Both the position numbers and the translations under genes were made by a program. A stretch of 64,000 bases of DNA from NCBI RefSeq assembly GCF_030064165.1, contig NZ_CP125947.1, positions 124,001-188,000 of the forward strand. The letters are read 5' to 3'. Below, in pieces: positions 1 through 64,000 of the stretch (positions within the stretch are counted from its first letter, which is position 1; every line of letters begins with the position of its first letter). The notes beneath the pieces were generated by a model that had not been told where the DNA came from, did no database searches, and saw only the letters and a list, made by a program, of their open reading frames with translations. The stretch comes from Comamonas resistens. Lineage in GTDB: Bacteria > Pseudomonadota > Gammaproteobacteria > Burkholderiales > Burkholderiaceae_C.

Positions 1-1259
1 CGGGCATGCAGAATGCGCTTGCAGGCCACGATGAAGGTGGCGGTGCGCAGTGTCACCTTGTGCTCCTGGGCCACGGCCCAGATACCGGCAAAGGCCTCCT
101 GCATGATGCGTACCAGACGGGCATTGATCTCGTCCTCGCTCCAGAAGAAGCTGGAAAAGTCCTGCACCCATTCAAAGTAGCTGACCGTCACGCCGCCGGC
201 GTTGGCGATCACGTCGGGCAGCACCAACACGCCCTTGTCGTTGAGGATGTCGTCGGCCTCGGGGGTGGTGGGGCCGTTGGCACCTTCGATCACCAGCTTG
301 GCCTTGATCTGGCCGGCGTTGTCCTTGGTGATCTGGCTTTCCAGCGCCGCAGGGATCAGGATGTCGCAGTCCACCGCCCAGAAGTCCGCGTTGTCCATGG
401 CTTCGGAGCCGGCAAAGCCGCCCACGCCGCCGGTGTTGCCCACATGTTCGAGCAGGGCCGGCACGTCCAGTCCATTGCTGTTGAAGATGGTGCCGGTATG
501 GTCCTGCACGGCCACCACCTTGGAGCCGGCTTCGGCGAACAGCTTGCCAGCCGTGCCGCCCACATTGCCAAAGCCTTGCACGGCCACGCGGGCGCCTTGC
601 AGGCTCAGGCCGGTCAGCTTGGCAGCTTCCACGCCCACGGTGAAGACGCCGCGGCCGGTCGCTTCCACCCGGCCCAGGGAGCCGCCCAGATCAATCGGTT
701 TGCCAGTGACCACGCCGGTGGCGGTGGCGCCGGTGTTCATGGAGTAGGTGTCCATCATCCAGGCCATGACCTGCCCGTTGGTGTTCACGTCCGGTGCCGG
801 GATGTCCTTGGAAGGGCCGATGAACAAGCCGATTTCGCTGGTGTAGCGGCGGGTCAGGCGCTCCAGCTCGGCGGTCGACAGTTTCTTGGGGTCGACGCGG
901 ATGCCGCCCTTGGCACCGCCGTAAGGCACGTTCACGGCGGCATTCTTGATGCTCATCCAGGCCGACAGGGCCATCACTTCGGAGAGGGTCACGTCCTGGT
1001 GGAAACGCACGCCGCCCTTGCCGGGGCCGCGGCTCAGATTGTGCTGGACGCGGTAGCCTTCAAAGTGGGCGATGGTGCCGTTGTCCATTTCGATGGGCAC
1101 GTCGACGATCAACATGCGCTTGGGGCGCTTGAGAGTTTCCACCCAACGGGCAAGAGAGCCCAGATAGGGGGTGACACGATCCACCTGTTGCAGGTAGTTG
1201 CCCCAGGGGCCGAGGTGATCGGGGTTCAGGTAGGAAGGCAGCGCATGGGCTTGAGACAT
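1..1259 (-). CDS. gdhA: Glu/Leu/Phe/Val dehydrogenase (glutamate dehydrogenase), 3' end outside window
   Basis: NAD(P)-dependent glutamate dehydrogenase, interconverting glutamate and 2-oxoglutarate plus ammonium in the cytoplasm. The minus-strand translation starts [20 protein letters not shown] and carries the family signature [10 protein letters not shown] followed by PYGGAKGGI, with the catalytic lysine in that stretch. A Rossmann motif ([13 protein letters not shown]) opens the nucleotide-binding domain. The frame is open to base 1, ending near KRILHA, so only the last dozen or so residues are missing from the usual length of about 430. ATG at 1257-1259 is chosen because the conserved N-terminus begins there. 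It is divergent from the FAH-family gene, across an intergenic region holding a perfect 19-bp palindrome. The family is certain; glutamate as substrate is inferred from similarity. Confidence 0.93.
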
Positions 1260-1371
1260 GATGGGAGCCTGGTTGACTGATGTGCAGCGGCGCGAAATCT
1301 CGCGGTTCGCCGTCCGGAATCTCAGTGTGCGCGCACTGATGAATGCTGTCCAAGGCTAGTTGTTTGCAGGG

Positions 1372-1390
1372 TTATGCATTTGATGCATAA
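1372..1390. promoter_or_regulatory. Perfect inverted repeat between gdhA and FAH-family gene
   Basis: TTATGCAT-TTG-ATGCATAA: 8-bp perfect arms with a 3-bp spacer in the divergent intergenic region. A weaker repeat, CAGTG-N6-CACTG, lies at 1323-1338. This could be an operator for a dimeric regulator shared by the two genes; no regulator gene adjoins. Confidence 0.45.
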
Positions 1391-1444
1391 AGCCTTTTCC
1401 GCGCCGGCCGACGCGGCGGGGTGAAATTTGCCATCATCCCCTCC

Positions 1445-2368
1445 ATGGCTGAAAATAAAGATTGCTCAACTGGCTGGTGCGGCCCGGCGCCGTTTGCCAA
1501 CACTCCGCCCATAGGTCTGGCTCCCGAGCTGCAAAAGCAGGAAGACGTGCTGCCTGACTGGACGCAGATTGCCTCCGATCTGCCCGAGGATGCCTACGCC
1601 ACGGCCGATGCGCTGTGGTGGTCGCGCAAGCTGGGCGCTCCCCAGGCGCTGGGTGCGGACCTGGCACCACTGCTGGCTGGCGAGGATGACGCCCGCGCCG
1701 TGCAGCGCGCCCTGGCCAGAGCCTGGGACTGGTGGCCTGCCGACCGTGCGCCGCGCTACTGGAAGTCCGGCGGCGCGAGCCGCGAAGCGGCCTTGCTGCA
1801 TGTGCCGCTGCCCGAGAACGGCATCCATCTGGGCTTGGCGAAGGTCGCTGCGCCCGAGACCGTCTTCAATCTGCGCTGTGCCGAAGCCGAGATTGCCCTG
1901 CGCATAGGCCGGGATGTGAGCGCCGAACAGGCGGCTGCCCTGGATGAGGCTGGCGCATTGGCGCTGGTGGACGGCGTGGCCGTGGCCATCGAATGGGTGG
2001 ATGTGCGCTGGCGCGACGGGCTCGAGGCGCCTGCCCTGGCGCTGCTGGCCGATGGCCAATGTCATGGCGGGCTGGCGCTGGGCGACTGGCTGCCTGCTTC
2101 CGTCCTTTCGGGGCGTGACTGGTCGCAACAACGATGCGCTGTGACCGTCAATGGCGGCGAGGCCCAATGGTTTACCGGCACGCACAGCCTGGGTGACCCG
2201 GCCTGGCTGTTGCGCGACTGGCTGAAGCATGTGGCCCGTGAATATGGCAGCGTGCCGGCTGGCACGGTGGTGACCACGGGTACCTGGTGCGGCTGCATGC
2301 CTCTCAATGCCGGCGATGGTTTCGAGGTGGAGTTTGAAGGACTGGGCCGCCTGGGCTGGCAGTTTTGA
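1445..2368 (+). CDS. Fumarylacetoacetate hydrolase (FAH) family protein
   Basis: A 307-residue FAH/MhpD-fold enzyme. Family traits: an acidic metal-binding segment (AEIALRIGRDV), the conserved region around AIEWVDVRW, and a C-terminal block VVTTGTWCG followed by AGDGFEVEFEGLG, typical of 2-keto-4-pentenoate hydratases and acylpyruvate hydrolases. About 120 N-terminal residues, rich in Trp and Ala, precede the catalytic fold. ATG at 1445 is preferred over an upstream in-frame GTG at 1421; neither has a strong ribosome-binding site. It stands alone, divergent from gdhA and convergent with the PPK2 gene. Members hydrolyse or hydrate C-C bonds of 2-keto acids; the substrate cannot be told from sequence. 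Confidence 0.8.
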   Translation: MAENKDCSTGWCGPAPFANTPPIGLAPELQKQEDVLPDWTQIASDLPEDAYATADALWWSRKLGAPQALGADLAPLLAGEDDARAVQRALARAWDWWPADRAPRYWKSGGASREAALLHVPLPENGIHLGLAKVAAPETVFNLRCAEAEIALRIGRDVSAEQAAALDEAGALALVDGVAVAIEWVDVRWRDGLEAPALALLADGQCHGGLALGDWLPASVLSGRDWSQQRCAVTVNGGEAQWFTGTHSLGDPAWLLRDWLKHVAREYGSVPAGTVVTTGTWCGCMPLNAGDGFEVEFEGLGRLGWQF

Positions 2369-2481
2369 TTCTCAAAAACAAGAGCGGATGGCGCTGTATG
2401 GGTCTGGGTTACAAAGCCTTTTGTGCTTGAAACCTGGTCTTCACAAGCGCCAGCCGCTTTTGTTTTGCGAGCAAGCCCGGC

Positions 2482-3624
2482 TTACTTCACCTTGATCTTC
2501 TCCAGCGCCGGTGCGCCGGGCGGATATTTCAGCTCGAGATTGCTCAGAACCTCGCGCAGCACGGTGGCAATCATCAGATTGCGGTGCGTCTTGGAGTCCG
2601 CTGGCACGATGGTCCAAGGCGCCCAGGGCGTGTGCGTGGCGGCCAGCAGCTGGGCATAGGCCTGCTGGTATTCGTTCCACTGGGCGCGCACCTTGAGGTC
2701 GCCTTCGTCAAATTTCCAGTGCTTGCACGGGTCGTCCAGGCGTTCCTGCAGGCGCTGGCGCTGCTCGTCCTTGCTGATGTGCAGCATGAACTTGACGATG
2801 ACCGTTCCCGTCTCGCTGAGCATGCGCTCGAAGTCGTTGATCTGGGCATAGCGCTGGGTCTGCTGCTCGGGCGTGATCCACTGGTTGACCACGGGCACCA
2901 GCACGTCTTCGTACTGGCTGCGGTTGAAGACCACGATTTCGCCGCTGGCCGGTATCTGCAGATGGATGCGCCATAGATAGTCGCGTGCCTTTTCGGTCTC
3001 GGTCGGGGCTTTCCAGCCCACGGTGCGCACGCCCAGAGGTGTCATCTGGCTGAACACGCCGCGCAGCGTGCCGTCCTTGCCGGCCGCATCCATGCCTTGC
3101 AGGATCACCAGCAGCTTGAAGCGTCGGTCGGCGTAGAAGATGTTCTGCAACTCATCCAGCTCGGTGGCGAGCTTGAACACCGTCTCCTTGTCCTGCTGCT
3201 TGCCCTTGCCCAGGGAAAAAGGCTTGGCGGACGGGTCAAAGGCCGCCAGATCGACCGCGCCCGGCTTGGCTTCATGTGCAGCGCGACTGTCCTGGGGCTG
3301 GCCGGGCTGCCATTGCTGCCACAGCTTGCGCAGCGGCTTGTCCTTGCTGTGGAAGGGGTAGACATTGGCGCTGCTGTCGCCTGGCTGGTGCAGGGGCGCG
3401 GTAGCGGCGGTGATGGCGGCTACCGGAGCATCTTCGTGCCTGGGCGGTTTGGCAGGCAGGATCGTCACGGCAGGCGTCTTGATTGCGGCTGTCTTGACCG
3501 CCGGCCTGACGTTTTGCATGGACTCGCTGGTAGGAAACGGCAGAGTCTTGGCCGCAGCGGCCGGACCGGCTTTGGCGGGCGCGGTTTTGACGGGAGGCTT
3601 GGCAGGGGCTGGCGGGCGGGGCAT
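2482..3624 (-). CDS. Polyphosphate kinase 2 family protein (polyphosphate:nucleotide phosphotransferase)
   Basis: A 380-residue PPK2-family enzyme, which transfers phosphate between polyphosphate and nucleotides. The catalytic core (about residue 130 to the end) has a Walker A motif, LVILQGMDAAGKDGTLRGVF, the block GVRTVGWKAPT and a Walker B-like FNRSQYEDVLVPVV. The first roughly 110 residues are a low-complexity Pro/Ala/Lys/Thr-rich extension not needed for the fold. The ATG at 3624 is preceded by AGGAG (3633-3637) at good spacing, so a longer upstream reading frame is rejected. It is encoded alone. I cannot decide whether it prefers AMP, ADP or GDP. Confidence 0.88.
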   Translation of the reverse strand: MPRPPAPAKPPVKTAPAKAGPAAAAKTLPFPTSESMQNVRPAVKTAAIKTPAVTILPAKPPRHEDAPVAAITAATAPLHQPGDSSANVYPFHSKDKPLRKLWQQWQPGQPQDSRAAHEAKPGAVDLAAFDPSAKPFSLGKGKQQDKETVFKLATELDELQNIFYADRRFKLLVILQGMDAAGKDGTLRGVFSQMTPLGVRTVGWKAPTETEKARDYLWRIHLQIPASGEIVVFNRSQYEDVLVPVVNQWITPEQQTQRYAQINDFERMLSETGTVIVKFMLHISKDEQRQRLQERLDDPCKHWKFDEGDLKVRAQWNEYQQAYAQLLAATHTPWAPWTIVPADSKTHRNLMIATVLREVLSNLELKYPPGAPALEKIKVK

Positions 3625-3730
3625 GGATGAAACTCCTGTGCGGGGTAGCGGTGCTATGGATTGACGAGCGCAAAGCGCCTTTGTCTGCTGCGCTTGACGC
3701 TGTTTTGCCACAAAAATCCGGGTTCCGGCG

Positions 3731-4645
3731 TCAGCAATTGTCTGCTTGCCTTTCGCGCAACAACTGCAGGAAGCGTCGTGCGGCCAGGCCCATGGGGCGC
3801 TCCTTGGACCAGACCCAGTCGACGAACAGCGTGGTGCCGTTGCTCAGGCTTTGCACGGGAATCACCATCAGGCTGCCGGCAGCGATATGGGGTTCCACCC
3901 GGCTCAGGGGCAGCCAGCCCCAGCCCAGGCCCGCGCTGATGAGGGACAGCGCCGCCTGGTGGCTGTCCGTGCGCCAGCGCTGTTGGGCGAAGACAAAGCG
4001 CGCGTCGATCTGCGCCAGGTCGCGGCTGGCCATCAGGATCTGCCGCGCGGCGGCCAGTTGTTCCACGGTCAACCTGGCCTTGGGGCCTTGTTCGGCCATG
4101 GCCTTCTGCCAGGGCGCGAAGCTGGGGGCCATCACGGCCACCAGGGTCTCGCGGCCCATTTCCTGGAAGCCTTCGCGGCCGTCGATGGCAGGGCGCTCGA
4201 AGACCAGGGCCAGGTGGGCTCGCCCTGTATGCAACAGTTCGAGCGCATCGTTTTGCGAGGCGGCCAGCACCTCGATGGGCAGGGTCGGAAACTCCTGCAC
4301 CAGTTGGGCCAGGGTGCCGGTCCAGTGGGTAGATTGCAGCTCGGGCGCAATGGCCAGCGTCAGCCGCTCCTCCAGGCCCTGGTGCAGGGCGCTGGCCTGC
4401 CAGTTGAGCTGCTGCAGCTGCTCGGCCAGCAGGCGTGCCTGCGGCTCCAGCGCACGTGCGGCTGCCGTGGGCACGGGCTCGCGCCCGCTGCGGTCGAAGA
4501 GCTGCAGGTCCAGTTCGGCCTCCAGCTGGGCAACGGCCATGCTGACGGCCGATGGCACGCGCCCCAGCTTGCGCGCGGCGGCGGAAAAAGAGCCGGCATC
4601 AAGCACGGCCAGAAACAGGGGGACTTGGTCGGCGGCAAATGGCAT
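3731..4645 (-). CDS. LysR-family transcriptional regulator, divergent from PACE efflux gene
   Basis: A 304-residue LysR-type regulator. The N-terminal winged helix (residues 1-60) shows FLAVLDAGSFSAAARKLG followed by PSAVSMAVAQLE, and an effector-binding domain follows. The ATG at 4645 gives the canonical LysR start (MPFAADQVPLFLAV); a longer frame to 4768 would run into the divergent gene and is rejected. It shares a 71-bp intergenic region with the PACE efflux gene, the arrangement seen for AceR/AceI, so it probably controls that gene. A CTGAAA...TTTCAG inverted pair lies at 4666-4671 and 4694-4699 in the shared promoter. Confidence 0.88.
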   Translation of the reverse strand: MPFAADQVPLFLAVLDAGSFSAAARKLGRVPSAVSMAVAQLEAELDLQLFDRSGREPVPTAAARALEPQARLLAEQLQQLNWQASALHQGLEERLTLAIAPELQSTHWTGTLAQLVQEFPTLPIEVLAASQNDALELLHTGRAHLALVFERPAIDGREGFQEMGRETLVAVMAPSFAPWQKAMAEQGPKARLTVEQLAAARQILMASRDLAQIDARFVFAQQRWRTDSHQAALSLISAGLGWGWLPLSRVEPHIAAGSLMVIPVQSLSNGTTLFVDWVWSKERPMGLAARRFLQLLRERQADNC

Positions 4646-4716
4646 GCTGCGATGTATCAGAAAAACTGAAAGAAGCTGACTTTTATCTTCAATTTTCAGA
4701 ACATACACTGCCTCCC

Positions 4717-5250
4717 ATGTCTCAACAAGTTTCTGTTTCCACTGCGGCGATTGCCTCTGCATCCGCATCGCCTTCCGTTTCCAGCACCGCCCGCGAGGAG
4801 GCCCGTGCGCAGGCCACAGGCCTGCAGGGCCCCAAGCGTCGCATCGTCTATGTCGGTCTGTACGAAACCATTGCCATCATCGTCTCCAGCCTGATCTTCA
4901 TGGCCATAGGCCAAAAGGCCAGCGACTCCGGCGTCATGGCCGTGGCGGCCTCCGTCATTGCCATCTGCTGGAATCTGAGCTTCAACTACCTGTTTGAAAA
5001 ATGGGAAGCCAGCCAGAGCGTCAAGGGACGCTCGGTGCTGCGCCGTGTGGTGCATGCCATCGGCTTTGAAGGCGGTATCGCCGCCATGCTGATCCCGCTG
5101 ATGGCCTGGTGGTTCAACATCTCGCTGTGGGAAGCTGCGGTGATGGAAGCCGGCCTGCTGGTGTTCTTCATGGTCTACACCTTTGCCTTCAACTGGGGCT
5201 TTGACCGCCTCTTCGGCCTGCCCGCTTCCGCCCAGGCGCTGACGAAATGA
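4717..5250 (+). CDS. PACE-family (AceI-like) multidrug/biocide efflux transporter
   Basis: A 177-residue inner-membrane protein with four predicted membrane helices arranged as two bacterial transmembrane pair (BTP) units. Diagnostic PACE motifs are present: RIVYVGLYETIAI, with the conserved membrane Glu of helix 1; WNLSFNYLFEKWE; RVVHAIGFEGG; and FAFNWGFDRLF. Known members export chlorhexidine, acriflavine or short diamines in exchange for protons. About 38 Ser/Ala-rich cytoplasmic residues precede helix 1. ATG at 4717 is chosen because upstream in-frame codons overlap the divergent LysR gene. A strong bidirectional terminator follows 50 bp after the stop. Confidence 0.88.
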   Translation: MSQQVSVSTAAIASASASPSVSSTAREEARAQATGLQGPKRRIVYVGLYETIAIIVSSLIFMAIGQKASDSGVMAVAASVIAICWNLSFNYLFEKWEASQSVKGRSVLRRVVHAIGFEGGIAAMLIPLMAWWFNISLWEAAVMEAGLLVFFMVYTFAFNWGFDRLFGLPASAQALTK

Positions 5251-5263
5251 AGATGACTCAAAA

Positions 5264-5290
5264 CGGCTGCAGGCGCTGATGGGCAGCTAT
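5264..5290. repeat. Degenerate intergenic hairpin repeat, family 1
   Basis: CGGCTGCAGGCGCTGATGGGCAGCTAT resembles the GCTG-GCGC-spacer-GCAGCTAT hairpin elements also seen near 17.1, 20.7, 27.7, 30.5 and 50.3 kb. This copy is short and degraded. Confidence 0.4.
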
Positions 5291-5301
5291 CCATCAATAA
5301 A

Positions 5302-5328
5302 AAAGGGCGGGTCTTAGACCCGCCCTTT
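5302..5328. terminator. Bidirectional rho-independent terminator
   Basis: Perfect 12-bp stem AAAGGGCGGGTC / GACCCGCCCTTT with a TTA loop and A/T-rich flanks on both sides. It lies between the convergent PACE and gltS genes and can serve both. Confidence 0.9.
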
Positions 5329-5350
5329 CTTCATCCTGAAGCCTTCGGCA

Positions 5351-6589
5351 TCAGCGCAGCACGCTGATGAACCCCTGCAGCGCAAATGCGTTGATGATGT
5401 CGATGAAGAAGGCGCCGACCAGCGGCACGATCAGAAAGGCCTTGTGCGAGGGGCCGTACTGGTTGGTGATGGCCTGCATATTGGCCACGGCCGTGGGCGT
5501 GGCACCCATGCCGAAGCCGCAGTGACCGGCGGCCAGCACGGCGGCGTCGTAGTTCTTGCCCATGATGCGGAAAGTCACAAGGGCCGCGTACAGGGCCATC
5601 ATCACGGTCTGCGCGGCCAGGATGATCATCAGCGGGCCGGCCAGGTCGGTCAGCTCCCACAGCTTGAGCGACAGCAGCGCAATGGCCAGGTAGATGGATA
5701 GCGCTGCATTGCCGAACACATCGATGGCACGGTCGAAGACCTTGATGCCGAAAATATAGTCCAGCGCATTGCGGATCACCACGCCGCCGCCCAATGCCCA
5801 GACGAAGGTGGGCAGCTGGATGGCCGTGCCCTTGGTCACGCCGGTCATGAATTCGGCAAAAGCCAGGCATCCGGCAAACAGGGCCAGTGTTTCCACGGCC
5901 GCGTCAGCAGTGATCAGGCGGGGCGCCTTGCTGGGGGATTCAAAGTTGGCCACCTCGTTGCCTTCAGGCACGGTGCTGGCGCTGGGGCTCAGCTGTTCGT
6001 CCTCGGTCCGGGGTGATGCGAGCTGATTCTTGGTGATCAGACGCTTGGCCAGAGGGCCGCCCAGCAGGCCGCCGATGACCAGGCCGAAGGTGGCGCAGGC
6101 GATGCCCAGGGTCGTGGCGCCGGTCAGTCCATATTCGCTCTCCAGCACCGAGCCCCAGGCGCCGGCCGTGCCGTGGCCACCCACCAGGGTGATGGAGCCC
6201 GCCACCAGACCGATCAGCGGATCCAGGCCCAGAACCTTGGCCAGGCCCACGCCGACCGCGTTCTGCACGACGATGAACACGGCAATCACGCCGAGGAAGA
6301 CGAACAGCGCAGAGCCGCCTTCACGCAGCTTGGTGAAGTTGGCGCTCAGGCCGATGGAGGAGAAAAACACCAGCATGAAGGCCGACTGCAGGCTGCCTTC
6401 AAAGCTCACGGTCAGCCCCGTGATCTGATGCAGGGCGAAGATGGTGGCGGCAACCACCAAGCCGCCAGAGACGGGCTCGGGGATGTTGAAGTCGCGCAGA
6501 AAGCGGATGTGTCGCGTCATGAACTTGCCAAGCAAGAGCACGAGGACGGCCATGATCAAGGTGTAGTACGCGCCAAAGGTCACGTTCAT
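5351..6589 (-). CDS. gltS: Sodium/glutamate symporter
   Basis: A 412-residue inner-membrane Na+/glutamate symporter of the ESS family, importing glutamate. Two inverted halves of about five helices each are visible. Each half ends in a pore-loop region: VAGSITLVGGHGTAGAW in the first, and AAGHCGFGMGATPTAVANM in the second. The halves are joined by a hydrophilic loop (about residues 215-255, rich in Ser, Glu and Pro). ATG at 6589 follows GGAG on the minus strand and gives the normal N-terminus MNVTFGAYYTLIMAVLVLLLG; the frame extends further upstream without conserved sequence. It is divergent from yjfI across 417 bp. Confidence 0.93.
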   Translation of the reverse strand: MNVTFGAYYTLIMAVLVLLLGKFMTRHIRFLRDFNIPEPVSGGLVVAATIFALHQITGLTVSFEGSLQSAFMLVFFSSIGLSANFTKLREGGSALFVFLGVIAVFIVVQNAVGVGLAKVLGLDPLIGLVAGSITLVGGHGTAGAWGSVLESEYGLTGATTLGIACATFGLVIGGLLGGPLAKRLITKNQLASPRTEDEQLSPSASTVPEGNEVANFESPSKAPRLITADAAVETLALFAGCLAFAEFMTGVTKGTAIQLPTFVWALGGGVVIRNALDYIFGIKVFDRAIDVFGNAALSIYLAIALLSLKLWELTDLAGPLMIILAAQTVMMALYAALVTFRIMGKNYDAAVLAAGHCGFGMGATPTAVANMQAITNQYGPSHKAFLIVPLVGAFFIDIINAFALQGFISVLR

Positions 6590-7006
6590 AAATAATCTCC
6601 AAAGGGTTCCAGGCGACGACGGGTGGCCCAGCCAGCAGCGGGCGGGCCTGTCGTGCGCGGGTGCGTACTGCGTGCGGAGGCTGCACCGATGGTGCCAAAG
6701 CCCGCAAAAGCATTGCTGTAGGTACTTGTCCAGTTGTGGGGACAGCCTGCCCCAGAGGGCAGGCCACAACCAGCCGACCTCGCGTGCATGAGGTCATGCA
6801 ACACAGGCCATAGCGTGAATATGCGCGAAATGCGATGTCTGCATTCGCTGTTAGCGAAATTACCTTGGCGTTTACCCGCATTTTCATAAAGCTGACAAGC
6901 GGGGATCTGCTAATAGGGCGCTCCCAAAAGGGCTCGCCAAGTGGTTGTTGCAAATAAATACATATCACATGTACACATGACATGTGATGAATGCTAAGGT
7001 CAAAGC
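6590..7006. other. gltS-yjfI divergent intergenic region
   Basis: 417 bp without a supported gene. It must carry the gltS promoter (minus) and the yjfI promoter (plus). Near the middle is TTCGCT-GTT-AGCGAA (6844-6858), and close to yjfI a 25-bp palindrome is listed separately. Nothing else is recognisable. Confidence 0.6.
6964..6988. promoter_or_regulatory. Palindromic operator candidate before yjfI-pspA operon
   Basis: ATCACATGT-N7-ACATGTGAT: perfect 9-bp arms. The spacer itself contains ACATG, so the site reads as overlapping ACATGT units. It lies 18 bp upstream of the yjfI start, a position suited to repression. Confidence 0.55.
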
Positions 7007-7645
7007 ATGGAACATAAGACATCAGCCCACTACCAGAGATTGCACCGGCAAAGACTGCGTGAGCAGGGGCTGGTGAAGAAGGAAGTCTGGATTCTTCCCG
7101 AGCACAGCCCGCTGCTGCAGCGGCTGGAAAAGCAGATGCGCCTGCCACAGGCGCTGCCGGACTCATTGCTGATCGACCACAAGGAGGGCTCTATGGATAG
7201 TGCAAACCATGCGTACTCGAGTATTCACAGCTTGGCCGACGACCTGCAGCAAAGCGCGCTGGCGCGCGATGGCAGGTTGCATGTCGAGGTGCTTGAGGGT
7301 GCCGATGCCAGCGTGCTGGTGACCCTGCCGGAGTTCGGCGACCTGCCTGTGCACCTGGCCCTCTCGGGCGAGCAACTGGTGGTGGAGGCCTTTCTCTGGC
7401 CTGCCGACCAGGTCAAGGACCGTGCAGGCCTGAACGAGCAGATCCTGCGCCTGCAAAAGCTCTTTCCCTTCACGACCATGGCGCTGGAGCCCATGGCCCA
7501 CGGCGGCGAAGGCTATGTGATGTTCGCGGCCCTGAGGGCGACCAGCAGCTGCGAGGACATCGTCAGCGAAATCCTCACGTTGTCCGACAGCGTGATCCAG
7601 GCCACCGAAGCGCTGCAAGCCCATTTGTCGCTGGCGCAGGCCTGA
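7007..7645 (+). CDS. yjfI: YjfI family protein (DUF2170)
   Basis: A 212-residue cytoplasmic protein matching the YjfI/DUF2170 family in layout. The N-terminus (residues 1-45) is basic and helical (RLHRQRLREQGLVKKEVWIL), resembling small DNA-binding or adaptor segments. The rest is an acidic alpha/beta domain with LVTLPEFGDLPVHLALSGEQ and the terminal DIVSEILTLSDSVIQATEAL. AAGGT lies 6 bp before the ATG. It is the first gene of a run with pspA, yqiJ, yqiK and a large AAA+ ATPase; in E. coli yjfI likewise precedes a pspA paralogue (yjfJ). Its biochemical role is unknown. Confidence 0.85.
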   Translation: MEHKTSAHYQRLHRQRLREQGLVKKEVWILPEHSPLLQRLEKQMRLPQALPDSLLIDHKEGSMDSANHAYSSIHSLADDLQQSALARDGRLHVEVLEGADASVLVTLPEFGDLPVHLALSGEQLVVEAFLWPADQVKDRAGLNEQILRLQKLFPFTTMALEPMAHGGEGYVMFAALRATSSCEDIVSEILTLSDSVIQATEALQAHLSLAQA

Positions 7646-7694
7646 AGCGTGTCAGACCCTTTTCCTCTACAACCCACAGCCCCAGGAGAACATC

Positions 7695-8402
7695 ATGGCA
7701 GTTTGGAACAAGCTGGTGACAGCACTGCGCGGCGCGGCCCATGAGGCCGGGGAAGCCGTCACGGACAGCCAGGCGCTGCGCATACTCGACCAGGAAATCC
7801 GCGATGCTGACAATGACCTGAGCAAGTCCCGCGAAGCGCTGGCCGAGATCATGGCCAAGCAAAAGCTTGCGGCCGGCAAGCTGCAGACCACGCAGTCCAG
7901 GCTTGCCGAATACGAAGGCTATGCCGTCAAGGCGCTGGATACCGGCGACGAGACGCTGGCGCTGGAAGTGGCCGGCAAGGTTGCCCTGCTGGAAGCGCAG
8001 CGTGACGAGGAGCAGGCGCAGCTGCAGGCTTTCACCCTGAGCGTGGAGCAACTGCGCGAGGCCATACAGACGGCACAGACCAATATCCGCCGCCTCAAGC
8101 AACAGGCCGATACGGTCAAGGCTACCGAAAGCGTGCAGCGCGCCCAGGCCACGGTGGCGGGCCGTTATACGGGCTCGCAATCGCGCGTGCAGACGGCGCT
8201 GGATTCGCTGGAGCGCATCAAGCAAAAACAGGCCGAGCGCGGCGCGCGGCTGCAAAGCGCGGCCGAGCTGGCACAGGACGGCACGGAAGATGCGCTGGAT
8301 GCCAAGCTCAGGGCTGCGGGCATTGCCCCCCAGGCCGGCGACGCCAGAACCGTGCTGGAGCGCCTGAAGGCCCAGCGCGCGGGCGGCGACAAGCCCGCTT
8401 GA
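7695..8402 (+). CDS. pspA: PspA/IM30 family protein (YjfJ-type)
   Basis: A 235-residue PspA/IM30 (bacterial ESCRT-III-like) protein. It is mostly long alpha-helical coiled coil: N-terminal helix AVWNKLVTALRGAAHEAGEA, then a hairpin region (residues about 28-190) rich in Ala, Gln, Glu and Lys. The C-terminus carries a short helix (DALDAKLRAAGI). Family members bind stressed inner membrane and polymerise. AGGAG is correctly spaced before the ATG. It lies 49 bp after yjfI and 81 bp before yqiJ, all co-directional, so one operon is likely. There is no pspF/pspBC nearby, so sigma54-type control is not indicated. Confidence 0.92.
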   Translation: MAVWNKLVTALRGAAHEAGEAVTDSQALRILDQEIRDADNDLSKSREALAEIMAKQKLAAGKLQTTQSRLAEYEGYAVKALDTGDETLALEVAGKVALLEAQRDEEQAQLQAFTLSVEQLREAIQTAQTNIRRLKQQADTVKATESVQRAQATVAGRYTGSQSRVQTALDSLERIKQKQAERGARLQSAAELAQDGTEDALDAKLRAAGIAPQAGDARTVLERLKAQRAGGDKPA

Positions 8403-8483
8403 CGTTGGCCCGGGCAAGGGCAGGAGCAACAAGAGGCTGCCGGGGCCTCCCGGGCAATACCTCACCGTACGAAAGGAAACAAT

Positions 8484-9149
8484 ATGAGCGCTTTCTTGCA
8501 GTACGCATTCGGCTTTCCCACCTTCATTTTTGGGGCGCTGCTGGCGTTCATGCTGCTGTATTGGCTGGTGGCGCTCGTGGGCCTGGTGGAAACCGATGCG
8601 ATCGACCACTGGGTGCTGTTCGACGGCAGCGACCATGCGCATGGGGTCGAGCATTCGGCCAGTGCACTGGCCGGCCTGCTGCTCAAGGTGGGGCTGGGCG
8701 GCATTCCTTTGACGGTGATCCTCACGGTGCTGTTTCTGCTGGCGTGGCTGGCGTCCTATCTGCTGTGCCATCTGGTGCCCATGCCCCAGGGCTGGACCTG
8801 GATCAATGTGCTGACCGGCAGCGTGGTGGCTGCGGCGGCGCTGGTGCTGGGCTTTGTGACCACCGTGCTGGTGCTGCGCCCGCTGCGTGGTGTCGTCAAC
8901 AAAATCGCACCGGCTGAAGAGCCCAAGGTGCTGCTGGGCCGCAGCGGCATGGTGCGCAGCGCCGTGGTCAACGCCGCGCAGGGCTATGGCAGCGTGGACG
9001 ATGGCGGCGGTGGCCTGAACCTTCAACTGCGCTCGCCGGAGCGCGAGCTGGTGCGTGGCACCGAGGTGGTGTTGATCGAGCATCTGCCCGAGCAGGGCGC
9101 CTGGCGCGTTGTCAGCAAGGCCGAGTTCGACGGCGGCGAAATGGGGTGA
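8484..9149 (+). CDS. yqiJ: YqiJ family inner-membrane protein (OB-fold, NfeD-like partner of flotillin)
   Basis: A 221-residue membrane protein. Three hydrophobic segments occupy residues about 8-35, 68-98 and 105-132. A soluble C-terminal beta-rich domain (about 148-215) contains LLGRSGMVRSAVVNAAQGYG and GTEVVLIEH, in keeping with the OB fold of YqiJ/NfeD-type proteins. AAGGA precedes the ATG. YqiJ and NfeD proteins are usually encoded next to flotillins, as here (yqiK follows after 90 bp). A role as a membrane partner of the flotillin scaffold is inferred from that linkage. Confidence 0.85.
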   Translation: MSAFLQYAFGFPTFIFGALLAFMLLYWLVALVGLVETDAIDHWVLFDGSDHAHGVEHSASALAGLLLKVGLGGIPLTVILTVLFLLAWLASYLLCHLVPMPQGWTWINVLTGSVVAAAALVLGFVTTVLVLRPLRGVVNKIAPAEEPKVLLGRSGMVRSAVVNAAQGYGSVDDGGGGLNLQLRSPERELVRGTEVVLIEHLPEQGAWRVVSKAEFDGGEMG

Positions 9150-9239
9150 CACATTGGGATGAGACATGACGTGTGCATGAAATGCGCACGCCATGTGGAT
9201 GGTGTTTTCTTGATGATTTATTGACTGGGGAGATTCGTT

Positions 9240-11327
9240 ATGGGTTTGGACAATATGGAGTGGTACATCGTTGTCGGGGTGGTGATCGGTTCGATCTTCA
9301 TCATCATCCTGGGGCTGTTTGCACTGATCAAGGCCTTCTATATCAAGGTGCCTCAGGGTACGGCGCTGATCATCAACGACACGACATCCCAGCCCAAGGT
9401 CAAGTTCACCGGCGGCCTGGTGCTGCCCGTAATCCACAAGAAGGAGTTCATGCGCATCTCGCTGATCACGCTGGAGATCGACCGACGTGGCAAGGAAGGC
9501 CTGATCTGCAAGGACAATATGCGCGCTGACATCACGGTGGCCTTCTATCTGCGCGTCAATGAAACGGCGCAGGATGTGCTGAAGGTGGCCAAGGCCATAG
9601 GCGTGGAGCGTGCCTCCGACAAGGTGGCCGTCAACGAGCTGTTCAATGCCAAGTTCTCCGAGGCGCTCAAGACCGTGGGCAAGCAGATCGACTTCGTCAA
9701 ACTGTTCGAGAACCGCCAGGACTTCCGCGACCAGATCATTCATGTGATCGGCAACGACCTCAACGGCTATGTGCTCGAAGACGTGGCCATCGACTACCTG
9801 GAGCAGACGCCCAAGTCGTCGCTGGACCCGAACAACATCCTGGACTCCGAGGGCATCCGCAAGATCACCGAGCTGACGGCCAACCAGAACATCGTCACCA
9901 ACGAGCTCGAACGCAATGCCGAGCTGGCCGTGACCAAGAAAAACGTCGAGACCAAGGAAGCCATGCTGGCCCTGGAGCGCCAGCAGGCCGACGCCGAGGC
10001 CCGCCAGAAGCGCGAGATCGCCACCATCCAGGCGCGCGAGCAGGCCGAGACCCAGAAGGTGCAGGAGGAAGAGCGCCTCAAGGCCGAACAGGCCCGTATC
10101 CAGACGCAGGAACAGCTCGATATCCGCGAGGAAAACCGCCAGCGCGAAGTGGCCGTGGCCCAGCAGAACCGCGAGCGTGCGGTGGTGATCGAGGTCGAGA
10201 AGGTCACCCGCGCCCGCGATCTGGAAGTGGTGGCTCGTCAGCGCGAGGTGGAACTGCAGCGCATCGAGAAGGAAAAGGCCATCGAAGTCGAGAAGGCCAA
10301 CATCGCCAACGTGGTGCGCGAGCGCGTCGCGGTCGAGAAAACCGTGGCGCAGGAGGAAGAGCGCATCAAGGAAGTGCGCGCGGTGTCCGAAGCCGAGCGC
10401 ATGAAGCAGGTGACCGTGCTGACGGCCGAGGCCGCGGCCCAGGAAGAGCTGGTGCGCCAGGTCAAGAAGGCCGAGGCGGACGAGACCGCATCACGCCACA
10501 AGGCCGTGGAAGTGACCACCATGGCCCAGGCCGAACTGGAGGCCGCGGGCAAGACCGCCGAGGCCAAGAAAAAGCTGGCCGAGGCCATCGAGGTGGAGCG
10601 CGCGGCGCCGGGCCTGGCCGATGCCAAGGTGCGCGAAGTGACCGCCGCCGCCATCGAGAAGGAAGGCATGGCGCAGGCCAAGGTCATCGCCGAAAAGCTG
10701 CTGGCCGAGGCCCGGGGCGAGCAGGAAAAGGGTCTGGCCGAGGTGCGCGTGATCGAAGCCCAGGCCGATGCCAATGAAAAGCTGGGCCTGGCCGATGCCA
10801 AGGTGCTGGAGGAGCGTCTGCTGGCCCAGGCGCGCGGCGAAGCTCAGGTGGGAAATACCAAGGCCGTGGTGACCCGTGAGGTGGGACAGTCCGAAGCCGA
10901 TGTGCTGCAGGGCAAGCTGTTTGCCGAGGCCAAGGGCCTGACCGAGAAGTTCTCGGCCCTGGGTTCGCTGTCCGACCAGGCGCGTTCGCACGAAGAGTTC
11001 CGCATGCAGCTGGAAAAGAACTTCGAGCAGGCGCTGGCCGCCATCGAAGCGAACAAGACCGTGGCGCAGGAGCAGGCCGAGGTGCTGTCGGCCGCGCTGT
11101 CCAAGGCCAATATCGACATCGTCGGCGGTGGTGGCGATTTCTTCAACAACTTTGCCAAGGCGCTGTCCGTGGGCAAGGCCGTGGAAGGCGTGTCCGCCAA
11201 GAGCCCCATCGTGCAGGAGCTGCTGGGCAAGTTCCTCGGGGGCAAGTCCCTGTCTGCGGATACCCTCAGCGGCCTGCTCAACGGCGGCAGCAAGGGCCTG
11301 CCGCCCGCACAGAACAGCGCGGAGTAG
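9240..11327 (+). CDS. yqiK: Flotillin/YqiK family membrane scaffold protein
   Basis: A 695-residue flotillin. One N-terminal membrane segment (WYIVVGVVIGSIFIIILGLF, residues about 8-30) is followed by an SPFH domain (about 35-215; GTALIINDTTSQPKVKF, DNMRADITVAFYLRV). A very long Glu/Ala/Lys/Arg coiled coil (about 225-560) with many AEARxE-type repeats comes next, then a C-terminal oligomerisation segment ending in a Gly/Ser tail. GGGAG lies 7 bp before the ATG. Flotillins organise membrane microdomains and control fluidity. Its place between yqiJ and a giant ATPase, with pspA upstream, suggests a membrane-maintenance complex. Confidence 0.93.
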   Translation: MGLDNMEWYIVVGVVIGSIFIIILGLFALIKAFYIKVPQGTALIINDTTSQPKVKFTGGLVLPVIHKKEFMRISLITLEIDRRGKEGLICKDNMRADITVAFYLRVNETAQDVLKVAKAIGVERASDKVAVNELFNAKFSEALKTVGKQIDFVKLFENRQDFRDQIIHVIGNDLNGYVLEDVAIDYLEQTPKSSLDPNNILDSEGIRKITELTANQNIVTNELERNAELAVTKKNVETKEAMLALERQQADAEARQKREIATIQAREQAETQKVQEEERLKAEQARIQTQEQLDIREENRQREVAVAQQNRERAVVIEVEKVTRARDLEVVARQREVELQRIEKEKAIEVEKANIANVVRERVAVEKTVAQEEERIKEVRAVSEAERMKQVTVLTAEAAAQEELVRQVKKAEADETASRHKAVEVTTMAQAELEAAGKTAEAKKKLAEAIEVERAAPGLADAKVREVTAAAIEKEGMAQAKVIAEKLLAEARGEQEKGLAEVRVIEAQADANEKLGLADAKVLEERLLAQARGEAQVGNTKAVVTREVGQSEADVLQGKLFAEAKGLTEKFSALGSLSDQARSHEEFRMQLEKNFEQALAAIEANKTVAQEQAEVLSAALSKANIDIVGGGGDFFNNFAKALSVGKAVEGVSAKSPIVQELLGKFLGGKSLSADTLSGLLNGGSKGLPPAQNSAE

Positions 11328-11448
11328 GCGCGCGATGTTGCCCGATTCCACCTTCGCTTGCGGGCGTGGATCGGGGTGAATCGAGCGCGGGCAGGCTGTG
11401 CGCGTTTCGTCCGCTCCTGCTCGCTTTGAGCGAAAGCCATTGAATTCC

Positions 11449-14400
11449 ATGTCCGAAAACACCTCTCCCGCCGAACTCCAATCCACCTCCGCGGTCGATC
11501 AGGCCGTCGCCAGCGGCGGCTCGTATGAAGTTCTGGCCAAGCGGCTCGATGCCCAGGGCCAGGCGCTGGAAGCCCTGGTACGCCAGCTCAACGAAGAGCG
11601 GCTGGAGGAGTTTGGCCGCAGCCAGATGGAAGTCGTCGGCCGCATGCGTGTGCGCACCGAGAACAATTGCCTGGGCCGCGATATCGCCCAGGTCGGCGGC
11701 TATCTGCTGTTTGGCTACAACGTCTTCATGGGACTGAAGCGGGAGACGCGCGTCGAGGACGTATTTGCACTGTACCGCCTGCACGAAGGCGAGCAGGGCT
11801 ACGAGGTCACGCCGGTGGATCTCAAGGAGAGCTTTCTCGGCATACAGAGCTTTGTGCAGGACTTCCAGGAGCTCTACGCCTACTACAAGAACACCAAGCT
11901 GATGCAGCTGGCCGTGCGCGACGGCAAGCTGCTGGCCAGCTTCCAGATCGGCGAGCGCCTGACCGATGTGCGCGTTTTCCGCTGGTCGGTATCGTCCGAT
12001 GGTCAGCAGATCCGCTATATCGACAACCGTGGCGAGCGCGATATCGAGCTGCCCGCACCCCATGACTTCGAGTGGCAGCGCGCGGGTCGCGAGCAGCTGG
12101 TGCAGGGGCGCTATCCGCATCTCAATATTCTGGACAAGGTGTTTGTCGAGACGCTGGGTGGCGATCTGACCATCAAGGTGGAGAACAACACCAACGATGG
12201 CCTGGGCATCTACCGTGAGCCCGTGCAGGAAAAGAACCAGTCGCTGGACGATGCGGTGTTCGAATACGCGGCCGTGGGCAGCCTGATCCTGCTCAAGATC
12301 CTGCCCTACCGCGAGGAGCAGTGGCGCTATCTGGTCTACAACACCTTGTCGCAGCAGGTGCTGCGCATGGACTCCATCGGTTCGGCCTGCATACAGCTGC
12401 CCGATGACCACGGCATCATCTTTCCCGGCGGCTACTACCTGCAAAGCGGCGAGCACCGCTCGTTCGAGCAGAACATGCAGGGCATGCGCTACCGGCGCAG
12501 CATCCGCTCGCCCAATGGCGAGGATGTGCTCTACATCTTCTACGAGCCCGAAAGCGGGCGCATGGCGCTGTTCAAGTACAACCTCATCGAGCGTGCGCTG
12601 CAGCCGCCGCTGGTAGGCCATGGCTATGCGCGGCTGGAGGACGGGCGCATCGTCATCTTCGCGGCCGAGAGCAACGAGGCCTCGCGCGTGCACCCCATGC
12701 AGGTCTGGCATACGCCGTTTGCCTCGGAAGACTATGCGGCGCGCCAGCCGCAGCGTGACAGCTTTCTGGGCCGCATCGGCAATGCCGAGCTGGTCAGCGG
12801 CATCTCCGACTTCTTCAGCGTGCGCAAGGAAATTGCGGCGACCGAGGTTTCGCTACCCCGCTACGAGCGGTTGATAGACAGCACGCGCCGCCTGTTCGAG
12901 CGCTACCACTGGCTGGGCACGCCCACGCTCAAGACACTCAACGAAGCGCTGCTGGGCATCGTCGCCACGGGCGATGCGGTGATCGACGAATACGAAAAGG
13001 TCGAGAGCATCCGCCAGGCCTCGGCGCGTGCCATGGCCGAGGTCTCGGGCCGCCACCAGGCCCTGCTCAAGCAGTTGCGCAGCTCGGACTGGGAAACGGT
13101 GGACGAGCATGTGCAGGCGCTGAGTCAGCTGGGCCAGCTGCGCGGCCAACTGATGTCCACGCGCGAGCTGCGCTATGTGGACCAGGGCGCCATCGACGCC
13201 ATGGTCGCAGCCGCTGGCGAACAACAGGCCGAGGTCTCGCAGCAGACGGCGGCCTTCATTGCCACCGACGCGGCCCTGCAGCCCTATGTGCAGCAATTGC
13301 AGGAGCTGGACCAGGCGGCGCAGGCGGCCACCACGGTGGCGCAGATCGGCGAGCCCATGCAGAAGATGGCGGACATGGCCGGCGCGCTGGACATGCTCTC
13401 CGAGCTCATGGGCAGCCTGCAGATCGCCGATGCCACGCAGCGCACGCAGGTGGTGGACCGCATTTCGACCATTTACGCGCGCCTGAACCAGGTGCGTGCA
13501 CGCGCCCAGCAGCGCAAAAGCACGCTGGGCAGTGCTGAAAACGTGGCCCAGTTCGCGGCCCAGCTGGCCCTGTTCTCGCAAAGCATAGTCAGCGCATTGA
13601 ATCTGGCGCAGACGCCCGAGCGCTGCGACGAGCAGCTGGCGCGCCTGCTGGTGCAGCTGGAGGAGATCGAAGGCCAGTTCGGCGAGCACGAACAGTTCCT
13701 GGGCGACATCGTGGCCAAGCGCGAGGAAGTGCTGGAGACCTTCGAGGCCCACCGGCAGGCGCAGCAGGATGAGCGCCAGCGCCGCGCCCAGGGCGTGCTG
13801 GACGCTGCGCTGCGCATCGTGCAAAGCTTGCCCAAGCGCACGGAAAAGCTGGCCAGCTCCGATGCCCTGCATGCCTTCTTCGCGGGCGATCCGCTGATCG
13901 CCAAGCTCAAGGAGCTGGCGCAGCGCCTGCGCGAGGAGCTGCACGATCCCGTCAAGGCCGACGATATCGACAGCCGCATCAAGACGCTGCGCGACCAGGC
14001 CTTCCGTGCGCTGCAGGACCGCACCGACCTGTACGAAGGCGACGGCAACCTGATCCGGCTGGGGCGCCACCGCTTCTCCGTGGGCAACCAGGAACTGGAG
14101 CTGACCTTGCTGCCCCGTGGCAAGGAGTTGTTCCTGCATATCGTGGGCACCGAGTATTTCGAGCCCGTGAACAACGCCGAACTGGCGGGCCTGCAGGGAT
14201 ACTGGGATGCGGCCACGCCGGCCGAGTCGCCCAGCCTCTACCGCGGCGAATATCTGGCGCTGCAAGTGGTGCGAGCCATGCGCGCGGGCCGCGAGGGCTG
14301 GAACCAGAACCGTCTGCGGCAGCTACTGCCCGATACCGAGGCGCTGACCCAGGCGATACGCGAATTCGCCGCGCCGCGCTACCGTGAAGGCTACGAGCGC

Positions 14401-16998
14401 GGCATTCACGACCATGATGCGGCCCTGATCCTGCAGGCCCTGACTCCGTTGGCCGATGCGGCCGGAGCGCTGCGCCATGCGCCCCATGCGCGCAGTCTGG
14501 CGGCCCTGTTCTGGAGCCGCAGAGACCGCATACAGCAGCCCCGGCTGGCAGCGGCCATTGCGCTGTGGCCCGAAAGAGCGCAGCAGGCCCAGGCCATGCA
14601 GCAGCTGTTTGCCAGCGACGCGCAGAAAAGCCAGCTGCAGGCCGATATGGCTGTGCAACTGCTGGCCTTTGCCCGGGATGAGGAGTTGCTGGACGATTTG
14701 CTGGCCAGCGACCCGACTCGTGATGGCACGGGCGTCGATGCGGACGGCGCAGATTCCGAACAGTCCGCAGAGATCGCCAGCCTGGTGAACGCCGCTGCCG
14801 AATACCTGCTGGCCGAGCTGGCGCAAAAGGCCTTGCGCTTCCACGCCTCGGGCGCCAGCCAGACGCTGATAGCTGCACTGCAGGCGGCCATGAAGGCCGG
14901 CAGCCAGGAAGGCGGGCTGCACTGGGAGGAGCTGCAGGCCTACTGGAGCGCCAAGGCCGCAGGCCGTGGCAGCGAAGGCGCGGCACTGGCCGAACGCTGG
15001 CGCAGCGCGTTGCACTGGGTACAGACCGCATGCAGTGCGCAGGTCGGGGACGAGACGACCTCACTCCAGGCTTACTGCAGCGAAGCCGCGACCTGGCTGG
15101 TCTGCGCCGGCAACCTGCCCAGCACCGTGAGCAATGTGGACCTGCAGGTGCAGATACCAGGCCTGCTGGGCCAGCATGCCCGCATCATTGACGGCCAGAT
15201 GCATTTGCAGCTCGACCAGCTGGGTACGCGTGCGGCGCGCCACTACCGGCTCTTCGTGCCGCAGTGGGAGCGCTACCAGCAGCTGCGCCAGCAGGTGCTG
15301 CAGGACTATCGGGCACGCATACGCCTGGAGGAATTCAAGGCGCGGCCCCTGTCCTCCTTTGTGCGCAACAAGCTCATCAATGAAGTCTACCTGCCCGTCA
15401 TAGGCGACAACCTGGCCAAGCAGATGGGCGCACAGGGCGAGGCCCGCCGCACCGACCAGATGGGCCTGCTGATGATGATCTCGCCCCCTGGCTACGGCAA
15501 GACCACCTTGATGGAATATGTGGCCAGCCGCCTGGGCCTGATCTTCATGAAGATCAACGGCCCGGCACTCGGCCATTCCGTGCGCTCGCTGGACCCGGCG
15601 CAGGCGCCCGATGCCACGGCCGCCAAGGAGCTGGAAAAGCTCAACCTGGCGCTGGAGATGGCCAACAACGTGATGCTGTACGTGGACGACATACAGCACA
15701 CGCACCCCGAGTTCTTGCAGAAGTTCATTTCGCTGTCCGACGGCACGCGCCGCATCGAAGGCGTGTGGCAGGGCCAGACCAAGACCTACGACATGCGCGG
15801 CAAGCGCTTTTGCGTGGTCATGTCGGGCAACCCGTACACCGAGTCGGGCGAGGTCTTCAAGATTCCCGACATGCTGGCCAACCGTGCCGACATCTACAAC
15901 CTCGGCGACGTGCTGGGCGGCATGGAGGAGGTCTTCAAGCTCAGCTACATCGAAAACAGCATGACCAGCAATGCCGTGCTCGCACCCATGGCCACGCGCA
16001 GCCTGCAGGACCTGTACCTGCTGCTGGACAAGGCGCAGGGCAAGGAAGTCTCTGCCAATGCACTCAGCCACGACTACGCGCCCGCCGAGCTGCGCGAAAT
16101 CGAAGCCGTGCTCCAGCGCATGCTGCAGGTGCGCGAGGTGGTGTTCCGCATCAACCAGCAATACATTCTGAGCGCCGCCCAGGACGACGACTACCGCACC
16201 GAGCCCGCGTTCAGGCTGCAGGGCAGCTACCGCAACATGAACAAGCTGGCCGAGAAGATCACGCCGGTGATGAACGACCAGGAAATGCAGCAGATGCTCG
16301 ACGACCACTACCAGGGCGAAGCGCAGATGCTGACCACGGGCGCCGAGGAGAACCTGCTCAAGCTCAAGCAGTTGCGCGGCCATGCCAGCGGCGCGGAGAG
16401 CGCGCGCTGGGAGGAAATCCGCACCCAGTTCCTGCGCCACAAGGCCGCCGGCGGCGCCAATGCCGATGCCGGCACGCGTGTGGCCACGCAGCTGGTCGAC
16501 CTGGTGGCCGCCACACGCGAGATGGCGCATGGCATGGCCGATGCGCGCCAGCAGCAGGCCGAACAGCTGGCACTGTGGCGCGATGCCGACCAGGGTCAGG
16601 ACGCGGCGCAGCGCGAGGGCTGGCAGGCGCTGCTGGCGCAATTGCAACGGGCACAGAGCGCCACCGACCAGTCCCTGCAAGGCATACGCCAGGCGCTGGC
16701 CGAGGTCGGCAGCCGTGAAGACAGAAACGGGTCGCAAGACTCTGCGCAAAGCGGTCTGGCCAGCTTGCTGGGTCAGGTGATGGCGCACTCGCTGCAGCCG
16801 GTGGTCGAGCATCTGGAGCAAAGCCGCAACCAGCAACTGGGTCTGCACCGTGTGCTCATGCAGGTGGCCACGCGCATGCAGGAGCAGATCGACAGCCAGC
16901 GCGCACAGCTGCAACGAGCCAGCACGCAGTCCACGCTGCATGCCGGCGAGATAGACCGGGCCTTTGACCGCATGCAGGAGGGGCGGGGACCCAGGTAA
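11449..16998 (+). CDS. Giant AAA+ ATPase (DUF3686 / 'DNA repair ATPase' type)
   Basis: A 1849-residue protein of the type annotated 'DNA repair ATPase'. The N-terminal region (about 30-480) matches the DUF3686 pattern, with ENNCLGRDIAQVGGYLLFGYN and a beta-propeller-like series such as DGQQIRYIDNRGERDIELP. A long coiled-coil middle (about 490-900) follows, then a helical region, and one AAA+ module near residues 1330-1560. Walker A is ISPPGYGKTTLM (about 1344-1355). Walker B is MLYVDDIQH, with Asp where Glu is usual, and sensor 1 is VVMSGNPY. Another coiled coil closes the protein. The ATG at 11449 is preferred over an upstream GTG at 11398. No nuclease or DNA-binding motif is seen, so 'DNA repair' is a label only. 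Linkage to pspA and flotillin points to membrane remodelling. Confidence 0.87.
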   Translation: MSENTSPAELQSTSAVDQAVASGGSYEVLAKRLDAQGQALEALVRQLNEERLEEFGRSQMEVVGRMRVRTENNCLGRDIAQVGGYLLFGYNVFMGLKRETRVEDVFALYRLHEGEQGYEVTPVDLKESFLGIQSFVQDFQELYAYYKNTKLMQLAVRDGKLLASFQIGERLTDVRVFRWSVSSDGQQIRYIDNRGERDIELPAPHDFEWQRAGREQLVQGRYPHLNILDKVFVETLGGDLTIKVENNTNDGLGIYREPVQEKNQSLDDAVFEYAAVGSLILLKILPYREEQWRYLVYNTLSQQVLRMDSIGSACIQLPDDHGIIFPGGYYLQSGEHRSFEQNMQGMRYRRSIRSPNGEDVLYIFYEPESGRMALFKYNLIERALQPPLVGHGYARLEDGRIVIFAAESNEASRVHPMQVWHTPFASEDYAARQPQRDSFLGRIGNAELVSGISDFFSVRKEIAATEVSLPRYERLIDSTRRLFERYHWLGTPTLKTLNEALLGIVATGDAVIDEYEKVESIRQASARAMAEVSGRHQALLKQLRSSDWETVDEHVQALSQLGQLRGQLMSTRELRYVDQGAIDAMVAAAGEQQAEVSQQTAAFIATDAALQPYVQQLQELDQAAQAATTVAQIGEPMQKMADMAGALDMLSELMGSLQIADATQRTQVVDRISTIYARLNQVRARAQQRKSTLGSAENVAQFAAQLALFSQSIVSALNLAQTPERCDEQLARLLVQLEEIEGQFGEHEQFLGDIVAKREEVLETFEAHRQAQQDERQRRAQGVLDAALRIVQSLPKRTEKLASSDALHAFFAGDPLIAKLKELAQRLREELHDPVKADDIDSRIKTLRDQAFRALQDRTDLYEGDGNLIRLGRHRFSVGNQELELTLLPRGKELFLHIVGTEYFEPVNNAELAGLQGYWDAATPAESPSLYRGEYLALQVVRAMRAGREGWNQNRLRQLLPDTEALTQAIREFAAPRYREGYERGIHDHDAALILQALTPLADAAGALRHAPHARSLAALFWSRRDRIQQPRLAAAIALWPERAQQAQAMQQLFASDAQKSQLQADMAVQLLAFARDEELLDDLLASDPTRDGTGVDADGADSEQSAEIASLVNAAAEYLLAELAQKALRFHASGASQTLIAALQAAMKAGSQEGGLHWEELQAYWSAKAAGRGSEGAALAERWRSALHWVQTACSAQVGDETTSLQAYCSEAATWLVCAGNLPSTVSNVDLQVQIPGLLGQHARIIDGQMHLQLDQLGTRAARHYRLFVPQWERYQQLRQQVLQDYRARIRLEEFKARPLSSFVRNKLINEVYLPVIGDNLAKQMGAQGEARRTDQMGLLMMISPPGYGKTTLMEYVASRLGLIFMKINGPALGHSVRSLDPAQAPDATAAKELEKLNLALEMANNVMLYVDDIQHTHPEFLQKFISLSDGTRRIEGVWQGQTKTYDMRGKRFCVVMSGNPYTESGEVFKIPDMLANRADIYNLGDVLGGMEEVFKLSYIENSMTSNAVLAPMATRSLQDLYLLLDKAQGKEVSANALSHDYAPAELREIEAVLQRMLQVREVVFRINQQYILSAAQDDDYRTEPAFRLQGSYRNMNKLAEKITPVMNDQEMQQMLDDHYQGEAQMLTTGAEENLLKLKQLRGHASGAESARWEEIRTQFLRHKAAGGANADAGTRVATQLVDLVAATREMAHGMADARQQQAEQLALWRDADQGQDAAQREGWQALLAQLQRAQSATDQSLQGIRQALAEVGSREDRNGSQDSAQSGLASLLGQVMAHSLQPVVEHLEQSRNQQLGLHRVLMQVATRMQEQIDSQRAQLQRASTQSTLHAGEIDRAFDRMQEGRGPR

Positions 16999-17007
16999 TG
17001 CATAGGG

Positions 17008-17099
17008 GACTTGCGCAAACAAGCTGGGCCGCCACTGCGGATGCACAACGGGCATTTCTATCGACGAAACGCCATGCCTGATCCGAATCTGCGCAAGTC
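17008..17099. other. Putative structured element with closing 10-bp inverted repeat
   Basis: GACTTGCGCA at 17008-17017 pairs perfectly with TGCGCAAGTC at 17090-17099. Inside are two smaller hairpins: CCGC-CACT-GCGG (17029-17040) and GGCAT...ATGCC (17051-17055 with 17074-17078). The layout resembles a multibranched RNA or a small transposon-like element; no target duplication is seen. Its position is just after the AAA+ gene and about 145 bp before the channel gene. Confidence 0.35.
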
Positions 17100-17111
17100 G
17101 CTGCATATTTC

Positions 17112-17145
17112 ATAGCTGTCTGCGCTTGCAGCAAGCTGATTTTGT
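17112..17145. repeat. Intergenic hairpin repeat, family 1
   Basis: ATAGCTG-TCTGCGCTT-GCAG-CAAGC-TGATTTT, a copy of the short Comamonadaceae-type intergenic element (AGCTG...GCGCTT...T-rich end). Confidence 0.45.
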
Positions 17146-17243
17146 ATATGAAAGTATCAAAAACTGTTTGCTATAAAGCGCCAGAAGCTCTTGAATACAT
17201 AGCGAAAAACATTTGGCATTGGGCATGCCGATACACTGCGCCG

Positions 17244-20200
17244 ATGCGTGTATTCCCTCTGCCCACTCCTGCCATTCCCGCTCTGTCGCGCGGCACCACA
17301 TACCGGCTCTGGCTGCTGTCTGTGTTGCTGGCGCTGTGGGTGGTGCTGGCGGGCGTGGCCCAGGCAGCCCCTGGCTCCACGCTGCCCGGCCCCTTGGGCA
17401 GCCTGAGTGCAGGCTCGGGCGGCAGCTCGGCTGCCGATGAGGAGCAGCGCGCTCTCCAGGCCCAGCGGGACGCCACCGACAGCGCCAACCAGGAAGCCGA
17501 TGCCCTGGCCCAGTCGCTGGACCGCTTGCGCGCCAAGGCGCAGGCACCGGTACAGACCTTGCCCGCGCCGCTAGGCGATGCGGAGCTGGCCGGGCTTCTG
17601 GCGCGCTGGCAGGAGCGCATTCCCGCCAACGCCAGCCAGGAAGTGCTGGAGCGCCTGCTGGCCGACGAGCGCGATGCCATCGCCGCGCTCAAGACGGGGA
17701 TTGAGAAGTCCGCCGCCGAGCAGGCCAATCTGGTGACCCAGCCCGGTCAGGGGCGGGCCGATCTGTCCACGCTGCAGCAGCGCGTGCAGGACAGCGCCGA
17801 ACCCGTGAGCGCCGAACCCGGCGAGCCGCCGGCGCTGACCCAGGCGCGCCAGCTGCGGCGCAGTGCCGAGCACCGCCGCGCCATGCTGGAGCTGGCCTTG
17901 CGCCAGGAAGAACAGTCCACCATAGAAACCCGCCAGCGCCTGCTGGACGCCCAGTTGCAGGCCCAGCGCCGCGAATTGCTGGAGCGCACGCCACGCGTGG
18001 CCTGGCTGAATCAGCGCATTGCCGAGCGCAGCCGCCAGCAGCTGGAGCAGCAGGCACGCGAAGCGCGCGCGGCGGAAGATGCCGTCACCAGCGCCTCCCC
18101 CGCGATCCGCGAGCTGGCGCAGCAGAACGCGGCCCTGGCGGCCCAGATCCTGGAGCACACCAACCGCCTGGCGCAGGAGCGCATGGAACTGGCCGGCGAC
18201 GAGTACCGCCAGGGCCAGCTGGCTGCCGCGCTGCGCGACACCCAGGCCCGCTTGCGCCTGGGTGGCGGCGCGGCTGTGGGTCAATGGCTGTGGCAGCAAC
18301 GGGTGGCGTTGCCCACGGCCAACACCGTTCAGGCGCGGCGCAAAGCAGCGCAGCGTCAGCTGGCCGAGCTGCGCCTGGCCTTGTTCAACGCGAGTGAGCG
18401 ACGCTTCAGCCTCAACAGCGCGGCAGGCCCCATGGACGGCGTGGGCACGGAGGCCAGCGCCGAAGCTGCGGCCCGGCGCACGGCGCTGTGGGGCCGACAG
18501 GCGGCGCTGATCGACCAGCTGCAGCCGCTGCTGCTGCGACGCATCGCCGTGCTGGAGCAGACCGAGGCTGCGCTGCAGGCTACGCAGCGCAGCGGCAGCG
18601 AACTGCGGCAGGTGATGGACAAGGAGCTGCTGTGGTTCCCCAGCCACCGGGCCATGGACAGCTCCTGGCTACGCGAATGGCGCACCGTGCTGCAAAACGC
18701 CGGCGGCGAGGGGGCAGGGCAGGCTTTCAGCGCCTCGCCATGGAACACGGCCCGCGCGCTTGGCGCCAGCCTGCTGGCCAACGTCTGGGCCTATCTGGCC
18801 ATTGGCGCAGGCGTGCTGGTGCTGCTGAGGCTGCGGCGCCAGGCCTTGCGCAAGCTCGATGCCATCGCGTCGTGCGTGGGCGATTTCTCGCGCGACCATT
18901 TCGGGCTGAGTCTGGCCGCACTGGGCTGGAGTCTGCTGTACGCGCTGCCCTGGAGCTTTGCCACGGCTGCGCTGGGTGGGCTGCTGCAATCGACCAGCAC
19001 GCCGGCGGCGCTGGAGCCGCTGGGCCTGACGCTGGAGCAACTGAGCAGCTTCATCTTCGTGGCCACGCTGCTGCAGGCGCTGTTTCGTCCGGGTGGACTG
19101 GCGCTGGCCCATTTCGGCTGGCCTCTGGAGCGCGTGCAGACGCAGAGCCGTGTGCTGCGCCAGGCCACCTGGCTGATCGTGCCTGCAGAGCTGCTGGGTG
19201 GGCTGGCCTTCTTCAGCCATGACGATCCGGCCATCAGCACCTGGGGGCGCTTGTGCATTCTGACGCTGGTGCTGGGCCTGGCTTGGGTGTCGGGGCGCTA
19301 CTTCCGCGACAGCCTGCGCAGAAAAGGCCTGAGCTGGCACTGGGGGCTGATCGTGAGTGCGGTGCTGGTGCTGCTGCTGCTGGGCCTGGCCGTGGGCATC
19401 GCGCTGGGCTATGTCTATACCGCCACCGAAGTCATCCAGGCGCTGCTCAGCGGTTTCGTCTTCCTGGCTTGGGTCGAGGTGCTGATCGGCCTGCTGCGGC
19501 GCTGGCTGCTGCTGGGCGAGCGTCGCCTGGCGCTGAACCGGCTGCGCGCCGCGGCGCTTGCGCAGGCCGCCGCCCTCGCCCAGACCGACGGCCAGACGGA
19601 TGCGGCCAAGCCCCCTGTGGACGAGCAAAGCCAGATGGCCCTGGTCACGGTGAGCGCGCAGACGCACCGGCTGCTGGGCCTGCTGCAGCGGATACTGGTC
19701 GTGCTGAGCCAGATCTATGTCTGGTCCCCGGTGCTGCCCGCGCTGCTGCGCTTCAATGGCGTGGTGCTCTGGTACACCACCAACACGGGGGCCGACGGCA
19801 TAGGCCATCCGGCTCCCGTGAGCCTGATGGACGTGCTGCTCACCGTGCTGCTGCTGCTGCTGACCGTCAGCCTGACGCGCAATCTGCCGGGCCTGATGGA
19901 AGTGGTGCTGTCGGCGTCGCTGCGCATCAGCAACTCGGCGCGCTACACGGCCACCACGCTGGCGCGCTATGTCGTCGTCATTGCGGGCGCCATCACCGCG
20001 CTTTCGCTGCTGGGGCTGCGCTGGGGCCAGTTGCAATGGATGGCCGCGGCGCTGACCGTGGGCCTGGGTTTTGGCTTGCAGGAGATCTTTGCCAACTTCG
20101 TCTCGGGGCTGATCCTGCTGGTGGAGCGGCCCTTCCGCGTGGGCGACGTCATCACCATCAACCAGCTGGACGGCACCGTCACCCGCATCCGCACGCGTGC

Positions 20201-20642
20201 CACCACGGTGCTGGATTTCGACAACAAGGAAATCGTCATCCCCAACAAGACCTTCATCACCGGCCAGGTGACGAACTGGACCCTGAGCGACGATGTGACG
20301 CGTCTGGTCATCGAGGTGGGCGTGGCCCACGGCAGCGACTCCGCACGGGTGCGCGAGCTGCTGCTGGCCATTGCCGGCGAGCACCCCCAGGTCTTGCGCG
20401 AGCCCGAGCCCAACTGCTGGTTCATGGCTCTGGAGGGCCAGGGCCAGAAGTTCGAGCTGCGCGCCTATGTGGGCTCCGTGGCCGACCGGCTGCCGGTGCG
20501 CAACGACCTGAACCGCAGCATACGGGAGCGGTTGGCCGCCGAGGGCATTGCCGTGGCCTTCCCGCAGATGGGTGTCCATGTGCGGGAGTTGCCGGGGCAG
20601 CCGTGGGCACCAGGGGCAAGCCCGGATACGAATAGCAGATAG
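17244..20642 (+). CDS. Large MscS-superfamily mechanosensitive channel (MscK/KefA-like)
   Basis: A 1132-residue MscK-like channel of the inner membrane. A signal peptide (hydrophobic LWLLSVLLALWVVLAG, cleavage near AQA-AP at about residue 41) is followed by a periplasmic, coiled-coil-rich domain (about 60-500). Roughly ten membrane helices (about 515-930) come next. The MscS pore and beta domain contain LTVGLGFGLQEIFANFVSGL, RPFRVGDVITI and DNKEIVIPNKTFITGQVTNW, then the alpha/beta C-terminal domain. ATG at 17244 is chosen to place the signal peptide normally; a longer frame to 17142 is unlikely. It probably acts as an emergency osmotic release valve. It follows the membrane-stress cluster but is separated by 245 bp, so shared transcription is uncertain. 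Confidence 0.9.
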   Translation: MRVFPLPTPAIPALSRGTTYRLWLLSVLLALWVVLAGVAQAAPGSTLPGPLGSLSAGSGGSSAADEEQRALQAQRDATDSANQEADALAQSLDRLRAKAQAPVQTLPAPLGDAELAGLLARWQERIPANASQEVLERLLADERDAIAALKTGIEKSAAEQANLVTQPGQGRADLSTLQQRVQDSAEPVSAEPGEPPALTQARQLRRSAEHRRAMLELALRQEEQSTIETRQRLLDAQLQAQRRELLERTPRVAWLNQRIAERSRQQLEQQAREARAAEDAVTSASPAIRELAQQNAALAAQILEHTNRLAQERMELAGDEYRQGQLAAALRDTQARLRLGGGAAVGQWLWQQRVALPTANTVQARRKAAQRQLAELRLALFNASERRFSLNSAAGPMDGVGTEASAEAAARRTALWGRQAALIDQLQPLLLRRIAVLEQTEAALQATQRSGSELRQVMDKELLWFPSHRAMDSSWLREWRTVLQNAGGEGAGQAFSASPWNTARALGASLLANVWAYLAIGAGVLVLLRLRRQALRKLDAIASCVGDFSRDHFGLSLAALGWSLLYALPWSFATAALGGLLQSTSTPAALEPLGLTLEQLSSFIFVATLLQALFRPGGLALAHFGWPLERVQTQSRVLRQATWLIVPAELLGGLAFFSHDDPAISTWGRLCILTLVLGLAWVSGRYFRDSLRRKGLSWHWGLIVSAVLVLLLLGLAVGIALGYVYTATEVIQALLSGFVFLAWVEVLIGLLRRWLLLGERRLALNRLRAAALAQAAALAQTDGQTDAAKPPVDEQSQMALVTVSAQTHRLLGLLQRILVVLSQIYVWSPVLPALLRFNGVVLWYTTNTGADGIGHPAPVSLMDVLLTVLLLLLTVSLTRNLPGLMEVVLSASLRISNSARYTATTLARYVVVIAGAITALSLLGLRWGQLQWMAAALTVGLGFGLQEIFANFVSGLILLVERPFRVGDVITINQLDGTVTRIRTRATTVLDFDNKEIVIPNKTFITGQVTNWTLSDDVTRLVIEVGVAHGSDSARVRELLLAIAGEHPQVLREPEPNCWFMALEGQGQKFELRAYVGSVADRLPVRNDLNRSIRERLAAEGIAVAFPQMGVHVRELPGQPWAPGASPDTNSR

Positions 20643-20654
20643 ATTCTCGGATTT

Positions 20655-20697
20655 GATAGCTGGTGGTGCTTTGTGGACGGGCGCTAGCAGCTGTTTT
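20655..20697. repeat. Intergenic hairpin repeat, family 1 (possible terminator)
   Basis: GATAGCTGGTGGTGC...GGGCGCTAGCAGCTGTTTT forms an imperfect hairpin ending in a T run just after the channel gene, so it may also act as its terminator. Confidence 0.5.
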
Positions 20698-20812
20698 CAT
20701 GCTGAGCCAATAGCTTCCTGGCTGCGGCACGCGCCAAGCGCCTTGCACCATGCCTGTACGGCTATGGCGGCCAGCCTGCAAAGCGTGGCGCTAGCGCTTA
20801 AAATCCGAAGTT

Positions 20813-20921
20813 CCGCCTCCAAGGAGCGCTGCAGCCAGCCGGTTGTCCACCACAACCCGCCCGTCAGGCTTGGGGGTGCGCAGATGGTCTCAGACCTCTG
20901 TCTCCATAACGGCGCTCACCT
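20813..20921 (+). ncRNA. S-adenosylhomocysteine (SAH) riboswitch upstream of metH
   Basis: The conserved SAH-riboswitch core is present: CCTCCAAGGAGCGCTGCA at the 5' side and AACGGCGCTCACC at the 3' side (20908-20920). CCAAG of the 5' strand pairs with CTTGG (near 20868-20872, in TCAGGCTTGG), forming P1. GAGCGC pairs with GCGCTC as the pseudoknot. A variable hairpin lies between. SAH riboswitches switch on recycling genes such as metH and ahcY when SAH accumulates; the metH start lies about 40 bp downstream. A cobalamin riboswitch was considered, but its conserved B12 box is not seen. Confidence 0.9.
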
Positions 20922-20959
20922 GTTCTCGATTCTGTCTGGTTTGTATACAGGTGAGCCTC

Positions 20960-23704
<2,745 letters not shown>

Positions 23705-23733
23705 TTCCGGCCAGCAGGCGCGCAGGAGTGCAG

Positions 23734-23760
23734 AAAAGCCAGGGCAGGCCCTGGCTTTTT
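23734..23760. terminator. Bidirectional terminator between metH and gntR
   Basis: AAAAGCCAGGG-CAGG-CCCTGGCTTTT: a 7-bp GC-rich stem extended by A-T pairs and T-rich on both sides, between convergent genes. It abuts the stop codon of the GntR gene. Confidence 0.82.
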
Positions 23761-24467
23761 CATTTTTGCGGCAGCGGGCTTCGCTTGAGCACGGGCGCCA
23801 GCGTGGCGCGCAGGCGGTCGCCAGGATCCGAGGCGGCTTCGGGCGCGCGAATTTCGAGCGAGCGCTCCACCGTGCCTATGTGCTCCAGCAGCAAGGCCTT
23901 GGCCTCCTCGGTGTCGCCACGCTCCAGGGCCGCCACGATGCGCTCATGTTCGGCGCAGGACTGGCTGGCGCTGTGCGTGGACTGGTAAAGCGTGGCCGCC
24001 AGAGTGGTGCGTGCCGTCAGGTCGCGCAGCGTGTCGGCCAGCAGTCTATGGCCCATCTGTTCGGCCAGGCAGACATGGAAATCCGCGAGCAGGAAGGCGC
24101 GCATGGCACTGTCCACGCCCGCAATGGCTTTTTGTTCCTGGGCGATATGGCGGCGCAACTGGGTGATGACACGCTGCAGTGGCTTGCCCGCATCCTGCAA
24201 TATGCCGGTCTCGATAATGCGCCGGGCGGAGAAAGCATCCTTGGCTTCGGCGGCCGAGGGCTGAACCACATACCAGCCCCTGCGGGCCTGGACCTGGACA
24301 AAACCACGGGCCTGCAATTGCATCAACGCTTCGCGCACCACGGTGCGGCTGACGTCGAAGTTGTTGGCCAGATCCTGCTCTCCCAGCCTTTCACCAGGCG
24401 CCAGCTTCTGGGCCAGAATGGCTTCGACGATGCGTTCTGCGATGTGCTGTGGAGAGGCAGGAGTCAT
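23760..24467 (-). CDS. GntR-family regulator (FadR/FCD subfamily)
   Basis: A 235-residue GntR regulator. The winged-helix domain (residues 8-75) shows LAPGERLGEQDLANNFDVS followed by RTVVREALMQLQARGFV. The all-helical FCD effector domain (about 80-215) contains the metal-ligand pattern DFHVCLAEQMGH and, further on, EHERIVAALERGD. FCD members respond to small carboxylic acids. It begins 8 bp after the dctA stop on the same strand, so the two are almost certainly co-transcribed. The twin TTGTATGCAA-type operator before dctA fits FCD regulators, suggesting autoregulation. Confidence 0.9.
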   Translation of the reverse strand: MTPASPQHIAERIVEAILAQKLAPGERLGEQDLANNFDVSRTVVREALMQLQARGFVQVQARRGWYVVQPSAAEAKDAFSARRIIETGILQDAGKPLQRVITQLRRHIAQEQKAIAGVDSAMRAFLLADFHVCLAEQMGHRLLADTLRDLTARTTLAATLYQSTHSASQSCAEHERIVAALERGDTEEAKALLLEHIGTVERSLEIRAPEAASDPGDRLRATLAPVLKRSPLPQK

Positions 24468-24475
24468 TGCTTGAT

Positions 24476-25810
24476 TCAGTGGCTGGAGTGGGAGGCTGGG
24501 GCAGGCGGAACCTTAGCAGATGCATCGGCCTCTTCATCGTTTTGCGGTTGAACCCTGCCGTCAAGCACGGCATGGGCACGTTCGCGGTCGATGTCACCTT
24601 CCCAGGCTGCGATGGCCACGGTGGCCACGCAGTTGCCGATCAGATTGCCCAGGGCGCGGGCAATACCCATGAACCAGTCCACCGACAGCACCAGCACCAG
24701 GCCGATGGCGGGAATGGCGGGAATCGCATGCAAGGTGGCAGCCAGCACCACGATGGCCGAGCCCGGCACGCCATGTGCACCCTTGGAGGTCACCAGCGCA
24801 ATGGCCAGGATGGTCAGCAGGTCGGACATGCTGATCGGGGTGTTGGTGGCCTGGGCGATGAAGACCGCAGCCAGCGTGATGTAGATCGAGAAGGCGTCCA
24901 GGTTGAACGAATAGCCGGTGGGAATCACCAGGCCCACTGTGGAATCGCGCACGCCCATGTTGCGCAGCTTGGCCATGATCTGGGGCAGCACGCTGTCGGA
25001 CGAGGTGGTGGCGAAGACGATGGTCAGCTCCTCACGCAGGTAGCGCAGCAGCTTGATCAGGCTGAAGCCCGACAGGCGCATCACCAGACCCAGCACCACG
25101 AACACGAAGATCAGCACCGAGACGTAGAACAGCGCCACCAGCATGCCCAGCTGCTTGAGCGAGCCTATGCCGTACTGGCCGACGGTGAAGGCGATGGCGC
25201 CCAGCACGCCCAGCGGGGCCAGCTTGATGATGATGCCCATGATCTTGAACAGCACCATGGACAGCGTGTCCACCAGGTCGAAGACGGGCTTGCCGCGCTC
25301 GCCCAGCAGGGTCAGTGCGCAGCCGAACAGCACGGCAAACAGCAGCACCTGCAGCACATCGCCCTTGGCGAAGGCTTCCACCACGGTGCTGGGGATGAGC
25401 TTCATCAGAAACTCCACCGTGCCGCCGCTGGTCAGCTTGTCGGCATTGCTGGCGTAGGCAGCCATGGCCGAGGGGTCGAGCTTGCTGGTGTCCACGTTCA
25501 TGCCGACGCCGGGCTCGAAGACAAAGGCCAGTACCAGGCCCAGGCCCAGAGCGATGGTGGTCAGTACTTCGAAGTAGATCAGGGCCTTCACTCCCACGCG
25601 CCCTACGCGCTTGAGGTCGCCCGCGCCGGCAATGCCGTGCACGACCACACAGAACACCAGGATGGGGATGATCATCTTGATCAGCTTGATGAAGCCATCG
25701 CCCAAGGGTTTGAGTTTCACGGCCCATTCAGGGGCCAGTAGTCCGGCGAGCACACCCAGGATGAGTGCGATCACCACCTGTCCGAAAAGTGATCTGGCAA
25801 AGCGGCGCAT
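24476..25810 (-). CDS. dctA: C4-dicarboxylate:cation symporter (DAACS family, DctA-like)
   Basis: A 444-residue secondary transporter of the inner membrane. Family signatures: the HP1 serine-rich motif FATTSSDSVLPQIM, the helix-7 region SFNLDAFSIYITLAAVFIAQA (usual form NxDGTxxY), the HP2 motif SKGAHGVPGSAIVVLAATL, and helix 8 with NLIGNCVATVAIAAWEGD. The hydrophilic C-terminal tail (about 35 residues) is rich in Ala, Pro and His. ATG at 25810 gives the normal start MRRFARSLFGQVVIALILGV. Likely substrates are succinate, fumarate or malate. It is the first gene of a dctA-gntR unit with a palindromic operator 25-58 bp upstream. Confidence 0.9.
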   Translation of the reverse strand: MRRFARSLFGQVVIALILGVLAGLLAPEWAVKLKPLGDGFIKLIKMIIPILVFCVVVHGIAGAGDLKRVGRVGVKALIYFEVLTTIALGLGLVLAFVFEPGVGMNVDTSKLDPSAMAAYASNADKLTSGGTVEFLMKLIPSTVVEAFAKGDVLQVLLFAVLFGCALTLLGERGKPVFDLVDTLSMVLFKIMGIIIKLAPLGVLGAIAFTVGQYGIGSLKQLGMLVALFYVSVLIFVFVVLGLVMRLSGFSLIKLLRYLREELTIVFATTSSDSVLPQIMAKLRNMGVRDSTVGLVIPTGYSFNLDAFSIYITLAAVFIAQATNTPISMSDLLTILAIALVTSKGAHGVPGSAIVVLAATLHAIPAIPAIGLVLVLSVDWFMGIARALGNLIGNCVATVAIAAWEGDIDRERAHAVLDGRVQPQNDEEADASAKVPPAPASHSSH

Positions 25811-25834
25811 AGTCGTCTTTCGCAAGTTGTGAAT

Positions 25835-25868
25835 CTTGTATGCAAGTAATTTGAAACTTGCATACAAG
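25835..25868. promoter_or_regulatory. Paired palindromic operator upstream of dctA-gntR
   Basis: CTTGTATGCAAGT at 25835-25847 and its exact inverse ACTTGCATACAAG at 25856-25868, 8 bp apart. Each arm is itself nearly palindromic (TTGTATGCAA), so this is probably two adjacent dimer sites for the co-encoded FCD GntR regulator, whose relatives bind TTGTATACAA-like boxes. Confidence 0.7.
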
Positions 25869-26054
25869 AATGTAGGCAAGCGAAAGTCGTGCCAATAGAG
25901 GGTATTCCTGAGGATTTCCGTAATTCCTAAGAGGGTCAGCCCTGACTTTCGTGCGGGAAATCAAGGAACGTTCCGCCCTGGTGCGACCGGGGCGGTCCGT
26001 GCGCACGCGTGTGGTGCGTGAGTGGGGTTCATGCCCAAAGCCAGGGCATGAGGC

Positions 26055-27497
26055 TCAGAGCAGCGGGCTCAGGGCGCCCAGCAGGTTGTCCCAGATGCGC
26101 TTCCACCAGCGAGTGGCACGCACCTGCTCCAGCGTCACCACATCGGAATCGCGCAGATAGCTTTGCTGGCGCTGACGGATGGCCTCGGTGGTGGCCTCGT
26201 CATGCAGCAGCACATTGTTTTCAAAGTTCAGGTCAAAGCTGCGCAGGTCCAGGTTGGTGGAGCCGATCAGGCTGACCGCGCCGTCCAGGCACAGGGTCTT
26301 GGCATGCAGCAGGCCGGGACGGAATTCGTGGATATGCACACCGGCCCTGAGCAGGCGCCAGTAGTGGCTGCGGCTGACGGCGCCGACTATCCATGAGTCA
26401 TTGCGCGCAGGCAGGATCAGCGTGACGGACACACCCCGTAGCGCGGCCGCGCACAAGGCGTCCAAGACGGTGGTGTCCGGCACAAAGTAGGGGGTGGAAA
26501 TCACCACTTCATGGCGGGCGCTGGCCAGCAGGCAGGAAACGAGCTGGGGCGTGGCGCGTGGTCTCTCTGTCGGGCCCTCCGCGATGGCCACGGCGCTGAA
26601 CCCATGAGGGGATGGCCGGGCCGTCTCTGTGGAGGGAGGAGCGATGAGGGTTGGCGACTGTGCCCAGTCGCTGGCAAAAGTCTGCTGCATCTGGGCTACG
26701 ACCGGGCCTTGCATGCGCAGCATGATGTCCACCCAGGGGGCATAGCGCGGCTTGACGCGAAAGGCTTCGTCGGCGCAGTTCTGGCTGCCTATATAGGTGA
26801 TGCGCTCATCGATCAGCGTGATCTTGCGGTGGTTGCGCAGGTCGAGCCGGCTGGTCAGCATGACGGTGAGCGGGCGGTTGATGGGCAGGGCCACGCTCAG
26901 GTGCACGCCGCCTTGCTGCATCTGCCGCCACAGCGGTGAACGGACCAGTGCACGCGAGCCCAGGCCGTCCACCATGGCTCGGCAGGTCACGCCGCGCCGG
27001 GCAGCGCGGATCAGTGCCTGGGCGACCTGGGTTCCGGTTTCGTCCTCCAGCCAGATGTAGTACAGCACATTGATCTCGCGCTGCGCGGCGTCCATGTCGG
27101 CAACGAGTTGCGCGCGTGCATGATCGCCGTCCTGCATCAACTCGGCTACCTGGCCGGGCAGGGGCAGAAAGCCGTTGATCGACGAGGCATAGCGAAATGC
27201 GGGCTGCCACTGGGCGGGGATGTCGGTGTAGGTCTCCAGCGTGCAGGCACTATTGCCGGCGACATTGCTGCCATGGGACTGGCAGAACTCGCGCACATTG
27301 AGTCGCTTGCGTCCTGGCACGCGGCCCAGTGCCACTTCGCCAAAGAAGTAATACAGCAGGCAGCTCACATAAGGCAGCAGCACGATCACCAGAAGCCATG
27401 CCAGGCGCACATCGGGCCGCATGTCTCTGCGCAGCAGAATGCGCAGGCCAAAGCCCGCAATCAATATCACATGAAGAGTCAGCAACAGCCAGGTCAT
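26055..27497 (-). CDS. cls: Cardiolipin synthase (phospholipase D family)
   Basis: A 480-residue inner-membrane enzyme joining phosphatidylglycerol molecules into cardiolipin. Two N-terminal membrane segments (residues 1-20 and about 30-55, the latter LAWLLVIVLLPYVSCLLYYFFG) precede two PLD catalytic modules. HKD motif 1 is NHRKITLIDERITYIGSQN; motif 2 is LHAKTLCLDGAVSLIGSTN. The ATG at 27497 is preferred over an upstream TTG. It is on the same strand as dctA but has no link in function. Assignment to ClsA rather than another Cls type rests on the two-helix N-terminus and is moderately sure. Confidence 0.9.
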   Translation of the reverse strand: MTWLLLTLHVILIAGFGLRILLRRDMRPDVRLAWLLVIVLLPYVSCLLYYFFGEVALGRVPGRKRLNVREFCQSHGSNVAGNSACTLETYTDIPAQWQPAFRYASSINGFLPLPGQVAELMQDGDHARAQLVADMDAAQREINVLYYIWLEDETGTQVAQALIRAARRGVTCRAMVDGLGSRALVRSPLWRQMQQGGVHLSVALPINRPLTVMLTSRLDLRNHRKITLIDERITYIGSQNCADEAFRVKPRYAPWVDIMLRMQGPVVAQMQQTFASDWAQSPTLIAPPSTETARPSPHGFSAVAIAEGPTERPRATPQLVSCLLASARHEVVISTPYFVPDTTVLDALCAAALRGVSVTLILPARNDSWIVGAVSRSHYWRLLRAGVHIHEFRPGLLHAKTLCLDGAVSLIGSTNLDLRSFDLNFENNVLLHDEATTEAIRQRQQSYLRDSDVVTLEQVRATRWWKRIWDNLLGALSPLL

Positions 27498-27623
27498 GAT
27501 CAATGCTCAACAATGAAGCTTTGAGCATAACCAGCTGGTGCGGTTTTGCCGTTTGCCGGGCCAGTAGGCTTGACGGACCGGGTGAAGGTGCCGGTCGTTT
27601 GCCCTGGAGCTGGGCTGAAAAAG

Positions 27624-27652
27624 CACAAAGCCAGCTGTTTGCTGGCTTTGTG
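27624..27652 (-). terminator. Rho-independent terminator after the GDPD gene
   Basis: Perfect 12-bp stem CACAAAGCCAGC / GCTGGCTTTGTG with a 5-nt loop. On the minus strand it is followed by CTTTTTC, so it terminates transcription from the glycerophosphodiesterase gene. Confidence 0.82.
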
Positions 27653-27667
27653 AATTTGAGCGAAAAC

Positions 27668-27704
27668 CGGCTCTAGCGCTTTATGCGCAAGCGTCAGCAG
27701 CTAT
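27668..27704. repeat. Intergenic hairpin repeat, family 1
   Basis: GGCTCTAGCGCTTTATGCGC... AAGCGTCAGCAGCTAT, another copy of the AGCGCTT-spacer-AAGCG-CAGCTAT element, directly after the GDPD stop codon. Confidence 0.5.
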
Positions 27705-27718
27705 CCAAATATGATCTC

Positions 27719-29092
27719 TCACTTGGCTTTCAGCTCGGCGATATAGGCTTCGCGAGCCTTGACGCCGGCAGCCGTGAAATCGGTGAATACGCCATCAATG
27801 CCCAGGCGGTAGTAAGCCAGATATTCCTGTGCAGGGTCACCCTTGAAGATGCCTGCCAGGCGGCTGGCCTCGCTGCGGAAGGTAAAGCTGTGCACCACCA
27901 GTCCTGCCTTGTGCGCATTGGCGATCAGGCCCGTGTCCTTCAAGGTGTTCACATCCTTGAGGCCTGCCCCGTCTTTGTAGGGCACGACGGAGTGAGCGAT
28001 GACCTGGGGCTTCCAGGGGCCGATGCCGTCGGCATAAGTCTTGATTTCCGCCAAGCCGGCAGGCGTTTGCATGGCGGCAAAAGTGCGTGCATCGCCAGCC
28101 AGCGTCCAGCTGTAGGGGCGGCCGCTGATGAAGGTCCATTCGTCGCTGGTGATGTAGCCGACCGAGCCGTCCTTGAAGTTGTAGTCATTGCCGTCGATCA
28201 GCTGCACGCCCTTGGCCTTCATGCCCACCTTGCGCAGGTATTTCAGGCTGTCGGGGTCGAAGCTCTGGATGTAGATGGGCGCGTCCTTGGTGTTGAGCCG
28301 GTTTTTTTCCAGCAGCGCCATCACGGCGTCTTCGAACGGGTGATCGCCCGTGCCGCAGCTGTTGGCGATGGCCTGCTGGTTGTTCCAGTACGGATTCTTG
28401 GTCTCTGCATAGACGGAGATGCTGCGGCCCGCAGCCTTGCCCTTGGCCGCGGCGATGTCGATCACGTCCTGCGCGCTGATCAGCGGCAACTTGCCATTCC
28501 ATTCCGTGGGGCGGTCGGCACGGTTGTCCAATATGGTGCCGCCCAGCAGGGTGCGCAGCTCATGCAGGGTGAAGTCGGAGATGGACCAGTCGTTGGTGTG
28601 GTCCTCGCCATCGACGACCAGGGCCTGAAGCACGGACTTCTGGTTGTTGGGATCGATACGGTCGCTTAGATAACGGGCCGGCCCGTTGTCGGGTGTCGCG
28701 GGGTATTTCACATCGACCCATACCCCGGGCGTGGTGCGCTTGCGCGCGGCCACATAGGAGTTGCTCTTGGCAACATCGGCGATATTGGTGCTGTCGCTGA
28801 GCCAGGCGTTGTGGCGAGCCACCAGCTGGCAGTCACGCGTCATGTGCATGTCCAGCTCGATCATGTCGGCGCCCGCATCAATGGCTTTTTCATAGGCCAT
28901 CTGGGTCTGCTCGGGGTACAGGCCCGAGTAGCCGCGGTGGGCGATGACCTGGGGCTGCTTGCCATCGAGGGTCAGGAACTGAGGCTTGGGTTCCGGTATG
29001 GGACCATCACCTCCGCCGCAGGCGGTCAAAGCCATGGCGGCAAGCAAGATCAGAGCAGGAGAAGCGTGACGGGTTTGGAGCATGGATGTCAT
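27719..29092 (-). CDS. glpQ: Glycerophosphodiester phosphodiesterase, lipoprotein
   Basis: A 457-residue GDPD-family hydrolase that splits glycerophosphodiesters into sn-glycerol-3-phosphate and an alcohol. It has a lipoprotein signal with lipobox LTAC (after ALILLAAMA), followed by a short Gly/Pro linker, so it is probably anchored in the outer or inner membrane facing the periplasm. GDPD hallmarks are VIAHRGYSGLYPEQT (catalytic His plus metal Glu) and ADMIELDMHMTRDCQLVARHN. The C-terminal block IDGVFTDF is conserved. Start: ATG at 29092 or 29083; both keep the signal, and neither has a clear ribosome-binding site. At over 450 residues it is longer than E. coli GlpQ (about 358), with insertions in the barrel. 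Confidence 0.88.
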   Translation of the reverse strand: MTSMLQTRHASPALILLAAMALTACGGGDGPIPEPKPQFLTLDGKQPQVIAHRGYSGLYPEQTQMAYEKAIDAGADMIELDMHMTRDCQLVARHNAWLSDSTNIADVAKSNSYVAARKRTTPGVWVDVKYPATPDNGPARYLSDRIDPNNQKSVLQALVVDGEDHTNDWSISDFTLHELRTLLGGTILDNRADRPTEWNGKLPLISAQDVIDIAAAKGKAAGRSISVYAETKNPYWNNQQAIANSCGTGDHPFEDAVMALLEKNRLNTKDAPIYIQSFDPDSLKYLRKVGMKAKGVQLIDGNDYNFKDGSVGYITSDEWTFISGRPYSWTLAGDARTFAAMQTPAGLAEIKTYADGIGPWKPQVIAHSVVPYKDGAGLKDVNTLKDTGLIANAHKAGLVVHSFTFRSEASRLAGIFKGDPAQEYLAYYRLGIDGVFTDFTAAGVKAREAYIAELKAK

Positions 29093-29206
29093 GAGGGGTG
29101 AGCAGATGTGGATGCTTGCGGTGCTTGGTGAAAGCTTTGTGACAGGGGCAGAAAGAGCAGGCTGGAGCATGTGTGCAATGCCCAGCCTGTTGCCTCGGGT
29201 GAGGGC

Positions 29207-30409
29207 TTAGAGACCCAGTTTCTTCGCCACGTAATCCGCGTCCTTGTCGCCGCGACCCGAGAGGTTGACGAGAATGTGCTGATCCTTGCCCAGCGTGGGC
29301 GCCACGCGCATGGCCCAGGCCACGGCGTGAGAGCTTTCCAGGGCAGGGATGATGCCTTCGATGCGTGACAGCGTCATGAAGGCGTCCAGGCACTCCTTGT
29401 CGTCCACATGCTGGTAGTCCACACGGCCAATGTCTTTCAGATAGCTGTGCTGCGGGCCCACACCGGGGTAGTCCAGGCCGGAGGCAATGCTGTGCACTGC
29501 TGCGGGCGTGCCGTCATCGTTTTCCAGCACATAGCATTTCATGCCGTGAATCTCGCCGGGCTTGCCCATGGTGATGGTGGCCGCATGGCGCCCGGGCTTG
29601 TCCACGCCTTCGCCCGCCGGTTCCACGCCGACCAGATGCACGGATGCATCTTCCAGGAAGGCCGTGAAGATGCCCATGGCATTGCTGCCGCCGCCCACGC
29701 AGGCCGCCACATGGTCGGGCAGCCTGCCATGCTTGGCCTGGAACTGCTCGCGTGCCTCCCGGCCCACGATGGACTGGAAGTCTCGCACCATCATGGGGAA
29801 GGGATGGGGCCCGACCACGGAGCCAATCGCATAGATGGTGTTGACGGGGTCCTGCAGATAGACCTCGAAGGCACTGTCCACGGCCTCCTTGAGCGTGGCT
29901 GCGCCGCGCGTGACGGGCACAAGATTGCAGCCCAGAATGCGCATCTTGGTGACGTTGGGATGCTCTTTCTCGATGTCCACCTGGCCCATGTGAATCTCGC
30001 AGGGAATGCCCACCAGCGCGCAGGCCGTGGCCAGTGCCACGCCATGCTGGCCGGCGCCGGTTTCGGCAATCACCTTCTTCTTGCCCATGAACTTGGCCAG
30101 CAAGGCTTCGCCCAGGCAGTGATTGATCTTGTGTGCGCCCGTGTGATTCAGATCCTCGCGCTTGAGATGGATCTGCGCCCCGCCCAGCTGGTCGGACAGG
30201 CGCTTGGCGTGAAAGATGGGGCTGGGGCGGCCGACATAGTCGGCAAACAGCGAAGCCAGCTCGTCCTGGAAGTCCTGGCGCTGCACGATCTCGGCATAGG
30301 CCGTGGCGATCTCATCCATGCATTTTTTCAGCTCTGGCGGCACCAGCTGGCCACCATAAGGACCGAAAAAGCCGTTGACGTCGGGCATGGACTGGGGGTT
30401 CTGGGTCAT
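29207..30409 (-). CDS. trpB: Tryptophan synthase beta chain, stand-alone copy
   Basis: A 400-residue PLP enzyme making L-tryptophan from indole and serine. The PLP lysine lies in [15 protein letters not shown]. The glycine loop [10 protein letters not shown] and the conserved [17 protein letters not shown] and [12 protein letters not shown] blocks are intact, so it should be active. ATG at 30409 follows AGGAG. Neither trpA nor trpF flanks it: the neighbours are a GDPD lipoprotein and, divergently, a DUF2868 gene. The organism may therefore carry a second trpB in a canonical trpFBA operon, or this may be a specialised indole-scavenging copy. The window cannot settle which. Confidence 0.92.
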
Positions 30410-30511
30410 GCTTGTCTCTCCTGTGTAGGCATGGTTTTTTGACAATGCGCATTCATATCACAGGCTGTGCGATTGGCGGATGCAGACAAGCCCCAGCAAT
30501 GGCATCAGAAC

Positions 30512-30555
30512 AAGCTGCAGCGCCTATGTGGTAAGCGCTGGCAGCTATTGTTTTT
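30512..30555. repeat. Intergenic hairpin repeat, family 1
   Basis: AAGCTGCAGCGCC...GGTAAGCGCTGGCAGCTATTGTTTTT; the outer AGCTGC and GGCAGCTAT segments and a T run match the other copies. It lies between the divergent trpB and DUF2868 genes. Confidence 0.5.
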
Positions 30556-30588
30556 GCGGCTGGATGATGGCTGCAACACAATAGAGGG

Positions 30589-32079
30589 ATGAAAGCCAGT
30601 TCTGCCCGCGATATCGTCTTTGCGCATGCCATGGAAACGGCGGCCCCCCATGAATCACTGCCCACTGCAGAGCGCTGCAGCGCCATTACTGCGCATAGCC
30701 TGCATGCCCTGGGCGGGGACAAGGCAGGCAGCCGCACGGCCTATCTGCGATTCCTGCAGGACCGCGCCGTGCGCATCATCGAAGCGGCGCAACTGCCCGC
30801 GGATATCCGTGCCTTGAGGCAGCAGAGCTCCGGCTTGTCGCGCTGGCTGTCCCTGGCCGTGCTGATAGGGGCGCTGGTGCTGGGGTTTGCGGGGCATGCG
30901 ATCACCGATCCGCACCGGGTCGATCTGCTTTCGCCGTCGCTGATCGGCATCGTGCTGTGGAATGTGCTGGTTTATGGGTGGTTGCTGGTCAGCGGCATAC
31001 GGGGCCTGTTCAGGCGTCGCCCATCCATGGTGCAGGCTCTGATGCCGACACAGAGCGCGACCGTGCCGGTTTCTGCACCCGTTGCCAGCCACTGGTGGCA
31101 GAAGCTGCAGGCTCGCGCAAGTGGCATGGGCGGCCTGGCGCGTGGTACCGGCCTGCGCAAGATGGCCCTGAATTTCGAGCAGAACTGGTGGCAGTTGCAC
31201 AAGCGCTCGCGCCATGCGCAGTGGCTCATGCTTATGCACCTGGGCGCGAGCATGCTGGCCTTGGGCGCGCTGCTATCGCTATGGCTGACGGGTCTGACGA
31301 ATGCCTATCAGGTGGGCTGGGAAAGCACGTTCCTGTCGCCCGCTGCCGTGCAGGCCTGTCTGAACATGCTGTTTGCACCTGTCCAGGCGCTGGTCGGCCT
31401 GGCACCCTGGAGCCTGGACCAGGTCCAGTCCTTGCAGGGCTGGGCCTTGGGCGGCACGCCAGAGATGGAGCCCGGCCTGCGCCAGATTCTGGAATGGCCA
31501 ACGCTGGGCCAGCGCTGGGTGCAGCTCTATACATTGTTGCTGCTCATCATGGTGATTGCGCCACGTTGGGCGCTGGCCCTTTATCAAGGCCTGAAGGTCT
31601 GGTGGTTCAACCGGCATGTGGAGCTGCCGCTGCAGCAGCCTTACTTCCAGCAGCTGCAGCGTGACTGGGCTGGCCGGGCGACCGAACTCAAGGTTCAGCC
31701 CTACAGCCTGGACATGACGCCCGAGCGCGAAGCTGCGCTGCGCCGGTATGTGGCCTTGCACTATGGGGCAGGGGCACAGCTGTCGCTGCAGCCCGTGCTG
31801 GCCTATGGCGCGCCTTTGCCAGAGGTTGAGCAGGGGAGTGCGCAGCAGGTGCTGCTGCTGAATCTGGCCGCCACGCCGGAGGTGGAGATTCACGGCGCCT
31901 TGCTCAAGCAAGTCCTTGCCCGCTGGGGGGTGCAGACCGATGTCTGGCTCTGGGCCGCAGACTTCCGTGCACGCAATAGCGGTGCGCCATCGCGTGTGCA
32001 GGAGCGAGAGCATCTGTGGCGCGAGTTCGTCCATGGTCTGGGGTTGAATGCCAGTCTGGTACCAGAGGCGGGAGTGTGA
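30589..32079 (+). CDS. DUF2868 membrane protein
   Basis: A 496-residue integral membrane protein of the DUF2868 family. Hydrophobic segments fall near residues 82-105 (SLAVLIGALVLGFAGHAI), 113-135, 208-235 (LMLMHLGASMLALGALLSLWLTGL) and 310-335 (LLLLIMVIAPRWALALY). A soluble C-terminal domain (about 350-496) contains VLLLNLAATPEVEIHGALLKQVLA. The stop codon overlaps the start of the following DUF3482 GTPase gene, so the two are translationally coupled. The pair is widely conserved in Betaproteobacteria, but I know of no established function; a membrane anchor for the GTPase is a fair inference. Confidence 0.82.
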   Translation: MKASSARDIVFAHAMETAAPHESLPTAERCSAITAHSLHALGGDKAGSRTAYLRFLQDRAVRIIEAAQLPADIRALRQQSSGLSRWLSLAVLIGALVLGFAGHAITDPHRVDLLSPSLIGIVLWNVLVYGWLLVSGIRGLFRRRPSMVQALMPTQSATVPVSAPVASHWWQKLQARASGMGGLARGTGLRKMALNFEQNWWQLHKRSRHAQWLMLMHLGASMLALGALLSLWLTGLTNAYQVGWESTFLSPAAVQACLNMLFAPVQALVGLAPWSLDQVQSLQGWALGGTPEMEPGLRQILEWPTLGQRWVQLYTLLLLIMVIAPRWALALYQGLKVWWFNRHVELPLQQPYFQQLQRDWAGRATELKVQPYSLDMTPEREAALRRYVALHYGAGAQLSLQPVLAYGAPLPEVEQGSAQQVLLLNLAATPEVEIHGALLKQVLARWGVQTDVWLWAADFRARNSGAPSRVQEREHLWREFVHGLGLNASLVPEAGV

Positions 32080-33602
32080 TGATGAGTGACGAACAAGAAC
32101 TGCGCAGCGGCGAGCACAGCATTCAGTGGTGCCTGCTTTCCCACACCAATATCGGCAAGACCACGCTGACACGCACGCTGATGGCGGGCGACGTGGGCGA
32201 GATTGAAGATGCAGCCCATGTGACCAGTCAGTCCCAACGTTATTTGCTGCAAAAAACGCAGCAAGGAGACGAGCTGTGGCTATGGGATACACCGGGCTTT
32301 GGCGACTCCGTGCGCCTGTATGAACGCCTGCGTCAGCAGGGCAATCCCCTGGGCTGGTTTCTCAGCAATGTCTGGGATCGCTGGCGCGACAAGCCTTTCT
32401 ACCTGAGCCAGCGCGCCTTGCTGGCCGCGCGTGACCATGCCGATGTGATGCTCTACCTCGTCAACGCGGCCGAGGACCCTGCCGATGCTGGCTACTGGAG
32501 CGCCGAGATGAACATACTGGCCTGGCTCGAAAAGCCGGTCATCGTGCTGCTCAACCAGATCGGCAGCGACACCACGCAAGAGCAGGCGGCGCAGGACCTG
32601 CAGCGCTGGAAGCAGGCAACACAGAGCTTCCGGAACGTGGTGCGCGACGTACTGGTGCTCGACGCATTCACGCGCAGTTGGTGGCATGAGCGCAAGATGA
32701 TGCAAAGCATTGAGCCCCTGCTGCCCGCGGCCAAACAGGAGGCCTACCGGCGTCTGCTGCAGCAGCGCCAGCAGCAGCAGCAGCAGCGGGAACAAGCCAG
32801 CCTGCAGGTCATGGCAGAACAGTTGCAGATGGCCGCAGGCCTGCACGAGAAGCTGGACCCGGAGCAGGGAAAGCTGCTGGCCAGGGCCTGGCAGGGACTG
32901 AGTCAGCTCACCAGCAGGCTGAGCAAATCCACGGCTGCGGAGGGCAGCCTGGACGCCCAGGCCAGGGCGGCGGTGGAGCGCCTGATGCTGGGCTTGCGTC
33001 AGTCGGATGTCCTGGCAACACAGCGTCTGCTGGAGATTCACCAGCTCGACGGCCAGGCGGCCAGCCAGATTCAGGAGCAACTGCGCAGCCAGTTGAAAGT
33101 CAGCAAGCCTGTGGATGCGCAGGCCGCCAGCTTGTGGGGGGCGGTGACTGCAGGTGCAGCCACCGGATTGGGCGCCGATCTGATGGCCGGGGGCCTGACC
33201 CTGGGGACGGGAGCCCTGGTCGGGGCGCTGGTGGGAGCGCTGACCTTTGGCGGCGCAGCCTGGGGGGCCAACAAGATGTTCGACCAGGAGCAGCAGAGCT
33301 TTCAGCTATCGCTGGACTACTTGACGAGCCTGGTCAGCCAGGTGCTGCTCAAATACCTGCTGATCTCCCACTTTGGACGTGGGCGTGGTCGTTACACCAG
33401 CCCTGCTGCTCCCGAGCAATGGAGCGATGCCGTCCAGGCTGTGGTCCAGTCACAGGCCGGCCAATGGGCGGGCATCTGGGAGCAATTGCGCAGCGAAGCC
33501 CTGGAGGACGACGCGGTCGATATAAGGCAGGGCATGCAGCAACTGCTGGCGCAGAGCTTGCAGCAGGTGATGGAGCGCCTGTATCCCGATTTGCAGGCCT
33601 GA
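32079..33602 (+). CDS. DUF3482 GTPase
   Basis: A 507-residue GTPase with a DUF3482 C-terminal domain. G-domain motifs: G1 LLSHTNIGKTTLTRTL (usual GxxNxGKS/T form modified), G3 LWLWDTPGFGDS, and a G4-like VIVLLNQIG in which NQ replaces the standard NKxD. A Gln-rich coiled coil (about 225-250) and a glycine-rich hydrophobic stretch (about 345-400; TAGAATGLGADLMAGGLTLG, then VGALVGALTFGGAAWG) suggest membrane insertion or association. ATGATGAG overlaps the preceding TGA, and either ATG (32079 or 32082) could start translation. Role unknown; it probably acts with DUF2868 at the membrane. Confidence 0.84.
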   Translation: MMSDEQELRSGEHSIQWCLLSHTNIGKTTLTRTLMAGDVGEIEDAAHVTSQSQRYLLQKTQQGDELWLWDTPGFGDSVRLYERLRQQGNPLGWFLSNVWDRWRDKPFYLSQRALLAARDHADVMLYLVNAAEDPADAGYWSAEMNILAWLEKPVIVLLNQIGSDTTQEQAAQDLQRWKQATQSFRNVVRDVLVLDAFTRSWWHERKMMQSIEPLLPAAKQEAYRRLLQQRQQQQQQREQASLQVMAEQLQMAAGLHEKLDPEQGKLLARAWQGLSQLTSRLSKSTAAEGSLDAQARAAVERLMLGLRQSDVLATQRLLEIHQLDGQAASQIQEQLRSQLKVSKPVDAQAASLWGAVTAGAATGLGADLMAGGLTLGTGALVGALVGALTFGGAAWGANKMFDQEQQSFQLSLDYLTSLVSQVLLKYLLISHFGRGRGRYTSPAAPEQWSDAVQAVVQSQAGQWAGIWEQLRSEALEDDAVDIRQGMQQLLAQSLQQVMERLYPDLQA

Positions 33603-33609
33603 GAGGCGC

Positions 33610-34782
33610 TCAGTAACGTGGAAAGCGCACGGTAAAAAGCGCCCCGCCGCGCTCGGACACCCCGGTGCTGACCGTGCCACCTTGTGAAGTCACCAGGGCT
33701 TTGACGATGGAAAGCCCAAGTCCCGACCCTTCTCTGCGACGCTTGCCGGGGGGCTGGGCGAAACGCTGGAAGGGGTGGGCCTGCAGGTCGCCGGCCAATC
33801 CGGGGCCGGCATCGCTGATCTCCAGCGTCACCCAGGGCTGTCCTTGAGAATCAGGGATGGTTTGTACCTTGATGCCCAGCCAGCGGCCGCTGCTGGCATG
33901 GCGCAGCACGTTGCTGATGAGATTGGTGATGATCTGGCGCAGCCGGTCCGTGTCTGCGCGGATATCGGTGCTGCCATCGCCATCCTGCATGGGCAGATCC
34001 ATGGACAGGGCCATGGCGCTTTGCTGCAGCTGCGGCCGCAGCTCGTCCACCACCTCTCCCACCAGGGTGGCAAGGTCAAGCCTCTCGCGGCGCAGGGACA
34101 ACTGCCCGGCGTCGGCCATGGACAAGGTATGCAGGTCGCCGACCAGTCGTCCCAGGTGCTCGACCTGGGCGAGCAGCGTCTTCATCTCGGCCTGGTCGCT
34201 GTCTATGACGCCATCGCAAATGGCATGCAGCCGCGCCTGCAGCACGGTCAAGGGCGTGCGAAGCTCGTGCGAGATGGAGGCGGCGGTTGCCAGGCGCTCG
34301 GCCTCCAGGTTTTCCAGGGAGTCGACCATGCCGTTGAAGGCATCGATCATCTCGGCCATCTCCCCGTGGGCTGTGCCCTTGACGGCTCTGGCCGCCAGGT
34401 CGCCCCGCTCGACGCGTGCGGCGACTTCCACCATGGAGGCCAGCGGGCTGGTGATGCGCCGTGAGATCCAGAAGCCCACGGCCATGCCAAAGGGCAGGCT
34501 GACGGCAAGGCCTATGACCAGCGACCATTTCTCGCCGAACAGGCGGTCGCCTTCCCAGTATTCCGAATAGATTTGCAGGGCACGGGGGCTGTCTTCGAGA
34601 TCCTGGGATTTCAAGGATTCCAGCTCGGTTCTGACGGGGCTGGGCAGATGGCGGTAGAAATCCCGGTACTGGAGCTCGGAAAACACCAGCACGCCAGCCG
34701 CCAGGGCCGCAATGGCAAGCAGTACGGCGGCCGTGATCCACAGGCCGAAGCGTACCCAGATGCGATTCAGTCCCAGGGCCAT
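33610..34782 (-). CDS. Sensor histidine kinase (BaeS-like)
   Basis: A 390-residue inner-membrane histidine kinase. Helix 1 (about 12-35), a short periplasmic sensor of about 50 residues, and helix 2 (about 86-108) precede a HAMP domain (about 108-160). The dimerisation H-box is SISHELRTPLTVLQARLH. The ATPase domain has the N-box (DRLRQIITNLISNVLRHA), the G1 box (LEISDAGPGLAG) and the G2 box (GSGLGLSIVKAL). The start overlaps the end of the response-regulator gene by 16 bp. The small periplasmic loop suggests sensing of envelope or membrane stress. The exporter operon upstream is its likely target. Confidence 0.9.
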   Translation of the reverse strand: MALGLNRIWVRFGLWITAAVLLAIAALAAGVLVFSELQYRDFYRHLPSPVRTELESLKSQDLEDSPRALQIYSEYWEGDRLFGEKWSLVIGLAVSLPFGMAVGFWISRRITSPLASMVEVAARVERGDLAARAVKGTAHGEMAEMIDAFNGMVDSLENLEAERLATAASISHELRTPLTVLQARLHAICDGVIDSDQAEMKTLLAQVEHLGRLVGDLHTLSMADAGQLSLRRERLDLATLVGEVVDELRPQLQQSAMALSMDLPMQDGDGSTDIRADTDRLRQIITNLISNVLRHASSGRWLGIKVQTIPDSQGQPWVTLEISDAGPGLAGDLQAHPFQRFAQPPGKRRREGSGLGLSIVKALVTSQGGTVSTGVSERGGALFTVRFPRY

Positions 34783-35516
34783 AAGCGGTAACCGATACCA
34801 CGCACGGTTTCGATCAGACCTTCCTGCCCAGCCAGTTGGAGCTTGCGCCTGAGCTTGGAGAGGTGAGAGTCTATGACCCGCTCCAGGGCATCGCTCTCGG
34901 GCAGGCAGTTCTCGATCAGATAAGCGCGCGAAAAGCAGCGCCTTGGCTGGGCCGCGAGACAGGCCAGCAGACGGAACTCCGTCAAGGTGAGGGCCAGCGG
35001 CGTGGCGTGCCCTGCGCTGTCATAAACGGCTGCGCTATGGGCTTCCACATCGATCTCGATGGGCCCAACCCGAATCGGCGCCGCAATCGCGGCAGGCTTG
35101 GCCTGGGTGCGGCGCAGTACGGCCCTGACTCTGGCAACCACCTCAGGAGGGTTGAAGGGTTTGACCACGTAGTCGTCGGCTCCCAGGCGCAAGGCCAGCA
35201 ATTTGTCCACATCGTCAGCCAGGGCCGTCACCATGATGACGGGTACTTCGCTGTCATTGCGGATCATGCGCAGAACATCCACGCCATCGACTTTGGGCAG
35301 GTGAATGTCGAGCAGCACCAGGTCGGGGCGCAGTTGGCGAAAGCTCTGCAGTGCCTCTTCTCCGTCTTGCGCCATGCGGATGCGCAGTCCATCCCGCTCC
35401 AGATAGGCACTGAGTATGCTGGCAATGGCGGGCTCATCCTCAACGACGAGCACCAGGGGGGTGGAAGCAGGTTGAGCAAAGGTATTCATGGTTTTTGGCG
35501 CAGCAAAGTCATGCAT
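34767..35516 (-). CDS. OmpR-family response regulator
   Basis: A 249-residue response regulator. The receiver domain (about 18-135) has the acidic pair in LVVEDEPAI, phospho-acceptor Asp in LVLLDIHLPKVDGV, Thr in VIMVTALADD and Lys in YVVKPFNPPEV. The winged-helix output domain (about 150-248) ends in SHLSKLRRKLQ and ETVRGIGYRLWPWD. The start at 35516 is preferred since AGAGG lies upstream; an internal ATG at 35489 has no Shine-Dalgarno. It is divergent from the outer-membrane efflux gene across 201 bp, which suggests direct control of that operon. Confidence 0.9.
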   Translation of the reverse strand: MHDFAAPKTMNTFAQPASTPLVLVVEDEPAIASILSAYLERDGLRIRMAQDGEEALQSFRQLRPDLVLLDIHLPKVDGVDVLRMIRNDSEVPVIMVTALADDVDKLLALRLGADDYVVKPFNPPEVVARVRAVLRRTQAKPAAIAAPIRVGPIEIDVEAHSAAVYDSAGHATPLALTLTEFRLLACLAAQPRRCFSRAYLIENCLPESDALERVIDSHLSKLRRKLQLAGQEGLIETVRGIGYRLWPWD

Positions 35517-35606
35517 TCGCGAGACCTCTGAAGCTTGTTAGCCACACATTATGAGCTTTGCCGCTGTAATCAAAGACTGCGGTCAGCTCTCCATAATTCC
35601 TACATA

Positions 35607-35652
35607 AATCTTGCAATCTTGCGAAAGCTTGCCGCCGTCCAATAGCGGACGG
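35607..35652. promoter_or_regulatory. Repeats in the divergent two-component/exporter promoter region
   Basis: Tandem AATCTTGC-AATCTTGC at 35607-35622 is followed by the inverted repeat CCGTCC-AATAGC-GGACGG at 35635-35652. OmpR-type regulators usually bind direct repeats; either element could be the regulator's site. Confidence 0.4.
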
Positions 35653-35717
35653 TGGAAAGTTGTTTGTGCTTTCCGTGTGCCCTCCAAGGTGAAAACCGAT
35701 AGTTCGCTAGCTGTACT

Positions 35718-37136
35718 GTGATTCCTTTTTTCCGTGCCTCACATACCCGCATGGCTTGTCTGTGCCTTTGCGCGATGTCATTGCTGGCAGGGTGTGCTGC
35801 GCCCGTTGATGTGAAGCTCGATAAGGAAACTCCGGATTTGTGGAGACAGCAGCTCACTCAAAAGGCAGGCAGCGCTGACTTGGCACAGTGGTGGAAGTCA
35901 TGGAATGACCCGGCGCTCAATGCACTGGTTGATGAGGCCCTGGCGCAAAACCTGGATGTGGCCCAGGCGGTACTGCGGCTGCGGCAGCAGCGCTTGCTGG
36001 CCGGAGCGAGCAACGCCACCTTCATGCCAGTCGTCAGCGCGGGAGGCAAAACCCTGCAGGATATTGCGGCGGTCGATTCCTACTTCCATGCCAGCATTGA
36101 CGTGAGCTGGGATCTGGGCCTGTTTGGCGACTCGCAGGCGGCCCGCCGTTCAGCCGATGCCGGTGTGCTGGATGCACAGGCTCAGTTGCACGCGGCGCGG
36201 GTAGCCCTGGTTGCCGATGTGGTACATCGCTATCTGGATATCCGGCAGGCTCAGGTACAGCGTGGTCTGGCACTGAGCCAGCAGCAGCAGGCACAGAGGC
36301 AGCTGGAGCTGCTGCAGGTCAGGCAGGCGCAAAGGCTTGCCGATACCCAGACGCTGGAGCAGCAGCAGTTGCAGTTGCGCGGCGTACAGGCACAGTTGAC
36401 CACACTGGATGAAGCCCAGGCGCGAGCCGCTCATGCGCTGGCGGCCTTGTTGGGGCGCGACCGTCCCGAGCCGCAATGGCTGCAAGCCGATGCCGCAGCG
36501 GCCTTGCCTCAACTGCAGGCGATTGCGGTGTTGCCGGCCGATCTGCTGCGCAGGCGCCCCGATATTCAAAGCGCCGAGGCCGCGGTGGAACAGGCTGCGG
36601 CAGAGGTGGGTGTATCGCGTGCGGCGCTATATCCTCGTCTGACGCTGACGGGCTCGCTGCTGTTTGCCTACAACCTGACGCGCAACCATAGAACGACCTC
36701 GGACTACATTCCCATGGTCGGACCGCAGATCGATATTCCGCTGTTTGACTGGAGCCGCCGTCGTGCGGTGGCCGATGGCAAGGAGCTGGCGCTGCAAGCC
36801 AGCATCAAGGCCTACCGTCAGGCGGTTCTCAACGGCATTGCCGAAGCCGAGGGCGCACTGGCGGCCATTGCTGCCCAGCAGCAACGCCAACAGGCCTTGC
36901 TGTCCGCGCAGCAGATTCATGCGGCACGCGACAAGGCGCAGGCGGTACGTCAGAAGCTGGGGCTGTCCAGCGAGCTGACTGGCCTGGACAACGCGCGCGC
37001 CAGCTTGCAGACGCAAAGCGAGCTGGCAACTGCCAAGGCCGCAGAGGCGCTGGCCTATGTGGCGCTCTACAAGGCAGTGGGAGCCGCTCCGCTGGATGAG
37101 GTTGCTGTTGTGCAAAAAGCCGAGGTGCAACCATGA
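35718..37136 (+). CDS. Outer-membrane efflux lipoprotein (NodT/TolC-like)
   Basis: A 472-residue outer-membrane channel of the NodT family. The signal with lipobox LLAGC (residues about 22-26) indicates a lipid-anchored trimeric TolC-like duct. Two OEP repeats of long helices and strands follow: LNALVDEALAQNLDVAQAVLRLRQQR, and later LPADLLRRRPDIQSAEAAVEQAAAEVGVSRAALYPRL, the usual family hallmark. Start GTG at 35718, or ATG at 35751. It overlaps the permease gene by 4 bp (ATGA). It is the first gene of an operon that also encodes an ABC permease, an ATPase and an HlyD-type adaptor, making a complete tripartite exporter. Confidence 0.9.
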   Translation: MIPFFRASHTRMACLCLCAMSLLAGCAAPVDVKLDKETPDLWRQQLTQKAGSADLAQWWKSWNDPALNALVDEALAQNLDVAQAVLRLRQQRLLAGASNATFMPVVSAGGKTLQDIAAVDSYFHASIDVSWDLGLFGDSQAARRSADAGVLDAQAQLHAARVALVADVVHRYLDIRQAQVQRGLALSQQQQAQRQLELLQVRQAQRLADTQTLEQQQLQLRGVQAQLTTLDEAQARAAHALAALLGRDRPEPQWLQADAAAALPQLQAIAVLPADLLRRRPDIQSAEAAVEQAAAEVGVSRAALYPRLTLTGSLLFAYNLTRNHRTTSDYIPMVGPQIDIPLFDWSRRRAVADGKELALQASIKAYRQAVLNGIAEAEGALAAIAAQQQRQQALLSAQQIHAARDKAQAVRQKLGLSSELTGLDNARASLQTQSELATAKAAEALAYVALYKAVGAAPLDEVAVVQKAEVQP

Positions 37137-38281
37137 TTGCACTGGCTCGCAAGACGCTGATTCATGAGTGGCGGCGCTTTGTCCCTTCGGTGTTTGCCGT
37201 AGGGTTCTCGGGTGTTCTGCTGGCCATGCAGGCTGCGCTGGTGCTGGGGATTTTTGGCTCTGCCGCGATCTATGTGACGGCATCATCGGCAGATCTCTGG
37301 GTTGGCTATCCCGGCACTCAGAGCGTCAACTTCGGCCGCAATATCGGCAGCGATGTTGAGATGCGCTTGCGCATGGACCCCGATGTGGCGAATGTGGAGC
37401 CTTATGTCTGGCTCGATGGTGACTGGCGTTCGGGCTCCGTGGCGCAAGGTGCAGCAGGAGGCGGCGTCTCCGTCTATCTCTCCGGCATCAGCACGGCCGA
37501 GGGCTCCATGATGTTCACCAAAGTGCTTACCTCCTGGCAGCGTCAGCTGCTGCGTGAGCCCGGAGCGGTGATTGTGGATCGGGCCGACCTGGGGACCTTG
37601 GGAGCGCAGGAGGGCAGCACGGCCTGGATCAATAGCCATGCCGTGAAGATTGTGGCGGCCGTGGATGGGCTCAGAGGGCTGGGCGGCGTCAATATCCTGG
37701 CGTCTCTGGCCACCGCCCGCGAGATCGCCGAGATGCATGCAGAACACGGCAGCACCTATTTTGTGACGCGCTTGAAGCAAGGCGCCAAGTTGAGCGAGGC
37801 TCAGGCGCGGCTGAGCAAGGCCGGCAGCAGCTTCGGGCCTTATGAGGTCTGGACGGCCGAGGCATTTTCGCGTCGCTCGCAGCGCTACTGGATGCTGGAC
37901 ACCGGGGCCGGTGCAGGTGTGCTCTTCATGGCCATCATTGTTTGCCTCGTGGGGGCGATCGTGACCAGCCAGTCGTTGAAGGCCGTGGTCGCAGGTTCTG
38001 CCCGCGAGTATGCGGTGCTCAATGCTTTGGGGGTCAGCCGTGCATCCCTGGGCCGGGTGGTGGTGGAGCAGGCTTGCTGGATTGGGGGCCTGGGATTTGT
38101 CCTGGCCGCCCTGACCAGCGCGGTGCTGCTGAGCATTGCATCGAGCTACCGTGTGCCCGTGGCCATCAATCTGCCTGCGGTGCTGGCCTGCGGAATTCTG
38201 ATCGCCGTGTTGTCGCTGCTGTCCGGTCTGGGCGCCATGCGCAGCCTGCTGCGCGCCGACCCTGCCACCTTGCTGCGTTAA
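37133..38281 (+). CDS. ABC transporter permease, FtsX/MacB-like (DevC type)
   Basis: A 382-residue permease with four membrane helices in the FtsX/MacB pattern: helix 1 near residues 18-45 (SVFAVGFSGVLLAMQAALVLGIFG), a large periplasmic domain (about 50-255), and three C-terminal helices (about 262-375) with the cytoplasmic coupling motif EYAVLNALGVSRASLGRVVVEQA. Such permeases act as mechanotransmitters rather than classical pores, handing substrate to a TolC-type duct via an adaptor. The preceding efflux gene overlaps by 4 bp; the ATPase gene follows after 10 bp. Confidence 0.88.
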   Translation: MIALARKTLIHEWRRFVPSVFAVGFSGVLLAMQAALVLGIFGSAAIYVTASSADLWVGYPGTQSVNFGRNIGSDVEMRLRMDPDVANVEPYVWLDGDWRSGSVAQGAAGGGVSVYLSGISTAEGSMMFTKVLTSWQRQLLREPGAVIVDRADLGTLGAQEGSTAWINSHAVKIVAAVDGLRGLGGVNILASLATAREIAEMHAEHGSTYFVTRLKQGAKLSEAQARLSKAGSSFGPYEVWTAEAFSRRSQRYWMLDTGAGAGVLFMAIIVCLVGAIVTSQSLKAVVAGSAREYAVLNALGVSRASLGRVVVEQACWIGGLGFVLAALTSAVLLSIASSYRVPVAINLPAVLACGILIAVLSLLSGLGAMRSLLRADPATLLR

Positions 38282-38291
38282 GGCCTGGAAC

Positions 38292-39047
38292 ATGCAAGAC
38301 CAGATCGTGGAACGCACCCCAAAAACCATGGCTGCCAAAGACGCAGCGCCCAGCCTCGAAGCCATTCGCCTGGAGAAGTCCTTTGTGTCGGGCATCGTTC
38401 AGGTGCACGTGCTGCAAGGGCTATCCGTAAGTCTTTATGCCGGTGAGCTGAGCCTGATATCCGGCCCCTCGGGCTGCGGCAAAAGCACGCTGCTGTCGCT
38501 GATGTCCGGCCTGCAGAAGCCCGATGGTGGTCGTGCGCTGGCGCTGGGACAGGACCTGGCCAAGCTTGGCGCTGGAGCGCTGGAGAAGTTTCGCCTGCGC
38601 CATACGGGCTTTGTCTTCCAGGGCTTCAATCTGTTCCCCGCGTTGACGGCTCTGGAGCAGGTGCAATTGCCGCTGGGCTATATGGGCCTCAAGAACGCCG
38701 AGACATTGCGCCGTGCCAAAGAGGCGCTGGATGAAGTGGGCCTCTCACACCGCAGCCATATGCGGCCGGCCCAGCTATCGGGCGGCGAAAAGCAGCGCGT
38801 GGCCATTGCCCGTGCCATGGCCAAGGAGCCGCAGCTGCTGTTTGCTGACGAACCCACGAGTGCGCTGGATGCCGAAAGCGGCCAGCGCGTGATCGACATA
38901 CTGCACCGGGCGGCGCGCACCCACGGCACTACCGTGCTGTGCGTGAGCCACGACCCGCGACTGGTGCGCCACGCAGACCGCGTGTTGGGCATGGAAGACG
39001 GCGCCATCCGCAGCGACTGGCGCCAGAACAGCCCCATCAAGGAATAA
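38292..39047 (+). CDS. ABC transporter ATP-binding protein (LolD/MacB/DevA type)
   Basis: A 251-residue ATPase. Walker A is GPSGCGKSTLL, the Q-loop is FVFQGFNLFPALTA, the signature is LSGGEKQRVAIARAM, Walker B is LLFADEPTSALD, and the H-loop is VSHDPRLVRHAD. The first 20 residues are a variable leader; an alternative ATG at 38328 would remove part of it. It powers the FtsX-type permease encoded just upstream. Confidence 0.92.
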   Translation: MQDQIVERTPKTMAAKDAAPSLEAIRLEKSFVSGIVQVHVLQGLSVSLYAGELSLISGPSGCGKSTLLSLMSGLQKPDGGRALALGQDLAKLGAGALEKFRLRHTGFVFQGFNLFPALTALEQVQLPLGYMGLKNAETLRRAKEALDEVGLSHRSHMRPAQLSGGEKQRVAIARAMAKEPQLLFADEPTSALDAESGQRVIDILHRAARTHGTTVLCVSHDPRLVRHADRVLGMEDGAIRSDWRQNSPIKE

Positions 39048-39050
39048 TTC

Positions 39051-39986
39051 ATGAAACGTAGCCCAATGAGTTTCAGCCTCATGCCGGGGATGCCAGTGCT
39101 GGCAGCAGCCCTGCTGGCGCTGGCTGGGTGCTCTCCCTCTTCGGACTCCGCATCCGTGGTGACCTCTGCGGCAGCGCAGGCCAAGCCACAAAGTCAGGTC
39201 GCGGTGGCGCGAGGCAAGATCGATGTGGAAGGTGGCTTGCTCGATCTTTCAGCGGCGGCTCCTGGCCTGGTGCAACAATTGCTGATCAAGGAAGGTCAAG
39301 CGGTGCAAAAGGGCCAGCTTGTGCTGCGCATGGCCGATGATGCTGCGCGCGCGGATCTGGCCGTTGCCGAGTCGGAGCTGCAACTGGCCCAGACCAAGCT
39401 CAAAACCCGGCAGGAGCGCCTGCCTGTGCTCAAGACCGCGCTGACACGCTGGCAGTCCGCTGCCAAGCAAGGCGCGGCCGATTTGCAGAATGTGGATGAA
39501 GCCATGCAGGCTCTGCGCGATGCACAGGCCGAGGTGGATATTGCAGGTGCGGAGGCCACGGTGGCAAAGCGAAAGGTGGAGCAGCTGCGAGCCTTGCAGC
39601 AGCGCCATGAGTTGCGCGCACCCGAGGCGGGCACAGTGGTGCGCCTGGAAACACAAGTGGGAAGCATGCTGCAAAGCGGAAGCCATGTGGCGGTGCTGCT
39701 GCCACAGCGTCCTCTGATCGTGCGTGCGGAGGTCAATGAGAGCTTTGTTTCCGCGATTCGTGAAGGCATGAAAGCCCAGGTGAGCGTGGATGGCGACGCT
39801 GCTCCGACGAAGCAGGATCTGCCATCAGCGACGGTGCTGCGCGTCAGCCCGGTATATGGCACGGCGCGTCTGCAGGACGACACGCAGCGCGGTCCCGTGC
39901 GTATCGTCGAAACCGTGCTGGCCTTTGACCAGCCTCCAGTCAATGCCAAGGTGGGCCAGAACGTGAGGGTCAGCTTCCATGAATAA
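39051..39986 (+). CDS. HlyD-type periplasmic adaptor lipoprotein
   Basis: A 311-residue membrane-fusion protein. The signal ends in lipobox LAGC (after PVLAAALLALAG), so it is lipid-anchored. The biotinyl-lipoyl halves are GLVQQLLIKEGQAVQKGQLVLRM and HELRAPEAGTVVRLETQVGSM, separated by an Ala/Glu/Gln coiled-coil hairpin (about 105-185). A beta-barrel domain follows (PLIVRAEVNESFVSAIREG). It bridges the permease and the NodT-type outer-membrane duct. The last 8 bp overlap the start of the HAD phosphatase gene, linking the exporter to the enzyme genes downstream. Confidence 0.89.
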   Translation: MKRSPMSFSLMPGMPVLAAALLALAGCSPSSDSASVVTSAAAQAKPQSQVAVARGKIDVEGGLLDLSAAAPGLVQQLLIKEGQAVQKGQLVLRMADDAARADLAVAESELQLAQTKLKTRQERLPVLKTALTRWQSAAKQGAADLQNVDEAMQALRDAQAEVDIAGAEATVAKRKVEQLRALQQRHELRAPEAGTVVRLETQVGSMLQSGSHVAVLLPQRPLIVRAEVNESFVSAIREGMKAQVSVDGDAAPTKQDLPSATVLRVSPVYGTARLQDDTQRGPVRIVETVLAFDQPPVNAKVGQNVRVSFHE

Positions 39987-40692
39987 GCGTATTCCAATTT
40001 TTTCGTCTTCCTCGTCTCAATCCTCGACAGGCTGGATGGTGCAAAGCGACTTCGACGGCACCATCAGCCTGCTGGATGTGACCGATACCCTGCTCAACCG
40101 TTTCGGCAAGCCCGGCTGGCAGGAGCTGGAAGACGCCTGGGAACGTGGCGATATCGGTTCGCGCGAGTGCATGAAGGGCCAGGTGGCCTTGCTGGACATG
40201 AGCGAGAGCGAGCTGCAGCAGCATCTGGACACTATCGAGATCGATCCGCACTTTGCGGGTTTTGCTGCCGAAGCCAAGGCGCTTGGCATCAAGGTGCAGG
40301 TGGTCAGCGACGGCATCGACTATGCGATCCGTCATGTGCTGACACGCCACGGCCTGGTGGACCTGGAGGTCATCGCCAATCGCCTGGTACAGACAGGCGA
40401 ACGCAGCTGGCGCCTGGAGTCACCCTGGGCCAGCGCACGCTGCGCACGTGCTAGCGGCAACTGCAAATGCGAACGTCTGGCCGAACAGCAGGCCGTGCAT
40501 GGCCGTGTGCTTTATATCGGCGACAGCACTTCGGACTTCTGTGTCTCCGGCAAGGCCGATTTTGTCCTGGCCAAATACAAGCTGATCGGCCATTGCGAGA
40601 GCCAGGGCATTGCACACGCCCGCTTCGAGCATTTCGGGCAGGCCACGCAATTGCTGGAGCAGGTCATTTTGGGTATGGAGCTGGCTGCATGA
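39979..40692 (+). CDS. HAD-superfamily phosphatase (MtnX/SerB-like)
   Basis: A 237-residue HAD hydrolase. Motif I is QSDFDGTISLLDVTD (nucleophile DFDG), motif II VVSDGID, and motif III/IV YIGDSTSDFCVSGKADFVLAK. The C1 cap insertion is small, like phosphoserine phosphatase and MtnX (2-hydroxy-3-keto-5-methylthiopentenyl-1-phosphate phosphatase). No methionine-salvage genes adjoin, so MtnX function is not supported by context. A cysteine cluster (CARASGNCKCERL) near residues 154-166 could bind metal. Both ends overlap neighbours (8 bp with the adaptor gene, 4 bp ATGA with the hydrolase gene). I infer dephosphorylation of a pathway intermediate or exported product. Confidence 0.85.
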   Translation: MNKRIPIFSSSSSQSSTGWMVQSDFDGTISLLDVTDTLLNRFGKPGWQELEDAWERGDIGSRECMKGQVALLDMSESELQQHLDTIEIDPHFAGFAAEAKALGIKVQVVSDGIDYAIRHVLTRHGLVDLEVIANRLVQTGERSWRLESPWASARCARASGNCKCERLAEQQAVHGRVLYIGDSTSDFCVSGKADFVLAKYKLIGHCESQGIAHARFEHFGQATQLLEQVILGMELAA

Positions 40693-41600
40693 ATGTTGCT
40701 GACGGGTATGCGCAGATGCAGCAGCAAGGCTTGCAGCAGCTGTGCCTGACTCCACATGAATTCGTCATGCCGGGTGTTGGCCAGAATGCTCGCACGGGTG
40801 TGCTGTTGATTCATGGCCTGACTGGCACGCCAGCCGAAATGCGCCTGCTGGGCAAGGGTTTGAACAAGCAGGGCTTCACTATCTATGGCGTACAGCTGGC
40901 AGGTCACTGCGGCAGCATGGAAGACTTGGTCGCCGCGCGCTGGACGGACTGGCTGGCCAGCGCGGAGTCGGGTCTGCAGCGCTTTGCCGGGCATGTAGAC
41001 CATGTGGTCGTCGCGGGCCTGTCCATGGGCGCGCTGCTGTCGCTGGCCGTGGCCGAACGCCACCCCGACAAGGTGGCCGGCGTTTGCGCCCTGTCCACGA
41101 CCTTCCGCTATGACGGCTGGAGCATTCCTGCCTATACCAAGCTGGCATTTTTGCTGCCTCTGTTCCGTCTGCTGGGCATTGGCCGCAACAGCGTCTTCAT
41201 GGAGGCGCCGCCCTACGGCATCAAGGATGAAGCCCTGCGCGCACGCGTGGTGGAGCAGATGAATAGTGGCGACAGCTCGGCCGCGGGCTTGCCTGGCAAC
41301 CCATGGTGGAGTGTCATCGAGCTGCGGGCCTTGTCTGCCAACGTGCAGGCCAATTTACAGAAGCTGCGCTCGCCCGGCCTGGTCATCCACGCCAAGGAAG
41401 ACGATATTTCCTCGGTCAGCAACGCCTACGATATTCAACGCGGGGCGGTGAATGCCAATGTCGAACTGGTGTTGCTGGACAACTGCTATCACATGGTCAC
41501 CATAGACCGTGAGCGCCGCACCGTGATAGCGAAGATGAATGACTTCATTGCGCGCATCGCCAGCTCCGCTGCACTCGTCAAGGCTTTGTCAGAGGTTTGA
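40689..41600 (+). CDS. Alpha/beta hydrolase (carboxylesterase/monoacylglycerol lipase-like)
   Basis: A 303-residue cytoplasmic alpha/beta hydrolase. The oxyanion region is VLLIHGLTGTPAEM, the nucleophile elbow AGLSMGALLSLA, the acid in VIHAKEDDISSV, and the catalytic His in LDNCYHMVTID. The layout resembles Est30-type carboxylesterases and monoacylglycerol lipases. ATG at 40689 overlaps the preceding stop as ATGA, and the gene's own stop directly abuts the next ATG. The context (phosphatase, half-size EamA/SMR-type pair, aminotransferase, exporter) suggests it trims an acyl group from a lipid-linked compound; this is inference. Confidence 0.87.
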   Translation: MNVADGYAQMQQQGLQQLCLTPHEFVMPGVGQNARTGVLLIHGLTGTPAEMRLLGKGLNKQGFTIYGVQLAGHCGSMEDLVAARWTDWLASAESGLQRFAGHVDHVVVAGLSMGALLSLAVAERHPDKVAGVCALSTTFRYDGWSIPAYTKLAFLLPLFRLLGIGRNSVFMEAPPYGIKDEALRARVVEQMNSGDSSAAGLPGNPWWSVIELRALSANVQANLQKLRSPGLVIHAKEDDISSVSNAYDIQRGAVNANVELVLLDNCYHMVTIDRERRTVIAKMNDFIARIASSAALVKALSEV

Positions 41601-41972
41601 ATGGGCAGTGATCTTTCGCCTCTGGTTGTGACTCTGTGGGTGCTCAATGTGTTGGTGGACAGTGGCGGTCAGCTGGCTTTCAAGGCGGCTGCGAGCGAAC
41701 CAGGGGATCGGGATGGCATGGAGCGCTGGCGCTTCATGCTGGCCAGGCCCTGGCTCTGGGTGGGTATCGCCTGTTATGTGGCGGAATTCCTGGTCTGGCT
41801 GGCGTTTCTGTCGCTGGTGCCGCTGTCGGATGGCGTGTTGCTGGGCTCTATCAATATCGTGGCCATCATGATTCTGGGCCGCGTGCTGTTTCGCGAAAAG
41901 CTGGCCCCCATGCGCGTGGTCGGCATTGTGCTGGTGTCCATCGGTGTGGCTATTGTGGGACTGACCCCCTGA
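41601..41972 (+). CDS. EamA/SMR-type four-helix membrane protein, subunit 1
   Basis: A 123-residue membrane protein with four helices. The half-size EamA/SMR layout has an N-terminal Gly-Gln-Lys pattern (DSGGQLAFKAAA) and a helix-4 tail FREKLAPMRVVGIVLVSIGVAIVG. It resembles ArnE/ArnF, which together flip undecaprenyl-phosphate-aminoarabinose. It starts immediately after the hydrolase stop. A second, non-identical half-size protein is encoded 128 bp downstream, so a heterodimeric flippase is plausible. Substrate unknown. Confidence 0.82.
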   Translation: MGSDLSPLVVTLWVLNVLVDSGGQLAFKAAASEPGDRDGMERWRFMLARPWLWVGIACYVAEFLVWLAFLSLVPLSDGVLLGSINIVAIMILGRVLFREKLAPMRVVGIVLVSIGVAIVGLTP

Positions 41973-42039
41973 GGCGCTACGCACCTTCCCCCAAGGGGGA
42001 CGACAGCTTCGCGGCGGGGCGGCCCTTGCTCGCTGTCCC
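41965..42039 (+). repeat. Intergenic repeat, family 2, copy 1
   Basis: About 75 bp beginning in the last codons of the preceding gene: CCCCCTGAGGCGCTACGC, then CTTCCCCCAAGGGGGACGAC and GGGGCGGCCCTTGCTCGC. It matches the reverse complement of 49115-49190 over nearly its whole length. It contains a CCCCC/GGGGG hairpin. Confidence 0.75.
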
Positions 42040-42100
42040 TGGCCTGGAACAGGCTTGTTTTAAGCGTCGGGGCAAAGTTCGACGTCATGGATAACTCAAG

Positions 42101-42487
42101 ATGAAGCGTTTTTACATCATCGGCTTTCTGGTGCTCATGGCTTTTGACACGCTGGCGCAGCTCAGCTTCAAGCAGGCCGGAGATTCCGCACTGCCGCTGG
42201 AGTTCTCGACCGGCTGGCTGTTGCGCGTGTTCGGCCAGCCCTGGATCTATGGGGCGTTCGTTGGCTATATCGGTGCTTTTTTCACCTGGATGAGCCTGCT
42301 CAAACACGCCCCTATTGGCCCGGCTTTTGCAGCATCGCATCTGGAAATCATTTCGGTGCTGGCCATCTCCTACTGGCTGTTCAACGAGCCCATCGGCTGG
42401 CCGCAGATCATCGGTTGCCTGTTCATCGTGGCTGGCATCATGTGCCTGGCCGTCAGCGAGACACAAGAGGTTGAAAAGGCGCACTGA
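42101..42487 (+). CDS. EamA/SMR-type four-helix membrane protein, subunit 2
   Basis: A 128-residue protein with four helices, partner-like to the preceding half-size protein. Helix 1 carries DTLAQLSFKQAG, matching the Gln-Lys pattern of the other subunit; helix 3 has IGPAFAASHLEIISVLAISY and helix 4 YWLFNEPIGWPQIIGCLFIVAG. The two proteins differ enough to suggest a functional heterodimer with dual topology, as in ArnE/ArnF or YdgE/YdgF. It lies just after a family-2 repeat and 1 bp before the aminotransferase gene, so it is still in the same operon. Confidence 0.82.
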   Translation: MKRFYIIGFLVLMAFDTLAQLSFKQAGDSALPLEFSTGWLLRVFGQPWIYGAFVGYIGAFFTWMSLLKHAPIGPAFAASHLEIISVLAISYWLFNEPIGWPQIIGCLFIVAGIMCLAVSETQEVEKAH

Positions 42488-42488
42488 T

Positions 42489-43706
42489 ATGCGCGAAATC
42501 ACCGTTCCACCGACTGCCGGTCTGCCATTGCAGAGCGCAGATTTGTGGCCATGGGGTGCGGGAAATTTCGCACAGCTAATGGCTGGCTGGCTGGCGGTAC
42601 CCGAGGTGCAGCTGCAGTGTTCGGGGACATCGGCGCTCATGGTGGCATTGCGGGCTCTCAAAACGCTGAAGCCGCAGCGCCGCGAGGTCATCGCGCCGGC
42701 CTACACCTGTCCGCTGGTTGCCCTGGCAGTGGCGCAGTGCGGTCTGCAACTGCGGCTGTGCGATCTGCGCAGCGATACCCTGGACATGGATGCCGAGCGC
42801 TTGCAGGCCTTGTGCAGCGAGCAGACCCTGGCCGTGCTGCCCACGCATCTTTGCGGGCGCGTGGCCGATGTGGAGGCTGCCCTGCAATCTGCGCGTGCCG
42901 TGGGCGCCTATGTGATCGAGGATGCGGCCCAGGCGCTGGGCGCGCGCAGCGATGGCGTGTCCGTGGGGCTCAAAGGGGATGTGGGGTTTTTCAGCCTGGC
43001 CGTGGGCAAGGGGCTGAGCACGTTTGAGGGCGGTGTGCTGATCGCGCGGGACCCCGCCATGCGTGCTGCATTGAAGGCCGCCGGGCGTACCACCAGATTC
43101 AGCCCTTGGTGGGAGCTTCGGCGCAGCGTGGAGTTGCTGGGGTATGCGCTGCTCTATCGCCCTCGCTGGCTGCACCTGGCCTATGGCAAGCCGCTGGCTG
43201 CATCGCTGTCGCGTGGTGATTGGGTAGAGGCGGCCGGGGATGATTTTGATGACCACATCCCGCAGCACAGTCTGGGACGCTGGCGTCAGGCCGTGGGTGC
43301 CAGAGCGTTGCGCCGTCTGCACCATTTTCAACGCACGACGGCGGAGCAAGCCAGGATGCGTGTGGCGCAATTGAAGGATTGCGGGCTGGATGTGGTGACC
43401 GATGCCACGCCTGCTGCACAAGGTGTGTGGCCGGTGATCCTGCTGCGCTTGCCCAGCCAGCGGATCAGAGACGCCGTGATGCGTGCGCACTGGGGCGATG
43501 GCAGCGGCCTGTCGCTGCCCTTTGTCCATGCGCTGCCCGACTATGGACGCTATGGTCATGTGCTGGCGTCTGCATGCGATGACGATGTAAGTCAGGCGCG
43601 GGATTGGGCCGGGCGCCTGCTGGCCATCAGCAACAGCCCCTGGCTGGATGACGCGCGCTTTGCGCAGTTTTTGTCGGTTCTTGAGGGGGCACTGCTGCAA
43701 GGATGA
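42489..43706 (+). CDS. DegT/DnrJ/EryC1/StrS-family PLP aminotransferase
   Basis: A 405-residue PLP enzyme of the DegT family (sugar and cyclitol aminotransferases such as ArnB). Visible elements: CSGTSALMVALRAL (cofactor phosphate binding), EVIAPAYTCPLVALAV, the Asp of VIEDAAQALGA, and the lysine of SLAVGKGLSTFEGGVL, which should form the PLP aldimine. The C-terminal half is less conserved. ATG at 42489 follows the EamA gene by 1 bp. ArnB-like family plus an ArnE/F-like pair in one operon suggests an amino-sugar or amino-lipid envelope modification, with export through the upstream ABC system. Confidence 0.87.
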   Translation: MREITVPPTAGLPLQSADLWPWGAGNFAQLMAGWLAVPEVQLQCSGTSALMVALRALKTLKPQRREVIAPAYTCPLVALAVAQCGLQLRLCDLRSDTLDMDAERLQALCSEQTLAVLPTHLCGRVADVEAALQSARAVGAYVIEDAAQALGARSDGVSVGLKGDVGFFSLAVGKGLSTFEGGVLIARDPAMRAALKAAGRTTRFSPWWELRRSVELLGYALLYRPRWLHLAYGKPLAASLSRGDWVEAAGDDFDDHIPQHSLGRWRQAVGARALRRLHHFQRTTAEQARMRVAQLKDCGLDVVTDATPAAQGVWPVILLRLPSQRIRDAVMRAHWGDGSGLSLPFVHALPDYGRYGHVLASACDDDVSQARDWAGRLLAISNSPWLDDARFAQFLSVLEGALLQG

Positions 43707-43852
43707 CACCAGCGTCTGTGAGCAGCAATTTGTCCGCAATAAAGATATAGAAATCCATTCGTTCCGTTTTGAACACGCCGTTTCTACACTGAATTGGTAC
43801 CGAGCCGAAACGCTGCATGGCGTGAAGGCAGAGAGCCAAAGGAGTCGTGGAA

Positions 43853-45481
43853 ATGGGTGCGAAAACATCAACAGAGCAGAGGGTCGCCGACACAGCAGCC
43901 GCCGTACAGCACGATGTGGATGTGCTGATCATTGGCGGCGGTCCCGCAGGTGCTTGGGCCGCCATCAGCGCGGCAGGGTATGGAGCCAGCGTGGCGCTGG
44001 TGGACAAAGGGTATTGCGGCACCTCGGGTGCCACTGCACCTTCGGGCTGCGGTATCTGGCATGTGGAAAACAAGGGCGATTTGCGCGAGAAAGCCAAGGC
44101 TAGCCGCTATGCCATGGGTGGCATGCTGGCAGAGCAAGCCTGGATGGACCGCGTGCTGGGGCAGACCTGGAGCAATATCGAGCTGCTGACCGAATGGGGC
44201 TACCCCTTTCCTGTGGATGCAGAAGGTGCGCTGCGCCGCAACTCCCTGCAAGGCCCGGAGTACATGCGCCTCATGCGCAAGCAGGTCAAGGCCTCAGGCG
44301 CGCGCATTCTCGACCACAGCCCGGCGCTGGAGCTATTGCTCGATGATGACGGGACTGTCTGCGGCGCCAGCGGCGTGCGCCGCCAGACGCAGGACCGCTG
44401 GCAGGTGCGTGCTGGTGCCACGGTGATTGCCACGGGTGGTTGCGCGTTTCTGAGCCGCGCCCTGGGCTGCAATGTGCTTACCGGTGATGGCTATCTAATG
44501 GCAGCAGAAGCAGGGGCCAGGCTGTCGGGCATGGAGTTCTCCAATGCCTATGGGCTGGCGCCTGCCTTTTCTTCGGTCACCAAATCACTGTTCTACAACT
44601 GGGCCAGTTTTTACTACGCCGATGGCCGCCCTATCGAAGGCGCGGGCTCCTCGCGCGGGCGCAGCGTGATTGCCCAGACCCTGCAGACCCAACCTGTGTT
44701 CGCGCGCCTGGACAAGGCCGATGCGCGCATTCAGGCCTGGATGCGCACGGCGCAACCCAATTTTTTCGTTTCGTTCGATCGTCAGGGCATAGATCCGTTT
44801 CATGAGCTATTTCCTGTCAGCCTGAGGCTGGAGGGCACGGTACGCGGCACAGGCGGACTGGATATCGTGGCCGACGATTGCGCAACCTCTGTACCAGGCC
44901 TGTATGCCGCAGGCGATGCCGCTACGCGGGAGCTGATCTGCGGTGGCTTTACCGGCGGCGGCAGCCATAACGCGGCCTGGGCCGTGTCATCGGGCTTCTG
45001 GGCCGGCGCGGGGGCCGCTGATTTCGCTTTGCACAACAAGTTGGGCCGCAAGCCTTTGTACCGTGCGGGCCAGACTGGCTTGCAGGAGCAGGGGTCAACA
45101 CCGCTCGACAGCCGGCAACTGATTGCAAGCGTGCAGGCCGAGGTCTTCCCCTATCAGCGCAACTGGAGCCGCCAGTCAGACGAGCTGCAGCAATCCCTGC
45201 AGAACCTCGATGGCCTGTGGCAGCAACTGCGCGCAGGTGCGGTGGTAGGTGATATGACAGAGCGGCTGCGTCTGCGAGAGGCCGCAGCCATGCTGGCCAC
45301 ATCACGCTGGATGTACCGCAGCGCCTTGCAGCGCACGGAAACTCGCGGCATGCACAGGCGCCGCGACCATCAGCATCAGGACCCTGAGCAAAGGCATCGC
45401 TTGATTGCAGGCGGACTCGATGAAATCTGGGTAGGCCGTCTGCCTGTCAAAGACTCATTGTCAGAGGAGGTTTTTGCATGA
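43853..45481 (+). CDS. FAD-dependent oxidoreductase, APS reductase alpha/fumarate reductase-like
   Basis: A 542-residue flavoprotein of the succinate dehydrogenase/fumarate reductase/APS reductase family. The FAD dinucleotide fold is DVLIIGGGPAGAWAAISAA, a second FAD contact is GATVIATGGCAF, and the C-terminal FAD motif is VPGLYAAGDAATRELICGGFTGGGSHNAAWA. A cytoplasmic location is likely; there is no signal peptide. ATG at 43853 has AAAGGAG 8 bp upstream, better placed than the GTG at 43847. It overlaps the ferredoxin gene by 4 bp (ATGA). Paired with a 2x[4Fe-4S] protein it resembles AprA/AprB; the sulfonate-type binding protein that follows suggests organosulfur metabolism. Confidence 0.86.
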   Translation: MGAKTSTEQRVADTAAAVQHDVDVLIIGGGPAGAWAAISAAGYGASVALVDKGYCGTSGATAPSGCGIWHVENKGDLREKAKASRYAMGGMLAEQAWMDRVLGQTWSNIELLTEWGYPFPVDAEGALRRNSLQGPEYMRLMRKQVKASGARILDHSPALELLLDDDGTVCGASGVRRQTQDRWQVRAGATVIATGGCAFLSRALGCNVLTGDGYLMAAEAGARLSGMEFSNAYGLAPAFSSVTKSLFYNWASFYYADGRPIEGAGSSRGRSVIAQTLQTQPVFARLDKADARIQAWMRTAQPNFFVSFDRQGIDPFHELFPVSLRLEGTVRGTGGLDIVADDCATSVPGLYAAGDAATRELICGGFTGGGSHNAAWAVSSGFWAGAGAADFALHNKLGRKPLYRAGQTGLQEQGSTPLDSRQLIASVQAEVFPYQRNWSRQSDELQQSLQNLDGLWQQLRAGAVVGDMTERLRLREAAAMLATSRWMYRSALQRTETRGMHRRRDHQHQDPEQRHRLIAGGLDEIWVGRLPVKDSLSEEVFA

Positions 45482-45807
45482 TTGAAATCGTCAGCGCCCA
45501 GCGCTGCACGGGCTGCAATATCTGCGTTCATGCCTGCCCCACCAATGTCTTCGAGATCGTGGCCGGAAAGCCGCCGCGCATTGCGCGTCAGGACGATTGC
45601 CAGACCTGCTTTATGTGCGAGCTGTATTGCCCGGAAGATGCCCTCTATGTCGCTCCGGTGGCGGATGCACCCGCGCAGGCCGAAGAGGCTGCGTCTGCGA
45701 CTCAAGCCCTGATGGGTAGCTATCGAGCCTCCATAGGCTGGGGCAAGGGACGCCAGTCAACCGCCAGTCTGGATGCCAGCTTCGAGCTGCTGGCGCGTGC
45801 GCACTGA
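45478..45807 (+). CDS. 2x[4Fe-4S] ferredoxin (AprB-like electron carrier)
   Basis: A 109-residue ferredoxin with two complete [4Fe-4S] motifs: CTGCNICVHACP (residues about 10-21) and CQTCFMCELYCP (about 41-52). The C-terminal 45 residues are variable and Ala-rich. Start ATG overlaps the flavoprotein stop as ATGA, so equal production and a complex are likely. It probably passes electrons to or from the FAD subunit. Confidence 0.9.
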   Translation: MIEIVSAQRCTGCNICVHACPTNVFEIVAGKPPRIARQDDCQTCFMCELYCPEDALYVAPVADAPAQAEEAASATQALMGSYRASIGWGKGRQSTASLDASFELLARAH

Positions 45808-45820
45808 AAGACTTCCTCTC

Positions 45821-46825
45821 ATGTCAGAACTTCAGCATTCTTTTTCGCAAATCACTGCTGTGTCTTCTCTGCAGCGCCGCCAGTGGTTGCTGGCCGCATT
45901 GGCTTCGGCTGTGCCGGGCTGGGCCATGGCACAGACCGCGGCCACCGCGCAAACCCTGCGCCTCGGTTATATCGGTCCGGGCAGGAAGCCAGCCTATGCC
46001 ACGGGCTGGGCGCTGCAGCAGGGCATTTTGCAGCGCGAGCTGGAGCCGCAAGGCATCACGCAAGTGGTGACGCGTGTGTTTCCCAATGGACCCGATCTCA
46101 ACGAGGCACTGATAGCAGGCCATCTGGACATAGGAATTTACGGCGATACGCCTGCCATCGTCGCTCATGCACAGGGCTTTCAGGGGCGCTTGCTGGGCTT
46201 TGACAGTGTGGGCATGAATGCCTGGCTGCTGACGCCGCGCACGGGCGTCAAGAGCCTGCAGGAGCTCCAGGGCAAGGTGGTGGGGGTGGCCTTGGGCTCC
46301 TATATGCACCGTTTTGTGCTGGGCCTGCTCAAGCTGCAAGGCCTGTCCGGCAAGGTCAAGGTCGTGCATATGTTGCCTAGGGATGGCGCGCCTGCGCTGG
46401 AGCGTGGGGATGTAGCTGCATTTGCGGCTCCCAATAATCTTGGCCCCTTGCTGATCAGCCAGGGCTTTCCGGTGTTGGCCGAGGCACTGCAGACGCCGCA
46501 GTTGCTGGGCACATCGGTGGTCGTGGCGGCGCCCAAACTGCTGGAAAGAGTGCCGCAATTGCCGGCTGCCTGGGTGCGGGCTCGCAATGCTGCACTCAAG
46601 GAAATACGCACCGACAGCGAGGCCTACTACGCGTTCCATGCCGAGGCCAGTGGTTTCCCATTGCAGGCCGTCAAGGCCGCCATACCGCTGTCAAACCTGC
46701 CTGATCAGAGCTATCCGCAACAGGGCCTGAACCTGCTCGCGCAAGCCAAGCGCTTTTTGCTCGAGGAAAAGCTGATACGCAAGGAATTCTCCGTCGAGCA
46801 GTGGCGGATTGCCGGCCTGGTCTGA
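45821..46825 (+). CDS. ABC transporter substrate-binding protein (sulfonate/nitrate/taurine type)
   Basis: A 334-residue periplasmic binding protein of the SsuA/NMT1 family. A Tat-like signal, QRRQWLLAALASAVPGWAMA, lies at residues about 17-38. The mature start TLRLGYIGPGRKPAYATGWA and the segment NEALIAGHLDIGIYGDTPAIVAHAQG are typical of this family. It lies 13 bp after the ferredoxin gene. No permease or ATPase gene follows: the next gene is a convergent CFA synthase. It must use transport subunits encoded elsewhere, or act as a sensor. ATG at 45821 is chosen for the signal peptide. Confidence 0.86.
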   Translation: MSELQHSFSQITAVSSLQRRQWLLAALASAVPGWAMAQTAATAQTLRLGYIGPGRKPAYATGWALQQGILQRELEPQGITQVVTRVFPNGPDLNEALIAGHLDIGIYGDTPAIVAHAQGFQGRLLGFDSVGMNAWLLTPRTGVKSLQELQGKVVGVALGSYMHRFVLGLLKLQGLSGKVKVVHMLPRDGAPALERGDVAAFAAPNNLGPLLISQGFPVLAEALQTPQLLGTSVVVAAPKLLERVPQLPAAWVRARNAALKEIRTDSEAYYAFHAEASGFPLQAVKAAIPLSNLPDQSYPQQGLNLLAQAKRFLLEEKLIRKEFSVEQWRIAGLV

Positions 46826-46833
46826 AGCGGACC

Positions 46834-48135
46834 TCAAACCATCGACATGCTCTTTTGCGGCGCGGCGTGAGCATCTGCTGCGGTGTTGCCCGAACCGCTC
46901 TCTCGCACACGCAGCTGTGCCTCGCGTTCTGCCACATAGTCGCGCGTCAGCGGCACAGCTTCCTGGCGGCGCGCGAGCTGGACCTGGAAGATGGCGATGT
47001 CCTGATAGCGGAAGGCCGTCTCGGACATGGACAGATAGAACTCCCACATGCGGCAGAAGTGCTCGTCATACAGCGCTGCCGCTTCGGCGCGGCGCGCCAT
47101 GAAGCGCTCGCGCCACAGGCGCAGGGTCTGGGCATAGTGCAGGCGCAACACCTCGATGTCGCAGACCACCAGGCCCGAGCGTTCGATGGCCGGCGTGAAC
47201 TCGGACATCGACGGTATATGGCCGCCGGGAAAGATGTAGCGTTCTATCCAGGGGTTGTTGAAGTCCGGCACATCGCTGTTGCCAATGAAGTGCAGCAGCA
47301 TCACGCCGTCGTCGCTGAGCAGCTCATGGCATTTGCGAAAAAAGGCGTCATGAAACCGGGTGCCCACATGCTCGAACATGCCGACCGAGACAATGCGGTC
47401 AAAGGGTCCCCGTGTATCGCGGTAGTCCTCCAGCCGGTATTCAAGCTGCGCGGCTTGCGGTGACTGTCCGGCCTTGAGCTGGGCCCCGGCCAGTTGTTCG
47501 GTGGACAGGGTAATGCCGGTGACATGGCCCGCACCTGCAACTTCGGCCAGATAGCGCGAAAGCCCGCCCCAGCCGCAGCCTATGTCGAGCACGCGCTGGC
47601 CTGGCTCGATGAGCAGCTTGGCCGCGATATGGCGCTTCTTGGCCAGTTGTGCGGTTTCGAGATCTTCATTGCCTTGCTCGAAATAGGCGCAGGAATACTG
47701 GCGCTCGCTATCGAGAAACAGCTGATACAGCCTGTCGTCCAGATCGTAGTGGTGTGCCACATTGGCGCGCGATTTGCTGCGCAGATTGTTCTGCAGCAAG
47801 GGCCGCAGCTTCATGCGCCAGGCATCCAGCATCTGCACGGTGGCGCTGACAGGCACATGCTTGGCACCGCGCAGCACCAGCTCCAGCACATCGTAGACCG
47901 TGCCTTGCTCGACCAGCAGGCGCTGTTGCATGAACATCTCGCCAAAGTTCAGGTCGGGGTCGCGCAGCAGCGCGAAGACGGCGCGTTTGTCGGTGAACCG
48001 GATGCGGGCCTGAGGCTGGCCGCCGTCGCCAAATGTCAGCGTGGTGCCTGCAGGCGTGACGACTTGCAGCTGACCAGTCCTGACCAATGGATCGAATGCG
48101 CGTTGCAGCAATTTTTCGGTCAACCGGTCCAGCAT
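46834..48135 (-). CDS. cfa: Cyclopropane-fatty-acyl-phospholipid synthase
   Basis: A 433-residue SAM-dependent methyltransferase that adds a methylene bridge to unsaturated acyl chains of membrane phospholipids. The SAM site is VLDIGCGWGGLSRYLAE. Family blocks: ANVAHHYDLDDRLYQLFLD, YSCAYFEQGNEDLETAQLAK and YIFPGGHIPSMSE. A helical N-terminal membrane-binding domain (about 1-120) precedes the catalytic domain. The last 30 residues are a variable tail. ATG at 48135 is chosen since AAGGAG sits 5 bp upstream, against an earlier frame start at 48153. It is the last gene of a four-gene minus-strand run. Confidence 0.91.
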   Translation of the reverse strand: MLDRLTEKLLQRAFDPLVRTGQLQVVTPAGTTLTFGDGGQPQARIRFTDKRAVFALLRDPDLNFGEMFMQQRLLVEQGTVYDVLELVLRGAKHVPVSATVQMLDAWRMKLRPLLQNNLRSKSRANVAHHYDLDDRLYQLFLDSERQYSCAYFEQGNEDLETAQLAKKRHIAAKLLIEPGQRVLDIGCGWGGLSRYLAEVAGAGHVTGITLSTEQLAGAQLKAGQSPQAAQLEYRLEDYRDTRGPFDRIVSVGMFEHVGTRFHDAFFRKCHELLSDDGVMLLHFIGNSDVPDFNNPWIERYIFPGGHIPSMSEFTPAIERSGLVVCDIEVLRLHYAQTLRLWRERFMARRAEAAALYDEHFCRMWEFYLSMSETAFRYQDIAIFQVQLARRQEAVPLTRDYVAEREAQLRVRESGSGNTAADAHAAPQKSMSMV

Positions 48136-48180
48136 GTCAGCTCCTTGAAACAAGTTCGCGCGAGGCGTTGAAAGTGATGT

Positions 48181-49077
48181 TTATCCCGTGTGGCTGGCAG
48201 CGATATGCGCTACCAGCCTTTGATTCAATCCGTGTTGTCCAGCCTGCCATGCTGCCAGCGTGGCGGCATCAATCTGCGTGTCCTGTCCGTCTCCGGCACT
48301 CAGCAGGCGCTTCCACCAGGTGGCATAGTGCCATGACGACACATCACCTGTGATGTCACTGCCTGTGATCTGTCCGTGCAGCGCATCGATCAACTGGACA
48401 GCCTGCTGTTCCAGCATCTGGCCCTGGTCCCAGTTGGTGCGCACAACCTCGGCAGCGAAAACATCCTTGTCAATGCTCAGATAAGTGTCCTGTGGCCAGG
48501 CATGCAGATGGTTGGACAGCGCCTTCACCAGCTCCGAGATATTGGCAAAGCTGCGAAATGCCTTGCCCGCGCCCAAGCGCCTGGCCCAGCCGGTGTCCAC
48601 GCCGCAGCTCCAGTAGGTGAGCTTGCCGGCACGCAGTGGCCGCAGATAGTTCTCCCAGGCATGGCCCGAACCAATATCCTGAGAGGTGATGCCCGCCACA
48701 TGGACTTGGGAGACTGCAGGGTGCATGGCCACGCGCCGTACCCAGGAGCCGCAATGCACGCCCCAGGGAAAGCGCATATTGTCCGGATGGTTGTCCAGCA
48801 CCACGACACGCAATGGGCGTGCTGCACTGAAGCCCTGCTGTGCAATGCAGCGCTCTATCAGCGGCCAGCTCAGGTGATGAAAATCACCGCTGCCCATGAG
48901 CACCGTGCCATGCCGCTCGGGCAGGGCAGTCTGCATGGCTGCGGTGAAGCATTTGAAGGTGCCAAGGCCGCAGCCAAAGCGCACCCTTTCCTGCCACGGT
49001 TGCAGCGGCAGGCGCAGCTCGTCGGCCAGTGGACCCACAGAACCATCCATGTCGAGTATTACGGGTTGCCACACCAT
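48181..49077 (-). CDS. Arginase-fold (ureohydrolase-like) protein
   Basis: A 298-residue protein that I read as an arginase/deacetylase-fold member. Metal-site-like motifs appear in order: MGSGDFHHLSWPLI (in place of GGDHS), VVVLDNHPDNMRFPWG (in place of DAHxD), and TYLSIDKDVFAAEVVRTNWDQGQ (in place of SxDxDxxDP), with GSDITGDVSSW near the C-terminus. The substitutions mean the substrate is probably not arginine. ATG at 49077 follows GGAGAG at good spacing and is preferred over 49092. It lies between a FemAB/GNAT-like gene and a CFA synthase gene, suggesting lipid- or polyamine-related metabolism. Function unproven. Confidence 0.65.
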   Translation of the reverse strand: MVWQPVILDMDGSVGPLADELRLPLQPWQERVRFGCGLGTFKCFTAAMQTALPERHGTVLMGSGDFHHLSWPLIERCIAQQGFSAARPLRVVVLDNHPDNMRFPWGVHCGSWVRRVAMHPAVSQVHVAGITSQDIGSGHAWENYLRPLRAGKLTYWSCGVDTGWARRLGAGKAFRSFANISELVKALSNHLHAWPQDTYLSIDKDVFAAEVVRTNWDQGQMLEQQAVQLIDALHGQITGSDITGDVSSWHYATWWKRLLSAGDGQDTQIDAATLAAWQAGQHGLNQRLVAHIAASHTG

Positions 49078-49114
49078 GTCATCACTCTCCATAAAACCGG
49101 CGCGGCCAAGCTGC

Positions 49115-49190
49115 GGGACAGCGAGGAAGGGCCGCCCCGCACCGAGGCGGTCGTCCCCCTCTGGGGGAAGGCGCGTAGCGCCCCAGGGGG
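49115..49190 (-). repeat. Intergenic repeat, family 2, copy 2
   Basis: Reverse-oriented copy of the element at 41965-42039: GGGACAGCGAGGAAGGGCCG, then TCGTCCCCCTCTGGGGGAAG and GCGCGTAGCGCCCCAGGGGG. It fills the gap between the GNAT-like gene and the arginase-fold gene. Confidence 0.75.
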
Positions 49191-49191
49191 C

Positions 49192-50256
49192 TTACTTCCA
49201 TTGGCTATCGCTTTCAAAATGCCCGGCAAAGCGGCGTCCCAACGCGCGCAGCAAAGGGTTGCGGATAAACACCGCGTGTTGAGTCATGGTGAAGCGGGCG
49301 CCAAGCTGGGCCTTGACTTCGGGGTCGGTCCAGCCCGCCACATAGTGGCTCAGGCCGCGCTCCAGTGCGTATTCGAGATTGACCATCCAGCTCACAAAAT
49401 ACAGATTGGCTTCGCGGGCTGCGGGGTAGGACAGACCTATGTATTTGTCGATCAACTTGCCGCCATGCTCGAAGCAGAGATTCCAGCCCAGCAAGGCATT
49501 GCTTTGCAGATCCCGGTATTCGAACACCATGCCGCCGTTGTCCGCATCGCGCAGCAAATCGGCAAAGAAAGCACGGGTGAGCTTGTCGAAATGAATTTCG
49601 CTTTGTGCATACACGGCTTCGAACAGCGCGTAGTACGCGTCCACGCTTGCGTCATCGGCAAATGCGGGGCCTGTGGGAATGCGCTTGATCGCCAGTTGCG
49701 CACGGCTTTTGAGCTTGCGCTTGAGGCTGCTGCGCCGGTTCTTGGACAGGCCCGCCAGGTATTCTTCCGGGCTGGTGAAATCAATGGACACATAGGCCAG
49801 GGCCTGGCCTTCCACGGCGATGAAACCCTGCTCCTTCAGCGCCTGCAGCAGTGTGGCGGACGCGGCGTTGTCTTCGCTGCTCAGTAGGGGCGAGGCCTGG
49901 GGCAAGTCCTTGACGATGGTGAGCATCCTGCGCCCGGCGTGGTTGCGCAGTTGCTGGGCCAGCTGCATGGCATCTTCAGTCTGAGGCAGCAACGCATATT
50001 CGCTGACCGTGGTGCCGACAAAGTCGGTCTGCAGGCGCAGCCTGGAGCTCAGCCAGTGACCGCCCGGAAACGACAAAAGACGCGCCTTGAGCGCGTCATC
50101 TGCGGTGGTCAACAGGTCGAATGGGGCGCTGAAGGCAGGTGCCGGCCAGTCCTTCAGCAAGGCAAAGCCTTCTGGGGGGTGGCTGGTGAACTGCCTCAAC
50201 AGTCCGCTGGGTTCGAGCTGGTTGCGATAAGGCTTGTCCCTCATCATTTCAAGCAT
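49192..50256 (-). CDS. GNAT/FemAB-like acyl- or aminoacyltransferase
   Basis: A 354-residue protein with the look of the FemAB-like branch of the GNAT superfamily. Features include YLAGLSKNRRSSLKRKLKSR (the basic helix common to this branch), DAYYALFEAVYAQSEIHFDKL, and a second-half GNAT core LLGWNLCFEHGGKLIDKYIG followed by ANLYFVSWMVNLEYALERGL. Such enzymes transfer acyl or aminoacyl groups to peptidoglycan precursors, lipids or small amines. ATG at 50256 is used; an in-frame TTG at 50262 and internal ATGs at 50247 and 50244 are alternatives. It is followed by a family-2 repeat. Specific function not recognisable. Confidence 0.72.
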   Translation of the reverse strand: MLEMMRDKPYRNQLEPSGLLRQFTSHPPEGFALLKDWPAPAFSAPFDLLTTADDALKARLLSFPGGHWLSSRLRLQTDFVGTTVSEYALLPQTEDAMQLAQQLRNHAGRRMLTIVKDLPQASPLLSSEDNAASATLLQALKEQGFIAVEGQALAYVSIDFTSPEEYLAGLSKNRRSSLKRKLKSRAQLAIKRIPTGPAFADDASVDAYYALFEAVYAQSEIHFDKLTRAFFADLLRDADNGGMVFEYRDLQSNALLGWNLCFEHGGKLIDKYIGLSYPAAREANLYFVSWMVNLEYALERGLSHYVAGWTDPEVKAQLGARFTMTQHAVFIRNPLLRALGRRFAGHFESDSQWK

Positions 50257-50274
50257 ACGCAAACAATCAATTCA

Positions 50275-50317
50275 GTAGCATCAGGCGCTTGTTGGTAAAG
50301 CGCTTAATGCTATTTTG
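50275..50317. repeat. Intergenic hairpin repeat, family 1
   Basis: GTAGCATCAGGCGCTT-GTTGGT-AAAGCGCTTAATGCTATTTTGA; outer TAGCAT/ATGCTA and inner GCGCTT/AAGCGC pair well, giving a terminator-like hairpin with a T run after the aminotransferase and before the GNAT-like gene. This is the best-preserved copy in the window. Confidence 0.6.
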
Positions 50318-50334
50318 ACTTGAGTTTTGCTGTA

Positions 50335-51708
50335 TCAGGCAGCCTTTGCCTTGGTCAGCAATTGATCCAGCAGCACCATGGCTTCGTCGATCTCGGGACG
50401 CGTGATCATCAGCGAAGGAGCGAAGGTGATGACGTTCTTGTAGTAGCCGCCCACGTCCAGCACCAGGCCGCGTTTCTGGCCGTTGTATTCCAGACCGCCT
50501 TCGAGGCCGATGTCGACCATCTTGTCCAGCAGCGCCTTGTTGGGCGTGAAGCCGTCTTCGGTGCAGATCTCGGCACGCAGGGCCAGGCCCAGGCCGTCCA
50601 CATCGCCGATTTCCTTGTGGCGCTTTTGCAGCTCCTTGAGGCCTTCGAGGAAATAGGCGCCCGATTCGCGCACCTGACGGCCGAAGTCCATCTCGTGGGT
50701 CATCTTCATGACTTCCAGGCCCAGGGCCGTGCCCAGCGGGTTGGAAGCGAAGGTGGAGTGGGTCGAGCCAGGTGGGAACACCGTGGGGTTGATCAGTTCT
50801 TCGCGTGCCCACAGGCCCGACAGGGCGTTCAGACCGTTGGTCAGCGCCTTGGCGAAGACCAACACGTCGGGGTTGACGCCGAAGTTCTCCACCGACCACA
50901 GCGTGCCGGTACGCCAGAAGCCCATCTGGATTTCATCGACCACCATCAGGATGCCGTGGTCGTCCAGCACCTTCTTGAGGCCCTTGAAGAAGTTGGGTGG
51001 AGGCACGACGTAGCCGCCCGTGCCCTGGATGGGTTCCACGTAGAAGGCCGCGTATTCGCACTGGTTGGTCTTGGGGTCCCAGACCGCGTGGTATTCGTTC
51101 TCGAACTTGCGTGCGAACTCGCGCACGATCTGGTCCGAATACTCCTCGGACGTCATGCCCTTGGGACGACGGAAGGGATAGGGGAAGGGGATGAACTGCG
51201 CGCGGTCGCCGAAATGGCCGAAGCGGCGGCGGTAGCGGTAGCTCGAAGTGATGCTGGAGGCGCCCAGCGTACGGCCGTGGTAGCCGCCCTCGAAGGCGAA
51301 CATCAGGCTCTTGCCGTTGCTGGCGTTGCGCACCACCTTCAGCGAGTCTTCGATGGCCTGGGCTCCGCCCACGTTGAAGTGCACGCGGCCCTTGCTGCCC
51401 CACTTCTTTTCGGCGTCCTGGGCGATGAACTTGGCCAGCTCGATCTTGGTCGGGTGCAGGTACTGGCTGGCAACCTGGGGCAGCTCCTTGAGCTGCTCGA
51501 TCATCTTGGCTTCCAGGCGCGGGTTCTTGTAGCCGAAGTTCACGGCCGAATACCACATCTGCAGGTCCAGATAAGGTGTGCCCGCGTCGTCGTACATATA
51601 GCTGCCTTCGCAGCCGGTGAAGATCTTGGGGGGATTGACGTAGTGGACGGTGTCGCCGAACGAGCAGTATTGGGCTTCGTCGGCCAGCAGTTGGGCGGTA
51701 TTGATCAC
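50335..51708 (-). CDS. Class III PLP-dependent aminotransferase
   Basis: A 457-residue class III (ornithine/GABA/diaminobutyrate-type) aminotransferase. Motifs: RVHFNVGGAQAIEDSLKVVR (cofactor phosphate), AFEGGYHGRTLGA, VVDEIQMGFWRTGTLW (pyridine-N Asp), and the PLP lysine in VLVFAKALTNGLNALSG. Start is GTG at 51708 with GGAG upstream (MINTAQLLADEAQ). It is divergent from nicR across 265 bp, so an operator there could influence both, but no nicotinate step needs a transaminase. It is the first gene of a co-directional run with the FemAB-like, arginase-fold and CFA genes. The substrate is probably an omega-amino acid or a diamine. Confidence 0.88.
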   Translation of the reverse strand: MINTAQLLADEAQYCSFGDTVHYVNPPKIFTGCEGSYMYDDAGTPYLDLQMWYSAVNFGYKNPRLEAKMIEQLKELPQVASQYLHPTKIELAKFIAQDAEKKWGSKGRVHFNVGGAQAIEDSLKVVRNASNGKSLMFAFEGGYHGRTLGASSITSSYRYRRRFGHFGDRAQFIPFPYPFRRPKGMTSEEYSDQIVREFARKFENEYHAVWDPKTNQCEYAAFYVEPIQGTGGYVVPPPNFFKGLKKVLDDHGILMVVDEIQMGFWRTGTLWSVENFGVNPDVLVFAKALTNGLNALSGLWAREELINPTVFPPGSTHSTFASNPLGTALGLEVMKMTHEMDFGRQVRESGAYFLEGLKELQKRHKEIGDVDGLGLALRAEICTEDGFTPNKALLDKMVDIGLEGGLEYNGQKRGLVLDVGGYYKNVITFAPSLMITRPEIDEAMVLLDQLLTKAKAA

Positions 51709-51904
51709 AGCAGAAAAGACTCCGGAAAGTATGCGGGCGCAGTGTGGCCGTGCAATCTTTCCGACCTGTCGAGCAATTGTGTGCGAATTGTGGAGGCATC
51801 CTGCCCAATCACCTTATCAGAGCCGTTGCAGTTACAGCTCCTCGCTTGTCTCTGTGCCATTTCAAGCGCGGCGATGTGTATCTATATCAAATGTGATCAA
51901 GTGG

Positions 51905-51925
51905 TGGATGGATCCAATCCATCCA
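51905..51925. promoter_or_regulatory. 21-bp palindrome upstream of nicR
   Basis: TGGATGGAT-CCA-ATCCATCCA: perfect 9-bp arms with a 3-bp centre, 48 bp before the nicR start and in the region shared with the divergent aminotransferase gene. It is a good MarR-type operator candidate. Confidence 0.55.
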
Positions 51926-51973
51926 TGAGTTTCCCCATCCCATGCTGTCGATCTTTGCTAAGCTCATGCATCA

Positions 51974-52438
51974 ATGACAAATCCGCCAACCGCTACAGCC
52001 GACCATGACGGCTACCGCTTTTCCGACCAAATCGGTCACCTGCTGCGGCGCGTTTACCAGCGGCATGCGGCGCTCTTTCAGCACTACATCCCCGACTCGC
52101 AGCTCACGGCGGCACAATTTGTGGTGCTGTGCTCGGTTCGCGACAACAGCGGCAGTTCGCTGGCCGACATCGTCAAGGCCACGGTCATTGACCAGGCCAC
52201 GATACGCGGCGTGGTTGATCGGCTCAAGCAGCGCGAACTGGTGCAGGTGGACCATGACCGCATCGACCGCCGCAAGGTGGTTATCAGCCTGACCGAGGCT
52301 GGCCAGCAGTTGGTGCGCGAGATGGAACCTTTTGCCCAGCAGATCACTGAAAGCACCTATGGCCGGCTCAATCCGGCCGAGCGTCTGGCGCTGGATTTCC
52401 TGCTCAAGAAAATGCTGGAGGGCAGCGATTCCGGCTGA
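51974..52438 (+). CDS. nicR: MarR-family regulator of nicotinate degradation (NicR-like)
   Basis: A 154-residue MarR repressor. Helix 1 is DQIGHLLRRVYQRHAALFQHY. The winged helix (about 45-115) includes LTAAQFVVLCSVRDNSG, then VIDQATIRGVVDRLKQRELV and the wing DRIDRRKVVISLTEAG. In Pseudomonas, NicR represses nic genes and is released by pathway intermediates (6-hydroxynicotinate); its place next to the nic cluster supports the same role here. Right after its stop an IS1595-type element is inserted, between nicR and the terminator it faces. It probably stays functional, since the coding frame is intact. Confidence 0.8.
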   Translation: MTNPPTATADHDGYRFSDQIGHLLRRVYQRHAALFQHYIPDSQLTAAQFVVLCSVRDNSGSSLADIVKATVIDQATIRGVVDRLKQRELVQVDHDRIDRRKVVISLTEAGQQLVREMEPFAQQITESTYGRLNPAERLALDFLLKKMLEGSDSG

Positions 52439-52451
52439 GCTGCTGAGCCCT

Positions 52452-52459
52452 TTAAAAAA
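52452..52459. repeat. Target-site duplication, left copy
   Basis: TTAAAAAA directly before the left terminal inverted repeat; an identical octamer lies at 53283-53290 directly after the right end. Eight bases is the usual duplication for the IS1595 family. Confidence 0.9.
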
Positions 52460-53282
52460 GGTAATCCCCACCCAAACCGGACCAGAGTTACGCTGGTCCG
52501 ACGATGAAACGATGTCCTGAATGTTCCGCAAGCAGGCCCTACAAACTGTCCGATGGACGGCTCAAGTGCCGTGCGTGCGGCAAGCGGTTCAGTTGGACGT
52601 CTGTGTGGGATTCGGTACGGTTGAGTAGCCGCAGCAAGACCGGTCTGCTGGAGTTGTTCGTGTTCGGTGTGCCGGTGTATCGGCAGCGTTTTGACACGTC
52701 GGTCAGCGATAAATCGCGCGAGCGCTTCTACCGACTGATCCGCGCCTGCATGGCGCAGCAGGAACAGTTGCGTGAGCCTTTCACCGGCGCTCTGGAATGC
52801 GACGAAACCACGTTTGGCGGGGCTCAGCACGGCAAGCGCGGCTGGGGAGCTGCTGGCAAGGTCATGGTCTTCGGCATCGTCAAGCGCAATGGCCAAGTGA
52901 AGGCTACGCCGATTGCCCGCCACGACCAGGCAGCCATCATGGAGCAGATCCAGGCCCATACCCGCGAGGGCTCGCTGTACTACACCGATGCCTGGCAGGC
53001 CTATGCCACCTTGCGGCTACGAGGTGGTCATGTAGTGGTGCGCAAGGAGAAGGGCAAACCGGTTGGACGAGACCACATCAATGGGATCGAGGGCTTCTGG
53101 AGTTACGCCAAGAACTGGCTGTATCCATACCGTGGTGTGCCCAGCAAATTTTATTTGGCAGAAACGTGCTACCGATTCAACCATCGCGATGAGGACCTGA
53201 AACCCTTGCTGCGTAAGCTTTTGCAGGCAACTCCCACCTTCGAAATTCAACCCATATTGGTCCGATCTGGGTAGGAATTACC
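52460..53282 (+). mobile_element. IS1595-family (ISXO2-like) insertion sequence, complete
   Basis: An 823-bp element. The left end GGTAATCCCCACCCAAACCG (repeat extends to 52484) and the inverse of the right end (53258-53282) agree at 21 of 25 positions. Flanking 8-bp duplications TTAAAAAA are identical, and the transposase frame is intact, so insertion looks recent and the element may be mobile. It has landed in the T-tract of the terminator that ends the nicT transcript; duplication of the target restores that tract on the nicT side. Confidence 0.93.
52504..53274 (+). CDS. IS1595-family (ISXO2-like) transposase
   Basis: A 256-residue transposase. The N-terminal zinc ribbon (CPEC at residues 4-7 with CRAC at 22-25) binds the ends. 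The ISXO2-like catalytic domain follows. Acidic residues stand at Asp100 (ALECDETTFGG) and Asp162 (YYTDAWQAY), and the third site is within DHINGIEGFWSYAKNWL (Asn193/Glu196). The length is usual for the short ISXO2-type members, without a C-terminal extension. ATG lies 44 bp inside the left end; the stop lies inside the right terminal repeat. It is the only gene of the element. Confidence 0.92.
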   Translation: MKRCPECSASRPYKLSDGRLKCRACGKRFSWTSVWDSVRLSSRSKTGLLELFVFGVPVYRQRFDTSVSDKSRERFYRLIRACMAQQEQLREPFTGALECDETTFGGAQHGKRGWGAAGKVMVFGIVKRNGQVKATPIARHDQAAIMEQIQAHTREGSLYYTDAWQAYATLRLRGGHVVVRKEKGKPVGRDHINGIEGFWSYAKNWLYPYRGVPSKFYLAETCYRFNHRDEDLKPLLRKLLQATPTFEIQPILVRSG

Positions 53283-53290
53283 TTAAAAAA
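53283..53290. repeat. Target-site duplication, right copy
   Basis: TTAAAAAA, identical to 52452-52459. It forms part of the U-tract of the minus-strand terminator at 53295-53324. Confidence 0.9.
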
Positions 53291-53294
53291 CACA

Positions 53295-53324
53295 AAGGCC
53301 AGAAGGAAAAATCCTTCTGGCCTT
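53295..53324 (-). terminator. Terminator of the nicC-nicA-nicB-nicT unit, at the IS insertion point
   Basis: Perfect 13-bp stem AAGGCCAGAAGGA / TCCTTCTGGCCTT with a 4-nt loop. On the minus strand it is followed by TGTGTTTTTTAA, the T-tract that served as the IS target. It lies 72 bp past the nicT stop. Confidence 0.88.
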
Positions 53325-53395
53325 GTTGCTGAGCCAGCTCACCAGCGACGCCCTTGCCCTTGTGGCAAAGGCGACTCCGGCCGCTCAGGGAGTCA

Positions 53396-54716
53396 TCAAT
53401 CCAGCGCTCGGTTGCGCGACTCCACATCCACCGCCCAGATCGAGACCGCACCACCCAACAGCATGGCGGACAGCACGACCAGGGCCAGCGTGAAGTGGGT
53501 GGCCATGATGGGAGCGATGATGGCGGGGGCGAACAGGCCCCCGAAGCGGGCCACGGCACCGGCCATGCCCATGCCGCTGGCGCGCAGGTCAGTCGGATAG
53601 ACCTCCGGGGTGAACGCATACAGCGCGCCCCAGGTACCCAGCAGCGAGAAGCTCATCAGCAGGGTGGAGCCGATGACCACGAAGGGCGACGAGCCCAGGC
53701 TGTAGAACATGCAGCCCACGGCGCTGAGCAGCAGGAAACCGATCAGCGTGGGCTTGCGGCCCCAGCGCTCGACGCCATAGGCCGACAGCGCGAAGCCCGG
53801 CAGCTGCACCAGCGCCAGCACCACCAGGAAGACCTGGCCGCGCATGAAGGCAAAGCCCTCGCTGCTGAGCTTGACCGGCAGGTAGACGAAGACCCCGTAG
53901 TAGGCGATGGAGATCAGCGCCCAGGCCAGGAACAGCGCGAGGCTGCGGCGGCGCAGCTCGCCCGAGAACAGCGCGAAGACCGACTTGCGCTCCTGCTTTT
54001 CGGGCTGCAGTTCGGGGATCGGTGCCGAGTTGCCGTTGACCTTGGCGACGCGCTCAAGCACCTTGCGGGCCTGGTCCGACTTGCCGTTGCGGTTCAGGAA
54101 CATGGGCGACTCGGGGATGTAGAAGCGCAGCACCACGCCGATCAGCGCCGGAATGCCGGTCACGAAGAAGATCACGCGCCAGGCGTCGTCGCCCCAGGAC
54201 ACGGCCACCAGCGCCAGGATGGCCAGGAAGATGGTGCCCACGGCCCAGAACGACTCCAGCAGCACCAGCCAGCGGCCGCGGCGGTCGCTGGGCAGGAACT
54301 CGGCCATCATCGTGTGTGTAGTCCACCGGCAGCGTGCCACCCACGCCGATACCGGTCAGGAAGCGCAGGAACAGCAGCCAGGCGAACTCGGGGGCGAAGG
54401 CCGACGCCACGCCGCAGCACGCATCGATGACCACCGCCATCATCAGCACCGGGCGGCGCCCGATGCGGTCGGCCAGACGGCCGAACACGAAGGCGCCGAT
54501 CAGCATGCCGATGAAGAAGAAAGTGCCGGTCTGCAGCGCCTCCGGAACCGTCTTGCCGAAGGTCTTGGCAATGGACGGCGCGCTGAAGCCTATCGACAGC
54601 ACCTGCATGGCGTCCGCCAGCCAGACCAGTCCGAAGATTACGAAGAGCCGATATTGGAACTGGCCGACACCTGCTGTCTGGATGCCTTTTTCCACAGAAA
54701 TAAATGAAGATGACAT
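53396..54716 (-). pseudogene. nicT: MFS transporter, nicotinate permease-like (nicT), frameshifted
   Basis: Two frames together make one normal MFS transporter of about 438 residues with 12 helices. The N-terminal part reads from ATG 54716 (GAGGAG 7 bp upstream) through RLFVIFGLVWLADAMQVLSI to GIGVGGTLPVDY. The frame then breaks, and the C-terminal part resumes as MMAEFLPSDRRGRWLVLLES, ending at 53396. At the junction the plus strand reads CGTGTGTGTAG (54311-54321): two extra GT units (4 nt) compared with the reading expected. Removing 4 nt restores 439 codons exactly. As sequenced, the product would stop after helix 4 with a garbled tail. It lies downstream of nicB on the same strand. Alternatives are a sequencing error or repeat slippage. 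Confidence 0.85.
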
Positions 54717-54995
54717 GTAGGAACTCCTCTTTTTAGTCACCGCAACGCTGTTGAATCCGCATTCCGCCAAGACGCCATTCGTTATCGACACGCGCCTTGC
54801 CAGAAAACCTCTGGCGCAATAAGCCCCCTCGGCACCATCCGCATGGTCCGATCACGAAAAACCTCTGTCGTTGTCTGGAGCCCCGCATGCAATGCGACGG
54901 CCTCTGCCCTGCTCCAGCATCTGATCGTCAGAAGCGGGACCCGAGGGCCGCCTCCTGTATCTGCGGCACCCCTATGCCGCCGCCCGTTTCCACCC

Positions 54996-57920
54996 TTATT
55001 CCGGGTGTGCGTGCACTTGGGCACGCAACCGGCTAATCGTCGTCGTATCGTCTGGCCAAGCTTTCTCCTCCGGTGCAAATCGTTCGCGCAAATAGCCGAG
55101 CAGATCGGCGATCTGCCGGTCGTCCAGGCTGTCCCTAAAGCCCGGCATATAGCCCAGGGCGTCATTGGCGGGTGTCTGTATGCCGTTGAGGATGACCTGG
55201 ACCAGGTTGTCCGGCGCGGCGGCATGCAGGTTGGTGTTCAGGCCCAGCAGCGGCTTGACGCCGAACAGGGTGGGGCCGCTGCCGGCCTCGTGGCAGACGG
55301 CGCAGGCGTTCTGGTAGATGCGCTCGCCATTGATGTGGCGTTCGAGCACCCTAGCCGGCGCGTCCTGGACCTTGGCCTGGGCCTGCACCGGTATTTCATG
55401 AGCCGCCTGCGGCGCCTGGCCCGGCAACTCCATCAGATAGGTGACCATGGCGCGCACATCGGCCTCGGGTAGTTCGGCCAAGCCGTGGATGACGGGCGCC
55501 ATGGGGCCGGCGGCCACGCCATGGCGTGCCGAGAATCCGGTGCGCAGGTATTGGTATAGCTCGTCGCGACGCCAGGGCAGCTTGCCGCCGGCCAGCTGGT
55601 TGAGCGCCGGCGCGCTCCAGCCTTCGGCCTCGCCGCCGCTCAGGTAATGGATGCCGGTCTTTTCGGCACCCAGAGCATTGCGCGGCGAGTGGCAGGCCGC
55701 GCAATGCCCTGCGCCTTCGACCAAGTAGGCGCCGCGGTTCCATTCGGCGCTGCGCGCGGGGTCGGCCTTGAAGGGTGTGGCGTCGTGGAACAGCAGGTTC
55801 CAGCCTGCCATGGCCGGGCGCAGGTTGTAGGGAAAGGCCAGCTTCGTCTCGGGAGCCTTGGCCTTCACGGCGGGCTGGGACATCAGGTAGCCGTACAGCG
55901 CCTGCAGATCGCCATCGCTGAATTTGGCAAAGGCCGTGTAGGGGAAGGCAGGATACAGCTGGCGCCCATCCTGATGGATGCCGTGGCGCATGGCACGCTC
56001 GAAGGCCGCGTAGGACCAGCGGCCGATGCCGGTTTCGTTGTCGGGTGTGATGTTGGTGGAGTAGATGGTGCCGAACGGTGTCTCCAGCCCGAAGCCGCCG
56101 GCATTGGCCGCGCCGCCCGGGGCTGTGTGGCAGACCACGCAGTCGCCCGCTGCCGCCACTAGGCGGCCGCGTTCCAGGGCCTGCGGCGAGTACAGGGAGA
56201 CGTCGGGCCCCTCGGTCAGCGGCAGGGCCGGCTTCAGCGGCCAGGCCATGGCGGCCATGCCGGCAAGGCCTGCGGCGCCCGCAGCCAGCCAGCCCCAGCC
56301 ACGGCCACGGCCGGACCCTGCAATGGATGGTTTGCCCGCGCCCTCGCCGACCAGTGCCAGGCGCAGCTGCTCGGGCTGGAAAGGCACTTCGCGCAGGCGC
56401 ACGCCCGTCGCATGGTGGATGGCGTTGGCAATGGCGGCAGCGGCGGGCAAGGTGGCCACACCGTCCAGCGCCAGACTGCCCTGGCGGATGACTGCGACAT
56501 CGCCGGGCGCATGCTGCGCCAGATCGGAGCCAGGCTTGCCGGCTGCAGCGGCAGAACCAGCCCAGTCATCAAAAGCGGGGGCCGTGCCCAGCAGCCGGCG
56601 CGCATCGGCCAGCAATTGCGGGTCCTGCTGGAAGATCTCGGGCCGGGTTCTGGCGGCCTGCGCCGCTTGCAGGGTGCGGCTGTCATGGCCGGCTACCACG
56701 CGGGTCACTTCAATCTCGCCTGTTTGCGGATGCACGGCCACCTCGGCCACCCAGGCGCTCCAGGCATGGAGGTCGGCGCCCTGCGCATCCAGGGTCTGCA
56801 GCTGGGCGGTGGCAAAGCCCCGGCCCAGCAGGCGGCCATCGGCGCCCTGGTAAGACGGTGCTTGCTGCGATGCCTGCGCACGCTCGGCCACCTGCTGCGC
56901 CAGATCGCGCACCGGGCCTTCGGGCAGGTGCTGCAGCCGCCATTGCACGGGATCGCGACCCTGATCCAGCGCCTGCTCATGCCAACGGCTTTCGCGGGCA
57001 AAGACCTGGGCGGCGTTTAGATCATCGACGCCGGCATGCCGCAGGCTGGCTGCCAGCTTGCGCTCGTGCACTTCACCGGCATCGAGTACGGTGGCCAGGG
57101 CAGCAGCGCGCGCCAGCTCGGGCTGGCTCAGCAGGCGCGCCATGCTGGGGCGCACGGCCCAGGGCGTGTCGGACTGCAGCAGGTCCGGCTGCGGCGATGT
57201 ATTGACCACATGGAGCTGCGCCTGCGTGTCGGAGGCAAACCCCTGCGAAGGCTGCACATCCACGCGCAGCACCAATTCACGGCTGTCTGCGGTGCCCGCA
57301 GCCCAGGCATCGCAGGCCACGCTGACTGGCCGGCCCACAGCCTGCGACAGCAGGGCCGCATCTGCGGCAGCGTCCATGAGGTCCAGCGCATGCGGGGTGC
57401 CGGCCGCCGGGGCCGGCAGGCTGAACAGCCGCAGCGCGGACTCCGTACATTGCAGCAATGCGGCCAGTTCGCGGCTGATCATCTGCCGCACATCGGCATC
57501 GCAGGGCGGCAACCAGATGCTGGCATGGCCGTCCAGGCACCACACGGCTGTGCGTGCAACACCTTCGCAAGACATGGCGCCCGCCATGCGCCAGATATAG
57601 CGGCCGGAATCGGGCAGGTCGGCCTTGTCGGCCAAAAGGGGCACGCTGGCGGCCTTGGCTTCCTGTCGGTTATCCCAGGCAGGAGCCAAGCTGGCAGCAG
57701 CCTGCCGGGCATGGACAGGCGCCACGGCCACCACGCCCAGAAAATGCCCGCGCTGCACCGAGGCCACCACGCCGGCCATGGCCTGGGCGTCCTGCAGCCG
57801 TGCATGCAAGGGCACGCTGCCCCGATAGCGCAGCCCGTCCCAGGCCGCAACGGGCGGGCGCAGCGCCAGACCGTGCAACAGGTCGGAAGGTAGGGCGGGG
57901 GCGCTGGCGGCCTGGCTCAT
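54996..57920 (-). CDS. nicB: Nicotinate dehydrogenase: partial molybdopterin domain fused to three cytochrome c domains
   Basis: A 974-residue fusion. Residues about 10-530 match the C-terminal two-thirds of an IorB/NicB-type molybdopterin subunit: hammerhead-like YRGSVPLHARLQDAQAMAGV, DLMDAAADAALLSQAVGRPV, a GRGFA segment and AAAAIANAIHHATGVRLREV. One membrane helix (about 541-562) anchors it. Three c-type haem sites follow: CVVCH (594-598), CAACH (740-744) and CAVCH (873-877), which pass electrons to the respiratory chain. P. putida NicB has about 1187 residues; the missing N-terminal Moco segment appears to be the separate gene at 63571. ATG 57920 overlaps the nicA stop (ATGA). The reaction is hydroxylation of nicotinate to 6-hydroxynicotinate. 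Confidence 0.85.
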   Translation of the reverse strand: MSQAASAPALPSDLLHGLALRPPVAAWDGLRYRGSVPLHARLQDAQAMAGVVASVQRGHFLGVVAVAPVHARQAAASLAPAWDNRQEAKAASVPLLADKADLPDSGRYIWRMAGAMSCEGVARTAVWCLDGHASIWLPPCDADVRQMISRELAALLQCTESALRLFSLPAPAAGTPHALDLMDAAADAALLSQAVGRPVSVACDAWAAGTADSRELVLRVDVQPSQGFASDTQAQLHVVNTSPQPDLLQSDTPWAVRPSMARLLSQPELARAAALATVLDAGEVHERKLAASLRHAGVDDLNAAQVFARESRWHEQALDQGRDPVQWRLQHLPEGPVRDLAQQVAERAQASQQAPSYQGADGRLLGRGFATAQLQTLDAQGADLHAWSAWVAEVAVHPQTGEIEVTRVVAGHDSRTLQAAQAARTRPEIFQQDPQLLADARRLLGTAPAFDDWAGSAAAAGKPGSDLAQHAPGDVAVIRQGSLALDGVATLPAAAAIANAIHHATGVRLREVPFQPEQLRLALVGEGAGKPSIAGSGRGRGWGWLAAGAAGLAGMAAMAWPLKPALPLTEGPDVSLYSPQALERGRLVAAAGDCVVCHTAPGGAANAGGFGLETPFGTIYSTNITPDNETGIGRWSYAAFERAMRHGIHQDGRQLYPAFPYTAFAKFSDGDLQALYGYLMSQPAVKAKAPETKLAFPYNLRPAMAGWNLLFHDATPFKADPARSAEWNRGAYLVEGAGHCAACHSPRNALGAEKTGIHYLSGGEAEGWSAPALNQLAGGKLPWRRDELYQYLRTGFSARHGVAAGPMAPVIHGLAELPEADVRAMVTYLMELPGQAPQAAHEIPVQAQAKVQDAPARVLERHINGERIYQNACAVCHEAGSGPTLFGVKPLLGLNTNLHAAAPDNLVQVILNGIQTPANDALGYMPGFRDSLDDRQIADLLGYLRERFAPEEKAWPDDTTTISRLRAQVHAHPE

Positions 57921-58474
57921 GGCTGGACCTCGCCCGCGCAGGAAGATGGAAATTCGGTGGGCGCCTGCAGCGCGGCGCGGTGCGCACGCAGCTCCACGGC
58001 CCGCAGGGCGGCTTGCATGATTTCCACATGCGTGCCACAGCGGCACAGGTTGTGGTGCAGCTCGTTGCGCAATTCCTGCTCGGAGGGATTCGGGATACGG
58101 CGCAGCAGGGCCTCGACGGTCATGATCATGCCGTTGAGACAGTAGCCGCACTGCGCTGCCTGGCAGTCGATGAAGGCCTGCTGCGTGGGGCCGGGGCACT
58201 GGCGCGAGCCCAGTCCTTCCAGCGTGGTGATCTCGCGGCCCACGGCAGCGCGCACGGGGATCACGCAGGAACGCGCGGCCACGCCATCGATCAGCACCGT
58301 GCAGGCACCGCACTCGCCCAGCCCGCAGCCGTACTTGGGCCCGTTCAGCTCCAGGTCGTTGCGCAGCACATGCAGCAGCGCCGTCTCGGGCGCTGCCGGC
58401 ACCTCGCATGCGCGTGCATTGACCTGCAGGCGGATGGGGTAGGTGTTACTGCTGGAATGAATTGGAGTTCCCAT
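57917..58474 (-). CDS. nicA: Nicotinate dehydrogenase [2Fe-2S] subunit
   Basis: A 185-residue small subunit of the xanthine oxidase family with two [2Fe-2S] clusters. The plant-type cluster has GPKYGCGLGECGACTVLIDG plus the upstream cysteine-bearing strand; the alpha-helical cluster has QCGYCLNGMI and HNLCRCGTH. It carries electrons from the molybdenum centre to the cytochromes of NicB. ATG 58474 is preferred; an in-frame TTG lies at 58492. Four-base overlap with nicB indicates co-translation. It lies 97 bp after nicC on the same strand. Confidence 0.9.
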   Translation of the reverse strand: MGTPIHSSSNTYPIRLQVNARACEVPAAPETALLHVLRNDLELNGPKYGCGLGECGACTVLIDGVAARSCVIPVRAAVGREITTLEGLGSRQCPGPTQQAFIDCQAAQCGYCLNGMIMTVEALLRRIPNPSEQELRNELHHNLCRCGTHVEIMQAALRAVELRAHRAALQAPTEFPSSCAGEVQP

Positions 58475-58571
58475 GGGGTCAGGCTCTTGCAACTTGGCTG
58501 CGGTTCAGGATGTCGACGTTCTGCGGCCGAACAAGAGGGGCACGCCCCCTTTGTCCGGCAGGCAGCGAGTA

Positions 58572-60052
<1,481 letters not shown>

Positions 60053-60826
60053 ATGACCAAAACGTTCCGCATCGGCCAGATCGTCCCCAGCTCCAACATC
60101 ACCATGGAGACCGAGATCCCGGCCATGCTGCGTGCCCGAGAGGGCATCCTCCCCGAGGAAAGCTTCACCTTTCACAGCAGCCGCATGCGCATGCACAAGG
60201 TCACCAAGGAAGAGCTGGCCGCGATGAACAAGGAAGGCCTGCGCTGCGCCGCCGAGCTCGCCGACGCGCGGGTCGATGTGATGAGCACCGCCTGCCTGGT
60301 GGCCATCATGGCCATGGGCCTGGGCTACCACCGCCAGACCGAGCAGGAACTGACCGCAGTGGCGCGAGCCAACCAATGCCTGGCCCCGGTGATGACCTCG
60401 GCCGGCGCGCTGGTGGAAGGGCTGAAGATCATGGGCGCCAAGCGCGTATCGATCATGGCGCCCTACATGCGGCCGCTGACCGACCTGGTGGTGCAGTACA
60501 TCGAGCACGAAGGCATCGAGGTCATCGATTCCATTTGCTTCGAGATCCCCGACAACCTGGAGGTGGGCCGCCGCGATCCGCTGCAGCTGCTGGACGACGT
60601 GAAACGCCTGAACACCAAGGGTGCCGACGTGATCGTGGCCTCGGCCTGCGTGCAGATGCCGTCGCTGCCCGCCATCCAGCGCATCCAGGATGCGACCGGT
60701 ATCCCCACCGTCTCCACGGCCGTGTGCACGGTGCGCCGCATGCTGGACCACCTGGGCCTGGAGCCCATGGTGCCAGGCGCTGGCGCGCTGCTATCGGGCG
60801 CCTATCCCAGCAACTCCAAGGCCTGA
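60053..60826 (+). CDS. nicE: Maleate cis-trans isomerase
   Basis: A 257-residue Asp/Glu racemase-superfamily enzyme turning maleate into fumarate, the last step before the TCA cycle. The two catalytic cysteines are Cys81 (VMSTACLVAIMAMGLGYH) and Cys199 (VIVASACVQMPSLPAI). The N-terminus FRIGQIVPSSNITMETEIPAML is typical. It is the first gene of the plus-strand nic operon, 11 bp before nicD. Confidence 0.93.
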   Translation: MTKTFRIGQIVPSSNITMETEIPAMLRAREGILPEESFTFHSSRMRMHKVTKEELAAMNKEGLRCAAELADARVDVMSTACLVAIMAMGLGYHRQTEQELTAVARANQCLAPVMTSAGALVEGLKIMGAKRVSIMAPYMRPLTDLVVQYIEHEGIEVIDSICFEIPDNLEVGRRDPLQLLDDVKRLNTKGADVIVASACVQMPSLPAIQRIQDATGIPTVSTAVCTVRRMLDHLGLEPMVPGAGALLSGAYPSNSKA

Positions 60827-60837
60827 GGAGCATTCGC

Positions 60838-61674
60838 ATGAGCAATACCACCAGCACCTTCCTCCATGGCGGCAACGTGCACGCCAACGGCATCCGCCAG
60901 CACTACCTGCGTTACGGCGGCGCAGAGGGCGAACGAGCACAGCGCGACGCCGTCATCCTGATTCCCGGCATCACCAGCCCGGCTGTGACCTGGGGCTTCG
61001 TCGCCGAGCACCTGGGTCGCCAGTTCGACACCTATGTGCTGGACGTGCGCGGGCGCGGCCTGTCGTCCTCGGGACCGGGCCTGGACTACGGGCTGGATAC
61101 TCAGGCCGCCGACGTGGCCGCCTTCGCCCAGGCCCTGGGTCTGTCGCGCTGGGCCCTTATGGGCCATTCGATGGGCGGACGCATCGCCGTGCGCGCTGCG
61201 CGCAGCCAGCCGGCCGGTCTCACGCGCCTGGTCATCGTCGATCCGCCGGTCTCCGGCCCCGGCCGCCGCGCCTACCCGGCCGCCCTGCCCTGGTATGTCG
61301 ATTCCATCCGCCAGGCCACGCTGGGCATGGATGCCGAGGCCATGCGCGCCTTCTGCCCCACCTGGACCGAGGAGCAGCGCCAGCTGCGCGCCCAGTGGCT
61401 GCACACCTGCCATGAGCCGGCCATCGTCCAGAGCTTCGAGGACTTCGGCCGCGACGACATCCACGCCGACCTGCCCCACATCCGGCACCCGCTGCTGCTG
61501 GTCACGGCCGAGCGCGGCGACGTGGTGCGCGCCGAGGACGTGGACGAGTGGCAGGGTCTGGCACCCCAGACCGCGCATGTGCGCGTGCCGAACGCGGGCC
61601 ACATGATTCCCTGGGACAACGAGGCCGGCTTCTATGCGGCCCTCGGTAACTTCCTCGGTGCACGGGTGGACTGA
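60838..61674 (+). CDS. nicD: N-formylmaleamate deformylase
   Basis: A 278-residue alpha/beta hydrolase releasing formate from N-formylmaleamate to give maleamate. The nucleophile elbow is GHSMGG with Ser111, the oxyanion region is VILIPGITSPAVTWGF, and His255 lies in NAGHMIPWD. GAGGAG is 8 bp upstream of ATG 60838. In P. putida, NicD has the same fold and similar length (about 266). Position between nicE and nicX supports the call. Confidence 0.9.
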   Translation: MSNTTSTFLHGGNVHANGIRQHYLRYGGAEGERAQRDAVILIPGITSPAVTWGFVAEHLGRQFDTYVLDVRGRGLSSSGPGLDYGLDTQAADVAAFAQALGLSRWALMGHSMGGRIAVRAARSQPAGLTRLVIVDPPVSGPGRRAYPAALPWYVDSIRQATLGMDAEAMRAFCPTWTEEQRQLRAQWLHTCHEPAIVQSFEDFGRDDIHADLPHIRHPLLLVTAERGDVVRAEDVDEWQGLAPQTAHVRVPNAGHMIPWDNEAGFYAALGNFLGARVD

Positions 61675-61724
61675 ATGCCCGCCAACCACCTTTGTCCATC
61701 CACCGCGACGCCAAGGAGAGCCAC

Positions 61725-62810
61725 ATGTCCGTCAGCGATATCGATCTGATCCACGCCTGGAAGCAGGTGCTCACGCTGTCCCGGCTCGAAGCCGGCCAGA
61801 CCATCACCGTGCTCACGGGTGCCGACACGCATCCGCAGACGCTGCGCTGCGCCATTGCCGCCTCCAGCGAAATGGGGGCGCGCGTCAACCGCCTGGACCT
61901 GCCGCCCGTCAATGCCGAAAAATCCCTGAGCCGCGACTCGCTGGCCTACCTGGGCACGACGCCGCTCACCGGCAACCCGGCCGCCATCGCCGCGCTCAAG
62001 GCCAGCGACCTGGTGCTGGACCTAATGACGCTGCTGTTCTCGCCCGAGCAGCACGAGATTCTGCAGACCGGCACCAAGATCCTGCTGGCCGTGGAGCCGC
62101 CCGAGGTGCTGTGCCGCCTGGTTCCCACCGAGGCCGACCGCGCGCGCGTGCAGGCGGCGGCCAAGCGGATCGAGGCAGCCAGGCAGATGCACATCACCTC
62201 GGCTGCGGGCACCGACCTGCACTGCCGGCTGGGCAGCTTTCCGGCCATCAGCGAGTACGGCTTCGTGGACCAGCCCGGCCGCTGGGACCACTGGCCCAGC
62301 GGCTTCGTGCTGACCTGGCCCGACGAAGGCGAAAGCAACGGTCGCGTGGTCCTGGACCGGGGCGACATCCTGCTGCCCATGAAGGACTACGTGATCGAGT
62401 CCATCGAGCTGGTCATCGAAAAGGGCTACGTCACACGCATCAGCGGCGGCCTGCAGGCCGACCTGCTCAAGGAGTACATGGCCTCCTACGAGGACCCCGA
62501 GGCCTATGCGGTCTCGCACGTCGGCTGGGGGCTGCAGCCGCGCGCCCACTGGTCCATGCTGGCCCACTACAACAAGGAAACCCACATCGGGATGGACGCC
62601 CGCGCCTTTGAGGGCAACTTCCTGTGGTCCATGGGCCCGAACAACGAGGCCGGCGGCAGCCGCACCACGGCCTGCCACATCGACATTCCCATGCGCCGCT
62701 GCTCGGTCGCGCTCGACGGCCGCCCGGTCGTTATCGCCGGCGTGGTGCAGGACGAGCAGGGACTGGCGCGCGCCGCCAGACAGCCGAAGCAACGAAAGGA
62801 CATCGCATGA
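61725..62810 (+). CDS. nicX: 2,5-dihydroxypyridine 5,6-dioxygenase
   Basis: A 361-residue Fe(II) extradiol-type ring-cleavage enzyme of the aminopeptidase-like fold, opening 2,5-dihydroxypyridine to N-formylmaleamate. The metal-binding HxD pair TTACHIDIPM falls at His318 and Asp320, the same positions reported for P. putida NicX; the segment HIGMDARAFEGNFLWSMGPN is also conserved. ATG 61725 follows AAGGAG with 6-bp spacing. The stop overlaps nicF by 4 bp (ATGA). Confidence 0.93.
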   Translation: MSVSDIDLIHAWKQVLTLSRLEAGQTITVLTGADTHPQTLRCAIAASSEMGARVNRLDLPPVNAEKSLSRDSLAYLGTTPLTGNPAAIAALKASDLVLDLMTLLFSPEQHEILQTGTKILLAVEPPEVLCRLVPTEADRARVQAAAKRIEAARQMHITSAAGTDLHCRLGSFPAISEYGFVDQPGRWDHWPSGFVLTWPDEGESNGRVVLDRGDILLPMKDYVIESIELVIEKGYVTRISGGLQADLLKEYMASYEDPEAYAVSHVGWGLQPRAHWSMLAHYNKETHIGMDARAFEGNFLWSMGPNNEAGGSRTTACHIDIPMRRCSVALDGRPVVIAGVVQDEQGLARAARQPKQRKDIA

Positions 62811-63478
62811 CAACCACCACCAGCGCCCAGAGCATCCCCACCGAGGGTGTGCAGGGCGACATCTCCGCCTATGCCCGCCAGGGCTTCGGCACGCCGCTGC
62901 CGCTCAAGGCGCCCTTTGGCCTGCTCATCATCGACTTCGTCAACGGCTTTGCCAACCCGGCCGTCTTCGGTGGCGGCAACATCCCCGAGGCCATTGCGCA
63001 GACGCGCCATCTGCTGGCCCACGCGCGCGAGCGCGGCTGGCCGGTGGCACACAGCCGCATCGTGTTCTCGGACGACGACGCCGACAGCAATATCTTCTGC
63101 CTCAAGGTGCCGGGCATGCTCACGCTCAAGGAGGGCAGCCACGACAGCGCCATCGTGCCCGAGCTGGCGCCGGCGCCGGGCGAGTATGTGGTGCGCAAGG
63201 CCACGCCCTCGGCCTTCTTCGGCACGATGCTCGCGCCCTGGCTGGCCCAGCGCGGCGTGCAGACCCTGCTGGTGGCCGGCTGCGTGACCAGCGGCTGCGT
63301 GCGCGCCAGCGTGGTCGACGCCATGCAGTCGGGCTTCCGCCCGCTGGTGGTGGCCGACTGCTGCGGCGACCGCGCGCTGGGCCCGCACGAGGCCAACCTG
63401 TTCGACATGGCGCAGAAATACGCGGCGGTCATGCCATTGACTCAAGCCCTTTCCGACACCGACTCCCTCGCGCGCTGA
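62807..63478 (+). CDS. nicF: Maleamate amidohydrolase
   Basis: A 223-residue isochorismatase-like (cysteine) hydrolase converting maleamate to maleate plus ammonium. The catalytic triad is visible: Asp43 (LLIIDFVNGF), Lys131 (YVVRKATPSAFFGT) and Cys164 (VAGCVTSGCVRASVVDA). Start ATG overlaps the nicX stop as ATGA. The length agrees with known NicF proteins. With nicD, nicE and nicX it completes the lower pathway to fumarate. Confidence 0.93.
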   Translation: MTTTTSAQSIPTEGVQGDISAYARQGFGTPLPLKAPFGLLIIDFVNGFANPAVFGGGNIPEAIAQTRHLLAHARERGWPVAHSRIVFSDDDADSNIFCLKVPGMLTLKEGSHDSAIVPELAPAPGEYVVRKATPSAFFGTMLAPWLAQRGVQTLLVAGCVTSGCVRASVVDAMQSGFRPLVVADCCGDRALGPHEANLFDMAQKYAAVMPLTQALSDTDSLAR

Positions 63479-63570
63479 TCCCACCGCAAGAACGCGTCTA
63501 TAGGGGCCGGCAACCCGTGGCCGGCCCCGCACGCATGCATGATTGGCGTGCCAGCGAAGAACACTGCCCC

Positions 63571-64000
63571 ATGAACCTGCCCCAGCCCCAAGCCCTGCAC
63601 ACGCAGTTGCTGACCCGCCCCGCCACCTTGCTCGTGGTGCGCCAGCCGGTGGCGCCGCCACGGCCCGCGCCAGGCCAGCCCGGCACGGCCACCGACTATG
63701 TACAGTCCACGCCCGAGATATTCGTGGCCGTACTAGCCGACGACAGCGCCCCACAGGGCTGGCGTGCCATGGCCTTCAACGGCCATGTGGACCTGGGCAC
63801 GGGCATACGCACGGCCCTGGCCCAGATCGTGGCCGAAGAGCTGGAAGTACCCCTGGACCGGCTGGAGATGGTGCTGGGCCACACGGCTGCTGCGCCCAAC
63901 CAGGGCCCGACCATTGCCAGCGCCAGCATCCAGATTTCCGCGGTACCGCTGCGCCGCGCAGCCGCCCAGGCGCGCGAGCAATTGCTCGCGCTGGCCGCGC
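63571..64000 (+). CDS. N-terminal segment of a nicotinate dehydrogenase molybdopterin subunit, runs off window
   Basis: An open frame from ATG 63571 to the window end (143 codons). After a Pro-rich lead, PEIFVAVLADDSAPQGWRAM is followed by FNGHVDLGTGIRTALAQIVA and EELEVPLDRLEMVLGHTAAA, then NQGPTIASASIQISAVPLRR. This is the characteristic first domain of IorB/NicB-type Moco subunits (usual form GxVDLGQGxRTALAQIVAEEL). That is exactly the part absent from the NicB-cytochrome fusion on the other strand. It lies 92 bp after nicF and may belong to that operon. The full length is unknown, so it could also be a complete separate dehydrogenase subunit. Confidence 0.82.
   Translation, partial: MNLPQPQALHTQLLTRPATLLVVRQPVAPPRPAPGQPGTATDYVQSTPEIFVAVLADDSAPQGWRAMAFNGHVDLGTGIRTALAQIVAEELEVPLDRLEMVLGHTAAAPNQGPTIASASIQISAVPLRRAAAQAREQLLALAA

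What the first reader, a model, noticed from the sequence alone, without database searches (positions are those of the whole stretch)
6964..16998. YjfI-PspA-YqiJ-flotillin-giant AAA+ ATPase: a candidate membrane-remodelling system
Five co-directional genes with short gaps combine an ESCRT-III-like PspA, a YqiJ/flotillin pair and an 1849-residue AAA+ ATPase labelled only as 'DNA repair'. In eukaryotes ESCRT-III polymers are remodelled by the AAA ATPase Vps4; here a large AAA+ protein is encoded with a PspA and a lipid-raft scaffold. No DNA-binding or nuclease motif is visible in the ATPase. A large mechanosensitive channel gene follows. The modules are known separately (E. coli yjfI-yjfJ and yqiJ-yqiK); their union with the ATPase is the point of interest.
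Basis: partly seen in the sequence, partly recalled or inferred. Interest (0 to 1): 0.78.

Follow-up and report, generated by a model that had tools for sequence, protein, structure and literature searches.

The report
PspA membrane operon with built-in switch
The five genes form a membrane-stress operon of a type already described by others, but its first protein seems to carry an overlooked DNA-binding domain matched to a paired palindrome in the operon's own promoter, so the system probably controls itself.

Summary
The five genes are real, co-directional and conserved. Their union is in print: Ravi 2024 describes this gene set, and Wallart 2024 reports a co-transcribed P. aeruginosa counterpart. 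The ATPase's constant partner is YqiJ-YqiK (70 of 70 loci); YjfI-PspA is nearby in 50 of 70. Its AAA+ fold is closest to NorQ/CbbQ (MoxR type), so Vps4 is a comparison of role. The downstream channel is a local neighbour.

New is the control layer. The window's YjfI has a basic ~50-residue N-terminal domain outside DUF2170, distantly related to MazE-like antitoxins. Of 36 loci with it, 34 have two or more ACATGT boxes before yjfI; of 16 with YjfI lacking it, none has two. Those 16 all carry a separate ~108-residue gene after pspA, and 15 have another palindrome (GACATnnnATGTC), seen in 0 of the 36. In one of four genomes with a split system that palindrome precedes both halves.

Best model: a cis-encoded repressor, fused to or encoded beside the PspA-binding chaperone, couples PspA status to expression. 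YjfI-PspA contact is predicted elsewhere; DNA binding and signalling are inferred. A ribbon-helix-helix fold was not shown.

The parts
6964..6988 (.). Promoter palindrome: two ACATGT boxes (6967-6972 and 6980-6985) in a perfect 9-bp inverted repeat with 7-bp spacer; proposed operator of YjfI
   Evidence: Inverted repeat; conserved in aligned relatives; pattern found once per genome in 13 of 53 genus genomes; 34 of 36 N-domain loci have two or more boxes
7007..7645 (+). yjfI (bacA-like), 212 aa
7007..7150 (+). YjfI N-terminal domain (residues 1-48), basic, proposed DNA-binding domain
   Evidence: pI 10.5 against 4.5 for residues 73-212; 18 invariant positions in 21 sequences; distant MazE-like relation
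7223..7627 (+). DUF2170 (CesT/Tir-like) domain, residues 73-207
   Evidence: Pfam PF09938 151.4 bits; solved relative 8q8o covers only this part
7695..8402 (+). pspA (PspA/IM30, ESCRT-III-like), 235 aa
   Evidence: PF04012 166.4 bits; Vipp1/PspA chains in the PDB
8484..9149 (+). yqiJ-like membrane protein, 221 aa
   Evidence: Conserved in 70 of 70 loci; YqiJ_N in 1 of 14 homologues
9240..11327 (+). yqiK-like SPFH/flotillin protein, 695 aa
   Evidence: Conserved in 70 of 70 loci; Band_7 in 1 of 14 homologues
11449..16998 (+). DUF3686 AAA+ ATPase, 1849 aa
   Evidence: 4448 homologues at E 0.001 or better
11566..12909 (+). DUF3686 (residues 40-487), mostly beta-propeller in the model
15448..15960 (+). 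AAA+ core: Walker A K1351, Walker B D1413/D1414, N1461, R1479; R1595 lies further on

Best explanation
The locus is a bac-type Psp operon that senses and acts on the inner membrane and carries its own transcriptional switch. (1) Effector part: PspA (ESCRT-III-like) and an SPFH/flotillin scaffold with its membrane partner YqiJ work at the inner membrane; the propeller-bearing AAA+ ATPase most likely remodels the YqiK scaffold, and through it PspA (inferred). (2) Control part: YjfI is a two-domain protein. Its C-terminal DUF2170 chaperone-like domain binds PspA (predicted and reported by others); its N-terminal basic domain binds two ACATGT boxes before yjfI and represses the operon (inferred from the coupling of domain and boxes). 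When membrane stress changes the pool of PspA, YjfI occupancy at the promoter changes and the operon is released (inferred; direction of the signal unknown). (3) In relatives whose YjfI lacks this domain, the role passes to a separate ~108-residue protein encoded after pspA, with a different palindrome, GACATnnnATGTC. Shown here: the genes, the linkage, the domains, the boxes and their coupling. Inferred: DNA binding, repression, PspA as signal, the ATPase's substrate.
For: Gene set. Gained and lost as a unit in the genus: DUF3686 in 15 of 53 genomes, DUF2170 in the same 15, YqiK at 57% identity or more in the same 15 (5 further genomes have 29-30% matches). Boxes: 34 of 36 N-domain loci have two or more ACATGT in 250 bp, against 0 of 16 without the domain; the next best of 64 self-complementary hexamers reaches 2 loci. 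After thinning to below 60% YjfI identity, 8 of 9 against 0 of 7. ATYACATGTRAT occurs in 25 of 80 loci (1.75 Mb), at the yjfI promoter in each. One perfect site per genome in 13 of 53 genus genomes, 0 of 38 genomes without the operon (read). Alternative pair: the ~108-residue gene in the 16 loci with short YjfI and 0 of the 34 N-domain loci in that set; GACATn(1-5)ATGTC in 15 of 16 against 0 of 36. Second set of 26 loci: palindrome and gene together 10, palindrome alone 1, gene alone 0, neither 15; the 6 N-domain loci there have neither. Variant N-domains go with variant palindromes. Split system in G007: GACATnnnATGTC before both yjfI and the distant yqiJ. Published: bacA insertion raises BacB-F 6.1- to 13.5-fold; BacA-BacB contact predicted at 0.981.
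Against: No binding experiment. The published bacA mutant is a transposon insertion with a resistance cassette and the word 'complement' does not occur in the paper, so the rise of BacB-F could be read-through. Both earlier papers propose a sigma-54 promoter. The N-domain shows no signal to an RHH_1 set (0.3%; that set held at least one wrong-strand sequence), and the window's own N-domain is below the MazE-like cut-off (13.3 against 22 bits). Two N-domain loci lack the box pair (L063 none, L044 one); of 6 N-domain loci in the second set only 1 has two ACATGT (the others have other palindromes or imperfect ones). G405 and G428 carry the operon without a perfect genus-type site. One locus has the second palindrome without the 108-residue gene in 4.6 kb (L196), and the palindrome occurs four times in one of 6 genomes and twice in another. 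Only 1 of 4 genomes with a split system shows the palindrome at both halves. ATPase substrate: no evidence beyond linkage.
Confidence: 0.6

Rival explanations
1. The boxes are bound by an unlinked regulator and have merely been inherited with the N-domain form of YjfI.
For: Domain and boxes are both ancestral traits of related loci; the count falls to 2 of 3 at a 50% identity threshold.
Against: One perfect site per genome and none in 38 operon-free genomes of the same genus leave nothing else for an unlinked regulator to control at that stringency; a second, different palindrome appears where the domain is replaced by a separate gene; box spacing drifts from 13 to 29 bp while the box is kept.
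Confidence: 0.2
2. The operon is driven by sigma-54 and a PspF-like activator, as proposed for P. aeruginosa.
For: Proposed by Mace 2008 (passages) and Wallart 2024 (section).
Against: No GG-N10-GC core in the 220 bp before yjfI here, and no candidate by the scan used in 250 bp of the window; across 36 upstream regions the best candidates, 2-7 mismatches from consensus, lie at scattered places. The best sigma-70-like promoter has a box between -35 and -10 in 30 of 35 loci, against a mean of 14 and a maximum of 20 in shuffles, though the window's own promoter match is poor (4 mismatches). The P. aeruginosa promoter itself was not seen.
Confidence: 0.1
3. The ATPase serves only the YqiJ-YqiK scaffold; PspA and YjfI are a separately evolved neighbour with no direct dealings with it.
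For: YqiJ-YqiK in 70 of 70 loci, PspA in 51 of 70; in 22 YjfI-less loci with YqiJ only 1 has the second palindrome before yqiJ.
Against: All 8 ATPase genomes of 398 also hold DUF2170, against 50 of 398 overall; the order is repeated in two divergent arrangements (L089, L094); a shared palindrome in one split system.
Confidence: 0.35
4. The ATPase is a DNA-repair enzyme, as its database label says.
For: The database label; weak RuvB matches (18-19 bits).
Against: The RuvB matches are under the curated cut-offs (27 and 282-299 bits) and confined to about 46 residues round the P-loop; the neighbours are membrane proteins in 70 of 70 loci.
Confidence: 0.03

Closest known systems
CesT/Tir-PspA operon group with band-7/flotillin, YqiJ and propeller-AAA+ (Ravi et al. 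2024, PMC11237479)
   Same: Same five components, named one by one in the passage read; PLD in some, as found here in 30 of 66 loci.
   Different: The passages read mention neither a DNA-binding domain in YjfI nor operators; rhomboid has 0 occurrences but is next to the ATPase in 15 of 66 loci here.
bac operon, bacABCDEF, of P. aeruginosa (Mace 2008 PMC2587700; Wallart 2024 PMC10948618)
   Same: DUF2170 first, PspA second, six co-transcribed genes; negative effect of BacA on the rest. That bacE is this ATPase is my inference from position; a P. aeruginosa homologue with 59% identity exists.
   Different: 139 residues crystallised and 16 kDa quoted, against 206 positions in NCBIfam's BacA model, which the window's protein matches from residue 1: the published work seems to concern the DUF2170 part only. 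'DNA-binding' and 'ribbon-helix' occur 0 times there.
E. coli yjfIJKL (passages of PMC12492005)
   Same: yjfI next to a PspA relative; envelope-stress role proposed.
   Different: No ATPase in that operon as described; its activating mutation is a promoter deletion. The E. coli sequence was not examined here.
B. subtilis PspA-YdjG/H/I (abstract of PMC8581546)
   Same: An SPFH protein needed to bring PspA to the membrane.
   Different: Different partners; no AAA+ or DUF2170 mentioned in the abstract.
MoxR-type AAA+ (NorQ, CbbQ)
   Different: 12-16% identity; dynein follows at 14.5, tied with CbbQ; long propeller and coiled-coil N-terminal part.

Membership tests
CesT/Tir-PspA-flotillin-AAA+ operon group (Ravi 2024) | DUF2170, PspA, YqiJ-like, band-7/flotillin-like and propeller-AAA+ genes together | tested here: met
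   the YqiJ and flotillin labels rest on homologues
bac operon | One transcript over all genes | not testable with these tools
   Published for PA14 only
Classical psp system | PspA/IM30 protein | tested here: met
   PF04012 166.4 bits, cut-off 33.9
Classical psp system | PspF, PspB, PspC | tested here: inconclusive
   None among the genes scanned beside the operon; rest of the genome not searched
Vps4 / classical AAA | Classical AAA domain, closest by fold to Vps4 or p97 | tested here: inconclusive
   PF00004 26.9 bits, above its cut-off 21.2, and weak p97 hits by sequence; fold list led by NorQ/CbbQ
MoxR-type AAA+ | AAA_5 domain and MoxR-type fold | tested here: met
MoxR-type AAA+ | VWA partner encoded beside it (recalled feature) | tested here: inconclusive
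   No VWA family in the scanned neighbours
MazE-like antitoxin (PF11455) | Pfam score above cut-off in the N-terminal domain | tested here: inconclusive
   Window 13.3 bits, below 22; 1 of 8 other N-domains above it (L148, 25.2 bits); profile comparison 79%, reversed control 0.1%
Ribbon-helix-helix repressor | Similarity of the N-domain to RHH_1 | tested here: inconclusive
   0.3% for the N-domain; 21-23% for the two halves of the 108-residue protein against 0.2-0.3% reversed; the reference set had a wrong-strand member
Autorepressor | Specific binding to the promoter palindrome | not testable with these tools
   Comparative coupling only

The most novel reading that the evidence does not exclude
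YjfI is the missing counterpart of PspF in a large class of Psp systems: a PspA chaperone fused to a repressor, so that PspA status is read directly at the promoter, and this DNA-binding module has been exchanged in evolution for a separate protein with a new operator while the circuit was kept.
Probability: 0.4. Interest if true: 0.75.

Novelty: new variant of a known kind. Interest (0 to 1): 0.55.

Why it matters
How PspA systems without PspF are controlled is open. If YjfI is a PspA-reading repressor, the question becomes testable with one purified protein and a 25-bp DNA, it explains why yjfI and pspA are neighbours across the phylum, and it warns that published work on BacA may have used a protein without its DNA-binding end. 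Two unrelated-looking regulator-operator pairs on one operon would also be a clear natural case of regulator exchange.

Tried and rejected
A C-terminal helix of PspA that resembled an ESCRT-III motif for Vps4-type binding (motif recalled) was rejected as evidence for ATPase binding: it is present with or without the ATPase gene. A MIT-like domain in the ATPase was not seen in the structure comparisons, and Vps4 is not in the lists shown; that is no proof of absence. Sequence searches of the PDB with the N-domain, the MazE-like set and the 108-residue protein gave no meaningful relative (the last lists Vps4 MIT chains at E 0.55-0.59, which I take as chance). YqiK has no solved relative by sequence. 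The sigma-54 reading was tested and found no shared site. The mechanosensitive channel was dropped as a part. Rfam gave one match in the window, unrelated. Rows set aside: 10 of 80 loci with under 4.8 kb upstream; L072 has only 15 bp before yjfI and is counted as a miss. Fisher values (1.5e-11; 2e-6) ignore relatedness. No paper on the N-domain or operators turned up in the search listings.
Full report
What is there. The last three gaps are 81, 90 and 121 bases (ATG at 11449). Labels for genes 3 and 4 rest on homologues.

Conservation. Of these, 70 have 4.8 kb or more upstream: YqiJ and YqiK are present in 70 of 70, PspA in 51, YjfI in 50; 50 have all five, 48 in the window's order and strand, and two (Hahella L089, Marinobacter L094) with yjfI-pspA turned round. 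In the window's genus the unit is present or absent as a whole: DUF3686 in 15 of 53 genomes, DUF2170 in the same 15, close YqiK in the same 15. In a draw of 398 genomes of the phylum, DUF3686 is in 8 and DUF2170 in 50, including all 8. Downstream, PLD genes follow in 30 of 66 loci and rhomboid genes in 15 of 66; the channel of the window in 1 of 66.

Already known. [quoted passage not shown] Wallart 2024 shows RT-PCR products across each junction of bacA-bacF in P. aeruginosa PA14 and 6.1- to 13.5-fold more of the other Bac proteins in a bacA insertion mutant.

The overlooked domain. YjfI residues 1-48 lie outside DUF2170, have a pI of 10.5 against 4.5 for the rest, and in 36 long YjfI are better conserved than DUF2170 itself (mean majority fraction 0.88 for residues 4-32 against 0.68). 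Pfam gives a weak MazE-like match here (13.3 bits, cut-off 22); one alphaproteobacterial-type relative (L148) passes the cut-off (25.2 bits). A profile of 15 varied N-domains matches a MazE-like profile at 79%, reversed 0.1%; the close relatives alone give 20%. A ribbon-helix-helix fold, which I first suspected from memory, got no support (0.3%).

The boxes. Before yjfI lies ATCACATGT-N7-ACATGTGAT (6964-6988). In the genus the pattern TYACATGT-N7-ACATGTRA occurs at one place per genome in 13 of 53 genomes, each of the 13 an operon carrier and each place at the yjfI promoter; two carriers, G405 and G428, have no perfect site; the 38 others have none. With two mismatches one further site appears in the window's genome, and the reversed control pattern matches in 3 of 6 genomes. 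Over all YjfI loci, 34 of 36 with the N-domain have two or more ACATGT in 250 bp against 0 of 16 without it; no other self-complementary hexamer exceeds 2 loci. Thinned to under 60% identity: 8 of 9 against 0 of 7. In nine further genomes, pairs of ACATGT 7-18 bases apart are not rarer elsewhere than the reversed control, so the bare hexamer pair is not unique in a genome; the longer box is the specific feature. In 30 of 35 loci a box lies between the -35 and -10 of the best sigma-70-like site, shuffles 14 on average: a place suited to repression.

The exchange. The 16 loci whose YjfI lacks the N-domain all carry a gene of about 108 codons after pspA; the 34 N-domain loci of that set do not. 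Of the 16, 15 have GACATn(1-5)ATGTC before yjfI (the other has only 15 bp of upstream sequence), against 0 of 36. In a second set of 26 loci, chosen mostly from the phylum draw and fetched with longer flanks, palindrome and gene occur together in 10, palindrome alone in 1, gene alone in 0, neither in 15; 6 of the 15 are N-domain loci. Some of these had been picked knowing the palindrome but not the gene. Variant N-domains go with other palindromes: L147 TTCATGTTACGCGTAACATGAA, L151 CTCACGCGTGAG twice. The 108-residue protein's two halves each resemble RHH_1 weakly (21-23%, reversed 0.2-0.3%); Pfam gives RHH_9 in 1 of 11 at E 0.052. In six genomes the 15-base form is found once in 4, twice in 1, four times in 1.

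Split systems. In four genomes of the phylum draw the two halves are on different places. In G007 the second palindrome stands before both yjfI and yqiJ; in G140 and G195 before yjfI only; in G050 before neither. The divergent loci L089 and L094 have it in the shared gap, and L113 has it before yqiJ.

How it probably works. A CesT/Tir-like domain that binds PspA is joined, in one polypeptide or as operon neighbours, to a DNA-binding module specific for the operon's promoter. The BacA-BacB contact is predicted at 0.981 in a 2026 paper (passages) and called strong in unpublished work cited by Wallart. PspA engaged with stressed membrane would change how much YjfI is free to hold the promoter; the direction is not known. 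This parallels PspA holding PspF, as summarised in a passage read, by other parts. The main weakness is that no binding has been measured and that the published mutant is an insertion without complementation.

A point for the literature. The solved BacA (8q8o) aligns only to residues 73-208, 139 residues were crystallised and 16 kDa was quoted for PA3732, while NCBIfam's BacA model has 206 positions. The N-domain may have been left out by a late annotated start; I have not seen the P. aeruginosa sequence.

Noticed in passing
window 20815-20924: SAH riboswitch (Rfam RF01057, 44.5 bits) just before a methionine synthase gene with B12 domains (20843-23704 frame).
   Followed up: no
window 9164-9200: Imperfect palindromic stretch in the gap between the yqiJ-like and yqiK-like genes; function unknown.
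   Followed up: no
L034 5491-7887: In a relative with 93% identical ATPase, a DctP solute-binding protein gene and a luciferase-like monooxygenase gene lie between yqiK and the ATPase gene.
   Followed up: partly
L045 7653-9583: In Lampropedia hyalina an NYN-domain gene and a Pol-beta-type nucleotidyltransferase gene lie between yqiK and the ATPase gene.
   Followed up: no
L046 15205-15750 and similar: Rhomboid-family gene directly after the ATPase in 15 of 66 loci, not mentioned in the Ravi passages read.
   Followed up: partly
window 4552-5250: Two-repeat chlorhexidine-type efflux (BTP) gene beside a LysR regulator on the other strand.
   Followed up: no
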